Source of the DNA: Clostridia bacterium
GTDB taxonomy: Bacteria > Bacillota > Clostridia > Christensenellales > Aristaeellaceae
Reading direction: 5' to 3'
Assembly: GCA_017396845.1 (NCBI GenBank)
Contig: JAFQKQ010000085.1
Location: forward strand, 1 to 51,128
DNA length: 51,128 nt
Part shown: positions 1 through 51,128 of the stretch, in pieces
How positions within the stretch are numbered: the first letter of the stretch is position 1
How the letters are laid out: every line of letters begins with the position of its first letter
Translations under genes and position numbers: made by a program
Notes under the pieces: generated by a model
Databases searched by the model: none
The model's input: only the letters and a program-made list of their open reading frames with translations
What the model was told of the DNA's origin: nothing

Positions 1-475
1 CCATAAGGAAGACCTTGGGCTCACGAACGATTGCACGGCCGAGAGCAACGCGCTGACGCTGACCGCCGGAAAGAGCCTTGGGCTTACGATTGAGGAGGTG
101 CTCGATGTCGAGGATGCGGGCAGCTTCTCTTACGTGCTTTTCAATCTGGGCCTTGGGGGTCTTGCGCAGCTTCAGACCGAACGCCATGTTATCATATACG
201 GTCATGTGAGGATACAGTGCGTAGTTCTGGAAAACCATGGCGATATCGCGATCCTTGGGAGCTACGTCGTTTACAAGCTTGTCGCCGATGTAGAGTTCGC
301 CGTCGGAAATTTCTTCAAGACCTGCTACCATTCGAAGAGTGGTGGACTTTCCGCAGCCGGAAGGACCTACGAGAACGATAAATTCCTTATCCTCGATGTC
401 CAGACAAAAATCACTTACAGCAGTAACACCACCGGTGTATACCTTGTAAATATGTTTCAGAGTTACGCTTGCCAT
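1..475 (-). CDS. Sugar ABC transporter ATP-binding protein (MsmK/UgpC type), 3' end beyond window
   Basis: The visible 158 residues are the N-terminal half of a carbohydrate-importer ATPase, which energises uptake of oligosaccharides or glycerol phosphate from the cytoplasmic face of the membrane. The Walker A motif GPSGCGKST, the Q-loop stretch [17 protein letters not shown] and the signature [17 protein letters not shown] are all present. The window ends inside Walker B (VFLM), so the C-terminal TOBE/regulatory domain is not seen. The ATG at 475 follows an AAGGAGGG ribosome site by about six bases. In Bacillota such ATPases are often shared by several sugar importers. No permease or binding protein is visible here. 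The arabinose genes araD (next door) and GH51 (44.1 kb) make arabino-oligosaccharides a possible cargo, but that is inference. Confidence 0.93.
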
Positions 476-549
476 TAAAGTACCCTCCTTTTTATTTAGA
501 ACACGACAATGTGCAGTCCAGCGATGCAGCCTTCCTGCCTCATGCAAGA

Positions 550-555
550 ATTATA
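550..555 (-). promoter_or_regulatory. Extended -10 element for the ABC ATPase gene
   Basis: On the minus strand TGTTATAAT forms an extended -10 (TGnTATAAT) about 75 bases before the ATG at 475. No good -35 is seen, which is tolerable for an extended -10. It would give the ATPase gene its own start separate from araD, which ends 211 bases upstream. Confidence 0.4.
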
Positions 556-686
556 ACAGATTCGACGGTAAAAAACCATTGACCAAAGCAACAAAGATGA
601 AAATGAGTTTTTTGTCGCTATAATATATATGAAACCGTCAAGGCGCCAGAATTTGTCCGCTTTTGACAGACATCTTTAATTCGGTG

Positions 687-1382
687 TTAATGCCCCTGCC
701 CGTAATAAGCGTTCGGCCCATGCTTGCGCAGGAAATGCTTATCCTGAATCGAAACCGGCAGCTCCGACTGTTCGGGGGTTATGGACAATGTGTACATCGC
801 CATCTTCGCCACCTCTTCCAGAACCACCGCATTGTATACGGAATTATCCGCATCCTTCCCCCATGTAAAGGGGCCGTGACCGCGAACGAGCACTGCGGGC
901 GTATGAACGGGATTTCTGCCGATAAACGCTTCCTTGATTACATTCGCCGTTTCAAGCTCATAGCCCCTGTCCACTTCTTCCTTCGAGATATACCTTGTAA
1001 CGGGAATATCGCTTCTGTAGTAATCGGCGTGTGTGGTTCCAAAGCAAGGAATCGATTTGCCCGCCTGCGCCCATGCGGTTGCGCAGGTGGAATGCGTATG
1101 GGTTACGCCGCCGATTTCGGGAAACGCGCGGTACAGCCCCGCATGCGTCGGCGTATCGCTGGAGGGATTCATTTCTCCGTCCACCTTGACGCCGTCTTCG
1201 ATTCTTACTATTACTATGTCTTCTGTTCTCAGATCCTCGTACTTTACGCCGCTGGGCTTTATGGCGAAAACGCCCTGTTCCCGGTCCGCCTCAGATACGT
1301 TTCCCCAGGTATAGAGCACCATATTCCGCCTGTAAAGCTCCATATTCGCCTCATATACGCGCTTTCGAAGCTCTTCATACAT
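687..1382 (-). CDS. araD: L-ribulose-5-phosphate 4-epimerase
   Basis: Converts L-ribulose 5-phosphate to D-xylulose 5-phosphate, the last step linking arabinose to the pentose phosphate pathway. It is a cytoplasmic class II aldolase-fold enzyme with Zn. The 231-residue length equals that of E. coli AraD. Visible landmarks are Asp76 in NPSSDTPTH, zinc ligands His95 and His97 in THTHS, Asp120 in THADYYRSD, the third zinc His169 in VRGHGPF, and the C-terminal NAYYGQ tyrosines. The ATG at 1382 is preferred over the upstream ATG at 1403, because GGGAGAGAGG lies just before 1382 and actually overlaps the codons of the longer version. It lies 25 bases after the YfbR-like gene and is probably cotranscribed with it. 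No araA or araB is in the window. Confidence 0.95.
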   Translation of the reverse strand: MYEELRKRVYEANMELYRRNMVLYTWGNVSEADREQGVFAIKPSGVKYEDLRTEDIVIVRIEDGVKVDGEMNPSSDTPTHAGLYRAFPEIGGVTHTHSTCATAWAQAGKSIPCFGTTHADYYRSDIPVTRYISKEEVDRGYELETANVIKEAFIGRNPVHTPAVLVRGHGPFTWGKDADNSVYNAVVLEEVAKMAMYTLSITPEQSELPVSIQDKHFLRKHGPNAYYGQGH

Positions 1383-1407
1383 TGTGAACCTCTCTCCCTT
1401 CAAACGC

Positions 1408-1986
1408 TTAATTCAGTCCGTCCAGCGCCAATTTAAAACTTGGCGCAAAATCGCGCATGAACTCCTCCGCCTCCGGAACGTTCATCTCGCGGATGGAAAT
1501 ACGGATATTCTCCTGCGCGTTTATAAACTCATTGTTTCCGAAGCTCAATTCCTCAAGACATTTCAGATACGCGCTGATTCTGTCTGCGGCCTTTACAAGC
1601 TTCCATTCGTAGCTCGTCTCATCCGGGAAAAGCAGCCACCTGTATTCCTCACGAATATCCTCCGGAAGATAGCTGAACAATTTCTCCGCCGCCAGATGTT
1701 CAAGCTCCTTATACGCATTTTTGATTTCGGGATTAAAATACTTGATGGGCGTTGCAAGGTCGCCCGTAATCACCTCCGGCGCTTCGTGATATACCGCAAG
1801 CATCGTAACCCTGCCCGGATCCACGTTTCCGCCGAAGCGCTTATTGTGTATTACCGCCAGCGCATGCGCGATCATGGACACCAGATGCGAATGCTCCTGA
1901 TCATTTTCCTGAATGGTGTTCCGCCTGAGCCCCCATCTCTTGATCAGCTTCATGCGGGCCATATACGCGTAAAAATGACTCTGCAA
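1408..1986 (-). CDS. yfbR: YfbR-like 5'-deoxynucleotidase (HD superfamily)
   Basis: Predicted metal-dependent phosphatase that dephosphorylates deoxynucleoside 5'-monophosphates. At 192 residues it matches E. coli YfbR almost end to end: QSHFYAYMARMK at the N terminus, ENDQEHSHL, the TGDLATPIKYFNPEI block, KAADRISAYLKCLEEL and GNNEF. The start chosen is TTG at 1986, preceded six bases away by GGAGGA. It gives MQSHF, aligning with MKQSHF of E. coli. A longer reading to 2070 would run into the upstream terminator. One oddity: the HD doublet that normally holds the metal reads His-Glu here (YHEAPEV), while the SEHS-type His and the later Asp residues are kept. Activity is therefore likely but not certain. 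Confidence 0.85.
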   Translation of the reverse strand: MQSHFYAYMARMKLIKRWGLRRNTIQENDQEHSHLVSMIAHALAVIHNKRFGGNVDPGRVTMLAVYHEAPEVITGDLATPIKYFNPEIKNAYKELEHLAAEKLFSYLPEDIREEYRWLLFPDETSYEWKLVKAADRISAYLKCLEELSFGNNEFINAQENIRISIREMNVPEAEEFMRDFAPSFKLALDGLN

Positions 1987-2019
1987 ACCGATTCCTCCAA
2001 TAATTTGTTCTCTCAAATC

Positions 2020-2025
2020 ATTATA
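2020..2025 (-). promoter_or_regulatory. Putative -10 for the yfbR-araD unit
   Basis: A perfect TATAAT on the minus strand lies about 35 bases before the TTG start at 1986, immediately after the terminator of thiT. No convincing -35 is seen at 16-18 bases, since that position falls inside the terminator stem. Confidence 0.4.
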
Positions 2026-2064
2026 CAATAAAAATCGGGCGCAATCCAGTACTCTGCGCCCGAT
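2026..2064 (-). terminator. Rho-independent terminator after thiT
   Basis: On the minus strand a 10-bp perfect stem (ATCGGGCGCA with its complement, arms at 2055-2064 and 2034-2043) with an 11-base loop is followed by a T-rich run at 2033-2026. It lies 23 bases after the thiT stop and isolates thiT from the yfbR-araD unit. Confidence 0.82.
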
Positions 2065-2086
2065 TCCCAAATTATATTTATTTTCG

Positions 2087-2662
2087 TCAGCGGATCATTT
2101 TTCCCTGCCAGTAGGCCGAAAGCGGCTTATACGAAAGAGCAGCGACCGCGCAGGTGATAATGATCTCGGGGAGCATATAGCTTGCATTGTAGGCAAGCGA
2201 CCATATAGGCGCAGCCCATCCAAGCTCGTTCGGCCAAAGCGATTCCCAGATCCACCAGCCGGAGATAAAGTGGCAGACAAAACGCAGCGAAAAGGAAAAC
2301 GCAATGCCAACAATAACGGACACGATACGGTTTTTGATTACGCCGTTGAACATGGACGACAGGCCGATGACGCCAAATGCGATAATGTAGTCAAGAAACA
2401 CAATTCCTACCGCCATCATGAACGACTGAGCGTACTGAACGTTTGAAAAGCCCAGAAGCATCTGTATAAGACCGTATATGACGGATGCGGTAAGTCCGGC
2501 CTTTACGCCGAAGCGGTGCGAAAGTATTACAAGCGGAAGCATACTGCAAACGGTAATGCCGCCGCCGAGCGCCCAGGGACCGGAGAACGTGATCAGACTT
2601 AAAACCGAAGCAATAGCGATCATCAGAGCGCTTTCAACGATCTGACGGGTAGATATTTTCAT
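2087..2662 (-). CDS. thiT: ECF transporter S component ThiT (thiamine)
   Basis: A 191-residue, very hydrophobic protein with about six membrane segments. It is the substrate-binding subunit that captures thiamine and works with the shared EcfAA'T energy module, which is not in this window. Family features are the GGGITVCSMLPLVILSHRFG region after helix 1, the LIQMLLG segment, the aromatic GWWIW patch, and the C-terminal YNASYMLPEI motif. The ATG at 2662 is used because GGAGG is eight bases upstream; the ATG at 2686 has no such site. It is controlled by the TPP riboswitch immediately upstream, which strongly supports thiamine as the ligand. The divergent neighbour thiN makes TPP from the imported vitamin. 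Confidence 0.88.
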   Translation of the reverse strand: MKISTRQIVESALMIAIASVLSLITFSGPWALGGGITVCSMLPLVILSHRFGVKAGLTASVIYGLIQMLLGFSNVQYAQSFMMAVGIVFLDYIIAFGVIGLSSMFNGVIKNRIVSVIVGIAFSFSLRFVCHFISGWWIWESLWPNELGWAAPIWSLAYNASYMLPEIIITCAVAALSYKPLSAYWQGKMIR

Positions 2663-2684
2663 ATAGATTCCTCCTTCTTTTTCC

Positions 2685-2710
2685 AAATAAAAAACGCGCC
2701 TTACAGCGCG
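2685..2710 (-). terminator. Riboswitch expression-platform terminator before thiT
   Basis: On the minus strand a GC-only stem CGCGC/GCGCG (arms 2706-2710 and 2695-2699) is followed by TTTTTTATTT. It lies between the TPP aptamer and the thiT ribosome site, as expected for transcription attenuation when TPP is bound. The five-bp core stem is short; the anti-terminator was not worked out. Confidence 0.6.
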
Positions 2711-2744
2711 GCGAAGGAGAAACAGATTTTCTCTGGGTGCATGC

Positions 2745-2856
2745 TCCCCATTGATTTCGCTTCCTACGCCGGCATTACCCGGATCAGGTTCCTGGGTCCC
2801 GGACGCATACGCCCGATCTCAGCCGGCTCAATCGCCAGCCCCCCTGCGTTTTTACT
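2745..2856 (-). promoter_or_regulatory. TPP riboswitch (THI box) controlling thiT
   Basis: The minus strand carries the THI-box core in order: GCAGGGGGGC, the GCCGGCTGAGATCGGG segment with the invariant CTGAGA, then ACCTGATCCGGGTAATGCC and GGCGTAGGAAGC. These are the conserved P2/P3 and P4/P5 elements of the thiamine pyrophosphate aptamer. It sits between a consensus promoter and the thiT gene with a terminator-like hairpin after it, so TPP should switch thiT off. Confidence 0.96.
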
Positions 2857-2868
2857 TGGTACAGAATT

Positions 2869-2896
2869 ATTATATCAATTTGCCGCGTTTTGTCAA
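2869..2896 (-). promoter_or_regulatory. Consensus promoter for the TPP riboswitch/thiT
   Basis: TTGACA (2896-2891) and TATAAT (2874-2869) are both perfect, with 16 bases between them, on the minus strand. Transcription would start near 2862, a dozen bases before the THI box. Confidence 0.87.
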
Positions 2897-2954
2897 GTGA
2901 GAATTTACTTTGATGTGATAAAATATATCCAATACTTTGATAAAGGGGTTTTCC

Positions 2955-3587
2955 ATGAATACCTGCTATATTGTCGGAGCCGGCGATTTTACCCTTAAGG
3001 GTCTTGCGCCCGATGCAAGCGATCTCGTCATCGCGGCAGACGGCGGCTACCGCTATCTGAAAAACGCTTTCATCGCGCCCTCGCTCGTTGCGGGCGATTT
3101 CGATTCCATGGGCGATGTTTCCGTTCCCGAAAATATTGAGATTTTCCGCTTTCCAAAGGAAAAGGACGATACCGATATGGGGCTTGCCGTACGCGAGGGC
3201 ATTCAGCGCGGATACAAGGTATTCCGCCTGTACGGCGGCAGCGGCTCCCGTCCGGATCATTTTTATGCCAATCTTCAGCTGCTTTGCGGGTATGCAAAGC
3301 AGGGGTATGATATCGCGCTCATTTGTCCGCTTTTTAACGTATACGCGGTTTCAAACGGCGCGCTTACTCTTTCGCGTCCAATAAACACCGTGTTATCTGT
3401 ATTTTCTTTGGATGAAGTTTCTTTCGGCGTAACGCTTGAAGGCGTGAAATATACGCTTAAAAACGCCCGCCTCTCATCCGCCTTCCCTCTCGGCGTGAGC
3501 AATGAATTTACTTCGGATACCGCCAGAATATCTGTTCAATCCGGTACGCTTCTTGTATTTGCATACGACCGTCCCGAGGCGCCGTAA
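2955..3587 (+). CDS. thiN: Thiamine pyrophosphokinase
   Basis: Transfers pyrophosphate from ATP to thiamine to give TPP in the cytoplasm. The 210-residue protein shows the family landmarks: AADGGYRYL (about 31-39), the nucleotide-binding AGDFDSMGD near 50, the acidic KDDTDMGLAV, and GGSGSRPDHFYANLQLL, which replaces the usual GxTGGRxDH..AN block. The C-terminal half is the beta-rich thiamine-binding part. The ATG at 2955 has AAAGGGG eight bases upstream; an in-frame TTG at 2937 lacks a good site. It is divergent from thiT, so import and activation of the vitamin are neighbours. No de novo thi biosynthesis gene is in the window. Confidence 0.92.
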   Translation: MNTCYIVGAGDFTLKGLAPDASDLVIAADGGYRYLKNAFIAPSLVAGDFDSMGDVSVPENIEIFRFPKEKDDTDMGLAVREGIQRGYKVFRLYGGSGSRPDHFYANLQLLCGYAKQGYDIALICPLFNVYAVSNGALTLSRPINTVLSVFSLDEVSFGVTLEGVKYTLKNARLSSAFPLGVSNEFTSDTARISVQSGTLLVFAYDRPEAP

Positions 3588-3609
3588 CGGCGGTTTCCAT
3601 ATATTCCAT

Positions 3610-3639
3610 TTGAATTCCGCCCTCCCGTTATGCCATAAT
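3610..3639 (+). promoter_or_regulatory. Possible promoter for the DUF3810 gene
   Basis: TTGAAT and CATAAT are separated by 18 bases. The predicted start near 3646 would leave only the right arm of the inverted repeat 3618-3658 in the mRNA. Confidence 0.4.
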
Positions 3640-3658
3640 GACAGTATACGGGAGGGCG
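3618..3658 (+). repeat. Perfect 11-bp inverted repeat overlapping a Shine-Dalgarno site
   Basis: CGCCCTCCCGT at 3618-3628 is the exact reverse complement of ACGGGAGGGCG at 3648-3658, with a 19-base gap. The right arm contains the GGGAGGG ribosome site of the next gene. There is no T-run, so it is not a simple terminator. In a read-through thiN transcript it would pair and hide the ribosome site; in a transcript from the internal promoter the left arm is absent. It could alternatively be a repressor operator. Confidence 0.6.
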
Positions 3659-3663
3659 AAGCT

Positions 3664-4596
3664 ATGCTAAGAATGATACTCTCACTTTTTGTCCTTTTAA
3701 GTTCCCCGATATGCCTTCCAAGCATTTTACAGCTTTGGACTTCATTTGTGTCCGTTTTTTTGTTTCCCCTTTTCTCCTTCGCCTTTTCCGTTTTTGATTC
3801 GCCCGTATATGCATATGCACTGCCTGTATTCCTTCTTGCTTCTCTTCTGATTTCCATAAAGAAAAGAACTCCCGTCTGTCTTTTCGCATGTGTTCTTTTC
3901 ATCATCGCTTTATGGCTTCCGTTTTATTTGAAATCGCCTTTCCCAAAGGAAGAAAACGCCGATCCTGTCGATTATGTGTCGCTCTGCATATCGCTTTCCC
4001 AAAAGGCCGAGGAGGCGTATACCTCCTTTATACCTTCATCCCTTGTACCCGAACGATCAAAAGAGGCTGTAAAAAGCTTATTCCCAAACAGAATCATCGG
4101 CGCAAGGCCGAAATTTTCAAAGGCGGGAACTGTTCTTAAGAGGTTTTCCGCCGCAGGTATTTTTCTGCCCTTTACGGGTGAAGCGGTGATAAGCCCCGTC
4201 GAGCCCGATATCGCGCTTCCTTTTACTGCCTGTCACGAGCTTTCCCACAGGCTTGGTTTCTTTCACGAGGGCGATGCAAATCTTACGGCATTTTACGCCT
4301 GCATACTCTCCGAATACCCGGAATTCCGATATTCCGGATATCTTCACGCGCTGAAATACGCCTATCTTCGTATACCCGCATCCGATACCGAGGCGCTTGA
4401 AAAAGCATCGAACGCGCTTCCCGAGAAAATCATGCGCGATCTTCTCCGGTTAGGCGCGTTCGATGAAAGCGCAAGGGACACCTCCGCATTCCCGCCCTTT
4501 GCGGGGGATTATGGAGATATGACCGAAAAGCTTATCTATAATGAACGAAACAAAAAGAGCCTCGGCATTCTTATCCCATCAGATCCCACGGCGTAA
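3664..4596 (+). CDS. DUF3810-like membrane protein with HExxH metalloprotease motif
   Basis: A 310-residue protein with hydrophobic segments at roughly 5-40, 48-65 and 70-88, followed by a soluble domain. The domain holds HELSHRLGFFHEGDANL at 191-207, the HExxH zinc-protease motif plus a downstream acidic residue, as in the DUF3810 family. It is therefore predicted to be a membrane-anchored zinc peptidase with the catalytic domain outside or at the membrane; the substrate is unknown. The start at 3664 follows GGAGGG by seven bases; readings starting upstream run into thiN. Its last 26 bases overlap the 3' end of the convergent CBS gene, and no terminator lies between them. Function beyond the motif cannot be stated. 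Confidence 0.83.
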   Translation: MLRMILSLFVLLSSPICLPSILQLWTSFVSVFLFPLFSFAFSVFDSPVYAYALPVFLLASLLISIKKRTPVCLFACVLFIIALWLPFYLKSPFPKEENADPVDYVSLCISLSQKAEEAYTSFIPSSLVPERSKEAVKSLFPNRIIGARPKFSKAGTVLKRFSAAGIFLPFTGEAVISPVEPDIALPFTACHELSHRLGFFHEGDANLTAFYACILSEYPEFRYSGYLHALKYAYLRIPASDTEALEKASNALPEKIMRDLLRLGAFDESARDTSAFPPFAGDYGDMTEKLIYNERNKKSLGILIPSDPTA

Positions 4597-5272
4597 GCAT
4601 GCCGATGAGTTCGCTGCCGGGGGTTCCGTCGCTTGTAATAAATATCGCCGCAACGCGCTTTTCATGCGGCGCATTTCGCTTTGTAAACGCCTCCTCCGCC
4701 TGAAACGCCGTGGCGTTCGGAGGCAAAAACAGAAACCTTTCCGCAGAATGCTTATCGGGCGCTATATCATCAAGAATATCGTTCATGCGCGTCTGATCAT
4801 CCAGATGATTGCTTTCCCCGTTCATGATGAGCGTAAAAAGCGTGGACATACTGAATATGCCCTTCAGCCTTTTTCCATCCGCTACCGGCACATGCGAAAA
4901 TCCCTTCTGCTCCATCTTCCGCATCAGCCACACCATTCTGTCGCTGAGAGAAGCCACAAACAGCTTATCCGCAGGCGTTGCGTGTTCTGCGGCCAGCGGC
5001 GGCTTTCTGAGATAGGAAAGCGTATTTTCAAGCGCCTGAATCAGATCATCCGCAGGCTCCACAGGGGCTTTCCCGTCGGTTTTCGCCGTATGCGTGATGA
5101 GATTTCGCACCTGCCGGCACAAATCCAGCTTCTGACGGAACGGCTCGCTCTCCTTATCACAGATGAACTGATACACCGTATTGGTATACGGCCTTCCGTC
5201 GAGCATGTACTTTTTTTCAAGCTCGTCTTCAAGCTCCTTGTAGAGGTCTATAAATCTGTCTGCATTACTCAT
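4571..5272 (-). CDS. HEPN-like domain plus paired CBS domains
   Basis: A 233-residue protein. Residues 1-95 are helical and contain RQVRNLITH, an R-N-x3-H arrangement (Arg56, His61) that fits the Rx4-6H motif of HEPN ribonucleases, in which a polar residue often follows the Arg. Residues about 98-232 form two CBS modules (DRMVWLMRKMEQKGFSHVPV and the GMLTPWDLMG end), which normally bind adenosine nucleotides. The ATG at 5272 overlaps the last codons of the AAA ATPase gene (ATGAGTAA) and has GGAG seven bases upstream, so translation is probably coupled. A nucleotide-sensing, possibly RNA-cleaving or RNA-binding partner of the ATPase is an inference. Many Clostridia proteins of this look are simply called CBS-domain protein. 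Confidence 0.82.
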   Translation of the reverse strand: MSNADRFIDLYKELEDELEKKYMLDGRPYTNTVYQFICDKESEPFRQKLDLCRQVRNLITHTAKTDGKAPVEPADDLIQALENTLSYLRKPPLAAEHATPADKLFVASLSDRMVWLMRKMEQKGFSHVPVADGKRLKGIFSMSTLFTLIMNGESNHLDDQTRMNDILDDIAPDKHSAERFLFLPPNATAFQAEEAFTKRNAPHEKRVAAIFITSDGTPGSELIGMLTPWDLMG

Positions 5273-6515
5273 AATCCGTCTCCTTTTCGGCTTCCTCCCG
5301 TCCGTGCGCTTTGATCTCTTCAAGAAGCCTTACGATCTCGTCATTTGCATCCGTCCGCTTCTTTTTGGGCACGGCTCTCACGGACGCATCCTTTACGTCC
5401 TCTTCCGTGATCGTCTGAAGATCCTCGATCGTTACATTTTCCATTTTAGCGACGCGGTTTGATTGAGATACCAGAATCTGTTCAAACAGATTTCTTACGC
5501 CTCTTGCGTTTCCGAACGTAATGGGGTCGGCATTCTGGCTTTCGATAAACGCCTGCACCTCGTCCCGCGCATCCTCATTCAACCGGTATCCGCCCTGCTT
5601 TGCGCGCATATCGAATATCGCCATCATTTCATCGATGGTGTAATCATCAAAATGCATAAAGCGGTTGAATCTCGATTCGAGGCCGGGATTGGAATGAATA
5701 AATTCGTCCATCAGTCCGTCATAGCCAGCTGCGATTACCACGAGGTCGTCTCTGTTGTCCTCCATCGCCTTAAGGAGCGTATCCACTGCCTCCTGTCCGA
5801 AGTCGGACGCCTCTTTTTTGTACGTAAGCGCATATGCTTCGTCGATAAACAATACACCGCCCAGCGCCCGCTTTATGACCTCCATGGTTTTGGGCGCGGT
5901 CTGCCCCACATATCCCGCGACAAGTCCCGAGCGGTCCACTTCTACAAGCTGTCCCTTGGAAAGAATACCCAGCGACTTGTAAATTCTCGCCATCAGTCTC
6001 GCGATCATGGTTTTTCCTGTTCCGGGATTTCCGGAAAACACCATATGAAGCGACATATCCACAACCGGCAGATTGTGCATAACCCTGAGCTTATGCACCT
6101 TTACCATGTTGATCAGGCTTTCCACTTCACCCTTGATCGTTTCAAGCCCCACATATTCATGCATTTCCCTGAGAAGATCTTCTATTTTTTCGGGCGCTTC
6201 CTCTTTCGATTCCCCGATCTTATCTTTCTGCGCCTCATCCGCTTTCTTTTCGGGCGCTTTTTCCGCTTCTTTTTCTATGCCCGAAAGCTTTTTCTGATTT
6301 CTTGAAAGCGTCTCGATCACTTCCAGCTGCTTTTCAAGCATCTCGTCCCGCATGCTCTCTATATCGGGAAGGCTTGTTTTTAAAATTTCCTCCCGTTCCT
6401 TGTCCGCCTTATCATCCCTCCCCCACAGATCGTCGAAGGTTCTTCTAAGGTTATTCGCCGTAAGCTCTCTGATTTTCTCCATCTGTCGTTCGATCATTCT
6501 ATCCTTCTCGTTCAT
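5265..6515 (-). CDS. AAA ATPase of the CbbX/SpoVK type
   Basis: A 416-residue cytoplasmic AAA+ protein. Residues 1-110 are charged coiled coil rich in Glu and Lys. The ATPase core follows: YVGLETIKGEVESL near 121-134, Walker A GNPGTGKT at 162-169, the GYVGQT pore-loop segment at 201-206, Walker B VLFIDEA at 221-227, and NPGLESRF with the arginine finger near 280. A sensor-2 region (GNARGVRNLFEQ) lies near 340, and a Lys/Glu-rich tail follows. This is the family of rubisco activase CbbX and sporulation SpoVK, hexameric remodellers of partner proteins. The ATG at 6515 has GGAGGG eight bases upstream. The stop overlaps the start of the HEPN-like/CBS gene, suggesting that protein is its client or regulator. 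Confidence 0.9.
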   Translation of the reverse strand: MNEKDRMIERQMEKIRELTANNLRRTFDDLWGRDDKADKEREEILKTSLPDIESMRDEMLEKQLEVIETLSRNQKKLSGIEKEAEKAPEKKADEAQKDKIGESKEEAPEKIEDLLREMHEYVGLETIKGEVESLINMVKVHKLRVMHNLPVVDMSLHMVFSGNPGTGKTMIARLMARIYKSLGILSKGQLVEVDRSGLVAGYVGQTAPKTMEVIKRALGGVLFIDEAYALTYKKEASDFGQEAVDTLLKAMEDNRDDLVVIAAGYDGLMDEFIHSNPGLESRFNRFMHFDDYTIDEMMAIFDMRAKQGGYRLNEDARDEVQAFIESQNADPITFGNARGVRNLFEQILVSQSNRVAKMENVTIEDLQTITEEDVKDASVRAVPKKKRTDANDEIVRLLEEIKAHGREEAEKETDYE

Positions 6516-6579
6516 ATCCGTATCCCTCCGTCGTCATCAGGTTCATTTCTAAAGGCTTTAAAGAATTTATTTTCATGTC

Positions 6580-6608
6580 TTGCGAAAAATAAGAACATGC
6601 TGTAATAT
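6580..6608 (+). promoter_or_regulatory. Promoter for deoD
   Basis: TTGCGA and TAATAT are separated by 17 bases and lie 36 bases before the deoD ATG. Confidence 0.72.
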
Positions 6609-6644
6609 AAGTACAGTAAAATACGAAATAAGCGAGGTGCTACG

Positions 6645-7358
6645 ATGTCCAATCCCAACATTCCCACGCCCCACATCACCGCCAAGGAAGGCGATTTCGC
6701 AAAAACCGTGCTCATGCCCGGCGACCCCCTGCGCTCGAAATTCATCGCGGAAAATTTCCTGGAGAACCCCGTGCTGGTAAACAATGTGCGCGGCGTTCAG
6801 GGCTACACCGGAACCTATCAGGGAAAGCGCGTATCCGTAATGGCCTCCGGCATGGGCATGCCCGCCATCGGCATTTATTCCTACGAGCTTTTCAACTTCT
6901 ACGGCGTTGAAGCGATCATCCGAATCGGCTCCGCCGGTATGATCAGCCAGAAGCTTAAGGTAAGAGATGTGGTTGCCGGCATGAGCGCCTATACGAATTC
7001 CGCCTTCGGCCGCCAGTTCGGCTTTGACGGCGTCGTCGCTCCCTGCTGCGATTACGAGCTGCTTTCCAAGGCCATCGAAGCCGGAAAGAAGATCGGCCAG
7101 GAAGTAGTGCCCGGCTCCGTGTATTCCTCCGACTGCTTCTATGACGAGTCTCAGCCGCTCGGCGCTCTTTCCAAGCTCGGCGTGCTCGCCGTTGAAATGG
7201 AAGCCGCCGCGCTGTACATGAATGCGGCCCGCGCCGGCAAAAAGGCGCTTGCGCTTCTCACCATTTCCGACAACCCCTTTACCGGCGAAGGCTTAAGCGC
7301 CGAGGATCGCCAGAACACATTTACGCAGATGATGAAAATCGCGCTGGAAATCGCTTAA
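6645..7358 (+). CDS. deoD: Purine-nucleoside phosphorylase, DeoD type
   Basis: Phosphorolysis of purine (deoxy)nucleosides to base and (deoxy)ribose 1-phosphate; a cytoplasmic, usually hexameric enzyme. The 237 residues match the bacterial DeoD family in length. Visible sites are TPHITAKEGDF with the base-end His10, the phosphate loop MPGDPLR (Gly26, Arg30), RIGSAGM with the phosphate Arg and Ser, VEMEAA for ribose binding, and LTISD with the catalytic Asp. GAGGTG precedes the ATG by seven bases. It stands alone with its own promoter and converges on the MFS gene, their stop codons overlapping. The nucleoside hydrolase at 12.7 kb is a second nucleoside-cleaving enzyme, but it is in a different operon. 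Confidence 0.96.
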   Translation: MSNPNIPTPHITAKEGDFAKTVLMPGDPLRSKFIAENFLENPVLVNNVRGVQGYTGTYQGKRVSVMASGMGMPAIGIYSYELFNFYGVEAIIRIGSAGMISQKLKVRDVVAGMSAYTNSAFGRQFGFDGVVAPCCDYELLSKAIEAGKKIGQEVVPGSVYSSDCFYDESQPLGALSKLGVLAVEMEAAALYMNAARAGKKALALLTISDNPFTGEGLSAEDRQNTFTQMMKIALEIA

Positions 7359-8545
7359 AACCTTTTTGAGCCTCTGACGGAAATCAAAGCCAACAGTGCG
7401 CCCGCAAGCGCGAACAGCACCCAGCAGGCGTAAACATGCGTCCATGCGCCCGTCAGCACGCGCAGATATCCCGTAAACGTACCCGCGAACGCGCTTCCCA
7501 GATAAATAGACGAATCGATCAGGCCGGCAACGAGTCCAACTCTGCCGGCTTTGTCGTATTCCATGGGCATCAGCACCGTAAACATGGTATTCGAGCCGTA
7601 CAGTATCGCGCTCATGGTTCCCAGAAATACGGAAAGCGCAAATACGGGCGCGTTCGGAAAAAGCCATAAAAGCAGAGACGGTATCACGCAGGCAAGCATC
7701 ATCGCAGCTGCGATCAGCCTTATGTTCCTCTTCACCATTCTAACAATCGTGCTGCCGATCAGTATGCCAACCATGTTTACAACGGGGATGATCAATGTAA
7801 ACAGTCCGTCGTCCGCACCGAGGATCGTAGGCGCCCAGGTAACTACGCCGTCGCGCAGAAAGCCGTTGGTCGCACTGCAAAGAAGAAGCGCGATAAGGCC
7901 GGTTGAAAACAGCGCATTGACGGGCATTTTTTCATAGTTTTTCATATCACCCGTCTTTTTATCGCCGGCAGGTCCTATGGACGGCATCATGATAAACGCA
8001 AGCAAAGCCGCAGTAATCAGAACAAGCGCGGGAAGCGCAAAGGCAAAGCGCCAGCCGAAGGCGCGCATCATCAATTCCGCAAGTCCCCACGCCGCTATAT
8101 GTCCCCCCGCAAGGGTAAATGACATCGTAAAGGACGCGCGGCTTCTCCTTGCGCCTTCAAAGTGCGCGGCAAGATATCTTACAATCGGCGTCCAGAGCAT
8201 CGACTGGAACGCGCCGTTTACCGCCCAAAGCGCGATCAGCAAAGTGAAATTTCCGGCGAATGAAAACAGAAGATTGCATAATGCGGATCCGAGAAGGCCG
8301 GATAAAATCAGCCTTTTGGGGCGCACTCTGTCGACGATTGAGCCGAATACAAACTGACCCGAAGCATAGACAATGGCAAATACCGTTTGAAGCGTTCCGC
8401 CGAGCGCTTCGTTTACATGAAGCTCCAGCATAATGCTGTCAAGCGATGCGGACATATTGAGCCTTCCGATGTACGCACAGAAATACACGATAAAGCAAAT
8501 CGTCAATATGCGCGCCTGAAGACGCGTAAACTTTCTTTCTTCCAT
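7355..8545 (-). CDS. MFS transporter, organophosphate-antiporter-like
   Basis: A 396-residue, 12-helix major facilitator. The segment NGAFQSMLWTPIVRYLAAHFE resembles the helix-4 region of GlpT/UhpT-type carriers (NGxxQGxGWPPxxRxL), and a charged DRVRPKR loop lies between helices 2 and 3, as is general for MFS. The start at 8545 (MEERKFTRLQAR) has AAGGGG ten bases upstream. Longer readings add a charged, low-hydrophobicity leader and are rejected. It is divergent from the operon starting at 8691, with the two promoters facing away across about 20 bases. It may therefore import the substrate of that operon or export its product. The substrate is unknown. Confidence 0.88.
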   Translation of the reverse strand: MEERKFTRLQARILTICFIVYFCAYIGRLNMSASLDSIMLELHVNEALGGTLQTVFAIVYASGQFVFGSIVDRVRPKRLILSGLLGSALCNLLFSFAGNFTLLIALWAVNGAFQSMLWTPIVRYLAAHFEGARRSRASFTMSFTLAGGHIAAWGLAELMMRAFGWRFAFALPALVLITAALLAFIMMPSIGPAGDKKTGDMKNYEKMPVNALFSTGLIALLLCSATNGFLRDGVVTWAPTILGADDGLFTLIIPVVNMVGILIGSTIVRMVKRNIRLIAAAMMLACVIPSLLLWLFPNAPVFALSVFLGTMSAILYGSNTMFTVLMPMEYDKAGRVGLVAGLIDSSIYLGSAFAGTFTGYLRVLTGAWTHVYACWVLFALAGALLALISVRGSKRF

Positions 8546-8579
8546 CCGCAGATTCCCCTTGTCATCCTCATTTTCATTT

Positions 8580-8608
8580 ATTATAAACCTCTTTCTCATT
8601 TTCCGCAA
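8580..8608 (-). promoter_or_regulatory. Promoter for the MFS gene
   Basis: On the minus strand TTGCGG and a perfect TATAAT are separated by 17 bases, 35 bases before the ATG at 8545. Confidence 0.72.
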
Positions 8609-8628
8609 TCCAAATTCCGAACTATTGC

Positions 8629-8657
8629 TTGTCACGAAACGCGTAAAATGATATACT
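8629..8657 (+). promoter_or_regulatory. Promoter for the OYE-SDR-flavoprotein operon
   Basis: TTGTCA and TATACT are separated by 17 bases, 33 bases before the ATG at 8691. The -35 boxes of this and the divergent MFS promoter are only 20 bases apart, so one regulator could control both. Confidence 0.75.
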
Positions 8658-8690
8658 AATTATAATGATAAACGGATCGGAGGTTCATGT

Positions 8691-9995
8691 ATGAAGCACG
8701 AAACCTTTCACTACCAGACATGGGACGATATAAAAAACGCCGGAAACGAGTTTGACGCGTTTCTCCCCGAAAGCCAAAATTTAGGCGCGCTGTTTACGCC
8801 GCTTGCCATCGGCGCGCACACATCCCATAACCGCATTGCCCTTCAGCCCATGGAGGGAACGGACGGAACTGCGGACGGAGCGCCGGGCGAATACACCATA
8901 AGGCGATATGAGCGGTTTGCAAAGGGCGGTGCGGGGCTGATTTGGTTTGAAGCGGTTGCCTCCGCGCCCGAGGTTCGCGCAAGCGCGCATCAATTGATGA
9001 TTACGGATAAAAACGCAGGCGAATATAAAAGGCTTCTTGATAACATACGTGAAATCGGCCTTCGGGAAAACGGATATCAGCCCGTCATCGTTATGCAGGC
9101 TACAAACTCCGGAAGGTATTCCAAGCCCAACGGCTTTCCCGAGCCGCTGATTGCATACAATAACCCGGTTCTTGAACCCGAACCCATCGACAAAAGACGG
9201 ATTCTGACAGATGATCAGCTAAAAGCCTACGAAGAAAAGTTCTACGATATGTCGCGCCTTGCCCAGGAGGCGGGCTTTGACGGAATCGACGTAAAATGCT
9301 GCCACAGATACCTCGCATGCGAGCTTCTTTCCGCGTACACCCGTGAGGGCGAATACGGCGGTTCATTTGAAAACCGCACGCGCTTTATCAGAAATGCGTT
9401 TTCCTACGCGAAATCCGCCGTGAAAACTCCCGGCTTTTTCCTTACCAGCCGCATGAACGCCTACGACGGCTTCCCCTATCCGTGGGGCTTCGGCGTTGAA
9501 GAAGGAAAGGGCATCGAGCCCGAAATCTCGGAGGCGGTGGATCTTGTAAAAATCCTGAAGCGAGATTACGATATACCGCTTATCAACATCACCATCGGAA
9601 ACCCGTACAAGAATCCGCACGTCAACCGCCCCTACGACCGCGGAAATTATGTGCCTGACGAGCATCCGCTCTACGGCGAAAGCCGCATGATGAAATGCGT
9701 GTCCCGCATTCAGAAGGAAAATCCGGATGTACCGGTCATCGGAAGCGCGTTTACATACCTTAGAACCTTCTCCCCCAATCTCGCCGCCGGCATGATCGAA
9801 GGCGGACATATACAGATGGCTGGCTTCGGTAGAATGGCTTTTGCGTATCCCGACTTTGTAAACGACCTGAAAAACAAAGGCGCGCTCGATCCCAAGCGCG
9901 TATGCATTGCCTGCGGCCAGTGCGCAAATCTGCTTCGCGCAGGTTCCCCGGCCGGCTGCGTGGTGCGCGACGGCTCCGTATACAAACCGATCTGA
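8691..9995 (+). CDS. Old yellow enzyme-type flavin oxidoreductase with C-terminal Cys cluster
   Basis: A 434-residue TIM-barrel flavin enzyme of the NADH:flavin oxidoreductase/2,4-dienoyl-CoA reductase group. Such enzymes usually reduce an activated C=C bond. After a 30-residue leader, LFTPLAIGAHTSHNRI marks the first strand and PMEGTDG the flavin region. EYGGSFENRTRF is the family signature. The usual HGAHGYL active-site stretch reads KCCHRYL. Near the end Cys405, 408, 411 and 423 form CX2CX2CX11C, close to the 4Fe-4S ligand set of dienoyl-CoA reductase. The protein stops right there, lacking the FAD/NAD(P) domains of that enzyme. CGGAGG lies eight bases before the ATG. It is first in a five-gene operon. 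The substrate is unknown. Confidence 0.88.
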   Translation: MKHETFHYQTWDDIKNAGNEFDAFLPESQNLGALFTPLAIGAHTSHNRIALQPMEGTDGTADGAPGEYTIRRYERFAKGGAGLIWFEAVASAPEVRASAHQLMITDKNAGEYKRLLDNIREIGLRENGYQPVIVMQATNSGRYSKPNGFPEPLIAYNNPVLEPEPIDKRRILTDDQLKAYEEKFYDMSRLAQEAGFDGIDVKCCHRYLACELLSAYTREGEYGGSFENRTRFIRNAFSYAKSAVKTPGFFLTSRMNAYDGFPYPWGFGVEEGKGIEPEISEAVDLVKILKRDYDIPLINITIGNPYKNPHVNRPYDRGNYVPDEHPLYGESRMMKCVSRIQKENPDVPVIGSAFTYLRTFSPNLAAGMIEGGHIQMAGFGRMAFAYPDFVNDLKNKGALDPKRVCIACGQCANLLRAGSPAGCVVRDGSVYKPI

Positions 9996-10010
9996 CGGAG
10001 GGAAAAGAAT

Positions 10011-10781
10011 ATGAAAAAGACTGCGGTTATCACAGGCGGCGGGCGCGGCATAGGCCTTGGCGTTACCAAGGCGCTTACCGGGAACGGTTACCGCGCATGC
10101 CTGATCGGGCAGAGCCCGGAATCGAGATACGAAGAGGAGCTTAAATCCCTTCGTGCAAACGGCGCGGAGATTTTCTATTTCCAGGGAAGCATCGCGGAAA
10201 AAAACGACAGAGAGGCTTTCATAAACGAAGTCGTTTCCCGCTTCGGAAGAATCGACGTACTTGTAAATAATGCGGGCGTAGCGCCGAAGACACGGCTGGA
10301 TATCCTCGAAACCACCGAGGAATCCTTCGACTATGTAATCGGCATCAACTTAAAGGGCACCATGTTTTTGACCCAGCTTGCGGCAAAGCAGATGGTTTCT
10401 CAGCCCATTCAGGAAGGAAGCCGCGGTATCATCGTAAACATTTCAAGCTTCTCCTCCACCGTATCTTCACCCAACCGCGGCGAATACTGCGTAAGCAAAG
10501 CGGGGATTTCGATGCTCACAAAGCTCTTTGCGGATCGCCTCGCATCCGAACAGATTTTCGTTTACGAGGTGCAGCCCGGCATTATCCGCACCGATATGAC
10601 CAGCAAAGTTACAGAAAAATACGATCGGCTGTTAGCCGGTCCCGATTTTCCCATCCACCGCTGGGGAACGCCCGAGGACGTAGCAAACGCCGTAATGGTG
10701 TTTGTAAGCGGAAAGCTTTCCTATACCACGGGACAGGTTTTGCATGTGGACGGCGGATATATTAACGTGAGGTCGATATGA
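10011..10781 (+). CDS. Short-chain dehydrogenase/reductase
   Basis: A 256-residue classical SDR. TGGGRGIG at 8-15 binds the cofactor, VNNAG is the structural motif, ISS carries the catalytic Ser, and YCVSK supplies the Tyr and Lys. The C-terminal GQVLHVDGGY is typical of the FabG-like group. It would interconvert an alcohol and a ketone using NAD(P)H. GGAGGG precedes the ATG by eight bases. It follows the old yellow enzyme gene by 15 bases and overlaps the flavoprotein start by four bases (ATGA), so it belongs to the same pathway rather than to fatty acid synthesis. Confidence 0.9.
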   Translation: MKKTAVITGGGRGIGLGVTKALTGNGYRACLIGQSPESRYEEELKSLRANGAEIFYFQGSIAEKNDREAFINEVVSRFGRIDVLVNNAGVAPKTRLDILETTEESFDYVIGINLKGTMFLTQLAAKQMVSQPIQEGSRGIIVNISSFSSTVSSPNRGEYCVSKAGISMLTKLFADRLASEQIFVYEVQPGIIRTDMTSKVTEKYDRLLAGPDFPIHRWGTPEDVANAVMVFVSGKLSYTTGQVLHVDGGYINVRSI

Positions 10782-12643
10782 TGACTGATATGAGCAACCG
10801 CTTTGATACGCTGATCGTCGGCATGGGCGCATCGGCCCTCAAATGCGCGGACGAGCTTTTGAGAATGGGAAGAAAAAGCGTAGGCATTTTGGTCGACGAC
10901 GCGCTTGACGGCACCTCCAGAAACGCCGGCAGCGATAAGCAGACCTATTACAAGCTCACGCTGTCGGGAAACGGCGGCGACAGCGTTCACGAAATGGCGG
11001 AAACGTTTTATTCCGGCGGCTGCGTCGACGGACCGAACGCGCTTACCGAAGCCGCGCTTTCGGCGGCATGCTTCCTGAGACTCTGCGAGCTGGGCGTTCA
11101 ATTTCCGATGAACCGGTACGGAGAATACATCGGCTACAGAACCGATCACGACCCCAGAAACCGCGCTACCTCCGCAGGTCCTCTCACCAGCAAGCAGATG
11201 ACGGAAGCGCTTGAAAAGAACGTGCGCGAAAAGGGCGCATGCTTTATCGAAAAGCGCATGGCGATCAGAATTGTTGTAAGAGACAATCAGGCAAAGGGCG
11301 TAATCTGCATTCATACGGAAACAAACGAATTGGAAGTATACTCGGCAAACCACATCGTATGGGCGACCGGAGGCCCCGCTTCGATCTATCAGAATGTATC
11401 CTATCCCGTTCGCCACACCGGCATGTCCGGCGCGCCCATATTGGCCGGCGCGGCCGCTTGCAACGTAACCGAATGGCAGTACGGTCTCGGCTCGATATCG
11501 CCCAAATGGAATGTATCGGGAACCTATATGCAGGCGCTTCCGAGATTTGTTTCGACCGATAAAGACGGAAACGACGGGCGCGATTTTCTGCTTCCCTATT
11601 TTGAAAACGAGAGCGATATGCTCTTAAGCATCTTCCTTAAAGGCTATCAGTGGCCCTTTGACGCAAGAAAGGCCGAAAAGGGTTCCAGCCGCATCGATCT
11701 TGCCGTTCAGGGCGAAATCCAAAAAGGCCGCCGCGTATTTTTGGATTTCCTGAATAACCCTGTTCCGGGTTTGATTGATTTTTCTTCTCTGAATGCGGAA
11801 GCCTATTCCTATCTTGAAAAAGCGGGCGCGTTTTTGGACACGCCCATTCAGCGCCTTGCCCATATGAATCAGCCCGCCATTGATTTTTACATGTCAAAGG
11901 GCGTGGATCTTCATACCGAAAAGCTTGAAATCGCGCTGTGCGCACAGCATATGAACGGCGGAATCATGGTGAATGAGTGGTGGGAAAGCGAAATAAAATC
12001 GCTTTTCGTAATCGGTGAATGCGCCGGAACCCACGGCGTGTACCGTCCCGGCGGAAGCGCCTTAAACGCAGGTCAGGTTGGCGGCGCAAGGAGCGCAAGA
12101 AAGATTTCGTTTTCTAAAGAACGCCTGCCGGATCCCGTAAACGCGGACGGGGAGATTTCAGAGCTTGCCGGCATAATTGAAAAATGCATGTCCGGCAAAA
12201 GCAATCTTTCCGAACTCGCGTTTGAAGAATCCTCCCTCATGAGCAAATACGCGGGCGCGATCCGCGAAAAGAGCGAAATAGACGCGCTGATTCAAAGAAA
12301 CACGCGCCTTTTGCAGCATTTTACGGAATATGTCCATATCTCAAGCAAAAAAGAGATTCCCGGCCTTTTCCGCTTTTTCGATACGCTCGTATCCCGCCTT
12401 ACAGTTGCTTCCGGCATCAAAGAATATATAAAATCCAGCGGCGTAAACCGCGGTTCAAGCGTATATACCGAAAACGGCGCGCCGGATTCTTTTTCCGATA
12501 CCGATCCCTATTTCGATTCCATTCAGGAAATCCGCCTGAAAGACGGCGTTTTCCATACTTCCATCCGCAATCGATTGCCCATTCCTTCGCAGGACGATTT
12601 TTTCGAAAATGTATGGCGTGAATTCCGCCAGGGAAAATGGTAA
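10778..12643 (+). CDS. Fumarate-reductase/succinate-dehydrogenase-like FAD flavoprotein
   Basis: A 621-residue flavoprotein. The dinucleotide-binding motif is VGMGASALKCAD at 14-25, followed by an acidic VDD. The region HMNGGIMVNEWWESEIKS, then LFVIGECAGTHGVYRPGGS, corresponds to the H-x-GGI ... GEC ... R-x-GG core of FrdA/SdhA/aspartate oxidase enzymes, and ATGGP lies in the FAD domain. These enzymes reduce or oxidise a C-C bond next to a carboxylate or carbonyl. It diverges strongly from true FrdA and there is no iron-sulfur or membrane subunit nearby. The start overlaps the SDR stop. Together with the old yellow enzyme it makes two separate ene-reductase-type proteins in one operon. The substrate is unknown. 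Confidence 0.85.
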   Translation: MMTDMSNRFDTLIVGMGASALKCADELLRMGRKSVGILVDDALDGTSRNAGSDKQTYYKLTLSGNGGDSVHEMAETFYSGGCVDGPNALTEAALSAACFLRLCELGVQFPMNRYGEYIGYRTDHDPRNRATSAGPLTSKQMTEALEKNVREKGACFIEKRMAIRIVVRDNQAKGVICIHTETNELEVYSANHIVWATGGPASIYQNVSYPVRHTGMSGAPILAGAAACNVTEWQYGLGSISPKWNVSGTYMQALPRFVSTDKDGNDGRDFLLPYFENESDMLLSIFLKGYQWPFDARKAEKGSSRIDLAVQGEIQKGRRVFLDFLNNPVPGLIDFSSLNAEAYSYLEKAGAFLDTPIQRLAHMNQPAIDFYMSKGVDLHTEKLEIALCAQHMNGGIMVNEWWESEIKSLFVIGECAGTHGVYRPGGSALNAGQVGGARSARKISFSKERLPDPVNADGEISELAGIIEKCMSGKSNLSELAFEESSLMSKYAGAIREKSEIDALIQRNTRLLQHFTEYVHISSKKEIPGLFRFFDTLVSRLTVASGIKEYIKSSGVNRGSSVYTENGAPDSFSDTDPYFDSIQEIRLKDGVFHTSIRNRLPIPSQDDFFENVWREFRQGKW

Positions 12644-12658
12644 GGAGGAAAAACAAAA

Positions 12659-13573
12659 ATGAACGAAGCGCTCTTAAGAAAGCTCGAAGTTCCCACCGGT
12701 ATTGTCGATGCAGTCATCGACAGCGACACATTTAATGAGATCGACGATCAGTTCGCCATCACCTATATGCTCAAATCCGATGAGCGTATAAACGTATGCG
12801 CGCTTTATGCGGCTCCGTTTTTCAATGAAAATTCCACCGGCCCGGAAGACGGCATGGAAAAAAGCTATAACGAAATGATCACGCTTCTTACGCTGACCGG
12901 GCGTGACGATCTGAAAAAATCAACGTTCAAGGGCTCAAGAAGCTATATGCCGGACGAGAACACCTTTGTTCCCTCCGAAGCCGCAAGCGACCTCGCCAGG
13001 CGCGCCATGAACTACACCAGCGAAAAGCCCCTCTACGTAGTCTCCATCGGCGCAATCACAAACGTCGCTTCCGCCATTGTAATGAATCCCGAAATCATCG
13101 ACCGCATCGTAATCGTCTGGCTGGGCGGTCATGCGCTCGAATGGCCGGATACCGCGGAATTCAATATGCGCCAAGACGTCGCGGCGGCGCGCATCATATT
13201 CGGCTGCGGCGCGGCGCTTGTACAGCTTCCCTGCGCGGGCGTGGTGGATCACTTCACGATCTCTGAACCCGAACTTAATTACTGGATCAAGGGAAAGAGT
13301 CCGATCTGCGACCATCTGGCCGACGCCACCATTCGCGCAGCGAATTCCTATGCGGAAGGCAAGCCCTGGACGCGCGTAATCTGGGATGTAACCGCCGTCG
13401 CATTCCTGACTAACGACAACAACCGCTTCATGGATTCCCGCCTGATCCCCTCGCCCATACCGCAGTATGACGATCATTATTCCTTTGATCCGCGCAGACA
13501 TCCCATCCGCTATGTATGGAATATCCACCGCGACAGACTGATGGAGGACCTCATTTATAAACTGACAAAGTAA
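12659..13573 (+). CDS. Nucleoside hydrolase family protein
   Basis: A 304-residue protein of the inosine-uridine preferring nucleoside hydrolase fold. The calcium-binding N-terminal motif reads DSDTFNEIDD at 21-30 instead of the usual DTDxGxDD; Asp29 and Asp30 fit the paired Asp. Further family landmarks are VSIGAITNVASA, IVWLGGHAL, EFNMRQDVAAA and WDVTAVAFL, whose Asp would be the last calcium ligand. The family hydrolyses N-glycosidic bonds of ribosides. The variant motif means the true substrate may not be a standard nucleoside. AAGGAGG precedes the ATG by ten bases, 15 bases after the flavoprotein gene. Confidence 0.87.
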   Translation: MNEALLRKLEVPTGIVDAVIDSDTFNEIDDQFAITYMLKSDERINVCALYAAPFFNENSTGPEDGMEKSYNEMITLLTLTGRDDLKKSTFKGSRSYMPDENTFVPSEAASDLARRAMNYTSEKPLYVVSIGAITNVASAIVMNPEIIDRIVIVWLGGHALEWPDTAEFNMRQDVAAARIIFGCGAALVQLPCAGVVDHFTISEPELNYWIKGKSPICDHLADATIRAANSYAEGKPWTRVIWDVTAVAFLTNDNNRFMDSRLIPSPIPQYDDHYSFDPRRHPIRYVWNIHRDRLMEDLIYKLTK

Positions 13574-13590
13574 ATTCCGGAGGACATACT

Positions 13591-14880
13591 ATGCAGCGTA
13601 CTAAGCCCGTCACCGTCGTAGTCGTCGGCGCAGGCCACAGAAGCGAATGGTACGGAAAATACTCCATTGATCACCCGGATGAAATGCAGGTTGTAGGTGT
13701 AGCCGATCCCAATCCCATCCGAAGAAGAGAATTTCAGAAGCTGTTTCATTTCCCGGATGAGAACATGTTTGAAGACGCCGATGCACTCGCAAAAAAAGGC
13801 AAGATCGCGGACGCCGTGATCAATGGCACCATGGACGAAATGCATGTCTCCACCACCATTCCTCTCATGCGCGCGGGATATGATATACTGCTTGAAAAGC
13901 CCTTTGCTCTTACGGAAGAGGAAATGTGGGAATTGTACGGCGTTATGCTGGAAACAGGCAGGCGCGTGATGATCTGCCATGTACTCAGATACGCGCCCTT
14001 CTATCAGGCTGTAAAAGAAGAGATTTTAAAGGGCACGCTCGGAAAAATCCTCTCCATTCAGGCCAGCGAATATGTTTCCTATCACCATATGTCCATCGCC
14101 TATGTGCGGGGCAAATGGAATTCGTTAAAAAAATGCAAAAGCGGCATGCTGCTTGCCAAGAGCTGTCACGATATGGACATCATCATGTGGCTCATGAACA
14201 AAACGCCCGTATCCATATCGAGCTTCGGAAGCCTTATGTATTTCACACCCGAAAACGCGCCCGAGGGCGCGGGCGAGCGCTGCATGGCGGACTGCCCGCA
14301 TGTGGACACATGCGTATACTCCGCAAAGCGGCTCTATATTGATCATCCCGACCGCTGGCGCTTTTATGTGTGGACGGAATTCGAAGGCAAGGAAAACGTA
14401 ACCATTGAAGACAAAATCCGCCTCATGAAGGAAGAAAGTCCGTTCGGAAGATGCATATTCAAATGCGATAACGACGTGGTAGACCACCAAAGCGCGATCA
14501 TTCAGTTTGAAGACGGCGCTACTGCGAGCATGAACATGATTTCAAACTCAGGCAAGGACGAAAGAACCCTCCACATCGTAGGCTCTAAAGCGGAAATCTA
14601 CGGAAGCTTTGAAGACGGCTTCTTCACCATCCGCGCCATCGATCCCAGTCCCGGCATCGAATGCACCGCCAAAATCGTAGATCCTTTGTCCGGCAAAAAA
14701 GCGGAAGGCCACGGCGGCGGCGATCACAGGCTGGTTCAGGATTTTATAAGGTATGTAAGAGGACAGGAAACAACGCCGTCCCTCACCTCTCTTTCCGACT
14801 CCATCTACGGACACCAGGCGGTGTTTCTCGCCGAAAAATCCAGAGAAACGGGACAAACGCAAACATTCAAAGCGATATAA
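13591..14880 (+). CDS. Gfo/Idh/MocA family dehydrogenase with Cys-rich insert
   Basis: A 429-residue NAD(P)-dependent sugar or inositol dehydrogenase-like protein. The Rossmann segment VVVVGAGHRSEW starts it, EKPF at 102-105 carries the conserved Lys, and CHDMDIIMWL at 192-201 gives the catalytic His region. Between strands of the substrate domain lies GERCMADCPHVDTCVYS, with Cys231, 235 and 241, not part of the core fold and possibly metal-binding. These enzymes oxidise or reduce a ring hydroxyl of a sugar or cyclitol. It is last in the operon, 17 bases after the nucleoside hydrolase, and is followed by a strong terminator. This suggests the pathway handles the sugar released by the hydrolase. 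Confidence 0.88.
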   Translation: MQRTKPVTVVVVGAGHRSEWYGKYSIDHPDEMQVVGVADPNPIRRREFQKLFHFPDENMFEDADALAKKGKIADAVINGTMDEMHVSTTIPLMRAGYDILLEKPFALTEEEMWELYGVMLETGRRVMICHVLRYAPFYQAVKEEILKGTLGKILSIQASEYVSYHHMSIAYVRGKWNSLKKCKSGMLLAKSCHDMDIIMWLMNKTPVSISSFGSLMYFTPENAPEGAGERCMADCPHVDTCVYSAKRLYIDHPDRWRFYVWTEFEGKENVTIEDKIRLMKEESPFGRCIFKCDNDVVDHQSAIIQFEDGATASMNMISNSGKDERTLHIVGSKAEIYGSFEDGFFTIRAIDPSPGIECTAKIVDPLSGKKAEGHGGGDHRLVQDFIRYVRGQETTPSLTSLSDSIYGHQAVFLAEKSRETGQTQTFKAI

Positions 14881-14922
14881 GAAAACAACCCCTTCCAAAA
14901 TAAGGAAGGGGCTGTTTTCGGC
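14878..14922. terminator. Bidirectional rho-independent terminator
   Basis: Arms 14882-14896 and 14904-14918 pair over 15 positions with one A-C mismatch and a 7-base loop. The plus arm ends in TTTT, and the minus reading continues TTTTCTTATAT. It serves both the five-gene operon and the convergent zinc-ribbon gene. Confidence 0.85.
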
Positions 14923-14939
14923 TTTGATCTACACTATGA

Positions 14940-15221
14940 TTACTGACGCTTGGCTGCGTAGCACTCGCTGCAATAGATCGGACGATCAGACTTCGGGATG
15001 AACGGTACGCGGGTGGGCTTGCCGCACTCTGCGCATACAGTCTCAAACATTTCGCGCTCGCCGCTTGCGTTGTTACGGCTCGCTTTGCGTGCATCACGGC
15101 AGGCCTTGCAGCGGGTGGGCTCATTCTGGAAACCCTTCTCGGCGTAGAAAGCCTGTTCGCCGGCAGTGAATATAAACTCATTGCCGCAATCTTTGCAAAC
15201 CAGCGTCTTGTCCTCGTACAT
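14940..15221 (-). CDS. Small double zinc-ribbon protein
   Basis: A 93-residue soluble protein with eight cysteines in four CxxC pairs: Cys9/12, 38/41, 63/66 and 84/87. The first half matches the zf-trcl type (LVCKDCGNEFIFTAGEQAFYA, then FQNEP.RC..CR). The second is the common VCAECGKPTRVPF ... YCSECY ribbon. It is likely a zinc-binding nucleic-acid or protein-contact factor; no catalytic residues are seen. GGGGGT precedes the ATG. It is preceded by a promoter plus a structured RNA with no terminator between, so the RNA appears to form its 5' leader. Function is unknown. Confidence 0.85.
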   Translation of the reverse strand: MYEDKTLVCKDCGNEFIFTAGEQAFYAEKGFQNEPTRCKACRDARKASRNNASGEREMFETVCAECGKPTRVPFIPKSDRPIYCSECYAAKRQ

Positions 15222-15247
15222 TGGAAATTACCCCCAAATTCGTAATC

Positions 15248-15469
15248 GGCTGCAAAGAACGGCTGACCTGGTCTTTGACCCCACACTCGCCGGCCGGAGG
15301 TTTCGCTCATAAGCCTTAGCTCCCCACTACTCGCCCTCTCAGCATCTTTGTGCTGGCCGGTCTTACATCTAAGCCGCACCATGCTCACCGGAACTTTGTC
15401 CGGGTTACGTGGATCGTTTTGCCTGCGACTGGCATCGACTTGCAACCACAGACCCATTCTTTCGCAACC
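15248..15469 (-). ncRNA. Structured RNA, probably the raiA motif
   Basis: About 222 bases on the minus strand begin almost exactly at the start predicted from a consensus promoter. Its ends pair: GGTTGCGAAAGA at 15469-15458 with TCTTTGCAGCC at 15258-15248, eleven pairs with one bulged G. Inside is at least one clear hairpin, CCGGA-CAAAGT-TCCGG, plus many GC-rich blocks. No open reading frame or protein homology is seen in it. Clostridial raiA-motif RNAs are about this size and are often found next to comFC, which is the gene just upstream. The motif identity is inferred from size, closing stem and location, not from a covariance search. It is not tmRNA, RNase P or SRP RNA by their core motifs. 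Confidence 0.6.
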
Positions 15470-15475
15470 GGAGAT

Positions 15476-15504
15476 ATTATACATGATAGATACTTGTTTT
15501 GCAA
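15476..15504 (-). promoter_or_regulatory. Promoter for the structured RNA
   Basis: TTGCAA (15504-15499) and a perfect TATAAT (15481-15476) are separated by 17 bases on the minus strand. The predicted start near 15469 coincides with the first base of the closing stem. Confidence 0.82.
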
Positions 15505-15523
15505 GTATTTTTTTACACTTTTT

Positions 15524-16288
15524 TTACTGCCTTGGCGTTTTTTCGCGCCTTGTTCTCCATTTTGTTCTGGCTCTGCCTCCGAGGGCTCTGGAAAAGGTCA
15601 GTACGACCACTTCCGCCGCGCCGGCGTTTCTTAGTGCGCGTGCGCATTCGGACGCTGTGGCACCCGTTGTTCGAACGTCGTCTATCAGTATTACCCGTTT
15701 TCCGGTCATTTCACCCTTGGCATATATTGCGCCCGTCAGGTTTCTTCTTCTCTTCTCGCCCGAGAGCCGCGCCTGCTTAATCGTGTATCTTCTTCTTTCA
15801 AGCAGCCCTTGAACGGGAAGATTCGTCTTTTCAGACAGCTTTCTTGCAAGCACCTCCGATTGATTATATCCCCTCGCGAGCCGCCTGGTAAAATGCATAG
15901 GAACAAATGTAATGACAAAGCCCGTGAATTCGGCCTCCGCTTTCAGCGGTCTTACCATTTCGCCCGCCATCCATTCCCCGATTTTATATGCGCCCGAATA
16001 CTTGAATGCGTGTATGATGCGGTCGATCGGCGTAATATACTCATATGCGGAAAGCGCAATGATCTTTTCCGTCTTCTTGAGGCACTTCGGGCATCTTTCG
16101 CCGATCACCGCTTCTCCGCATTGAAGGCACAATACGTCTTTGTGCTGTTTTCTTATTTCAAGCGGCTGAAGGGAAGCATAACACTTTGCGCACAGCCACC
16201 CCTCGTCCGCGCCCTTTACGGTTCTGCAGCCCATGCATACCGCCTTCGGCGCAAACAGGATATCGCGCATTCTTTCAAGCGCGGTCAC
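15524..16288 (-). CDS. comFC: ComF family protein, phosphoribosyltransferase fold
   Basis: A 254-residue protein. The N-terminal 70 residues hold four CxxC zinc pairs (CMGC, CAKC, CLQC, CPKC). The rest is a type I phosphoribosyltransferase fold with the PRPP loop VILIDDVRTTGAT near 205. Also seen are the RGYNQSEVLA and KQARLSGEKRRRNLTGA blocks typical of ComFC. In naturally competent bacteria this protein acts in DNA uptake with ComFA, which is absent here. The start is GTG at 16288 with GGAGGG nine bases upstream, overlapping the recD2 stop by four bases (GTGA). Confidence 0.92.
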   Translation of the reverse strand: MTALERMRDILFAPKAVCMGCRTVKGADEGWLCAKCYASLQPLEIRKQHKDVLCLQCGEAVIGERCPKCLKKTEKIIALSAYEYITPIDRIIHAFKYSGAYKIGEWMAGEMVRPLKAEAEFTGFVITFVPMHFTRRLARGYNQSEVLARKLSEKTNLPVQGLLERRRYTIKQARLSGEKRRRNLTGAIYAKGEMTGKRVILIDDVRTTGATASECARALRNAGAAEVVVLTFSRALGGRARTKWRTRREKTPRQ

Positions 16289-18483
16289 GTTTTTTCACCC
16301 TCCATGATCTTCAGCCGCTCACAAAGCGCCGTATAGCGCTTGGCGATATGATCGTTGTCCACCATCATTTTCACGCATTCCTCGCGCCCGGTGATAACCA
16401 CAAGCCGCTTTGCGCGGGTAACAGCTGTATATAGGAGATTCCTCGTCATCAGCATTCTGGGCCCCGTAATCAAAGGAAGCACAACCGCTTCAAATTCGCT
16501 TCCCTGACTTTTGTGAACCGACATGCAGTAGGCAAGCTCCAGTTCGTCCAGCGTATCGTCGTCGTATTCCGCTTTTCTTCCGTCGTCAAAGGTAACGGTC
16601 AGTATTCTGTCTTCGGGATCGATCTCTGTGATAAAGCCGATATCGCCGTTAAACGCGCCTTCTCCGGTTTCGTCGCCCCTTCGCCATTCGATATCATAAT
16701 TGTTTTTGACCTGCATCACCTTGTCGCCCAATCTGAACACAATTTCGCCCTTTTCGAATTCGCCCTTAATGCCCTTGGGATTGAGCGCCTCCTGAAGCAT
16801 GCGGTTCATCTGTATAACGCCCGTTTCGCCCTTTTTCATGGGCGTCATCACCTGTATATCCTTTACAGGATCAAGACCTGCAAAGCCCGGCAGGCGCGTT
16901 TTTACAAGGTTTAATACGCTTTGCGAAGCGGGACCTGCGCCAAAGATCCTCTCCATAAAAAAATCCGTGCCTTTTTCATTGGAAATCGGATATTCGCCTC
17001 TGTTGATTCTGTGCGCGTTTCTGACAATCGCGCTTTTTTCCGCCTGTCGGAAGATCTCCGTAAGGCGTACCACCGGCACAACACCACTTTCTATGAGATC
17101 TCCGAGCACGTTTCCCGCGCCGACGGACGGCAGCTGATCCTTATCGCCCGCAAGTATCAGCCTTGATCCCTTCCTGATCGCACGCAAAAGACTTTTCATC
17201 AGGAAAATATCGACCATGGACATTTCATCCACAATCACCGTCTTCGCGCTCAGCGGGTCGTCAACACCTTTTTTGAACGTATCCTCCTCGCCGCTGTATT
17301 CGAGGAGTCTGTGTATCGTTCTTGATTCCTGTCCGGTCGCCTCCGTCATTCTCTTGGCGGCTCTTCCGGTCGGAGCGCACAGTTCAATCTTTCCGAATTT
17401 TGAAAGCATCTCCATGAGGCACTTGATCAGCGTGGTTTTTCCGGTGCCCGGGCCGCCCGTAAGCACGCACACGCGCGATTTTGCGGCGGTTCTGAGCGCA
17501 TTTTTCTGGTTTTCGCTGAATGTGATCCCCTGCTGATCTTCACTTTTCCTGATCGACCTTTCAATCTCGTCATCGTTTACTTCTTCGCCGCCGGAATGAA
17601 TGAGCCTAAGCAGCCGAAACGCCGTGTCCGCTTCCGCGTCGTAGAGATTTTTCAGATACACGCCGTCATCGTCCGAAACCCGTTCCGATATCAATTCTCC
17701 CTTCAGTATCAGCTGTATCAGCGCCCGTTCAACAAGCGCTTCTTCCGCCTGCATGAGCCTTGAAGCATCACTGATCAGCTTGTCGCGCGTAAGGTATGTA
17801 TGTCCATAAGATTGAACGGCGTCTGTAAGCACATACTTTACGCCGCTTTTCAAGCGCCTTTCGTCGTTTTTCTGAAAACCCATCTGAAGCGCCATGCGGT
17901 CGGCGGTTTGAAAGCCAAAGCCCTGCACTTCGTCCGCAAGCCTGTATGGATTGTCCGTTATCAGCAGTTTGGCATTGTCGCCGTACTTTTTATAGATTTT
18001 CATCGACTGATTGGGCGTAAGGCCATATCCCGCCAGAAATACCATAATCTGCCGGCTGGCCTGCTGCCTTGAATAGGACTCCTCGATCATCTGTGCGCGC
18101 TTGGGGCCGATGCCGTCGATCTCCGTAAGCCTTTCCGGCTCCTTCTCCATAATTTCAAGCGTTTCGGCACCGAATTTCTTTACAAGCAGCTTCGCCGTAT
18201 GCGGTCCGATTCCCCGAATCACGCCGCTTGCCAGAAATCTCTCAATTCCGCTTTTGGTGGAGGGTTTTACGTTCTCGTATTTTTCGGCCTTCAGCTGCTT
18301 TCCGTAATCCCTGTGCTCCGTCCATTCGCCCTCTACGAATATCCTTTCGCCCGCGTTTATAAACGGAAGTATGCCGACAACCGTAAAGGCCCTGCCCTTG
18401 TCGGGCTTAAGGCTCATTACCGTCCAGCCGTTATCTTCATTTCGAAATACGATTTCGTCCACAAGTCCTTCAAACGACGGCAT
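16285..18483 (-). CDS. recD2: RecD2 helicase (RecD/TraA family)
   Basis: A 732-residue 5'-3' DNA helicase acting in repair and replication-fork maintenance without RecBC. The N-terminal region (1-90) is an OB-like domain. Helix-hairpin-helix segments GVIRGIGPHTAKLL near 87-100 and IDGIGPKRAQMI near 122-133 follow. Walker A is GGPGTGKT at 343-350, then VIVDEMSMVD (Walker B), GDKDQLPSVGAG (motif III), and the C-terminal YCMSVHKSQGSEF and LLYTAVTRAKR motifs. The ATG at 18483 with GGAGGA upstream is chosen. It overlaps the end of the sigma-like gene by 14 bases, so translation is probably coupled. Confidence 0.95.
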   Translation of the reverse strand: MPSFEGLVDEIVFRNEDNGWTVMSLKPDKGRAFTVVGILPFINAGERIFVEGEWTEHRDYGKQLKAEKYENVKPSTKSGIERFLASGVIRGIGPHTAKLLVKKFGAETLEIMEKEPERLTEIDGIGPKRAQMIEESYSRQQASRQIMVFLAGYGLTPNQSMKIYKKYGDNAKLLITDNPYRLADEVQGFGFQTADRMALQMGFQKNDERRLKSGVKYVLTDAVQSYGHTYLTRDKLISDASRLMQAEEALVERALIQLILKGELISERVSDDDGVYLKNLYDAEADTAFRLLRLIHSGGEEVNDDEIERSIRKSEDQQGITFSENQKNALRTAAKSRVCVLTGGPGTGKTTLIKCLMEMLSKFGKIELCAPTGRAAKRMTEATGQESRTIHRLLEYSGEEDTFKKGVDDPLSAKTVIVDEMSMVDIFLMKSLLRAIRKGSRLILAGDKDQLPSVGAGNVLGDLIESGVVPVVRLTEIFRQAEKSAIVRNAHRINRGEYPISNEKGTDFFMERIFGAGPASQSVLNLVKTRLPGFAGLDPVKDIQVMTPMKKGETGVIQMNRMLQEALNPKGIKGEFEKGEIVFRLGDKVMQVKNNYDIEWRRGDETGEGAFNGDIGFITEIDPEDRILTVTFDDGRKAEYDDDTLDELELAYCMSVHKSQGSEFEAVVLPLITGPRMLMTRNLLYTAVTRAKRLVVITGREECVKMMVDNDHIAKRYTALCERLKIMEGEKT

Positions 18484-19267
18484 ACGGATCCTCCGTTTCA
18501 AAGGAAGTGCTTCCGATATCGCCGGGCGCAGCCTCCTCGCGGTACTGGGCATCCTTTATTTTTTCCTCACGTATGGCGTCGCGGTAATAACCCATCATTA
18601 CGGCGCACATCCATATAATCGCGATCATTACCCCCATCGCCGCAATCGCAATCATCCATGAAACGACGCGTCCGATTGGATTGATGAACTTTTCTTTTTT
18701 CTCTCCGCTTTCATTCAGTTTTTCAACGGCGCGGATGACGGAATTGTAATCCGGCGCAAACGACGCGCCTGTAATTTCCTTTTGGCAAAGCTTTTTAAGC
18801 GCAGAACTCATTTTTTTTGCGCTTGAATGGTATTTTGCGCCCTCCTGTCGGATTCTTTCGAAAATACTTCTCACTTGCTGCTGAGAAACCGCCAATATGC
18901 CGGAAATCTCGCGCGTTTTGAACCCCAAGCCGTATTTCAGCATTACCGCCCGCCGGTCTTCTTCCTTAAGCCCCGTAAGCCATTCGGAAAACGGGTCGGT
19001 GTTTGTGAAATCCGCTTCCAGGCAATTGTAATTGATCTCCGCAGGCGTAGTTTTCAAAATGTACACAGCGCACCTTTTCACATTCTCCAATGCGTTTTTC
19101 GCCGTGTCCTCATCATTGGAAACGCGCATGCACATGGCGTTAATCAGCGCTGTTTCCGCCGTTCTGTCGTTGCCTGTGACGGCATAGGCACAGGCAAACA
19201 TTTCCCTGTACAGCTGCCGGTATAAATCGGCGATATATTTAAGATTTTTTTCTCTGTCATTTCTCAT
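18470..19267 (-). CDS. Sigma-70-like protein with C-terminal membrane anchor
   Basis: A 265-residue protein. Residues 1-85 resemble a degenerate sigma region 2 (LYRQLYREMFACAYAVTG...AETALINAMCMRV). Residues about 97-140 look like region 4, a helix-turn-helix: LKEEDRRAVMLKYGLGFKTREISGILAVS then QQQVRSIFERIR. A single strong transmembrane helix lies at about 203-228, followed by an acidic tail of some 35 residues outside it. Ordinary sigma factors have no membrane helix, so this may be a tethered or self-inhibited transcription factor. It sits between a small membrane protein (ATGA overlap upstream) and recD2 (14-base overlap downstream). No separate anti-sigma gene is present. Confidence 0.78.
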   Translation of the reverse strand: MRNDREKNLKYIADLYRQLYREMFACAYAVTGNDRTAETALINAMCMRVSNDEDTAKNALENVKRCAVYILKTTPAEINYNCLEADFTNTDPFSEWLTGLKEEDRRAVMLKYGLGFKTREISGILAVSQQQVRSIFERIRQEGAKYHSSAKKMSSALKKLCQKEITGASFAPDYNSVIRAVEKLNESGEKKEKFINPIGRVVSWMIAIAAMGVMIAIIWMCAVMMGYYRDAIREEKIKDAQYREEAAPGDIGSTSFETEDPYAVV

Positions 19268-19605
19268 TTTCTGCGCCTCTTCTTATCAAAACTGTTTCCG
19301 GTGTCCCCCGCCGCAGCGCCGACAATCGATATAAATGCGCACATAAGCACCCGTCCCGCAGGCGGAAGATATCCCATAGACGCAATAAGCGGAACAAGCG
19401 CTGCGCATATCGGCGGAACCAGCCAGGCGAGATAGGCGTTTACACCTCTTCTGACAGCTATATACGCGCCAATCGCTCCGCTAAGCGGCACCAGCGCCCA
19501 TATGCCTACGCTGTACAGCGCAGGAACCGGCTTCAGCATTTCGGTAACAAGCGCGGTAAGCGCAGTAATCAGCAAACTATACAGAAAACTCAGTACGTGT
19601 TTCAT
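19264..19605 (-). CDS. Small integral membrane protein, unknown
   Basis: A 113-residue protein with about four hydrophobic segments (LSFLYSLLITALTALVTEML, the ALVPLSGAIGAYIAV region, the LAWLVPPICAALVPLIASMG region, and VLMCAFISIVGAAAG) and a basic tail, FDKKRRRK. I do not recognise the family. The ATG at 19605 has GGAGG four bases upstream, which is close; upstream starts are worse. It is the first gene of the unit that continues with the sigma-like protein, recD2 and comFC, and its stop overlaps the next start. A membrane partner of the sigma-like protein is a guess. Confidence 0.75.
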   Translation of the reverse strand: MKHVLSFLYSLLITALTALVTEMLKPVPALYSVGIWALVPLSGAIGAYIAVRRGVNAYLAWLVPPICAALVPLIASMGYLPPAGRVLMCAFISIVGAAAGDTGNSFDKKRRRK

Positions 19606-19637
19606 ACTGCCTCCGATACACATCCTCTTCCATTGTT

Positions 19638-19667
19638 ATTATATCATTCCGCCGCCTGTATGCGCAA
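19638..19667 (-). promoter_or_regulatory. Promoter for the membrane protein-sigma-like-recD2-comFC unit
   Basis: TTGCGC and a perfect TATAAT are separated by 18 bases on the minus strand, 33 bases before the ATG at 19605. Confidence 0.7.
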
Positions 19668-19789
19668 GCGCCTGCATCATCTTAATCCTGTTCTAATAGT
19701 ATCTATTCATTACTGTTAGTCTATTCAACCATCTTCCTCGATCGTGTATAATCATATGGGTTATGTATAATTTACACGGGGGATGCTAT

Positions 19790-20095
19790 ATGAATTATAA
19801 CGCATTGGGCAGAAGAATTCGCATACAAAGGCGTGCAGCGAAAATGACGCAGGAACAGCTGGCAGAAAAGAGCGGCATATCCTTATCATACATCGGACAT
19901 ATCGAACGCGGAACCCGAAAGGCAAGCCTTGAAACGCTCGTCTCCATCGCAAACGCGCTCAATACTTCTCCTTCACTTCTGCTTCAGGATTCGCTGATCA
20001 TGGATATTTCCGATCCCGCCGCGTCGCCCACGCCGCGCCAGAGGAATCTTATCAACGAAATCTCAAGAGTAATCCTCGAAAACTACGACGTTTGA
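19790..20095 (+). CDS. XRE-family helix-turn-helix regulator
   Basis: A 101-residue DNA-binding protein. The Cro/CI-type domain spans about 5-60: LGRRIRIQRRAAKMTQEQLA, then EKSGISLSYIGHIERGTRKASLETL, then ALNTSPSLLL. The tail has no recognised ligand domain. The ATG at 19790 follows GGGGGA by about five bases. It is divergent from the sigma-like/recD2 unit and upstream of the ABC exporter genes, from which it is cut off by a terminator. Two TATAAT-like boxes (19748-19753 and 19766-19771 region) precede it. Its target is not evident. Confidence 0.88.
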   Translation: MNYNALGRRIRIQRRAAKMTQEQLAEKSGISLSYIGHIERGTRKASLETLVSIANALNTSPSLLLQDSLIMDISDPAASPTPRQRNLINEISRVILENYDV

Positions 20096-20111
20096 ACTTC
20101 ATTTTTTCCTG

Positions 20112-20135
20112 CGCCCCGCATAAGGGGCGTTTTTT
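20112..20135 (+). terminator. Rho-independent terminator after the XRE gene
   Basis: CGCCCC/GGGGCG stem with a 6-base loop (GCATAA) followed by TTTTTT. Confidence 0.85.
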
Positions 20136-20238
20136 ATTCCATTTTGCCCAATCTATTTAACATCAGTCCCATAGACAATTCCTCTTTTCTTATGCATAAT
20201 AAAGTTTAATGTATGATACACTGTGAGGATGTGGTCGG

Positions 20239-21969
20239 TTGAAGAATCTTTTCAAATATTTAAAGCCCTATCTCCTGTTTACCGTCATTGCGCCTCTTTT
20301 CATGTTTCTGGAGGTGGCGATGGATCTTATGCAGCCGGCGCTGATGAGTAAGATTATCGACGTAGGCGTTGCCGGGGGCGATAAGGCCTACATCGTCAAG
20401 ACCTGCCTTCTCATGTGCCTGTGCGCAATCCTCGGCATCATCGGCGGCGCGGGCAATATGCTGTTTTCCACCAAAGCCGGATACGGCTTTGCCAAAAATA
20501 TGAGAAGCGCGCTGTACAGAAAAATCCAGTCCTTCTCCTTTGCCAACATCGACGAATTCAAAACCGGTTCCCTGATCACCCGCACCACCAACGATGTAAC
20601 GCAGATTCAAAATGCGTTCGTTTCCTGCATCCGTATGCTGATCCGTTCGCCCTTTTTGTGCATCGGCGGCATCGTTATGGTGCTCATAATCAACGCCAAG
20701 CTCTCCCTCGTTGTATTGACCGCGGTTCCGTTCCTCACCGTGATGATCGTTTTCCTTCTCAAAAAGGGAAAACCGCTTTTTATGTCCATGCAGGAAAAGC
20801 TCGACAGAGTGAACACCGTAATGCAGGAAAACCTGGCGGGCATCCGCGTAATCAAAGCATTCGGCCGCGCGGACTACGAAAAGAAGAAATTCAAAAAGTC
20901 GAATGACGCGCTTTGCGAATCCACCATGAAAGCCATGCGAATGATGTCGCTGTCCTTCCCGCTGATCAACCTTATCATGAACGTAACCATGATCCTTATG
21001 TACTATTTCGGCGGACAGATGGTGTTCGAAGGCTCTATCAATCCCGGCGAGGTTATGGCTTTCTCCAACTATATCACCCAGATTCTCATGTCTCTCACCA
21101 TGAGCTCCTTCACGCTCATGTTCCTCTCCCGCGCAGGCGTATCCATCCGCCGCGTAAACGAGGTTCTGAACACGGTGAGCGATATTCAGGACGGGAAAGA
21201 TACGGAAGCGAAGATCGAAAAGGGCGTTGTGGAATACAAAAACGTATCGTTCCGCTATCCCGGCCAGAGCGGCGACAACGTATTAAACGACATTTCCTTT
21301 ACCGCCCGTCCCGGCGAAACCGTCGCGATCTTAGGCGCAACCGGTTCCGGTAAATCCACGCTCGTATCATTGATTCCCAGATTGTACGACGCCTCAAAAG
21401 GAAGCGTATTCATTGACGGAAAGGACGTAAAGGATTATACGCTTAATTCCCTTCGCTCTTCTATCGGCGTTGCGCTTCAGGAAAATGTATTGTTTACCGG
21501 CACCATCGAAGAAAACCTGCGCTGGGGCGATGAGGAAGCGCCGATGGAGGAAATCAAGCGAATCGCAGGCGTATCCCAGGCCGCGCAGTTCGTTGAAAAG
21601 CTTCCCGAAAGCTATGATACCGTATTGGGTCAGAGGGGCGTAAACCTCTCCGGCGGCCAGAAGCAGAGGCTGTGCATCGCCCGTGCGCTCATGAAAAAGC
21701 CGAAGATCCTGATACTGGACGACTCTACGAGCGCAGTAGACCTTAAGACGGAAGCGCTCATTCAGACGGCGCTTCGCGAAGTGTTTGACGAAATGACGGT
21801 GTTCATCATCGCCCAGCGCATTTCCTCCGTTATGGACGCTGACAAGATCCTCGTTATGGATAACGGCAGAATCATTGATTCGGGCACGCATGCACAGCTC
21901 ATCAAGACATCCAATGTATACCGCGAAATCGTGGTATCCCAGCTTGGCGAAGAGGCGGTGAAGGAATAA
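20239..21969 (+). CDS. ABC exporter subunit with degenerate ATPase site (heterodimer half A)
   Basis: A 576-residue half-transporter: six membrane helices in 1-310, then an ATPase domain. Walker A GATGSGKST is at 366-374 and LSGGQ at 470-474. Walker B is LILDD, with Asp495 where the catalytic Glu normally sits, and the switch His is Gln526 (FIIAQR). Loss of these two residues is the hallmark of the non-catalytic partner in heterodimeric exporters such as BmrC/TM287. The start is TTG at 20239 with GAGGA nine bases upstream; no in-frame ATG precedes the first helix. The next gene starts one base inside this stop codon. It probably exports drugs, lipids or peptides; no substrate clue is nearby. 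Confidence 0.93.
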   Translation: MKNLFKYLKPYLLFTVIAPLFMFLEVAMDLMQPALMSKIIDVGVAGGDKAYIVKTCLLMCLCAILGIIGGAGNMLFSTKAGYGFAKNMRSALYRKIQSFSFANIDEFKTGSLITRTTNDVTQIQNAFVSCIRMLIRSPFLCIGGIVMVLIINAKLSLVVLTAVPFLTVMIVFLLKKGKPLFMSMQEKLDRVNTVMQENLAGIRVIKAFGRADYEKKKFKKSNDALCESTMKAMRMMSLSFPLINLIMNVTMILMYYFGGQMVFEGSINPGEVMAFSNYITQILMSLTMSSFTLMFLSRAGVSIRRVNEVLNTVSDIQDGKDTEAKIEKGVVEYKNVSFRYPGQSGDNVLNDISFTARPGETVAILGATGSGKSTLVSLIPRLYDASKGSVFIDGKDVKDYTLNSLRSSIGVALQENVLFTGTIEENLRWGDEEAPMEEIKRIAGVSQAAQFVEKLPESYDTVLGQRGVNLSGGQKQRLCIARALMKKPKILILDDSTSAVDLKTEALIQTALREVFDEMTVFIIAQRISSVMDADKILVMDNGRIIDSGTHAQLIKTSNVYREIVVSQLGEEAVKE

Positions 21970-24068
21970 TGGATAAGAAGAATATCGCAGGCGCACCCTT
22001 CCCGTCCGAAAATCCCGCCGGCAAAAAGCGCCGCTTTGCGCCCGCGCAGGGCTCCGGCGGTCATGGCCCCAGAGGCCCCAGAGGCCCGATGGGCGAAAAG
22101 CCGAAGCTGAAAAACACCAAAGGCACCATTCTCCGCCTGGCAGGCTATCTAACGGCGGTAAAGCTGCCCCTAATCCTCGCGCTCCTGGCGCTTTTGGGTT
22201 CGACTGTTGCAACCCTGATTACGCCCTACGTTTCGGGACGCTTGATCGACGTATTGAATTCCTCTTCCATGTTAAGCCCGGCCTTTGCAACGGCGCTCGT
22301 ATTCGGCGCGTATGCATCAACGGGTCTGTTTGTAAGCGCTCGTCTCGGAAAAGAAGAACTCGCAGCGAACCTTAAAAAGCTCGCAGCCGAAGGCCTTATC
22401 TTCGCGCTGACAAGCTTTACCGTAACCTCCTTAGGCACCGGCGCCACGCTTTGGATTTTAAACGGCGATGCAAGCCGTGAGCTGATCAAGGTGTTAAGCG
22501 CTATGGGCATACTGTTTCTGGTAAGCACGCTGTTTTCGCTTGCGCAGCAGCTGCTGCTCGTCCGCGTTGCGCAGCACACCGTACGCGTACTCAGAACCGA
22601 TCTTTTCGGAAAGCTTCAAAAGCTTCCCCTGCGCTACTTTGATGCGACGCCGCATGGCGAACTGATGAGCCGCCTGACCAACGACGTAGATAACGTATCA
22701 AACATGCTCGGAAACTCCATCACGCAGATTCTCTCCTCCGTGATCACCCTCGTCGTTTGTCTTTATATGATGCTCTCCCTCAGCTGGCAGCTGACGCTCG
22801 TAAGCTTCATCACAATCCCCTTCAGCATGATGATTATGCGGGCGATCACCAAAAGAACGAAAAAGCTTTTCCATGAACAGCAGGCTTGCCTGGGCGAGCT
22901 GAACGGCATTGTGGAAGAGACCATCAGCGGCGCAAGAGTAGTAAAGGTATTCTCCCGCGAAGACAATGTAATCAAAGAATTCGATGAAGCCAATGAAGAT
23001 CTCACCCAGGCTGGAACCAAGGCCACGATCCTTTCTTCCGTCATCGGCCCGATGATGAACGTGGTTAACAACATCGCATTTGCGCTCATGAGCGGCATCG
23101 GCGGTTTCCTGGTAGTAAACGGCAGCGTTGCATCCATCGGTATGATCCAGTCGTTCTTGCAGTACTCCCGTCAGTTTGCGCATCCCTTCAATCAGATTGC
23201 CAACCAGATTACCACCATTCAGTCGGCATTGGCGGGCGCAGAGCGCGTATTTGCGGTAATGGATATCGAGCCCGAGCCGGAAGACAGCAGCGATGCAGAT
23301 CCGCTTTCCGCGCCCAAGGGGCATGTGCTCTTTGAAAACGTTACCTTCGGCTATAAGCCCGAACAGCCGATTCTCAAGAATCTTTCCTTTGAAGCGCAGC
23401 CCGGCGAGACCATCGCCCTGGTAGGGCCTACGGGCGCGGGCAAAACAACGGTTGTAAACCTTCTCATGCGCTTTTACGATATCGACGGCGGAAAAATCGA
23501 AATCGACGGCGTAGATATCAAGGATATCAAGCGGCAGAATCTTCGTTCAAGCCTCGGCATGGTGCTTCAGGATGTATACCTCTTTGCCGGAACCGTAAAA
23601 GAAAACATCACCTACGGAAAGCTTGATGCAACGGATGAAGAAATCATCCGCGCAGCAAAAATGGCCAACTGTCACGATTTCATCGAGCGTTTGCCCAAGG
23701 GCTATGATACAGAGCTCAGCGAAGCCGGTTCCAACATCTCGCAGGGTCAGCGCCAGCTGCTTTCCATCGCCCGCGCCATCCTCGCCAATCCCAGCATTCT
23801 GATTCTGGACGAAGCGACTTCTTCCGTTGATACCAGAACGGAAATGAACATCCAGCAGGCGATGCTCGCCCTCATGAAGGGACGCACGAGCTTCGTAATC
23901 GCGCACCGCTTATCCACCATCAGAAATGCCAATCAGATTCTTGTAATCAGCGGCGGCGAAATCATTGAACGCGGTACGCATGAAGAACTGGTAGAAGCCG
24001 GCGGTTTCTACGCAAACCTCCTGAGCAGCCAGTATAAGAGTGGCCTTCTGGACGAAGAAGAGGACTAA
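21969..24068 (+). CDS. ABC exporter subunit with intact ATPase site (heterodimer half B)
   Basis: A 699-residue half-transporter. A roughly 55-residue cytoplasmic leader, rich in Gly, Pro and Lys and including GPRGPRGPMGEKPK, precedes the six membrane helices. The ATPase domain has Walker A GPTGAGKTT, the SQGQRQLLSIARA signature (Ser-Gln-Gly-Gln in place of Ser-Gly-Gly-Gln), Walker B with catalytic Glu (LILDEATSSVD) and switch His (VIAHRLS). It therefore carries the catalytic residues missing from half A. This half is longer than the usual 600 residues, with extra sequence in the leader and between helices 1 and 3. The start overlaps the half A stop (TAATG), and a strong terminator follows. 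Confidence 0.93.
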   Translation: MDKKNIAGAPFPSENPAGKKRRFAPAQGSGGHGPRGPRGPMGEKPKLKNTKGTILRLAGYLTAVKLPLILALLALLGSTVATLITPYVSGRLIDVLNSSSMLSPAFATALVFGAYASTGLFVSARLGKEELAANLKKLAAEGLIFALTSFTVTSLGTGATLWILNGDASRELIKVLSAMGILFLVSTLFSLAQQLLLVRVAQHTVRVLRTDLFGKLQKLPLRYFDATPHGELMSRLTNDVDNVSNMLGNSITQILSSVITLVVCLYMMLSLSWQLTLVSFITIPFSMMIMRAITKRTKKLFHEQQACLGELNGIVEETISGARVVKVFSREDNVIKEFDEANEDLTQAGTKATILSSVIGPMMNVVNNIAFALMSGIGGFLVVNGSVASIGMIQSFLQYSRQFAHPFNQIANQITTIQSALAGAERVFAVMDIEPEPEDSSDADPLSAPKGHVLFENVTFGYKPEQPILKNLSFEAQPGETIALVGPTGAGKTTVVNLLMRFYDIDGGKIEIDGVDIKDIKRQNLRSSLGMVLQDVYLFAGTVKENITYGKLDATDEEIIRAAKMANCHDFIERLPKGYDTELSEAGSNISQGQRQLLSIARAILANPSILILDEATSSVDTRTEMNIQQAMLALMKGRTSFVIAHRLSTIRNANQILVISGGEIIERGTHEELVEAGGFYANLLSSQYKSGLLDEEED

Positions 24069-24078
24069 TGCAACGTTA

Positions 24079-24130
24079 AAAAACAGATCGGCAAACCGTT
24101 TGAAAAGACAGTTTACCGATCTGTTTTATT
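24079..24130. terminator. Terminator between the ABC operon and the convergent TIM-barrel gene
   Basis: AAAACAGATCGG at 24079-24091 pairs with CCGATCTGTTTT at 24116-24127, extended by AAAC/GTTT across a one-base mismatch, with a loop of about 14 bases. T-rich ends on both strands fit bidirectional use. Confidence 0.78.
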
Positions 24131-24157
24131 GCTTTGGGAAGCGCTTTGAACTTTTTC

Positions 24158-24910
24158 TCATTCTCCTATGAGGCCTTTTACAAAATCGTACCCGATTTTC
24201 ATTGCCTCAAACGGATCCATATCCCATTTTTCCTGTTCTATCAGGATATACTCAATCCCGCTTTCCTGTATATAGGGAATCAAGGAAGCATAATCTGTGC
24301 AGCCGCGCCCGGCGGGCGTAAGGGGCGCGTTTTCTTCCAGTGATTCCATGTCCTTAAAGTGAATCATCCGCATGCGGCCGGCGTGCTTTAAGAGCCATTT
24401 CCCTGCATCCTGACCGGCTCTTAACAGCTGATTCGTATCGGGAACGATTTCCATTTTCGGAATTTCCCGGAGAAGTATTTCACATGCATGTTCGTTTCCG
24501 ATCTTTCTGAAATCGCCTTTTACGGGATGAAACGACGCGCGAACGCCCGAAAGCGCAAGCCTGTCTATATGCGCATGCATTTCTTCGATATATTGATTAA
24601 GCCCTCGTATACCCTCGTAGCTTTCGTCGATTCCCGAAAAACATACCTCGTTTGCATTGCAGGCAAGATTGATACCGATAAAATTATCCAGCCTTCTTAC
24701 GCACTCTTTGTATTTCTCCTGCGTTCCCAATACGGTAATACCGTTTTCACTCATGGCTTTGGCGATTTCTTCCGGCGTTACGGATGGGTCGATCCATTGA
24801 AGCTGCGAATAGCGAAAGCCGATTTCATTCAGACGCCGTGCAGCGGCATGCACCCGGGCGCCTGTCGTAAGGAGCGGTTTCAGGCTTGAAATCTGTATGC
24901 CGATTTTCAT
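24158..24910 (-). CDS. Sugar phosphate isomerase/epimerase (xylose-isomerase-like TIM barrel)
   Basis: A 250-residue protein of the AP-endonuclease-2/IolE-like fold. It begins MKIGIQISSLK, has GFRYSQLQWID on the second strand, and contains metal-ligand candidates in SFHPVKGDF, PDTNQLLRAGQD, MIHFKDM and the final EYILIEQEKWD. Members isomerise, epimerise or dehydrate sugars and cyclitols using a divalent metal. The start at 24910 is preferred to the ATG at 24919, because AAAGGA lies eight bases from the former and abuts the latter. It lies 32 bases after the giant glucan-synthase-like gene and may be cotranscribed. The specific substrate is not readable. Confidence 0.85.
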   Translation of the reverse strand: MKIGIQISSLKPLLTTGARVHAAARRLNEIGFRYSQLQWIDPSVTPEEIAKAMSENGITVLGTQEKYKECVRRLDNFIGINLACNANEVCFSGIDESYEGIRGLNQYIEEMHAHIDRLALSGVRASFHPVKGDFRKIGNEHACEILLREIPKMEIVPDTNQLLRAGQDAGKWLLKHAGRMRMIHFKDMESLEENAPLTPAGRGCTDYASLIPYIQESGIEYILIEQEKWDMDPFEAMKIGYDFVKGLIGE

Positions 24911-24942
24911 GCTGTTCATCCTTTGCGTTTTTCTTTAGCATA

Positions 24943-27900
24943 TCACGTTTTCTTTTTTCTTTCAATACCGTTTCGCGCCGGAAAAACGCAGACATGTTTT
25001 TTTCCATCGTCTTTCACATGCGCCCAGCCGCTTTCGGATACATTTCCGTCGATCAGCGTGTTCTTTGCATCCCTTCTTGAAACAAATCGGTAAATGCTCT
25101 TTCCGATCTTTATTTCCATCTTCATTTCATCCGTGCCGCTTGGAAGAAGCGCATTCATCCGCATATTATTTCCTTGTATCTTAAGCCCCAGAAGTTCCTC
25201 GTACATCACCCTCACCGTCCACGCCGCTGCGCCTGTATACCATGTCCAGCCGCACGCGCCCTTGCTCCTTGCGTTAAACGATATATCGGCTGCGGAAACA
25301 TACGGTTCGCCCCTGTATTTCACTGTTTTTTCCCGGCTGTTCGTTCTGTTTTCAGGAAGCAGCATATCAAACAGCCGCCACGCCTCGTCTGCATTCTGTC
25401 TTCTTGCCTCCGCCATTACGAAAAAACATGCGCCGTGGGTATACTGTCCGCCGTTTTCGCGAACGCCTTCAGGGTACTCGGCGATATAGCCGGGATCCGT
25501 TTCTCTGCCGGTAAATGGCGGATACAAAAGCCTTATAATACCCGTTTCGTCTTGGACGAGCATATTTTCGGCGCTCTCCATGGCTTCTTTGGATCGTATT
25601 TCATCCTGTCCGTTGATAACAGCCCACGCCTGAGAAATCAGGTCGATTCTGCATTCCGCGTTTTCGTCGCTCCCGATTTTATTCCCTTCGTCGTCGTAGG
25701 CTCTTAAATACCATTTCCCGTCCCATGCCGCCTGATCTACAGCGTTTGTAAGCGAATCCGCCATTTGATACAGATACTCTTTATCCTTATCTGCGGCATA
25801 TTCCGCAAACGTCCTTGCGGTGGTTGATAAAAACATGCTGAGCCATACGCTCTCGCCCTTCCCCCGATCGCCGATGCGGTTCATTCCGTCGTTCCAGTCG
25901 CCGCTTCCCATCAGCGTTAATCCGTGTTCGCCCGTTCTGTAGGCCCTTCGAAACGCCGCCATTATGTGCCCGTAGAGCGTATCGGTCTTTTCCGAAATTC
26001 TGCCCTCTCCGTACCAGTCCTCCCGCCCATCCGGGATTTCCTCGTTTTTAAGGTAAGGAAGCACTGTATCGAGAATACCTCTATCTCCGGTTTCCGCAAT
26101 ATATTTCGCGGTTACAAACGGTATAAACACAATATCGTCGGAAATCCTCGTTCTTACGCCCGATCTCTCGGGATGCCACCAGTGCATGCCGTCGCCGTCT
26201 TCAAACTGATGCGAAGCTGCGTTTAAAATATGCTGTTTTACGATTTGCCGATCCATATACAGAACCGACAGCATATCCTGAAGCTGATCCCGCATGCCTA
26301 CCGCGCCGCCCGGCTGATACATGCCGCATCTTCCAAATACCCGCGAAACAAGCGTTTGATACTTTAAAAATCGGTTGACAAGTGCATCCCTTACCGGATG
26401 CGCAGTATCGCAGGTAAAGGCGGTAATCAGATTTTCAAAATAATCAACGGTTTTAGAAAACGACTCTTCAACGGAAAAATCATTTGCAAAAGACATTGCC
26501 TGCTCCTTATTCTCTGCCCATCCGGATAGTATGGTAATTCTTGACTTGCAGTTTCCCGCCATTACAACATCCCTACATATATACGAGCCTTTTTCAATCA
26601 AACTCTCTTCCATGTCTTCCGGAAAAGCGTCTATTGGTTCAAGCGCATCTTTTCCGCCCTTGATCGTCAAAAAGCCGATTCCATCCATTCGCCCTTTGGC
26701 AAAAAGCATCCCGTCTTCCTTTTCCATCCGCAAAAATCGCTTATCGCTTACAAACGTACCCATCAGAAAATCCATGGAAGCAATCAGATTTTTTTGTACT
26801 TCATAACCGGTTTTGTTTCTTATATCAATGGAAACGGCGAATATCGGCTTTTTTGAATCCGAAAACAGATTTGCTTCATAATCGCCCTCTTCAAACGCGC
26901 CTTCCACTTTGGTATATCCCTGATAATGCGTAACCCTGTACATATCTTTCCTGTGATACCCCGGAAGAAGCGGCGTGTATCCGTTATCGTCAGTCAGATA
27001 TATTTTCATCATGCTTCCGCCCGGAGCGGTTTCATTGTCAAAGGGCGTAATCCTCCCCATGCGGCTGTTTTTATACCACATGAACCCGCCGCCCCTTTCC
27101 GTGAGCAGTACGCCGAAATCGGGATTGGCAAGCATATTGCACCACGGCGCAGGCGTATCCGCCCCCGGCATAACGTCGATCTGATAGCCCTTGAGATCTT
27201 TTGTATAGCCGCCGAAGCCGTTATACGAAATCCTGTCAGCGCTTGAAAGATATTGATTTGCATATGAAAGCGGAATTCGCTTTGGCCTGCCGCTTCCTTT
27301 TGCGTCTCTTACTGCCCTGATTTCTCCGTTTACAGCTCTAAGAACTGCAATAGACGATAGCAGCATTTGTTTTTCATCCGTCATTCTCTCCTTGTCGATT
27401 ATAAAAATTCCGCCGTTTTGATTCTGTATGCCGTTTAAATGGCTTGAAAGAATCATTCCCTCAATTGCCGTTTTGAGCGGCTGATGATAGCCCGATTCAT
27501 GCCCGGCAATCAGTACGACGGAGGAAGAAAAGCCCGCTCCGAACAGGAATTCATGCGCACGAATCAGTTTTCTTGCGCCGTCAAGCGCTTTGCTGTCGGG
27601 GATTTCCCCAAGCAGCACCGGCATATCCTCCGAAATTCCAAACTCGTACAGCGCTTCGGGCTTACGATCAATGGAGCTGCCTGCTTTTCCTACGGAACAT
27701 GAAAACATTTCCTTTGAAGCGGAATCGATCTTTCTGTATTCGCCTGCTTGAATCCCCGCAAACGATAATAGCGTTCGCGCCTGCGCGCTTGAAAGCGCCT
27801 TCGCCCGTTCAAACTCCCGCTTCGCCGTGCACATCTTTGAGCCTTCTTCCAAGTCCTTAAGAAGCTGAAGCGTAAAAAACACTTCTTTTTCCGCACCCGG

Positions 27901-30900
27901 CGCCAAGCATACGCTTCCGTCCAGCACCATATCCTTTCGAAACGGAACATTGGTATCATCGGGATTTTTAAGCGTTGAACGCATATCATCCGTTTGGGGT
28001 TCATAGCTTTCAAAACCGTATACGCCCGCCTTCAGCATAAATCCCGCACCGTTGTTCTTTCTCTTTCGCCTTTCGTATGTCCATTCGTCTTCACCCGAGC
28101 GGTATGCTTCCATAAACAGGCTTCCGAACACCGGATGCGCGTTCATTTCCTCTTTCGTCATCAGGCTTACCGAAAACGCCTGCCGGATTCGAACGCGCAG
28201 CATATTTTCCGCAAGCGAACGGATGGACACCGAGAATATCATCTGTCCCGTCTGTGGAGATATGCAAACGGCGGTTTTGTATTGTATGTTTGAAGAACCT
28301 CCTTCAAACAATGCATAGCCCGCATCAAAGTATACGCCGCTTGCTTTGATTTCACTGTCCCCCTCAAAAACCCTCGGAAGTATTCTTTCCGGATACCTGT
28401 CTTTGTCGCCTCTGAAAAGATTCATATACACGTTTTCTTTCCGAAGAAAACCGTTTCCCATTGAATCTATATAGGCTTCTGTCCCGTAGCCGAAGAGCAT
28501 ATGTCCGTCGTGCGCTTTATCCGCCTTCACATGCCTCATATAATCCGTTCGCGGACGCACATACGCCCTATCTATCTTTTCTTCTCTTCTTTTGAAATAC
28601 ATCGTCAGAAATCTCTTGGGCGCAGGCTTTTCATTCAGAATTTCCAAGAAGGATTTTTCTCTCGGATCCATCATAAAGTATTCGCTTATTTTGTTTCCGC
28701 TCAGGTAATTTGCAATCGCCGTAAGCGCCATGCCCTGATGATGCGCCATATAGCAAAATACGATTTCCGGTATATTCCCGTTTGAATAGTCCGCCGATTC
28801 ATAAAAGCCGTATGAACCCTTTAAGCCTTCCTTTGAAAGCGCATAAAGATTCTGTACGGATTCGCTTGCGCCAACCGAAAGCGACAGCGCCGAAGCATAG
28901 GGTGCAACAGTATCTCCGTCGTCCGTACCGGACAATGAGAGATCGCTTACGCCGAACGCGCGGTACTGATAATTCATTTTCGCATCAAACGCCCGGTATG
29001 CGCACTCCGAAACGCCCCATGCGCGATCCTTCCTTCGCCCGTTTTGCATCTGCGCAGATAATACGCCCTTTGCCGATTGTCCGAGCAGCGACCTGTCCGA
29101 AGACGGCATAAACAAAAACGGCATCATATATTCAAACATGGTTCCGCTCCAGGAAAGAAGCGTGTTTCTTCCCCGAATCCAAACGGAGGGTCTTGAAAGC
29201 TTCTGCCAGTGCGAAAGCGGAATCCCCTTTTCCGCCATGGCAGCAAAGCTCAGTATTCTTGCCTCCGAGGAAAGCAGATCGTAGTAAGACGCGCTCATTT
29301 CATCCCTTTCCGCGTCATACCCAATCCTGAAAAGCTCTTTATCGCGGTCATAAAGGGCGCATATATCCATTTCTGCGATAAGCTTTTCCGAAAGCATGCG
29401 AAGCTTGTCGTTCACATCCCTTGAAATATTTCTTACCGTTATGATAGACGCCAAAAGATTTCCGCAGTCTACACTTGATATATATCTCGGTTTCATAGGC
29501 TTAAGCGAAGCAGTATCATACCAGTTGAATAAAAGTCCGTTCCATTTTTCAAGCGCGGCGATGGTATGGATGGTCTTAGTAAGCCGGGCGTTCATTTCGC
29601 ATTCGTCGATCAGACCAAGCTCCTTCGCCCCGATTACTGAAACCATATACATGCCGATGTTCGTAGGCGATGTGCGCCGGGCTTCTCCGATCGGCGGATC
29701 GAGCTGCACGTTATCCGGCGGAAGACCGTTTCCCGAATGCGGAACATATTTTTCAAAATACTGCCAGGTGTCCCTCGCCCATTCCATCAGCATGCTTATC
29801 GTTTTCCCGCTGATCTCTTCTTCTCCGTTTTCGTTCGCAAATCCGTTTAAAATCCCTTTTCCGAATACAAAGCAACCTGCAAGAAGCAGCATCATCGGAA
29901 GAACGGGCAAATACATAACAGAAGGTATCAGAAGAATTGCACATACCGCTCCTTCGAGGTTCTCTTTTTTATTTTCCCCGTCCGCATCATTGGCAGTAAC
30001 CCATGAAAGCATATGCTTTTGAGATACCAGGGTTCTGTAAAGCGCGCGCCCTATCCCCGCAAGCGACCGACAGGCAAGGGACGGAAGCATAAGAAGCGTA
30101 ACAAAAGAAGGAGAAACATTTCTGAATCCCGATAATACGGCCGGCGCGATCACGGGAAGAAGCCCCCACAGCAAAGCCGCTGCCTTTCCCGTCCATGCGG
30201 AAAGTATAATAAGCGCAATAGAAGAAGCATGCGAAAGGCTTCTTATGAGGTTATCGAAAATCTTGAACCTGTCAAGCGCCCTGAGACGTTTGAAATCAAA
30301 CAGAAATCCGATCAGCTGCCAGTCCCCGCGCGTCCATCTCTCAAATCTTTTCAGATACGACTCCGGCGATTTCGGAAATCCTTCAAATACAGAAATATCG
30401 CCTGCGTACCCGGCCTTTGTAAATATGCCTTCGATCATATCATGGCTGAGAATCCGGTTCTCTTGAAATGCGCCTTCCTGCCGCTGGGTAAACGCCTTTA
30501 TATCATATATGCCCTTTCCCGAAAACAGCCCCTCGCCGCACGCATCCTGATATGCGTCAAACGCGCGGGAGGAATAGGAATCCATGCCGCTTACGCCCGA
30601 CGTTATCCGCATAAAGCGGTTTCTGAGCATTCCTTCACCATTTTCCATTCGCGGCTGAATGACAGCATAACCGTTTTCGCCGGAGGGTCTGTTCAGCGGA
30701 TGATGAATCGTGCCGATCAGCTTCCGAATGGTTCCCGGGATCATTTCCGTATCCATATCCATTGTAATCACGTATTTGTATCTGTTGACGAGCACCCGGG
30801 CGTTTTCTCCGTAAGCGTCAAACGTGTTTTCACCGCTAAGCAGAAGACGGTTCAATTCATTGAGCGCGCCGCGCTTTCGTTCGTATCCCATCCATACTTC

Positions 30901-32385
30901 ATCCTTTGAATTCCATCTGCGCTTTCTGTGAAGATAGAAATACTTTTCTCTTACGCATCTGTGATTTATATTTCTGATTTCACCGGACGCTTTTTCGATA
31001 ATCTCTTTGTCTTCATTCGTTTCCTCTTCGTCTGCATCTTTAAAATCGCCCAAAAGTAAAAAATCCACATTACTGCTCGTTTCATTTACGCCGAAGGTTT
31101 CAAGCTGCATGCATGCTTTTTCCACACTATCCGTATTCGATAAAAGCGCCGGAATTACGACAAGCGCAGCTGCATCTTCTGAAATATCATCCATTTTTAG
31201 GCGTAAAAGCTTTCCACCTCTTGTAAATCTTGAAAATAACCGCCTTGTAATTTCTCCCGCCATGAGCCAAACAATCGGAAACGCAAGTACAGCTCCGATA
31301 AATCCCATGGTTTTCCATGCGATGCACGTAATCACTGTAGAAAGTGCGATGTAGGTAAGAATCAGCTTTTTCCCGCCCGCATCGGGGAACATACGAGTTT
31401 TATTCCCGCACCGAACATTCAGGCTTTCCATGAGGCGCGCTCTTCCGGCATGCGTGTACAGCGCCCATACCGCACCTTCCGCTTCGTCTTCATTTGCAAT
31501 CTCTATCGCCTTTGATGCAATCAGCCGTTCGGGAAGGAAGCTGATTCTTGAGAGATATGCGCATTCCTGCCTCACTGCATCCTTTGACTCGTCATCCATT
31601 TGCTGATATACGCCCGAAGGATCCTGCATAAGCACGTTTTCAAGGCAGCTCACGCGCGTAAAAACGCGCTTCCAGTTCATATCGTTAAGCGCCCACATGC
31701 TTTTAACCGCATTTTGAAGTCTGACGAGCATATCCGAATGCATATCTCTTGCGATTCTTAAAATGTCATCCTCGCTTCTTCCGAGCAGCGCCAGCCGCTT
31801 TACAAGCGTTTCCCGTTTATGCGCGTCTTCATTGATAACGCTAAGCCGCACGGCATGCTCAAAAAATGCCGGATGCACACTGCTTACAGGCTCGTCCGCG
31901 CTGGCATTTATCCATTTTTCGGCGTTTTCCCATTCCTGCTGGAATATCAGCGCATCCGTTGCGAGCGAAAGAAACGCGTCCGTAAGCGCAATTGTCAGAA
32001 CCATCGGCGCATGCCAGATTTCCTGACATGACAAAAGCAGCCTCTCATCCATTTCTCTGAGACTTTCTTCGATTGCGTTTGAGTCAAGCAGCGCCTTTGC
32101 GCCGTCCGAAAGCGATACTGCCCATTCCGTCATTCTTCGGCTTGTTTTTCTTTCATAATTATCTCTCTTTTTTAGATCCCTGCGGGCGCGTATCTCTAAT
32201 GCCTCCATACGCTTTATGTTTTCAACCACAAAACGCGTCTCATCCGAAATATATTCGGTTTTACCTGTAAATCCTTTTGCCATCTGCTCCGCTTTCCGGT
32301 ACTTTTTCCTTATGAGCCAATCGCCAAAAAGCGTTTCTCCGGTATTCTTCATCCATTCGTTTATACGCTCCATACCGCCCGGCAT
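24943..32385 (-). CDS. Cyclic beta-1,2-glucan synthase-like giant protein (GT84 + cyclisation domain + GH94)
   Basis: A 2480-residue membrane protein. Residues 1-335 are helical and soluble. A membrane pair (about 345-380) precedes the GT84-type glycosyltransferase, with the DMDTEM acid motif near 540 and RWTRGDWQ near 680. More helices lie at about 725-760 and 815-855. Next is a glycoamylase-like cyclisation domain with SPTNIGMYM, SSVDCGNLLA, SWSGTMFEYMMPFLF and CYMAHHQGMAL near 1210. The C-terminal third is a GH94 phosphorylase-type module with GSGDWNDGMNRIG near 2163, whose Asp is the usual acid. The order matches NdvB/Cgs, which polymerises, trims and closes glucan rings from UDP-glucose. 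GGAGGA lies nine bases before the ATG. No transporter of the NdvA type is adjacent, though an ABC exporter lies at 20-24 kb. Confidence 0.88.
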   Translation of the reverse strand: MPGGMERINEWMKNTGETLFGDWLIRKKYRKAEQMAKGFTGKTEYISDETRFVVENIKRMEALEIRARRDLKKRDNYERKTSRRMTEWAVSLSDGAKALLDSNAIEESLREMDERLLLSCQEIWHAPMVLTIALTDAFLSLATDALIFQQEWENAEKWINASADEPVSSVHPAFFEHAVRLSVINEDAHKRETLVKRLALLGRSEDDILRIARDMHSDMLVRLQNAVKSMWALNDMNWKRVFTRVSCLENVLMQDPSGVYQQMDDESKDAVRQECAYLSRISFLPERLIASKAIEIANEDEAEGAVWALYTHAGRARLMESLNVRCGNKTRMFPDAGGKKLILTYIALSTVITCIAWKTMGFIGAVLAFPIVWLMAGEITRRLFSRFTRGGKLLRLKMDDISEDAAALVVIPALLSNTDSVEKACMQLETFGVNETSSNVDFLLLGDFKDADEEETNEDKEIIEKASGEIRNINHRCVREKYFYLHRKRRWNSKDEVWMGYERKRGALNELNRLLLSGENTFDAYGENARVLVNRYKYVITMDMDTEMIPGTIRKLIGTIHHPLNRPSGENGYAVIQPRMENGEGMLRNRFMRITSGVSGMDSYSSRAFDAYQDACGEGLFSGKGIYDIKAFTQRQEGAFQENRILSHDMIEGIFTKAGYAGDISVFEGFPKSPESYLKRFERWTRGDWQLIGFLFDFKRLRALDRFKIFDNLIRSLSHASSIALIILSAWTGKAAALLWGLLPVIAPAVLSGFRNVSPSFVTLLMLPSLACRSLAGIGRALYRTLVSQKHMLSWVTANDADGENKKENLEGAVCAILLIPSVMYLPVLPMMLLLAGCFVFGKGILNGFANENGEEEISGKTISMLMEWARDTWQYFEKYVPHSGNGLPPDNVQLDPPIGEARRTSPTNIGMYMVSVIGAKELGLIDECEMNARLTKTIHTIAALEKWNGLLFNWYDTASLKPMKPRYISSVDCGNLLASIITVRNISRDVNDKLRMLSEKLIAEMDICALYDRDKELFRIGYDAERDEMSASYYDLLSSEARILSFAAMAEKGIPLSHWQKLSRPSVWIRGRNTLLSWSGTMFEYMMPFLFMPSSDRSLLGQSAKGVLSAQMQNGRRKDRAWGVSECAYRAFDAKMNYQYRAFGVSDLSLSGTDDGDTVAPYASALSLSVGASESVQNLYALSKEGLKGSYGFYESADYSNGNIPEIVFCYMAHHQGMALTAIANYLSGNKISEYFMMDPREKSFLEILNEKPAPKRFLTMYFKRREEKIDRAYVRPRTDYMRHVKADKAHDGHMLFGYGTEAYIDSMGNGFLRKENVYMNLFRGDKDRYPERILPRVFEGDSEIKASGVYFDAGYALFEGGSSNIQYKTAVCISPQTGQMIFSVSIRSLAENMLRVRIRQAFSVSLMTKEEMNAHPVFGSLFMEAYRSGEDEWTYERRKRKNNGAGFMLKAGVYGFESYEPQTDDMRSTLKNPDDTNVPFRKDMVLDGSVCLAPGAEKEVFFTLQLLKDLEEGSKMCTAKREFERAKALSSAQARTLLSFAGIQAGEYRKIDSASKEMFSCSVGKAGSSIDRKPEALYEFGISEDMPVLLGEIPDSKALDGARKLIRAHEFLFGAGFSSSVVLIAGHESGYHQPLKTAIEGMILSSHLNGIQNQNGGIFIIDKERMTDEKQMLLSSIAVLRAVNGEIRAVRDAKGSGRPKRIPLSYANQYLSSADRISYNGFGGYTKDLKGYQIDVMPGADTPAPWCNMLANPDFGVLLTERGGGFMWYKNSRMGRITPFDNETAPGGSMMKIYLTDDNGYTPLLPGYHRKDMYRVTHYQGYTKVEGAFEEGDYEANLFSDSKKPIFAVSIDIRNKTGYEVQKNLIASMDFLMGTFVSDKRFLRMEKEDGMLFAKGRMDGIGFLTIKGGKDALEPIDAFPEDMEESLIEKGSYICRDVVMAGNCKSRITILSGWAENKEQAMSFANDFSVEESFSKTVDYFENLITAFTCDTAHPVRDALVNRFLKYQTLVSRVFGRCGMYQPGGAVGMRDQLQDMLSVLYMDRQIVKQHILNAASHQFEDGDGMHWWHPERSGVRTRISDDIVFIPFVTAKYIAETGDRGILDTVLPYLKNEEIPDGREDWYGEGRISEKTDTLYGHIMAAFRRAYRTGEHGLTLMGSGDWNDGMNRIGDRGKGESVWLSMFLSTTARTFAEYAADKDKEYLYQMADSLTNAVDQAAWDGKWYLRAYDDEGNKIGSDENAECRIDLISQAWAVINGQDEIRSKEAMESAENMLVQDETGIIRLLYPPFTGRETDPGYIAEYPEGVRENGGQYTHGACFFVMAEARRQNADEAWRLFDMLLPENRTNSREKTVKYRGEPYVSAADISFNARSKGACGWTWYTGAAAWTVRVMYEELLGLKIQGNNMRMNALLPSGTDEMKMEIKIGKSIYRFVSRRDAKNTLIDGNVSESGWAHVKDDGKKHVCVFPARNGIERKKKT

Positions 32386-32432
32386 TTGATTGATTCCTCC
32401 GCAGATTATTATCGAATACTCTCATTATGCAC

Positions 32433-32465
32433 AAAAATAAACGCTTTCATGCCGAAAGCGTTTAT
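32433..32465 (-). terminator. Second hairpin after the coiled-coil gene, with cre-like arm
   Basis: Arms 32437-32448 and 32454-32465 are perfect 12-bp complements with a 5-base loop, and on the minus strand a TTTTT run follows. One arm with its flank (32436-32450, minus ATGAAAGCGTTTATT) also fits the CcpA cre consensus at 14 of 15 positions. It lies 50-80 bases before the ATG of the glucan-synthase-like gene, so it may be a terminator, an operator, or both. Confidence 0.6.
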
Positions 32466-32466
32466 A

Positions 32467-32494
32467 TAAAAAATCCGCCGGCTGAGCGGCGGAT
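32467..32494 (-). terminator. Rho-independent terminator after the coiled-coil gene
   Basis: ATCCGCCG/CGGCGGAT stem (arms 32487-32494 and 32473-32480, 6-base loop) with a T-run on the minus strand just after the stop at 32503. It ends the rsmD-coaD unit. Confidence 0.85.
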
Positions 32495-32502
32495 GATATT
32501 CA

Positions 32503-33366
32503 TTATCGGTTGCTGTTGCTATTTCCAACCATTTCGTTCTTTCTGCGGGCGATGGCTTCGGTAATGCCGGCGGTTTGCTTTTCAAGCGCGTCGAGAAGAC
32601 GATAAGCGTCGTTTACAGCCTTGAGTCTGCGCTCATGCGCGTCCACGCGTGCGTTCTCAATCAGCACAGCCGCTTCGCTTCTGGCTCTCTGCATAACTTC
32701 GCTCTCGCTGACCATCTTCTTCGCCTTCATGGAGGCGTTGTCGATGATCGCCTTTGCCTTGGCTTCCGCTTCCTGAATCATGTTCTTTGCATCGCTTCTT
32801 GCGCGGGCGATGGTGTTCTGCGCGTAATCATTGGCCTCGTCCTTGATGCTCTTAGCCTGAACGTTTGCAGTGGTCACCTTGGTGGTCGCAATGTTTTCAG
32901 CCTTTTCGAGAATTCTGTCTCTCTCGGCGTTGATCTTCATGCCGAACTGGATGCCGTCGGGAAGATTTTCCTTCATATCGCGAATGATGCTGAAACACTT
33001 TTCAACGTCCACCAGCTTTTTGCTGGTCATCGGGAAGCTGGTGCCGCTTTCAAGCGCCTGCTGGAGAAAATCAAACAGCTGCATAATGTAAGCGGTATCA
33101 TCTACCTCTTCTTCATCACCGTTTTCTTCCTCGTCTTCTTCATCATCTTCTTCGTATTCCTCGTCGTCTTCTTCCTCGTCTTCTGAAGAATAATCGTCCT
33201 CGTATTCGCCGTCTTCTTCGTCCTCGTAGGCCTCTTCGTAGCCTTCCTCGTCCTGTTCACCGGCGTATTCGCTGTAGGACTCTTCCTCTTCGAATTCGTT
33301 CACGTTTTCGCCCTGAACCTCTTCGTTCATCTCTTCCTCAAACAGCGTATCGCGATTATTTTCCAT
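32503..33366 (-). CDS. Acidic-leader coiled-coil protein, ATP-synthase-b/DivIVA-like
   Basis: A 287-residue protein. Residues 1-90 are almost entirely Glu, Asp, Tyr and Gly, a low-complexity acidic tail. Residues 95-280 form a long heptad-rich helix with repeated Ala-rich segments (DEANDYAQNTIARARSDA, EAEAKAKAIIDNASMKAKKM) like subunit b of ATP synthase or DivIVA-type coils. No membrane segment is present, so it is not a true subunit b. AAGGAG lies inside the end of coaD, and the two genes are three bases apart. Coiled-coil genes at this place next to coaD are common in Clostridia. The role is unknown; a scaffolding function is an inference. Confidence 0.8.
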   Translation of the reverse strand: MENNRDTLFEEEMNEEVQGENVNEFEEEESYSEYAGEQDEEGYEEAYEDEEDGEYEDDYSSEDEEEDDEEYEEDDEEDEEENGDEEEVDDTAYIMQLFDFLQQALESGTSFPMTSKKLVDVEKCFSIIRDMKENLPDGIQFGMKINAERDRILEKAENIATTKVTTANVQAKSIKDEANDYAQNTIARARSDAKNMIQEAEAKAKAIIDNASMKAKKMVSESEVMQRARSEAAVLIENARVDAHERRLKAVNDAYRLLDALEKQTAGITEAIARRKNEMVGNSNSNR

Positions 33367-33369
33367 CAG

Positions 33370-33858
33370 TTACACTCCTTTTGATTCATGCGCAATGGCG
33401 CGCTTAATATCTTCCAAAATTGCTTCGGGAACCATTTCCCCGATTGCGCCGCCATGGCGCGCGATATCATTTACAATGCTTGAGGATATCCAGCTGTGCT
33501 CGGGAAGGCACGGAAGAAACACCGTGTCCACGCCTGTCAGCATTCTGTTCGCGTTCGAAACGTTTATTTCATACTCCATGTCGCCTACGCCGCGAACGCC
33601 TCTTACCAGTACCTGTGCATTGAGTTTTCCGGCCAATTCCGCAGTAAGCCCGGAATCGGTTACCACTTCTACGTTATCAAGGTCTTCTGTGATCTTTTTA
33701 AGCATCCTTACGCGCTCCTGCGCCGATAGTATATACTTTTTATCGGGATTCGCCATTACGGCCACATAAACCTTTTCAAACATTTTCGCGCTTCTTTTTA
33801 TAACGTCCAAATGCCCGTTTGTCGGCGGATGAAAGCTTCCTGCAAACAACGCGATCAT
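33370..33858 (-). CDS. coaD: Phosphopantetheine adenylyltransferase
   Basis: Makes dephospho-CoA from 4'-phosphopantetheine and ATP, the penultimate step of coenzyme A synthesis. At 162 residues it is of normal length. The nucleotidyltransferase motif is GSFHPPTNGHLD (Asn-Gly-His; the usual GSFDP has His here), followed by VRGVRGVGDMEYE and the WISSSIV motif. The start overlaps the rsmD stop (ATGA). The rsmD-coaD order is widely conserved in Bacillota. Confidence 0.96.
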   Translation of the reverse strand: MIALFAGSFHPPTNGHLDVIKRSAKMFEKVYVAVMANPDKKYILSAQERVRMLKKITEDLDNVEVVTDSGLTAELAGKLNAQVLVRGVRGVGDMEYEINVSNANRMLTGVDTVFLPCLPEHSWISSSIVNDIARHGGAIGEMVPEAILEDIKRAIAHESKGV

Positions 33859-34421
33859 GAATTCATCTCCTTAAAACGCGCAAACGCGACAACCGTATCG
33901 CGGTACACGCGCTCGTCGTAAACTTCCATGGAATCGGGCACTCTTATTAAAGCGTCTTTTGCTTTTTCCATAACGATTATGGCGCTATTTGCAAGCGCGT
34001 CCGCTTCGATCAGCCGGTTAAGCGCATCTTCATAGCAATCGTTCATCCGGTACGGCGGATCCAAAAACACAAGACTGAATTTTTCCTTGAAAGCGGCTGA
34101 GGCTGCCCGGCGGTAATCGGCTTTCAAAACTGTTACATTCTTCCTGTCCGCTTCGCCAAGCACCGTTTCCACATTTCTCTTTATCACGGAAATCGCCTTT
34201 GCCGATATATCCGAAATCAGGGCGTATTTTGCGCCGCGGCTCATCGCTTCAAGTGCCAGCGCGCCCGTTCCTCCGAAAAGATCCAATACGCATGCATCCG
34301 GCACAATATGAACCAGTATGTTGAATACCGATTCGCGAATTTTGTCAGAAGTCGGCCTTGTGTCCATACCTTCCGGCGCAAACAACCGCCTGCCCTTTGC
34401 ATCGCCGCCAATTATACGCAA
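33855..34421 (-). CDS. rsmD: 16S rRNA (guanine966-N2)-methyltransferase
   Basis: A 188-residue SAM-dependent methyltransferase that modifies guanine 966 of 16S rRNA. It begins MRIIGGDAKGRRL, has the TRPTSDKIRESVFNIL block, the SAM motif VLDLFGGTGALALEA, and the catalytic DPPY near 122. The start is TTG at 34421 with GGAGT nine bases upstream. First gene of the rsmD-coaD-coiled-coil unit, with its own promoter. Confidence 0.95.
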   Translation of the reverse strand: MRIIGGDAKGRRLFAPEGMDTRPTSDKIRESVFNILVHIVPDACVLDLFGGTGALALEAMSRGAKYALISDISAKAISVIKRNVETVLGEADRKNVTVLKADYRRAASAAFKEKFSLVFLDPPYRMNDCYEDALNRLIEADALANSAIIVMEKAKDALIRVPDSMEVYDERVYRDTVVAFARFKEMNS

Positions 34422-34441
34422 AATTTCATCACTCCGTAATA

Positions 34442-34470
34442 ACTATAGCATACTTTTGAAATAATTGCAA
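34442..34470 (-). promoter_or_regulatory. Promoter for rsmD-coaD
   Basis: TTGCAA and TATAGT are separated by 17 bases on the minus strand, and TG precedes the -10 one base away (extended -10, TGCTATAGT). It lies 20 bases before the TTG start. Confidence 0.75.
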
Positions 34471-34489
34471 GCGACATTACAAAAGCTTC

Positions 34490-35257
34490 TTATACTTCCG
34501 GCTTCATTCTTCTGGGTTCTCTGGTCTTGTTGAACACCTTCAGCTTCTTCTTCTTTTTGCGGGTGCCCTTCTGAATCTCGATGAGCTTCTTCCGGCGGTA
34601 TCTCGGGCCCTGCAGATAGCCGATCAGCATGGCAAGGGACGGAAGGAAGCTTAAGGGAATAAAGCAAATTCGCATATAGGTCAGGTAGTGAAGGTCATAT
34701 GCGGTTGAATATACGGTAAATTCGGATGCGGACTTGATCATCGCAGAAAAATCAAGACCGGCATGCGTAATCGACGAGAACACGGTTTCGCCGGCATTGA
34801 GCGCACCCGTATAGTCAACGCCGACCATCGTTGTAAAAATACGGGTAAGCCACGCAACAGGAAGATTCACCACACGCGTAACGATACCCAGAGTGTTTTC
34901 ATTTACGCTATTGGGATCCGCCAGTATCAGATTGACAACCGCAAGCAGGAAAAACGGCGCGGACGACCAGATAAAAGCGAAAATCGCAGTTTTTTTGCTG
35001 AACATCTGCTTTGTCATTCTGTCATCCGGCTTTCTGCCCTCCGACTGAATTTTTTCAACCGTCGCCGTCATCGTGCAGGCGCGTTCGCCGCGATCCGCAC
35101 CGTCTCCGAACTGCATGACTAAATAGATGGCGTAAATGGCAATTCCCAGCACCATGCCGAGCCACAGGTTTCCGACAAAGGAAACCATCACGCACAATAC
35201 CGCCATCACGATGTGCATTACATAGTTTTTCTTGATCATACTCAACGCGTTATTCAT
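34490..35257 (-). CDS. Membrane protein of unknown function with very basic tail
   Basis: A 255-residue protein with about five hydrophobic segments: residues 10-50 as a pair (MHIVMAVLCVMVSFVGNLWL, then MVLGIAIYAIYLVM), AIFAFIWSSAPFFLLAVVNLIL near 90-112, and another near 205. It ends in a Lys/Arg-rich cytoplasmic tail with IQKGTRKKKKKLKVF. I do not recognise the family. The ATG at 35257 has GGAGG six bases upstream. It follows alr by 17 bases, so the two are probably cotranscribed. No catalytic motif is visible. Confidence 0.78.
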   Translation of the reverse strand: MNNALSMIKKNYVMHIVMAVLCVMVSFVGNLWLGMVLGIAIYAIYLVMQFGDGADRGERACTMTATVEKIQSEGRKPDDRMTKQMFSKKTAIFAFIWSSAPFFLLAVVNLILADPNSVNENTLGIVTRVVNLPVAWLTRIFTTMVGVDYTGALNAGETVFSSITHAGLDFSAMIKSASEFTVYSTAYDLHYLTYMRICFIPLSFLPSLAMLIGYLQGPRYRRKKLIEIQKGTRKKKKKLKVFNKTREPRRMKPEV

Positions 35258-35274
35258 GGTAAACCTCCAAAACA

Positions 35275-36381
35275 TTAGTCGTCCTTGATCCGCTTTTCGA
35301 TTCGCGGCGCAAAGCCGAGCATGATTTCATAGGGAATCGTGTTCGCTTTAAGGCTAAGCTCCTCAGGTGTAATCGCCTCTGGTCCGTCCTGCCCCATCAG
35401 CGTAACCACGCTGTCCATATTCACATCTCCTGCATCCGTAACATCGGCCATCATCATATCCATGCATATGTTCCCGACAATCCCGGCGCGCTTTCCGTTT
35501 ACAAGCACGTCCGCTTTGCCGCTCAATATCCTCGGATATCCGTCGCCGTAGCCGCAGGGCAGCGTCATAATCACCGAATCGCGCGGGCAGATGTAGTTTC
35601 TGGAATAGCCTACGCTGTCCCCTTTTTTCACACGCTCTATGCGGCTTGGGCGCGTAATCAGGCGCTGCGCGAACCTGAGAGCGCCTTTCATAGGCCCGTT
35701 TTCAACGCCGTACAGCGCGATTCCCGCGCGCACCATATCGAGCTGATATTCATTCTTCCAAAGCGCCGTGCTGGCCGCCGCATGCAAAACGGGGGTATAC
35801 CCATGCGCTTTGACGGTTTTCATTGCTTCCGAAAACGCATCAAACTGCATTTTCGTAAACTCCGGATCGGAATCCGCGGCGGAGAAATGCGTAAACATGC
35901 CCTCCATATGAACGTTTTCGATTTTGTCCCAGCATTCAAGGAGCATATTCAGTTTTTCTTTTCCCCTTACGCCGATGCGCGTCATACCCGTATCGATTTT
36001 GAGGTGCGCCTTCGCTTCTTTCCCAAGCTTTTCAGCCGCATCCCTCATCATTTCAAGGCCTCGTACATCAAATACCGCCTGCGAAAGGCCGTATTCTACC
36101 GCATCCTCAACGGATTCTTTTCCGGAATAGCCCAAGACCACGATCGGCACGCCGGTGATTCCATTCATTCTCAGCTGAACGCCCTCATCCGCCGTCGCCA
36201 CGGCGAACGCATCGTTAAGCCCCTCCCGAATCAAGCGCGAAGCGACTTCCTTAGCGCCGTGACCGTATGCATCCGCCTTCACAACCGAAAGCATTTTTAC
36301 ATGCTCCGGAATCAGGCTTCGAATGAACCTTGCATTGTGGGCAATCGCTCCGAGCGATACTTGCATTTCAAGCCTTTTCAA
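35275..36381 (-). CDS. alr: Alanine racemase
   Basis: PLP enzyme making D-alanine for peptidoglycan. The PLP lysine lies in SVVKADAYGHGA (Lys35 from the TTG start), the catalytic tyrosine in SVGYSRNYICP, and HFSAADSD, HAAASTA and GNICMDMMMADVT are further family blocks. About 368 residues. Two starts are possible: TTG at 36381, overlapping the ACT gene stop, with GGAGG only four bases away; or ATG at 36366 with AAAAGG six bases away, giving 363 residues. Both keep all catalytic sequence. Its place after paaK and an ACT gene is unusual and probably reflects simple operon packing. Confidence 0.95.
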   Translation of the reverse strand: MKRLEMQVSLGAIAHNARFIRSLIPEHVKMLSVVKADAYGHGAKEVASRLIREGLNDAFAVATADEGVQLRMNGITGVPIVVLGYSGKESVEDAVEYGLSQAVFDVRGLEMMRDAAEKLGKEAKAHLKIDTGMTRIGVRGKEKLNMLLECWDKIENVHMEGMFTHFSAADSDPEFTKMQFDAFSEAMKTVKAHGYTPVLHAAASTALWKNEYQLDMVRAGIALYGVENGPMKGALRFAQRLITRPSRIERVKKGDSVGYSRNYICPRDSVIMTLPCGYGDGYPRILSGKADVLVNGKRAGIVGNICMDMMMADVTDAGDVNMDSVVTLMGQDGPEAITPEELSLKANTIPYEIMLGFAPRIEKRIKDD

Positions 36382-36812
36382 AGCGCCTCCACCTGCGCTT
36401 GCGTGAGCATTTCAATTCTGTTTTCTTTAAAAACGCGCTGTGCCTTGTCAATATCCGACACGCGGAAGATGATCAGCGCGTTAAAGCCGGAATTGCGGAC
36501 GAAGGAATACAGGTACTCAACGGAAATGTCTTCTTTCTCCATCAGGCGAAGAATATCGCCAAGCCCGCTGGGACGGTCCGGAACGCAGGTCACCAATACA
36601 TCGGTGGTCCGAACGGTATAACCGGCCGAGCGAAGCTGCTTCATGCCCGCTTCGTAATCGGAAAGGATAAAGCGGCATACGCCGAAATTATCCGTTTCGG
36701 CAATGGACAGCGCGAGCAGATTCAGTCCGTTTGCGCCGAGAAGCTGCGTAACGGCAGCGAGACTTCCCTTTCGGTTTTCCAGAAATGCACTTAACTGTTT
36801 TACGCGGTACAT
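36378..36812 (-). CDS. Tandem ACT-domain protein
   Basis: A 144-residue protein made of two ACT modules: QLSAFLENRKGSLAAVTQLL at 6-25 starts the first, and TCVPDRPSGLGDILRLMEKE near 75 the second. ACT domains bind amino acids or similar small ligands. A protein of this size commonly accompanies phenylacetate-CoA ligase homologues in anaerobes, and here it lies 13 bases after paaK. It is likely a ligand sensor for the ligase or its pathway; that role is inferred from context. Confidence 0.88.
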   Translation of the reverse strand: MYRVKQLSAFLENRKGSLAAVTQLLGANGLNLLALSIAETDNFGVCRFILSDYEAGMKQLRSAGYTVRTTDVLVTCVPDRPSGLGDILRLMEKEDISVEYLYSFVRNSGFNALIIFRVSDIDKAQRVFKENRIEMLTQAQVEAL

Positions 36813-36825
36813 GCAGTCTTCCTCC

Positions 36826-38130
36826 TCACATCTTGCGCTTGTCGATTACTCTCTTGGCCTTTCCTTCGGATCTGGGAATGGTATGCGGTCCTACGAGGGT
36901 AACGGCTGCCTTTACGCCTACAACGGACTTGATCTTTTCAATGATCTCATGCTTGATCTTTTCGAGCTTGCCGATGGAATCGTTGAACATTTCGTCCGTA
37001 ACTTCCACCTGCACCTCGAGGGAATCGGTGGACTTTACTCTATCTACAATCAGCATGTAATGCGGCGCCACGCCCTGTACGCCGACCAGTACGCCCTCGA
37101 TCTGGCTCGGGAATACGTTTACGCCGCGGATGACCAGCATATCATCGGTTCTGCCCATCAGGCGCTCCATGCGCACGAGCGTTCTTCCGCATTCGCATTT
37201 TTCATCATGCAGGCGGCAGATATCATGCGTGCGGTATCTGAGCATGGGCATACCGGTTTTGCTGATGGTGGTAAATACCAATTCACCCTTCTCTCCGTAG
37301 GGAAGCGGCATTTCTGTTGCGGGATCGATAATCTCCGGAATCACATGATCCTCATTTACATGCATGCCGTGCTTGGCAAGACATTCAAAGGAAACGCCGG
37401 GGCCTGCGATTTCGGTAAGTCCGTAGATATCGAACGCATCGATTCCAAGGAGCGCTTCAATCTGTCCCCGCATCTCCTCTGTCCACGGCTCTGCGCCGAA
37501 ACATCCGGCCTTCAGCGACAGCCGGCTGGGATCGATATTCATTTCATTAAGTGTTTCACCAAGATACAATGCGTAGCTCGGCGTACAGCAGATATGCGTC
37601 ACGCCAAGCTCCGTCAGCATCATGATCTGGCGCTGGGTGTTGCCGCTGGACATGGGAATCGTCATTGCGCCGATTTTGGATGCGCCCTGATGTGCGCCGA
37701 GGCCGCCGGTAAAAAGCCCGTATCCGTAGGCAATCTGAATAACGCTGTTCTGATCTGCGCCGGCTGCGGTTAGGGTTCTCGACATCATTTCCGTCCATAC
37801 ATCGATATCGTTTTGCGTGTAACCGGAAACGATGGGCTTGCCTGTAGTTCCGGAGGAGCCCTGAATGCGGACGATGTCCTTTTTATCCGCCGCCAGGAGT
37901 CCGAAAGGGAACTGGTCGCGAAGATCGGTTTTATCGGTAAAGGGAAGATATTTAAGATCATCTATGGTTCTGATATCTTCGGGCTTGATTCCTTTTTTAT
38001 CCATTCTCTCCCTGTAGAGAGGAACATTGTCATATTCAAGTTTAACAACCTTGCGCAAGCGTTCGCTTTGAAGCTTTTTCAGCGCCTCGCGGTCGATACA
38101 TTCTATATCGGGATTCCATATTTTGTGCAT
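36826..38130 (-). CDS. paaK: Phenylacetate-CoA ligase
   Basis: A 434-residue AMP-forming ligase that activates phenylacetate or a related aryl acid to its CoA thioester. The ATP loop is GSSGTTGKPIVSGYT, followed by GYGLFTGGLGAHQGASKIG, YGLTEIAGPGV and the RTDDMLVIRGVNVFPSQIE hinge; the C-terminal SEGKAKRV contains the catalytic Lys. The ATG at 38130 (MHKIWNPDIE) fits the family N terminus; AAAGG lies about eleven bases upstream. In anaerobes paralogues work with indolepyruvate:ferredoxin oxidoreductase in aromatic amino acid fermentation, but no iorAB is in the window. The exact acid is uncertain. Confidence 0.93.
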   Translation of the reverse strand: MHKIWNPDIECIDREALKKLQSERLRKVVKLEYDNVPLYRERMDKKGIKPEDIRTIDDLKYLPFTDKTDLRDQFPFGLLAADKKDIVRIQGSSGTTGKPIVSGYTQNDIDVWTEMMSRTLTAAGADQNSVIQIAYGYGLFTGGLGAHQGASKIGAMTIPMSSGNTQRQIMMLTELGVTHICCTPSYALYLGETLNEMNIDPSRLSLKAGCFGAEPWTEEMRGQIEALLGIDAFDIYGLTEIAGPGVSFECLAKHGMHVNEDHVIPEIIDPATEMPLPYGEKGELVFTTISKTGMPMLRYRTHDICRLHDEKCECGRTLVRMERLMGRTDDMLVIRGVNVFPSQIEGVLVGVQGVAPHYMLIVDRVKSTDSLEVQVEVTDEMFNDSIGKLEKIKHEIIEKIKSVVGVKAAVTLVGPHTIPRSEGKAKRVIDKRKM

Positions 38131-38181
38131 GTTAAGTCGGACCTTTCTGAGCATAATATGAGACAACCTCATTATCTTCTG

Positions 38182-38211
38182 ATTATAGCAAATAATCGGG
38201 GCAAAAAGCAA
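38182..38211 (-). promoter_or_regulatory. Promoter for paaK-ACT-alr
   Basis: TTGCTT and TATAAT are separated by 18 bases on the minus strand, with TGC before the -10 (extended -10). It lies 52 bases before the ATG at 38130. Confidence 0.75.
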
Positions 38212-38253
38212 GATATTCCGTTTAATAATTGCAAATTCCGGAGGTTTTTTATC

Positions 38254-38970
38254 ATGTTTACCATACTTATCAGAGCCTTTTTGCTGTATGTACTCATGAT
38301 ACTTTTCATTCGCGCGCTCGGCAAACGTCAATTGGGGCAGTTTCAGCCCTATGAGCTTGCCATGGCGCTCATCATCGCCGAGCTTCTGGCAACGCCGATG
38401 GCGAACGTATCTACGCCGCTGCTCCACGGACTGATTCCGGTGCTTGCGGTACTTGCCATTCACGGAATCATCGCGCTCATCTGCCTGAAGTCGGATAAAG
38501 CCCGCGCGCTGATCTCAGGAAAGCCCTCTGTTCTCATAGCAAAGGGCGTAATAAACGATAAGGAGCTTACGCGCCTGTGTCTTACGCTTTCGGATTTGCT
38601 GGAAGGAGTCCGCGAAAGCGGCATATTGAATCCGGGAGAAGTGGAGTGTGCGATTATGGAAGCAAACGGGAAAATCACAGCGTTCCCCCGCTCCGCATAC
38701 CGTTCGCCCAACGTCGAGGAAATGGGTATTGACGCAGGCTATGAGGGCGTGCCGCTTGCGCTCATCATGGACGGCCGGGTTCAGGAAAACAATTTGACCG
38801 TCGCACATCTGACAAAAGAATGGCTCCGGGGGATTTTATCGGAATACTCGCTTTCCGAAAAGGCGGTGTACCTTGCCGTCATCAGCACAAAGGGCGTATT
38901 GTCCGTTCAGGAAAAGAGCGGAAACACGCATACCATACAGGCCGTCAATCCCGAGGAGGTGAAATGGTAA
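38254..38970 (+). CDS. DUF421 (YetF-type) membrane protein
   Basis: A 238-residue protein with three N-terminal membrane helices (residues about 2-75, including the RALGKRQLGQFQPYELAMAL loop that marks DUF421) and a C-terminal cytoplasmic alpha/beta domain. That domain has GKPSVLIAKGVINDKELTRL, an ESGI segment and EVECAIMEANGKI. YetF-like proteins are of uncertain function, and some relatives are made during sporulation. GGAGG lies nine bases before the ATG. It is followed two bases later by a DUF4363 gene, a pairing common in Bacillota. Confidence 0.92.
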   Translation: MFTILIRAFLLYVLMILFIRALGKRQLGQFQPYELAMALIIAELLATPMANVSTPLLHGLIPVLAVLAIHGIIALICLKSDKARALISGKPSVLIAKGVINDKELTRLCLTLSDLLEGVRESGILNPGEVECAIMEANGKITAFPRSAYRSPNVEEMGIDAGYEGVPLALIMDGRVQENNLTVAHLTKEWLRGILSEYSLSEKAVYLAVISTKGVLSVQEKSGNTHTIQAVNPEEVKW

Positions 38971-38971
38971 T

Positions 38972-39355
38972 ATGAAATCAAGACTGATTCTTGTGTCTTC
39001 ATGTCTTTTTGTATCCGTTATTCTTTGCGTGTTGTCCAGCCGCTTTGTAAACGCGTCCATGAACGGATTGCTTAACGATACTTCTTCCGTGCTTGCTTAT
39101 GCGAAGGCCGGGCAAACGGAAAAAGCGGTTGACGCGCTTACAAACATGCTCTCTTCCCTTAAAAAGCAAACGCCGATTCTTGAAACCTTCCTTCCCCATG
39201 AATCGATTCACGAAATCTACGCCCACCTTGCGGATGCTTCCACATCCCTTGAAATCGGCGATACGGAGGATTTTGAAAAAGCCCTTTCCCTTTTGACGGA
39301 AAGCGCAAAGCACCTGATCAGTCACGAAAAGGCGTCCGTTTCCAATATTTTGTAA
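38972..39355 (+). CDS. DUF4363 family protein
   Basis: A 127-residue protein with one N-terminal membrane segment or uncleaved signal (LILVSSCLFVSVILCVLSS). A helical extracytoplasmic domain with AKAGQTEKAVDALTNMLSSL follows. This matches DUF4363, normally found right after a DUF421 gene as here; the two start and stop codons are one base apart. GGAGGTGA in the end of the DUF421 gene serves as ribosome site. Function is unknown; presumed partner of the DUF421 protein. Confidence 0.85.
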   Translation: MKSRLILVSSCLFVSVILCVLSSRFVNASMNGLLNDTSSVLAYAKAGQTEKAVDALTNMLSSLKKQTPILETFLPHESIHEIYAHLADASTSLEIGDTEDFEKALSLLTESAKHLISHEKASVSNIL

Positions 39356-39370
39356 CCTTCCGGGGCATTT

Positions 39371-39416
39371 TTGCATACGCATAAATCACATGAGTTAAGG
39401 AGGAATGCGTATGCGA
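39371..39416 (+). promoter_or_regulatory. Inverted repeat covering the feoA start codon
   Basis: GCATACGCAT at 39373-39382 and ATGCGTATGC at 39405-39414 are perfect complements, extended by a T-G and a T-A pair. The right arm includes the feoA ATG at 39411, and the 22-base loop carries the AAGGAGG ribosome site. Folding would bury the start codon while exposing the Shine-Dalgarno sequence. As DNA, the arm centres are 32 bp apart, which could also suit a dimeric repressor. No T-run follows. Confidence 0.6.
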
Positions 39417-39653
39417 CCAATGCCGCTTACCCGCCTGAGCTTCGGACAGACGGGTATAATCCAATGGGTCTCAGGCGAAGAAGATAAAAAGAGCCGCCTT
39501 ATGAATCTGGGCTTTATTCCCGGAGAAAGGATTTCTCTTGCACTCATAAGCCCTCTCGGCAACCCCCGCGCATACAGAATCCTGGAAAGCACCATAGCGC
39601 TGCGCTCAAAGGACGCGCGATTGATCGGGATCAGCATAAAGGAGCGCACCTAA
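39411..39653 (+). CDS. feoA: Ferrous iron transport protein A
   Basis: An 80-residue SH3-like protein of the FeoA family: MPLTRLSFGQTGIIQWVSG, then SRLMNLGFIPGERISL, and a final LRSKDARLI. It supports FeoB-driven Fe(II) uptake at the inner face of the membrane. The ATG at 39411 is seven bases after AAGGAGG; the ATG at 39405 touches that site and is rejected. FeoB starts one base after its stop. Both may be cotranscribed with DUF421/DUF4363, as no clear promoter or terminator was found in the 55-base gap. Confidence 0.92.
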   Translation: MRPMPLTRLSFGQTGIIQWVSGEEDKKSRLMNLGFIPGERISLALISPLGNPRAYRILESTIALRSKDARLIGISIKERT

Positions 39654-39654
39654 A

Positions 39655-41619
39655 ATGAAAAAAAACAGCGAAAAAGCGCAGCCGGTCATCACCGTCGCGC
39701 TTACAGGGAATCCAAACGTAGGAAAATCCACGCTTTTCAGCCGCCTGACCGGTATCAAACAGCACACCGGCAACTGGGCGGGGAAAACCGTGGATATCAT
39801 GAGCGGAAAAAGATTGCACAACGGAAATCATTTTCTGTTTGTCGACCTTCCCGGCACATATTCTCTTTACCCGAATTCGCCGGAGGAAGAAATTGCAAGG
39901 GATTTTTTGTTGTCACGGGAAGCAGAACGAGTGTGCGTAATTCTGGACGCCACGAATATCAGAAGAAGCCTTGCATTTGCTTTGAGCGTTCTTGAAATAC
40001 GGCCGGATGCATTTCTAATTATAAATCTCGCCGATGAAGCCGCTAAAAAGGGCGTGAACATTGATACCAAACGGATGTCCGAATCTCTCAATTGTCCGGT
40101 GCTTCCCGTTTCCGCAAGAACCGGGCAGGGCGTTAACGAAATGCTGAATCGGCTTTCAGAAAGCAAACCCGCAAAGGAGCAAAGCTTTCACGCGCCGTAT
40201 AAGCCGTGGCTTCGTAAAATACTTCAGGCTGTTTCAGAAATAAAACAGATCGATTATAAAAGCGCTTTTCTTTATGCGCTTGCCGGTGACCCGGACGCTT
40301 TAAACGTAAGTCGCGCATTCGGAAGATCATTAGATGCGGTTCAAAGCGAAATCATACAGACCTTTTCAGAATGCGCAGGCGAAATCTACGGTTCCTGCGT
40401 AACAAAAAAGAAGATGGAACCGCAGGCGGCAAGGGCAGACAAAATTCTCACCGGAAAATATACGGCGTTTCCCATCATGCTTTTGTTCCTGTTTGCCATA
40501 CTCTATTTTACCATTTCCTTTGCAAACCTGCCTTCAAAAGCACTAAGCGCACTGTTTAGCTCTGCAGAAGCGCCCCTACGCCGCTTTTTTGATTCCGTCT
40601 TCTTTTTAAAGCCCCTTGCGCCCGTAATGATCGACGGCGTATACGGCGTTCTTACATGGGTGATATCGGTAATGCTGCCGCCGATGGCAATATTTTTCCC
40701 GATGTTTTCGCTGCTGGAAGAATGCGGCTTTCTTCCGAGAATCGCTTTCAATCTGGATGGCGCTTTTTCAAAATGCCGCGCCTGCGGAAAGCAGGGGCTT
40801 ACCATGTGCATGGGACTCGGCTGCAATGCCGTCGGAATCACGGGATGCAGAATCATATCTTCTCCGCGCGAAAGGATGATCGCGCTTATCACGAACTCCC
40901 TCATGCCCTGCAACGGCCGCTTTCCTGCGCTTATTCAAATCAGCTATGCCTTTCTATCCGTAAGCACAGTAATAACCGCCTTTGCCGTTACGGGCATGAT
41001 CGCTGTCAGCATACTTATGACGCTTCTGATGTCCTATCTTTTGTCCGTAACTCTCCTTCGCGGAAAAAGTTCATTTTTCGCCATGGAGATACCGCCCCTC
41101 AGGAAGCCTGCGTTTTTTAGGGTAATCGCGGAAAGTTTGGTAAACAGAGCGTTTAAGGTGCTCCTGCGCGCACTTGCCGTCGCCGCTCCTGCGGGGCTTA
41201 TCATATGGTGCCTTGCAAACATCAGTATATCGGGAACGCCGATTATCAAGCATATTACCGATTATCTTGAGCCCGCAGGCTTGTTTTTAGGCATGGACGG
41301 CGCGATCCTGACAGCGTTTCTTTTGAGCCTTCCGGCAAATGAAATCATGCTGCCGCTTCTGATCATGATCTATCTTTCAAACGGTTCGCTTACGGAAATA
41401 GAGAGCGTATCCTCCCTAAAAAGCATACTCGTTCAAAACGGCTGGACGGTCAGAACTGCGCTCTGTTCGCTTGCATTTACCCTCATGCATTTCCCGTGTT
41501 CTACCTCCCTCATCACTTCCTACAAAGAGACAAAGAGCCTTTTCTGGACGTTCATAACATTCATCGTCCCCTTGATTCCGGGCGTTGGCCTGTGTTTATT
41601 GATCCGTCTTATTGTATAG
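39655..41619 (+). CDS. feoB: Ferrous iron transport protein B
   Basis: A 654-residue membrane GTPase importing Fe(II). The G domain has G1 GNPNVGKST at about 18-26, G3 VDLPGTYSL and G4 NLADEA (NxxD). A helical insulation domain follows. The membrane part has VLTWVISVMLPPMAIFFPMF, the GLGCNAVGITGCR block and LMPCNGRFP, the Cys-containing gate segments of FeoB. At 654 residues it is slightly shorter than the roughly 700-residue norm, but all core parts are visible. Its last 11 bases overlap the convergent enolase gene. Confidence 0.95.
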   Translation: MKKNSEKAQPVITVALTGNPNVGKSTLFSRLTGIKQHTGNWAGKTVDIMSGKRLHNGNHFLFVDLPGTYSLYPNSPEEEIARDFLLSREAERVCVILDATNIRRSLAFALSVLEIRPDAFLIINLADEAAKKGVNIDTKRMSESLNCPVLPVSARTGQGVNEMLNRLSESKPAKEQSFHAPYKPWLRKILQAVSEIKQIDYKSAFLYALAGDPDALNVSRAFGRSLDAVQSEIIQTFSECAGEIYGSCVTKKKMEPQAARADKILTGKYTAFPIMLLFLFAILYFTISFANLPSKALSALFSSAEAPLRRFFDSVFFLKPLAPVMIDGVYGVLTWVISVMLPPMAIFFPMFSLLEECGFLPRIAFNLDGAFSKCRACGKQGLTMCMGLGCNAVGITGCRIISSPRERMIALITNSLMPCNGRFPALIQISYAFLSVSTVITAFAVTGMIAVSILMTLLMSYLLSVTLLRGKSSFFAMEIPPLRKPAFFRVIAESLVNRAFKVLLRALAVAAPAGLIIWCLANISISGTPIIKHITDYLEPAGLFLGMDGAILTAFLLSLPANEIMLPLLIMIYLSNGSLTEIESVSSLKSILVQNGWTVRTALCSLAFTLMHFPCSTSLITSYKETKSLFWTFITFIVPLIPGVGLCLLIRLIV

Positions 41620-42850
41620 CCTCGATATCATCCGCGATATCCATAAGTCTGTTGTATTTTTCTGTGCGCTCGCTCCTTGCGGGCGCGCCGCTTTTTATGA
41701 AATCCGCATTCATACCGACGGCAAGATCCGCCAAAAACGGATCCGCAGTATCCCCGCTTCTGTGCGATGCAATCACCCTGTACCCGTACCGCCTTGCGGT
41801 AAACGCAGCCAAAAGCGTTTCGGTAACGCTGCCAATCTGATTGGGCTTTATGAGCACCGCATTTGCGCATCCCGCTTCTGCGCCCTTACTGATTCTTTCG
41901 GGATTCGTGACAAACAAATCGTCTCCAACGACCGAAACGCTCTCTCCTATTTTGGAAGTCAGCACGCTGAAGCCGTCGAAATCGTCCTCTCCCAGCGGAT
42001 CCTCCACAGAAATTATGGGATATTTCTTCGTAAGCATTTCCGTATAGTCCATAAGCTCCGCCCGCGTAAGCTTCGTTCTCCTTTTGGGAAGATAATATCC
42101 TTCCTCATCCGCCCATTCGCCGGCTGCCATGTCAAGCGCGAAAAACACGTCCTTTCCGGGCGCATAACCCGCTTTTTCTGACGCCTTTGTCAAAAGAAGC
42201 AGCGCGTCCTCGTCCGTTTCAAGGTTCGGTGCGAAGCCGCCCTCATCTCCGACCGCCGATGAAAGCCCCAGGCTTTTGATATCATCCTTAAGGCTTCTGT
42301 ATATTTCTGCGCACATCTGAATAGAAGCGCTAAAAGGCATTCCTTCCTTCGGAACAATCATAAACTCCTGAATATCGAGATTGTTGTCCGCATGCCGTCC
42401 GCCGTTCAATACGTTCATCATAACCCTCGGAAGCTTTCCAGGCATAAGCCCGCGAATATAGCGGTAAAGCGGTATTCCCTGAAGGAAGGAGGCGCATCTT
42501 GCCGCAGCGATGGACACGGACAAAATGGCGTTCGCGCCAAGGGAAGACTTATCCTTCGTCCCGTCAAGCGCAATCATCTTTGTATCGATACCGCTCTGGT
42601 TTCTTACATCCTCACCGATCAGTGCGCGTGCGATTACGCCGTTGATTCCGTCTATCGCACCGAGCACGCCCTTACCCATATATCTCTTTCCGCCGTCTCT
42701 CTTTTCATATGCTTCATGGGAGCCGGTCGACGCGCCGGAGGGCACGGATGCTTCCGCCATTACGCCGTTTTTCAGCCATATGCGCGTTCTGATTGTGGGA
42801 TATCCCCTTGAATCCAGAATCTCGCTTGCCCGTATTCCTGCTATCTCCAT
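41609..42850 (-). CDS. eno: Enolase, divergent
   Basis: Interconverts 2-phosphoglycerate and phosphoenolpyruvate. At 413 residues it is a little shorter than typical (about 430). The catalytic set is readable: ASTGSHEA loop, QEFMIVP, VGDEGGFAPN, metal ligands in FALDMAAGEW, SVEDPLGEDDFDGF and VGDDLFVTNP, the catalytic Lys in LIKPNQIGS, and ASHRSGDT. Several positions differ from standard enolase: SHRSGDTADPFLAD replaces SHRSGETEDTxIAD, and AAGEWADEEG replaces ASSEFY. It is thus either a diverged housekeeping enzyme or a second copy. GGAGAGGTGA precedes the ATG. It is alone, not in a glycolytic cluster. Confidence 0.9.
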   Translation of the reverse strand: MEIAGIRASEILDSRGYPTIRTRIWLKNGVMAEASVPSGASTGSHEAYEKRDGGKRYMGKGVLGAIDGINGVIARALIGEDVRNQSGIDTKMIALDGTKDKSSLGANAILSVSIAAARCASFLQGIPLYRYIRGLMPGKLPRVMMNVLNGGRHADNNLDIQEFMIVPKEGMPFSASIQMCAEIYRSLKDDIKSLGLSSAVGDEGGFAPNLETDEDALLLLTKASEKAGYAPGKDVFFALDMAAGEWADEEGYYLPKRRTKLTRAELMDYTEMLTKKYPIISVEDPLGEDDFDGFSVLTSKIGESVSVVGDDLFVTNPERISKGAEAGCANAVLIKPNQIGSVTETLLAAFTARRYGYRVIASHRSGDTADPFLADLAVGMNADFIKSGAPARSERTEKYNRLMDIADDIEAIQ

Positions 42851-42911
42851 TTCTATTCACCTCTCCTTTTTCTATCCTGCTTGCTCTCGCCGGTTTTTAT
42901 TCATTTATCAA

Positions 42912-42940
42912 TTGCCCTTTTTTCCCATTTATGTTATGAT
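42912..42940 (+). promoter_or_regulatory. Promoter for the glycerate kinase operon
   Basis: TTGCCC and TATGAT are separated by 17 bases, 26 bases before the ATG at 42967. Confidence 0.72.
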
Positions 42941-42966
42941 ATAGAAAACTGTTCGGGAGATACATT

Positions 42967-44115
42967 ATGCATATTATATTTGCGCCGGATTCCTTCAAAG
43001 GTTCCGCGTCCGCCGTAAGAATCACGGAAATTTTATCCTGTGAAGCAAAGAAACGCTTCGGCGACGTCAAGATTTCGTCCCTTCCCGTAGCCGACGGCGG
43101 CGAGGGCACAATTGACGCGCTTTTGGGAATCGTTCCCGGAAAGCGCGTGAGGAAAAAAGTCACCGCGCCTCACGGAGAAACGGTCGAAGCCGAATACGCC
43201 TGCCTTTCAGACTCCACTGCCGTCATCGAAATGGCGCAGTGCTCCGGACTTACGCTGGTTCCGAAGGCGCTTCGAAATCCCATGTACCTTACAAGCTACG
43301 GGCTCGGCGAAATGATCGCGCATGTGCTGGACGACGGTCATACGAATATTTTGATCGGTCTTGGCGGAAGCGCCACGAACGACGGCGGCATGGGACTTTT
43401 GTCTGCGCTCGGCGCAGTATTTGAAACAGAAAGCGGAAGAAGGCTTGACGGCATGGGCGCAGAGCTTTCAAAGATCGGACATATCCGCCTTGATCACCTG
43501 CACCCCGGCCTTCAAAACGCGCGCCTTACCGTGATTTCGGACGTCACAAACCCGCTCCTTGGAAAATCGGGCGCAACATATATATACGGCCCGCAGAAAG
43601 GCGCGGACGAAATCACCCTTCAAAAGCTTGAAAATGGCATGACGCATTATGCGGACATGTTCTTCGATCTTTTTAATATCGATATATCCTCCTTCCCCGG
43701 CTCCGGCGCTGCGGGCGGTGCGGGCGCGGCTCTTACAGGCGTACTCAGAGCCGATATGAAGCGCGGCATTGACGTTGTGCTCGATATGGCTGGATTTGAC
43801 GCACTTTTGGAAGACGCGGATCTCGTAGTTACGGGCGAAGGAAGAGTAGACGGACAAACCGTAAAATACGGAAAGGTCGCTTCCGGAATTATTGAGCGCT
43901 CGAATCGCTTTCATGTTCCGGTCGCCGTAATCACCGGCGGCATGGGACCCGAAGCAGAAAACCTTTATACCGCAGGAAACGCCATGATATTCCCCATTGA
44001 AAACGCGCCCATGACGCTTGAATACGCCATGGCCAACGCAGATCTGTTGATCCGGCAGACCGCCGAGCGCCTGTTCTGGGCGTTTGACGCGGGAATGAAA
44101 TACAATCATCATTAA
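42967..44115 (+). CDS. glxK: Glycerate kinase (GarK/GlxK family)
   Basis: Phosphorylates D-glycerate, usually to 2-phosphoglycerate, the substrate of enolase, which is encoded divergently next door. The 382 residues have family blocks: [12 protein letters not shown] at the N terminus, [44 protein letters not shown] and [17 protein letters not shown] precedes the ATG. It heads an operon that continues with GH51, DUF6171, tldD and tldE. The physical and metabolic closeness to enolase suggests glycerate entry into lower glycolysis. Confidence 0.94.
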
Positions 44116-44129
44116 GGGAGGAAGACCAC

Positions 44130-45623
44130 ATGCGTTTAATCGTCAATCCCGCCATCAAGAAAAGCTACATTCATCCGGAAGTATACGGAAATTTCTCGGA
44201 GCATCTCGGAAGATGTATCTATAACGGCATTTATGTAGGCGAAAACTCCGACATTCCAAATGTAAACGGCATGAGGAGCGATATCGTGGAAGCGCTTAAA
44301 AATATCAAGCTTCCCGTTCTCCGCTGGCCGGGCGGATGCTTTGCCGACGAATATCACTGGAAAGACGGCATCGGGGACAAGAAAGACCGAAAACACCTGA
44401 TCAATACCAACTGGGGCGGCGTCGTGGAGGACAACTCATTTGGAACGCATGAATTTATGGAGCTCTGCCGCCAGGTTGGCTGCGAAGCATACATCAACGG
44501 AAATGTAGGCAGCGGCTCCGTTCAGGAGATGCAGGAATGGGTGGAATACATGACCTCGCCTGACGTATCTCCCATGGCGGATCTTCGCAGAAAGAACGGA
44601 CAGGACGAGCCCTGGAAAGTAAAGTACTTCGGCGTAGGCAATGAAAACTGGGGCTGCGGCGGAAACATGCGCCCGGAATTCTACGCGGATGTTTACAAGC
44701 GCTATCAGACCTTCTGCCATAATTACGGCAAAAACCGCCTTTACAGAATCGCCTGCGGCGCCGGAACCGGCAAGGGAAATCCGAATTATGCCTGGACAGA
44801 AACGCTTATGAAGGAAGCCGGACACCTTATGAACGGCCTCTCCCTTCACTATTATACAATTCCCACCGATAACTGGCAGCACAAGGGCAGCGCGACGGAA
44901 TTCACCAAGGAAGAATACTATCAGACGCTTCTTAATGCGTCATTCATCGACGAGCTCATCGAAAAGCATGGCGCGATCATGGACAGATACGATCCCGAAA
45001 AGAAAATCGGCATGATCGTAGACGAATGGGGCGCCTGGTACGACGTAGAACCCGGTACGAATCCCGGCTTCCTCTATCAGCAGAGCACCATGCGCGACGC
45101 GCTTCTCGCAGCAATCACCCTCAACATCTTCAACCGGCACGCCGACCGCGTACACATGGCGAACATCGCCCAGATGATCAATGTGCTGCAGGCAATCGTG
45201 CTGACCGACGGCGAAAAGATGCTCCTGACCCCCACCTACCATGTATTCGATCTGTACAAGGCGCATCAGGGCGCGCATCTTCTCGGCAGCATGATTGAGA
45301 AAGATCCCGTTCCGGGGTTTGAGGGGCTTGAAAAGGTGTCGCATTCCGCGTCCATCGACGACAACGGAAAAATCCATATCACGCTTTCAAACGCTTCGGC
45401 GGACGAGGATATCAGTCTGTCCCTAAGAATCGACGCAAGGGCGGTATCACTTTTGGAAGCCCGCATTCTCACCGGAAGCATGAATCAGATGAACACCTTC
45501 GAAGACGCGTGCGCCGTTTCCATAAAGCCGCTTTCCGGCGTTTCCGTATCGCCGGATGCATCCGGAACCGAGATTTCTCTTACGCTTCCCGCCGTAAGCT
45601 GCGTATCTCTTTCGTTTGAATAA
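44130..45623 (+). CDS. abfA: Alpha-L-arabinofuranosidase, GH51
   Basis: A 497-residue cytoplasmic glycosidase releasing L-arabinose from arabino-oligosaccharides. There is no signal peptide. The N-terminal [20 protein letters not shown] and the [19 protein letters not shown] block are typical of GH51. Glu172 in [11 protein letters not shown] is the acid/base, and Glu299 in [10 protein letters not shown] the nucleophile. A C-terminal beta-sandwich follows. GGGAGG lies eight bases before the ATG. It fits with araD and the sugar ABC ATPase at the start of the window as parts of arabinose use. Confidence 0.95.
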
Positions 45624-45934
45624 TGGCGTACATATCGGGCGAAATCCTTTGCAGGAAATGCATGCTTGAAAACATGGATCAGGCCGACATCATCCGCCAT
45701 CTCGATTCGTATGTGGCCGATCTTCCGAAGGACGTCCGCGCGAACGAAGACGAATATCAAAAACGGCTTACTCTGTGCGCCTCGTGCGAATACCTTTTAA
45801 ACGCCGCGTGCCGCCTGTGCGGCTGTTACGTACAGGCGCGCGCCGCAAAGAAAAATCAGCGCTGTCCCATTGCGAAACATCCCAAATGGACGGAGCAAAT
45901 CGAAAAGAGTGATGAAATTGTTATTACCCGTTAG
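45623..45934 (+). CDS. Cys-rich DUF6171-like protein
   Basis: A 103-residue soluble protein with eight cysteines (10, 13, 52, 55, 63, 66, 68, 81) that could hold two zinc sites or an iron-sulfur cluster. The pattern YQKRLTLCASCEYLLNAACRLCGCYVQARAA fits what I know of DUF6171 (shown here as two pieces: YQKRLTLCASCEYLLN and AACRLCGCYVQARAA). Its ATG overlaps the GH51 stop by one base, and its 3' end overlaps the tldD start by 23 bases. Function is unknown. The tight coupling with tldD suggests a shared role, but that is inference. Confidence 0.82.
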   Translation: MAYISGEILCRKCMLENMDQADIIRHLDSYVADLPKDVRANEDEYQKRLTLCASCEYLLNAACRLCGCYVQARAAKKNQRCPIAKHPKWTEQIEKSDEIVITR

Positions 45935-47327
45935 CGAGTTCCTTATAAAAAGCAAGCCGGATGCAAAAAAACTGATTAACAGCCTTACGGCCATTTATCC
46001 CTATGCATCGATTCTCGGTCAGGACGCATGCTCTATGGCGTATCAGATTGCTTCGACCGGCGTAAGCATCTCAGAAAATGCCGATTTTACCAACCGCGGG
46101 TTTGTCATCCGCGTTCATAACGGGAAATCCATCGTGGAATATTCCGTAAGCGAAATAAGCGAAAATATCATACCGGATATCCTTCGCACAATTCATACGC
46201 TTTCTGAAAGCGCAAAGGGAGACGATCCCCTCCCGACCGATGAAAAAGCATGCGTAAGCGAGCAGACGGAGCTTGAAATCGATCCCGACAGCCTTGAACC
46301 CGATCAGATTATTTCAAAGCTTACCGATCTTCGCGAAAAGTGCCTCAAAAAGGACGAAAGAATTCTGGACGCAAGCATTCGCTTCGTATGGCAGAAAAAC
46401 CACCGGTTCTTCCTTTCCAAAAACAGAGACCTTTCGGAAAGCCTTATCTGGTCCAACGGCGCAATCGTGAGCCTTGCCGCAAAGGGCGAAGAGGTAAAGG
46501 ACTATTACAAGAGCTTCTCCACGCTCGGCGGCGCGGAAATACTCAATGATATGGCAAAGGACGAAGTGATCGACGAGGTAACGGATACGGTGATTTCACT
46601 TCTCGACTCCGTAAGCATGGAGCCCGGCGAATACGAGTGCATCTGCGACCCGGAGACCACCGGCATGATCGTACACGAGGCCTTCGGTCACGGCGTTGAA
46701 ATGGATATGTTTGTAAAAGACAGGGCGCTTGCCAAGGAATACATCGGAAAGCGCGTGGCGAGCGACCTCGTCACCATGCATGACGGCGCAAAGGCGGCGA
46801 AGGAATGCGCTTCCTTCCTCTTTGACGACGAAGGTACCCTTGGACAGGACACCCTGGTCATTAAAAACGGCATACTGATTTCCGGTTACTCGGATGCGGT
46901 CAGCGCAGGAAGACTCGGCATTTCCCCCACCGGAAACGGCCGCCGCGAATCCTTCCGGCGAAAAGCCTACACCCGCATGACCAATACGTTCTTTGAACCC
47001 GGAACGAGCCGCTTTGACGAAATGATCGCATCGGTGAAATACGGCTTTCTGCTTGAAAACCCCTCCAGCGGCATGGAGGATCCCAAAAACTGGGGCATTC
47101 AATGCATGGTGAACATTGCCCGCGAGATCAAGGATGGCCGTCTGACCGGAAAAATCTGTTCGCCGATCGTTTTAACCGGTTATGTGCCCGACCTTCTCAA
47201 ATCGATCTCCATGATGAGCAGCGACTTCTCTCTCGGCGGCGGCGGCTTCTGCGGCAAGGGCTATAAAGAATGGGTCAAGGTTTCAGACGGCGGCCCCTAT
47301 ATCAAAGCCCGCATCCGCCTCGGCTGA
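45912..47327 (+). CDS. tldD: TldD metalloprotease subunit
   Basis: A 471-residue protein of the TldD/PmbA family, the catalytic partner of a heterodimeric zinc protease that degrades unfolded peptides and, in some systems, matures peptide antibiotics. The zinc motif is HEAFGHGVEMD, with His255, Glu256 and His260. The downstream GNGRRESFRRKAYTRMTNTF (20 residues) and the SLGGGGFCGKG end are characteristic. The ATG at 45912 (MKLLLPVSEFL) is inside the DUF6171 gene and has only a weak AAAAGAG site, so coupling is likely. tldE follows 18 bases later. Confidence 0.95.
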   Translation: MKLLLPVSEFLIKSKPDAKKLINSLTAIYPYASILGQDACSMAYQIASTGVSISENADFTNRGFVIRVHNGKSIVEYSVSEISENIIPDILRTIHTLSESAKGDDPLPTDEKACVSEQTELEIDPDSLEPDQIISKLTDLREKCLKKDERILDASIRFVWQKNHRFFLSKNRDLSESLIWSNGAIVSLAAKGEEVKDYYKSFSTLGGAEILNDMAKDEVIDEVTDTVISLLDSVSMEPGEYECICDPETTGMIVHEAFGHGVEMDMFVKDRALAKEYIGKRVASDLVTMHDGAKAAKECASFLFDDEGTLGQDTLVIKNGILISGYSDAVSAGRLGISPTGNGRRESFRRKAYTRMTNTFFEPGTSRFDEMIASVKYGFLLENPSSGMEDPKNWGIQCMVNIAREIKDGRLTGKICSPIVLTGYVPDLLKSISMMSSDFSLGGGGFCGKGYKEWVKVSDGGPYIKARIRLG

Positions 47328-47345
47328 TGGAAAGGAGGAACCATC

Positions 47346-48614
47346 ATGATTAAAAGAATTACATCTCTTATGGCGCATCTTAATATCGGCACATGGCTGA
47401 TTTCCGATACCGAAAAGAAGAGCGCCGAGCTTTTCTTTATTCGAAAAGACGAAGACATGCGAAGGGAAGCATCCGTGCGCGAGATCAGCGTAACGGTTTA
47501 CCGCGATTTTGATAAAGACGGAAACAAGATGCGCGGAAGCGCAGGCGTTCTCCTTTTTGATTCCATGACGGACGAGGAAATTTCTCAAAAGCTGACACGC
47601 GCCTACCATGCCGCGCAGTTTGTAAACAACCCCTATTTTGATATCGCGCCCTGCACGGTGGATAAGAAGCTTTCCGGCGGCGACGACCCCCTTTCCCTTA
47701 TGGAAAAGGCAGAAATCATGGCGGATGCGCTTTTTATGCCGGATGTAAACGACGAAGCGTTTATCAATTCCGCCGAAATCTTCGCATCCCTTACGCATGT
47801 CCGCATTTACGCATCGAACGGAACAAATGTTGAATATGATTCCTTCCGCGTAAAGGGCGAATTCGTATGCCAGACGCTTGAGCCCGAAGATGTTGAAATG
47901 TACCACGCCTTTGAATACGCTGCTCTCGACACCTTCGCGCTATCCGAGCTTTCGTTGGACGCGCTTTCGGTCGTACGCGACAGAGCGCACGCCAAAAACG
48001 CCCCCAATGCCGGTATATACGACGTTATCCTCACAAAACAGCACGTATATACCCTCTTAAGCGCATATCCCGAAAAAGCGAACGCAGCGCTCGTTTTTGC
48101 AAAGTATTCGCCGTATTCCGTGGGCATGAACGTGCAGGGAGAAAAGATCGAGGGAGAAAAGCTGAATATCACATTAACGCCAGACGAACCTTTCTCCTTT
48201 GAGGGAATTCCCATGCCGGAAAGAACGCTGATTTCCGAAGGCGTGCTGTCTTCCCTTCACGGCGCAACCCGCTTTTCAAGATACCTCGGCATTGAGCCCA
48301 CCGGTAGTTACACAAACATTCGCGTGGATAACGGAACAAAGGCGCTTGAAGATATGAAGAAAAAGCCGTATCTTATGCCTGTGTCGTTCTCCGATTTCCA
48401 GATGGACCCGCTGAGCGGCCACTTCTCCGGCGAAATCAGGCTCGCCTACCTGTTCGACGGTGAAAGAATTCATTTGGTCACCGGCGGCTCTGTAAACGGC
48501 AGCCTTCTTGAAAAGCAGACGAATCTCGTTTTCTCTCTTGAACGCTATTCGGACTCCTCCTTCTCCGGTCCCTATGCCGTTTTGATTCCCGGCGTGAAAG
48601 TTGCAGGCGCATAA
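47346..48614 (+). CDS. tldE: TldE (PmbA) partner subunit
   Basis: A 422-residue non-catalytic partner of TldD. The zinc motif is absent, as is normal for TldE. Family signs are the SASLTHVRIYASNGTNVEY-type middle region (here IFASLTHVRIYASNG) and the C-terminal half with YLGIEPTGSYTNIRVDNG and GHFSGEIRLAYLFDGERI. AAGGAGG lies six bases before the ATG. It closes the operon; a terminator follows. No obvious RiPP precursor gene is beside the pair, so a general peptide-turnover role is the default. Confidence 0.92.
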   Translation: MIKRITSLMAHLNIGTWLISDTEKKSAELFFIRKDEDMRREASVREISVTVYRDFDKDGNKMRGSAGVLLFDSMTDEEISQKLTRAYHAAQFVNNPYFDIAPCTVDKKLSGGDDPLSLMEKAEIMADALFMPDVNDEAFINSAEIFASLTHVRIYASNGTNVEYDSFRVKGEFVCQTLEPEDVEMYHAFEYAALDTFALSELSLDALSVVRDRAHAKNAPNAGIYDVILTKQHVYTLLSAYPEKANAALVFAKYSPYSVGMNVQGEKIEGEKLNITLTPDEPFSFEGIPMPERTLISEGVLSSLHGATRFSRYLGIEPTGSYTNIRVDNGTKALEDMKKKPYLMPVSFSDFQMDPLSGHFSGEIRLAYLFDGERIHLVTGGSVNGSLLEKQTNLVFSLERYSDSSFSGPYAVLIPGVKVAGA

Positions 48615-48631
48615 CGATCGGGATGTTTTCC

Positions 48632-48690
48632 GTCCCGCACACGGGACATTTACACAACCGCAACATCCAGTTGCGGTTGTTCTTAATTCT
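48632..48690 (+). terminator. Double hairpin terminator after tldE
   Basis: A GTCCCG/CGGGAC hairpin (48632-48647) is followed by a perfect 11-bp stem, ACAACCGCAAC/GTTGCGGTTGT (48654-48664 with 48670-48680, 5-base loop), and a T-rich tail TCTTAATTCTT. It ends the glxK operon. Confidence 0.8.
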
Positions 48691-48725
48691 TAACTTAATA
48701 TAATGCAAACGAAAACAATTCACCC

Positions 48726-48755
48726 TTGTAAAAGTATTTGCAAATGGTGTATAAT
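48726..48755 (+). promoter_or_regulatory. Promoter for pyruvate phosphate dikinase
   Basis: TTGTAA and a perfect TATAAT are separated by 18 bases, 71 bases before the ATG at 48827. Confidence 0.75.
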
Positions 48756-48826
48756 TACATGCTGGAATAAGAAGAGTATGGATCTGTATATCCACATACC
48801 GAATGTGAGGAAGGAAGAGAAAGAAC

Positions 48827-51128
48827 ATGGCAACGAAGTATGTATACCTGTTCAAAGAGGGCAACGCAGGCATGCGCAATCTGCTCGGTGGCAAGGGCGC
48901 CAATCTCGCCGAGATGACGAACATTGGACTTCCCGTACCGCAGGGCTTCACCATTACCACTGAAGCATGCACCCAGTATTACGAGGATGGCCGCAAGATT
49001 AACGAGGCGATCCAGGCTGAAATCATGGAAAACATTGCCAAGATGGAAGAGATCACCGGCAAGAAGTTCGGCGATATGGAAAACCCGCTGCTGGTTTCCG
49101 TTCGCTCCGGTGCGCGCGCTTCCATGCCCGGCATGATGGATACCATTCTGAACCTTGGTCTTAACGAGCAGGTTGTAGAAGTTATGGCAGAGAAGTCCGG
49201 CAATCCCCGCTGGGCATACGACTGCTATCGCCGTTTCATCCAGATGTTCTCCGACGTCGTTATGGAAGTCGGCAAGAAGTATTTCGAAAAGCTTATCGAC
49301 GACATGAAGGAAGAAAAGGGCGTTTCTTTCGATAACGAGCTTACCGCAGAGGATCTGAAGGATCTCGCCAACCAGTTCAAGGCTGAATACAAGAATCAGC
49401 TCGGCGAAGACTTCCCCTCCGATCCCAAAGTACAGCTTTTCAAGGCGATTGAAGCGGTATTCCGCTCCTGGGACAACCCCCGCGCCAATATCTACCGCAT
49501 GGATCACGATATTCCCTATTCCTGGGGCACCGCTGTAAACGTACAGATGATGGCCTTCGGAAACATGGGCGATACCTCCGGCACCGGCGTTGCCTTCACC
49601 CGCAACCCCGCCACCGGCGAAAAGGGTCTGATGGGCGAGTTCCTGATGAACGCACAGGGCGAAGACGTAGTAGCCGGCGTCCGCACTCCCATGCCCATTG
49701 CTCAGATGAGCGAAATTCTGCCCGAAGTATACGAGCAGTTCCTGGGCGTTTGCAAAACCCTCGAGAACCACTACCGCGATATGCAGGATATGGAGTTCAC
49801 CATCGAGGATAAGAAGCTTTACATGCTTCAGACCAGAAACGGCAAGCGCACCGCCGCCGCCGCTATCAAAATCGCATGCGACCTGATCGACGAAGGCATG
49901 ATCACCGAGGAAGAAGCCCTCATGCAGATCGACGCCAAGTCCATCGACATGCTCCTGCACCCCACCTTCGATACCGCCGCTCTTAAGAAGGCCGTTCCCG
50001 TAGGCAAGGGCATCGCAGCTTCCCCCGGCGCAGCTGCCGGCGCCATCGTATTTACCGCCGAAGACGCTGTGAAGCACGGTAAGAACGGCGAAAAGGTAGT
50101 TCTGGTTCGTCTGGTAACCAGCCCCGAGGACATCGAAGGCATGAAGTACGCGCAGGGCATCCTGACCGTACGCGGCGGACAGACCTCTCACGCTGCCGTT
50201 GTAGCCCGCGGCATGGGCACCTGCTGCGTATCCGGCTGCGGCGACATCAAGATGGACGAAGAGAACAAGCGCTTCACCCTCGCAGGCCGCGAGTATCACG
50301 AAGGCGATGAAATTTCTCTGGACGGCTCCACCGGCAACATCTACGGCGAGCTGATTCCCACCGTACCCGCCGATCCCAACAGCGGCTACTTCGGACGCAT
50401 CATGGCGCTTGCCGACAAATATAAGACCATGGGCGTACGCACCAACGCCGACTCCCTCGCCGACGCACAGCAGGCTGTAGCCTTCGGCGCACAGGGCATT
50501 GGTCTTTGCCGCACCGAGCACATGTTCTTTGATCCCGCCCGCATCGGCTCTTTCCGCGAGATGATCTGCGCTGAAACCGTAGAAGAGCGCGAGATCGCGC
50601 TTGCCAAGATCGAGCCCATGCAGCAGAGCGACTTTGAAGGCCTGTTCGAGGCGCTCAAGGGCTATCCCGTAACCATCCGCTTCCTCGATCCGCCGCTTCA
50701 CGAGTTCGTACCCACCAGCGACGAGGATATCGAAGCGCTGGCCAAGGCTCAGAACAAGTCCGTTGAATATATCCATCAGGTCATCAACGATCTCCACGAG
50801 TTCAACCCCATGATGGGCCATCGCGGATGCCGTCTGACCGTAACCTACCCCGAAATCGCCGCCATGCAGACCCGCGCCATCATCAAGGCCGCGATCGCCG
50901 TAAACGCACGCAACGAGTGGAACACCGTTCCCGAGATCATGATCCCGCTGGTTGGCGACATCAAGGAATATAAGTTCGTAAAGAAGGTCGTTGTAGAAAC
51001 CGCTGACAAGCTCATCAAGGAAGCCGGAAGCGACCTTAAGTACGAAGTCGGCACCATGATCGAAATCCCGCGCGCCGCGCTGACCGCCGATGAGATCGCC
51101 AAGGAAGCTGACTTCTTCTGCTTCGGTA
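48827..51128 (+). CDS. ppdK: Pyruvate phosphate dikinase, 3' end beyond window
   Basis: Reversibly interconverts pyruvate, ATP and Pi with phosphoenolpyruvate, AMP and PPi; in anaerobes it often serves glycolysis with PPi. The visible 767 residues include the N-terminal ATP-grasp (LLGGKGANLAEM, SVRSGARASMPGMMDTILN, TRNPATGEKG). They also include the phosphohistidine domain with GGQTSHAAVVARGMG (His455, the same number as in the Clostridium symbiosum enzyme) and the start of the PEP-binding barrel (GIGLCRTEHMFF, RFLDPPLHEFVP, MMGHRGCR). The last roughly 110 residues with the catalytic Cys are off the edge. Codon choice is strongly biased, as expected for a highly expressed gene. Confidence 0.97.
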   Translation, partial: MATKYVYLFKEGNAGMRNLLGGKGANLAEMTNIGLPVPQGFTITTEACTQYYEDGRKINEAIQAEIMENIAKMEEITGKKFGDMENPLLVSVRSGARASMPGMMDTILNLGLNEQVVEVMAEKSGNPRWAYDCYRRFIQMFSDVVMEVGKKYFEKLIDDMKEEKGVSFDNELTAEDLKDLANQFKAEYKNQLGEDFPSDPKVQLFKAIEAVFRSWDNPRANIYRMDHDIPYSWGTAVNVQMMAFGNMGDTSGTGVAFTRNPATGEKGLMGEFLMNAQGEDVVAGVRTPMPIAQMSEILPEVYEQFLGVCKTLENHYRDMQDMEFTIEDKKLYMLQTRNGKRTAAAAIKIACDLIDEGMITEEEALMQIDAKSIDMLLHPTFDTAALKKAVPVGKGIAASPGAAAGAIVFTAEDAVKHGKNGEKVVLVRLVTSPEDIEGMKYAQGILTVRGGQTSHAAVVARGMGTCCVSGCGDIKMDEENKRFTLAGREYHEGDEISLDGSTGNIYGELIPTVPADPNSGYFGRIMALADKYKTMGVRTNADSLADAQQAVAFGAQGIGLCRTEHMFFDPARIGSFREMICAETVEEREIALAKIEPMQQSDFEGLFEALKGYPVTIRFLDPPLHEFVPTSDEDIEALAKAQNKSVEYIHQVINDLHEFNPMMGHRGCRLTVTYPEIAAMQTRAIIKAAIAVNARNEWNTVPEIMIPLVGDIKEYKFVKKVVVETADKLIKEAGSDLKYEVGTMIEIPRAALTADEIAKEADFFCFG

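Follow-up and report, generated by a model that had tools for sequence, protein, structure and literature searches.

The window, that is, the whole 51,128-nucleotide stretch of DNA that was analyzed, comes from a gut-type bacterium and carries five forward-strand genes whose arrangement supports one operon, and the most likely reading of this operon is a candidate variant route for a sugar acid, in preference to a pathway for nucleosides or flavonoids. Three of the genes form a redox module consisting of an old yellow enzyme family protein (OYE), a short-chain dehydrogenase/reductase (SDR), and a fumarate-reductase/aspartate-oxidase-type flavoprotein (FRD). Judged from gene neighborhoods, these redox genes recur together across several bacterial phyla, with the SDR–FRD pair as the core and OYE as a frequent partner; the set of five is not conserved as a whole. 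The nucleoside-hydrolase-like gene and the window-type Gfo/Idh/MocA dehydrogenase (Gfo) gene seem to have been added in the window's genus. The best reading is that the module handles a carboxylated, sugar-derived intermediate. A sugar-acid utilization operon built around this module is a tentative description of the whole, to which we give slightly less than an even chance.

The co-directional order and spacings reported in the first-pass annotation agreed with the ORF coordinates, with gaps of 15, −4, 15, and 17 bases between the five ORFs, and its protein classes were confirmed by Pfam (Oxidored_FMN, adh_short/adh_short_C2, FAD_binding_2, IU_nuc_hydro, and GFO_IDH_MocA). By eye, a purine-rich ribosome-binding site preceded all five starts, that of the flavoprotein gene being the weakest. 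The promoter proposed at 8629..8657 (+ strand; TTGTCA-17-TATACT, extended −10) was also present as a pattern. Promoter-like matches were not enriched across the region (9 vs. 8.8 in shuffles), and this promoter is credible because of its conservation and not because of pattern frequency: the −35 TTG and TGnTATAmT were kept in three species of the window's genus (G000, G001, and G002), CTTG...TGnTATAmT being aligned at the identical site in each. The terminator that had been placed behind the operon corresponded to a terminator-like stem-loop at 14889..14911 (+ strand) with an 8-pair stem and a T-rich tail. Terminator-like sites in the region numbered 24 vs. 13.8 ± 4.2 in shuffles, and G001 had, by eye, a different stem-loop at the equivalent site. 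The OYE, SDR, flavoprotein, and hydrolase genes were syntenic in G000, G001, and G002 together with two neighbors, a carrier gene and a DeoD gene. The divergent carrier was indeed assigned to MFS_1 (PF07690; 7355..8545, − strand). Because its homologues are 399 aa, its start is most likely 8545, not 8635, and the listed ORF is slightly overlong. It weakly resembled organophosphate transporters of the PgtP type (99.2 bits vs. a cut-off of 407.75) and the D-galactonate transporter (55.9 vs. 395). The DeoD-type purine-nucleoside phosphorylase (6645..7358, + strand; NF004489, 308.6 bits vs. 230), which had syntenic counterparts of 88–89% identity in G001 and G002, is a convergent neighbor and probably lies outside the operon.

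The distribution of the module was determined by a scan with exact short peptides of the window's FRD, in which 80 of 168 relatives were kept and distant members were under-sampled; homologues in these 80 module loci were called at 80 bits. In 69 of the 80 loci SDR preceded FRD by at most 400 bases, and in 57 a same-strand OYE lay no more than 6 kb from FRD. When the window and 65 complete loci were taken together, the distances of SDR and FRD were correlated at r = 0.84 and those of OYE with SDR or FRD at r = 0.48–0.49, and for each protein pair the observed correlation was matched in 0 of 2000 permutations. The hydrolase-like gene was found in none of the 80 loci at this threshold and the window-type Gfo in one, weakly. 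Since the redox genes travel without these two, the single conserved five-gene pathway of the first-pass annotation was not supported. That annotation had named independent scattering in relatives as something that would refute it, and this was seen in part. The hydrolase and window-type Gfo do scatter, while among 55 loci whose sequence extended at least 3 kb ahead of the flavoprotein and at least 2.5 kb beyond it, SDR was adjacent in 47 and an OYE was present in 41. An SDR–FRD pair lacking OYE was present in six Actinomycetota loci (L100, L107, L108, L109, L111, and L112) and in E. coli, where the two genes share one operon with a TRAP transporter, and the Rhizobium FRD occurred with neither SDR nor OYE. 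FRD trees had long branches, and L118, one of eight named same-family rows, was left out as incomplete.

The window's OYE (P0001, 434 aa; 8691..9995, + strand; PF00724) showed Oxidored_FMN as the sole domain found by Pfam, and its FMN domain is accompanied by a four-cysteine motif, C405xxC408xxC411x11C423. In alignment A3 (n = 31), CxxCxxCx11C was found in 28 sequences including P0001, the other three having one extra residue before the last Cys; by pattern, CxxCx3C with x11–12 also fits two sequences, P0001 not being among these. A scan of P0001 for GXGXXG found none, GxGxxA being present instead, and GXGXXG matched by pattern in 2/31 sequences. DxKxCHxYL was found in all 31. Unlike YqjM-type old yellow enzymes with their substrate-binding His pair (HxxH/N), the window's OYE has K202 and H205, the columns having been taken from a profile alignment to YqjM 1z41 and judged by eye.

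The SDR (P0002, 256 aa; 10011..10781, + strand) is a member of NF009386 (PRK12745), at 315.5 bits against a curated cut-off of 250, and the name of this family is 3-ketoacyl-ACP reductase. The FRD (P0003, 621 aa; 10778..12643, + strand; PF00890) fell outside the named subfamilies (best score 99.5 bits vs. a cut-off of 452.75). It shares with fumarate reductase and L-aspartate oxidase flavoproteins the FAD_binding_2 family and the substrate-Arg column, and differs from fumarate reductase flavoproteins in its weak family scores and in the residue at the FrdA His column. Q390, H391, and R423 were invariant in 36/36 aligned sequences; by eye, R423 stands in the FrdA substrate-Arg column and Q390 in the substrate-His column, with H391 adjoining. 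We take these FrdA substrate-site residues to be R390 and H355 in FrdA numbering. The FRD family resembles L-aspartate oxidase too.

In the nucleoside-hydrolase-like protein (304 aa; 12659..13573, + strand; PF01156), D21, D23, D29, D30, E167-F168-N169, and D243 were kept in 14/14 sequences of alignment A4; the Asp residues are presumably Ca-binding, and we take the EFN motif to be that of inosine-uridine nucleoside hydrolases. The metal-site Asp residues and EFN of those enzymes are thus present, but Trp242 stands in 14/14 sequences where RihA has a His, presumably the one that serves the leaving group and precedes the final metal Asp. Compared with RihA, the N-terminal motif has two additional residues. 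The Gfo gene (429 aa; 13591..14880, + strand; PF01408, PF22725, and PF02894) was in place in two of the three species, the G001 copy at 72%. In G002, the other four genes were kept and the best Gfo match was just 32% and located elsewhere in the genome.

The sugar-acid reading draws on the genes found beside the module elsewhere. Partners were counted in 94 FRD loci and in 20 comparison loci, the latter few, unmatched, and selected because they carry the hydrolase or Gfo; as the genes of L050 and L115 are laid out alike and the two loci probably represent one genome, the 94 loci are not entirely independent in these counts. A KDG kinase or KDPG aldolase was found in 10/94 FRD loci, an IlvD/Edd-type dehydratase in 19/94, TIM barrels in 35/94, a Gfo of another family near FRD in 16/94, and a LIV-type ATPase in 26/94, each vs. 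0/20 in the comparison loci, whereas LplB-type permeases were equally common in both (15/94 vs. 4/20). Among the partner names, KDPG aldolases scored above their own cut-off, which was not true of the kinases or of the IlvD-type protein; the second lyase probe, L119_0, carried no Pfam-based identity. KDG kinase and KDPG aldolase were absent from the DNA examined in 84/94 loci, many of which were short. Hepar_II_III domains were encoded in module loci L122 and L086. The Rhizobium FRD was flanked by a levoglucosan-dehydrogenase-like Gfo (305.9 bits vs. a family cut-off of 650) and a KdgK-like kinase, also below cut-off. On this evidence from gene content, most of the nameable partners in other loci belong to sugar or sugar-acid metabolism, and loci with sugar-acid genes are a minority.

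For the binding protein of the TRAP transporter in E. coli (L129:15850-16818), the best PDB matches were headed by 4ovr and included 4n15, 4n91, and 4mhf. In the available part of PMC7660916, 4N91 and 4MHF are glucuronate or galacturonate binders and 4N15 is the model template for the hexuronate binder STM3169. The TRAP binding protein of Clostridium locus L045 was closest to 4pbq (145 bits) and then mostly to sialic-acid binders, and does not look hexuronate-specific. Transporter types vary between module lineages, which may mean several substrates. The window's genome encodes UxaC and a KDPG aldolase (above cut-off) elsewhere, and the window's own operon contained no sugar-acid gene, carrying the nucleoside-hydrolase-like gene instead. 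In weighing the sugar-acid reading, we counted for it the SDR–FRD–OYE linkage, the E. coli TRAP protein, the partner genes, the Hepar_II_III domains, R423, and the genomic KDPG aldolase and UxaC; counted against it were the operon's own lack of such genes, DeoD beside the MFS gene, the 84/94 loci, L045, Gln390, the comparison set, and the diversity of transporters.

The substrate, direction, and order of steps that we infer are as follows. The MFS protein would import a uronic-acid-type (carboxylated) sugar or glycoside, to be opened or oxidized by the nucleoside-hydrolase-like protein, the Gfo dehydrogenase, or both. A ketone beside a C=C bond of the sugar, i.e., an enone with a carboxylate, would arise, and OYE, which has a four-cysteine motif but no recognized NAD(P)H domain, would reduce a C=C bond, its electrons coming from ferredoxin or a different partner. 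The SDR would interconvert ketone and alcohol, and the FRD may act on the carbon–carbon bond next to the carboxylate, with Arg423 holding the latter. The product would then enter 2-keto-3-deoxy-sugar-acid metabolism through KDG and KDPG to pyruvate. It is possible, though we consider it doubtful, that these steps belong to a widespread undescribed uronic acid or uronide route, in which two flavoenzymes and an SDR act on a sugar-derived enone carboxylate and of which E. coli has an OYE-less version. If so, Clostridia and Spirochaetes of the gut and rumen, together with a substantial fraction of E. coli strains, would have an unrecognized use of a very common sugar class, and the module would be the sugar-side counterpart, by class, to the three enzymes that form equol.

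Known sugar routes overlap with the operon in part. The classical hexuronate/KDG route (UxaC, KDG kinase, and KDPG aldolase) has its genes in some module loci and in the window's genome; we know of no OYE or fumarate-reductase-type flavoprotein in it. Gfo/Idh/MocA dehydrogenases are shared with oxidation-elimination-hydration-reduction operons (C-glycoside dgp, Agrobacterium OGE, and levoglucosan). Unlike the glycoside oxidation-elimination operons, in which Gfo is paired with TIM barrels of the sugar-phosphate-isomerase type according to the available part of PMC10628242, none of the five window genes encodes a TIM-barrel eliminase/hydratase (AP_endonuc_2 type). In the portions of this literature at hand, the term "old yellow" did not occur (PMC10628242 and PMC8563793), nor did "ytfB", "CoA transferase", or "fumarate" in the accessible text of a glucuronate/TRAP paper (PMC12928451).

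The module may instead be oxidative, with FRD and SDR dehydrogenating a sugar acid to an unsaturated ketone and OYE disposing of the electrons, such that the enone is made and not consumed. The OYE-less Actinomycetota and E. coli loci, the lone Rhizobium FRD, and the likeness of the FRD family to L-aspartate oxidase point this way; several of these OYE-less genera are aerobic. However, the usual addition of OYE in the mostly clostridial set of 80 is a better fit to reduction, and no oxidase partner was identified. We regard this direction as unlikely.

The route originally proposed for the operon, namely import of a glycoside or nucleoside-like molecule, glycosidic hydrolysis, Gfo action on the sugar, and reduction of the unsaturated aglycone by the flavin enzymes and the SDR, is rather improbable as a whole. 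The single operon of five genes, the conserved Asp, Glu, and Asn residues of the hydrolase fold, the adjoining DeoD and MFS genes in all three species, and a distant hydrolase homologue (26%) near the module in L127, a locus of another family, are consistent with it, but the scarcity of both the hydrolase and window-type Gfo in other module loci, the invariant Trp in place of the RihA His, and the G002 operon without Gfo argue against it. The single operon and the redox role given to the SDR and the pair of flavin enzymes were borne out, and a sugar-type substrate is plausible, whereas one conserved pathway of five genes for a nucleoside or a flavonoid-like glycoside found no support.

An equol-like reductive route is quite unlikely. 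In it, the hydrolase or Gfo would release a plant phenolic or terpenoid with a ring from its glycoside, OYE would reduce an enone C=C bond of this compound and the SDR its ketone, and the FRD would take off the hydroxyl so formed. As far as the available text of PMC4381290 describes it, equol is formed from daidzein by an NADH:flavin oxidoreductase, an SDR, and a succinate-dehydrogenase/fumarate-reductase-like flavoprotein (the daidzein, dihydrodaidzein, and tetrahydrodaidzein reductases), and these classes, compared here by description, are contiguous in Slackia as in the window and act in this order. The same text likens the L. garvieae SDR to 3-oxoacyl-ACP reductases, which recalls the family of P0002, and THDR to fumarate reductase flavoproteins, whereas the available part of PMC10297411 regards THDR as probably a SAM enzyme that works through a radical intermediate, so that there are two conflicting descriptions of the class on which the match depends. 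DZNR has, according to the latter, two NAD(P)H motifs GXGXXG and a 4Fe-4S motif CXXCX3CX12C, unlike P0001, which lacks GXGXXG and has another cysteine spacing. Moreover, where neighbors of the relatives of P0001 could be named, they were genes for sugars and sugar acids. The first-pass annotation knew of no described pathway with this set; three of its classes do make equol together (PMC4381290, as available), while among open-licence papers no description of the whole operon, or of the module with sugar acids, was found. Quinate/shikimate catabolism was put low, as KDG kinase and KDPG aldolase are better suited to sugar acids, and so was purine or nucleoside salvage, with DeoD convergent on its own promoter side and 0/80 module loci having a DeoD homologue at 80 bits.

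With respect to the sugar-acid reading, the OYE-less version was present in 1440 of 5426 complete E. coli genomes, approximately a quarter, and with this version the question can be put to the test by routine laboratory methods.

The five genes of the operon (8691–14880, forward strand) are not one unit. The fumarate-reductase-type flavoprotein (FRD) was used to scan genome contigs, which yielded 168 relatives, and the best 80 of these were taken as the locus set. Of these best 80 loci, 69 had a short-chain dehydrogenase (SDR) no more than 400 bases upstream of FRD, 57 had an old yellow enzyme (OYE) on the FRD strand at a distance of up to 6 kb, and OYE-SDR-FRD was the commonest gene order (47 loci). 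In the 55 loci whose sequence extended 3 kb or more before FRD and 2.5 kb or more beyond it, the adjacent SDR was present in 47 and OYE in 41. The nucleoside-hydrolase-like protein, and likewise the MFS protein and DeoD encoded beside the operon, found no match at 80 bits in the best 80 of 168 loci, and a Gfo protein of the window's kind was found in one (L107, 28%, 92 bits). Beyond the best 80, a 26% hydrolase homologue (L127:3859–5019), in a genome of another family (G051), lies two genes from the FRD of an OYE-SDR-FRD module, on the opposite strand.

The FRD loci belonged mainly to Clostridia, Spirochaetota, and Actinomycetota, those of the last being without OYE. A sample of 398 genomes of the phylum contained FRD orthologues (E ≤ 1e-70) in 21 cases; among 60 nearer relatives, counting the window's own genome, 17 gave a match below 1e-100. 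Within the genus, the Gfo gene was present in the window's genome and in a second species, G001; in a third, G002 (93% complete), the operon copy was absent, and the sole homologue (32%) lay elsewhere. Gfo relatives were common (84/297 genomes at E ≤ 1e-30), and the seven loci whose layout was mapped (L187–L193) were without the redox genes. Within the order, hydrolase relatives at 55–63% occurred both inside and outside the window's family (31/297 genomes at E ≤ 1e-15), and 13 such loci (L174–L186) gave no OYE, SDR, or FRD match except one weak SDR (27%, L175).

In 65 loci holding all three genes, together with the window, SDR and FRD distances were correlated at 0.84, and those of OYE with either at 0.48–0.49. 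Outside the genus, the closest relatives of the window's OYE were those of its own family (62–66%; L123, L119, L120, and L126), while those of its SDR came from distant Clostridia (58–60%) and those of its FRD from distant Clostridia and Spirochaetes (about 50%). When the genus and seven same-family rows were constrained to one clade in quick trees, the clade was not rejected for OYE (p-AU 0.478), whereas for FRD it was (p-AU 0.006); long branches call for caution here. The operon thus looks like a mosaic in which a locally derived OYE and two more genes accompany an SDR-FRD core.

The OYE, P0001, combines an FMN domain with four conserved cysteines (CxxCxxCx11C), and no GXGXXG motif was found in it. 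With these features and no pyridine-nucleotide domain, it should need a partner donor, e.g., ferredoxin. In alignment with YqjM, the first substrate-site His is replaced by Lys202 and the second, His205, is retained. The SDR, P0002, is a member of NF009386. The FRD, P0003, is remote from all named subfamilies (best 99.5 bits versus a cut-off of 452.75). Compared with FrdA, its Arg column holds R423 and its His column Q390, followed by H391; these were invariant in 36 of 36 sequences. The nucleoside-hydrolase-like P0004 retains the Asp and EFN residues, and because Trp242 replaces the leaving-group His of RihA, ordinary nucleoside cleavage is doubtful.

The genes around the module in other genomes were named from NCBIfam and Pfam, several below cut-off and the KDPG aldolases over it. 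They included an IlvD/Edd-type dehydratase, Zn-alcohol dehydrogenase, psicose-epimerase-like and other TIM barrels, a PreA-like protein, 2-hydroxyacid dehydrogenase, KDG kinases, KDPG aldolases, Gfo proteins, heparinase II/III-type lyase domains, and an Ldh_2 protein; the labels GH43, LIV, LplB, TRAP, and LacI were assigned by us from the sequences. When 94 FRD loci (80 and 14 from two scans, some probably duplicates) and a small, unmatched set of 20 comparison loci were searched by tblastn, TIM barrels were found in 35 and 0, LIV-type ATPases in 26 and 0, IlvD in 19 and 0, Gfo in 16 and 0, KDG kinase or KDPG aldolase in 10 and 0, GH43 in 10 and 0, and LplB in 15 and 4, respectively. In Rhizobium, FRD is flanked by a levoglucosan-dehydrogenase-like Gfo and a KdgK-like kinase.

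Some E. coli strains carry, between ytfB and rplI, genes for an SDR, TIM barrel, crotonase, CoA transferase, FRD, and TRAP transporter. This cluster (L129:7898–16821) has eight genes, three of them TRAP genes, and lies beside a TetR gene of divergent orientation. Of 5426 complete genomes, 1440 contain 80% or more of its 8.9 kb, and a search of open-licence literature found no paper on it. Its FRD shares 35% identity with P0003 over nearly the whole length, its SDR shares 40% with P0002 and also belongs to NF009386 (419 bits), and no OYE match was found in the ytfB-rplI stretch. The QH and RPGG residues of P0003 are kept in the E. coli and Rhizobium FRD proteins. The E. coli TRAP binding protein was closest to a group of solved TRAP binding proteins including 4N91, 4MHF, and 4N15, and several other structures among its matches are also hexuronate binders. 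The ligand of 4N91 and 4MHF is glucuronate and/or galacturonate, and 4N15 is the template for a model of hexuronate-binding STM3169 (PMC7660916). At L045, a TRAP binding protein encoded close to the module best matched 4pbq and sialic-acid binders and so does not help the hexuronate reading.

We tentatively read the shared theme of the module as a carboxylated sugar, the putative substrate. An FRD with the conserved Arg would suit a substrate whose carboxylate adjoins a carbon-carbon bond. A ketone beside C=C in a uronic-acid ring would be chemically fumarate-like and would also serve OYE and SDR as a substrate. As KDPG aldolase and UxaC are encoded elsewhere in the window's genome, a KDG-type product could be used.

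Neighbouring genes of the equol cluster encode the same three enzyme classes (PMC4381290). However, the window's OYE is without features given for daidzein reductase in PMC10297411, a review in which tetrahydrodaidzein reductase is described differently, as a likely SAM enzyme. Glycoside oxidation-elimination operons have Gfo alone in common with the window's operon (PMC10628242 and PMC8563793). The module may work like the equol trio on its putative substrate and is at most a candidate member of that group.

The window is contig C57 of an assembly of 2.79 Mb in 123 contigs (73% complete). The ORF layout bore out the five genes and spacing first described, and a ribosome-binding site was seen by eye before each gene. 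Promoter-pattern matches were no more numerous than chance (9 versus 8.8 expected), but all three species of the genus share the -35 TTG and extended -10 of the operon promoter first proposed. A terminator-like stem lies 3' of the last gene, and its G001 counterpart, seen by eye, differs in sequence. Shortly past the end of the operon, on the opposite strand, lies a raiA RNA, which belongs to a structured RNA family (RF03072; 15254–15462, reverse strand; 203.1 bits versus a gathering score of 101.3). Synteny of the divergent MFS and convergent DeoD genes extends to G001 and G002; DeoD (forward) and MFS (reverse) overlap at their stop ends by four bases (7355–7358), and the tail-to-tail order is kept in both species. 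A TPP riboswitch (RF00059; 2744–2855, reverse strand; 62.7 bits) precedes a 199-aa ORF (2087–2686), which, at a guess from the look of its sequence, might encode a membrane protein for thiamine uptake.
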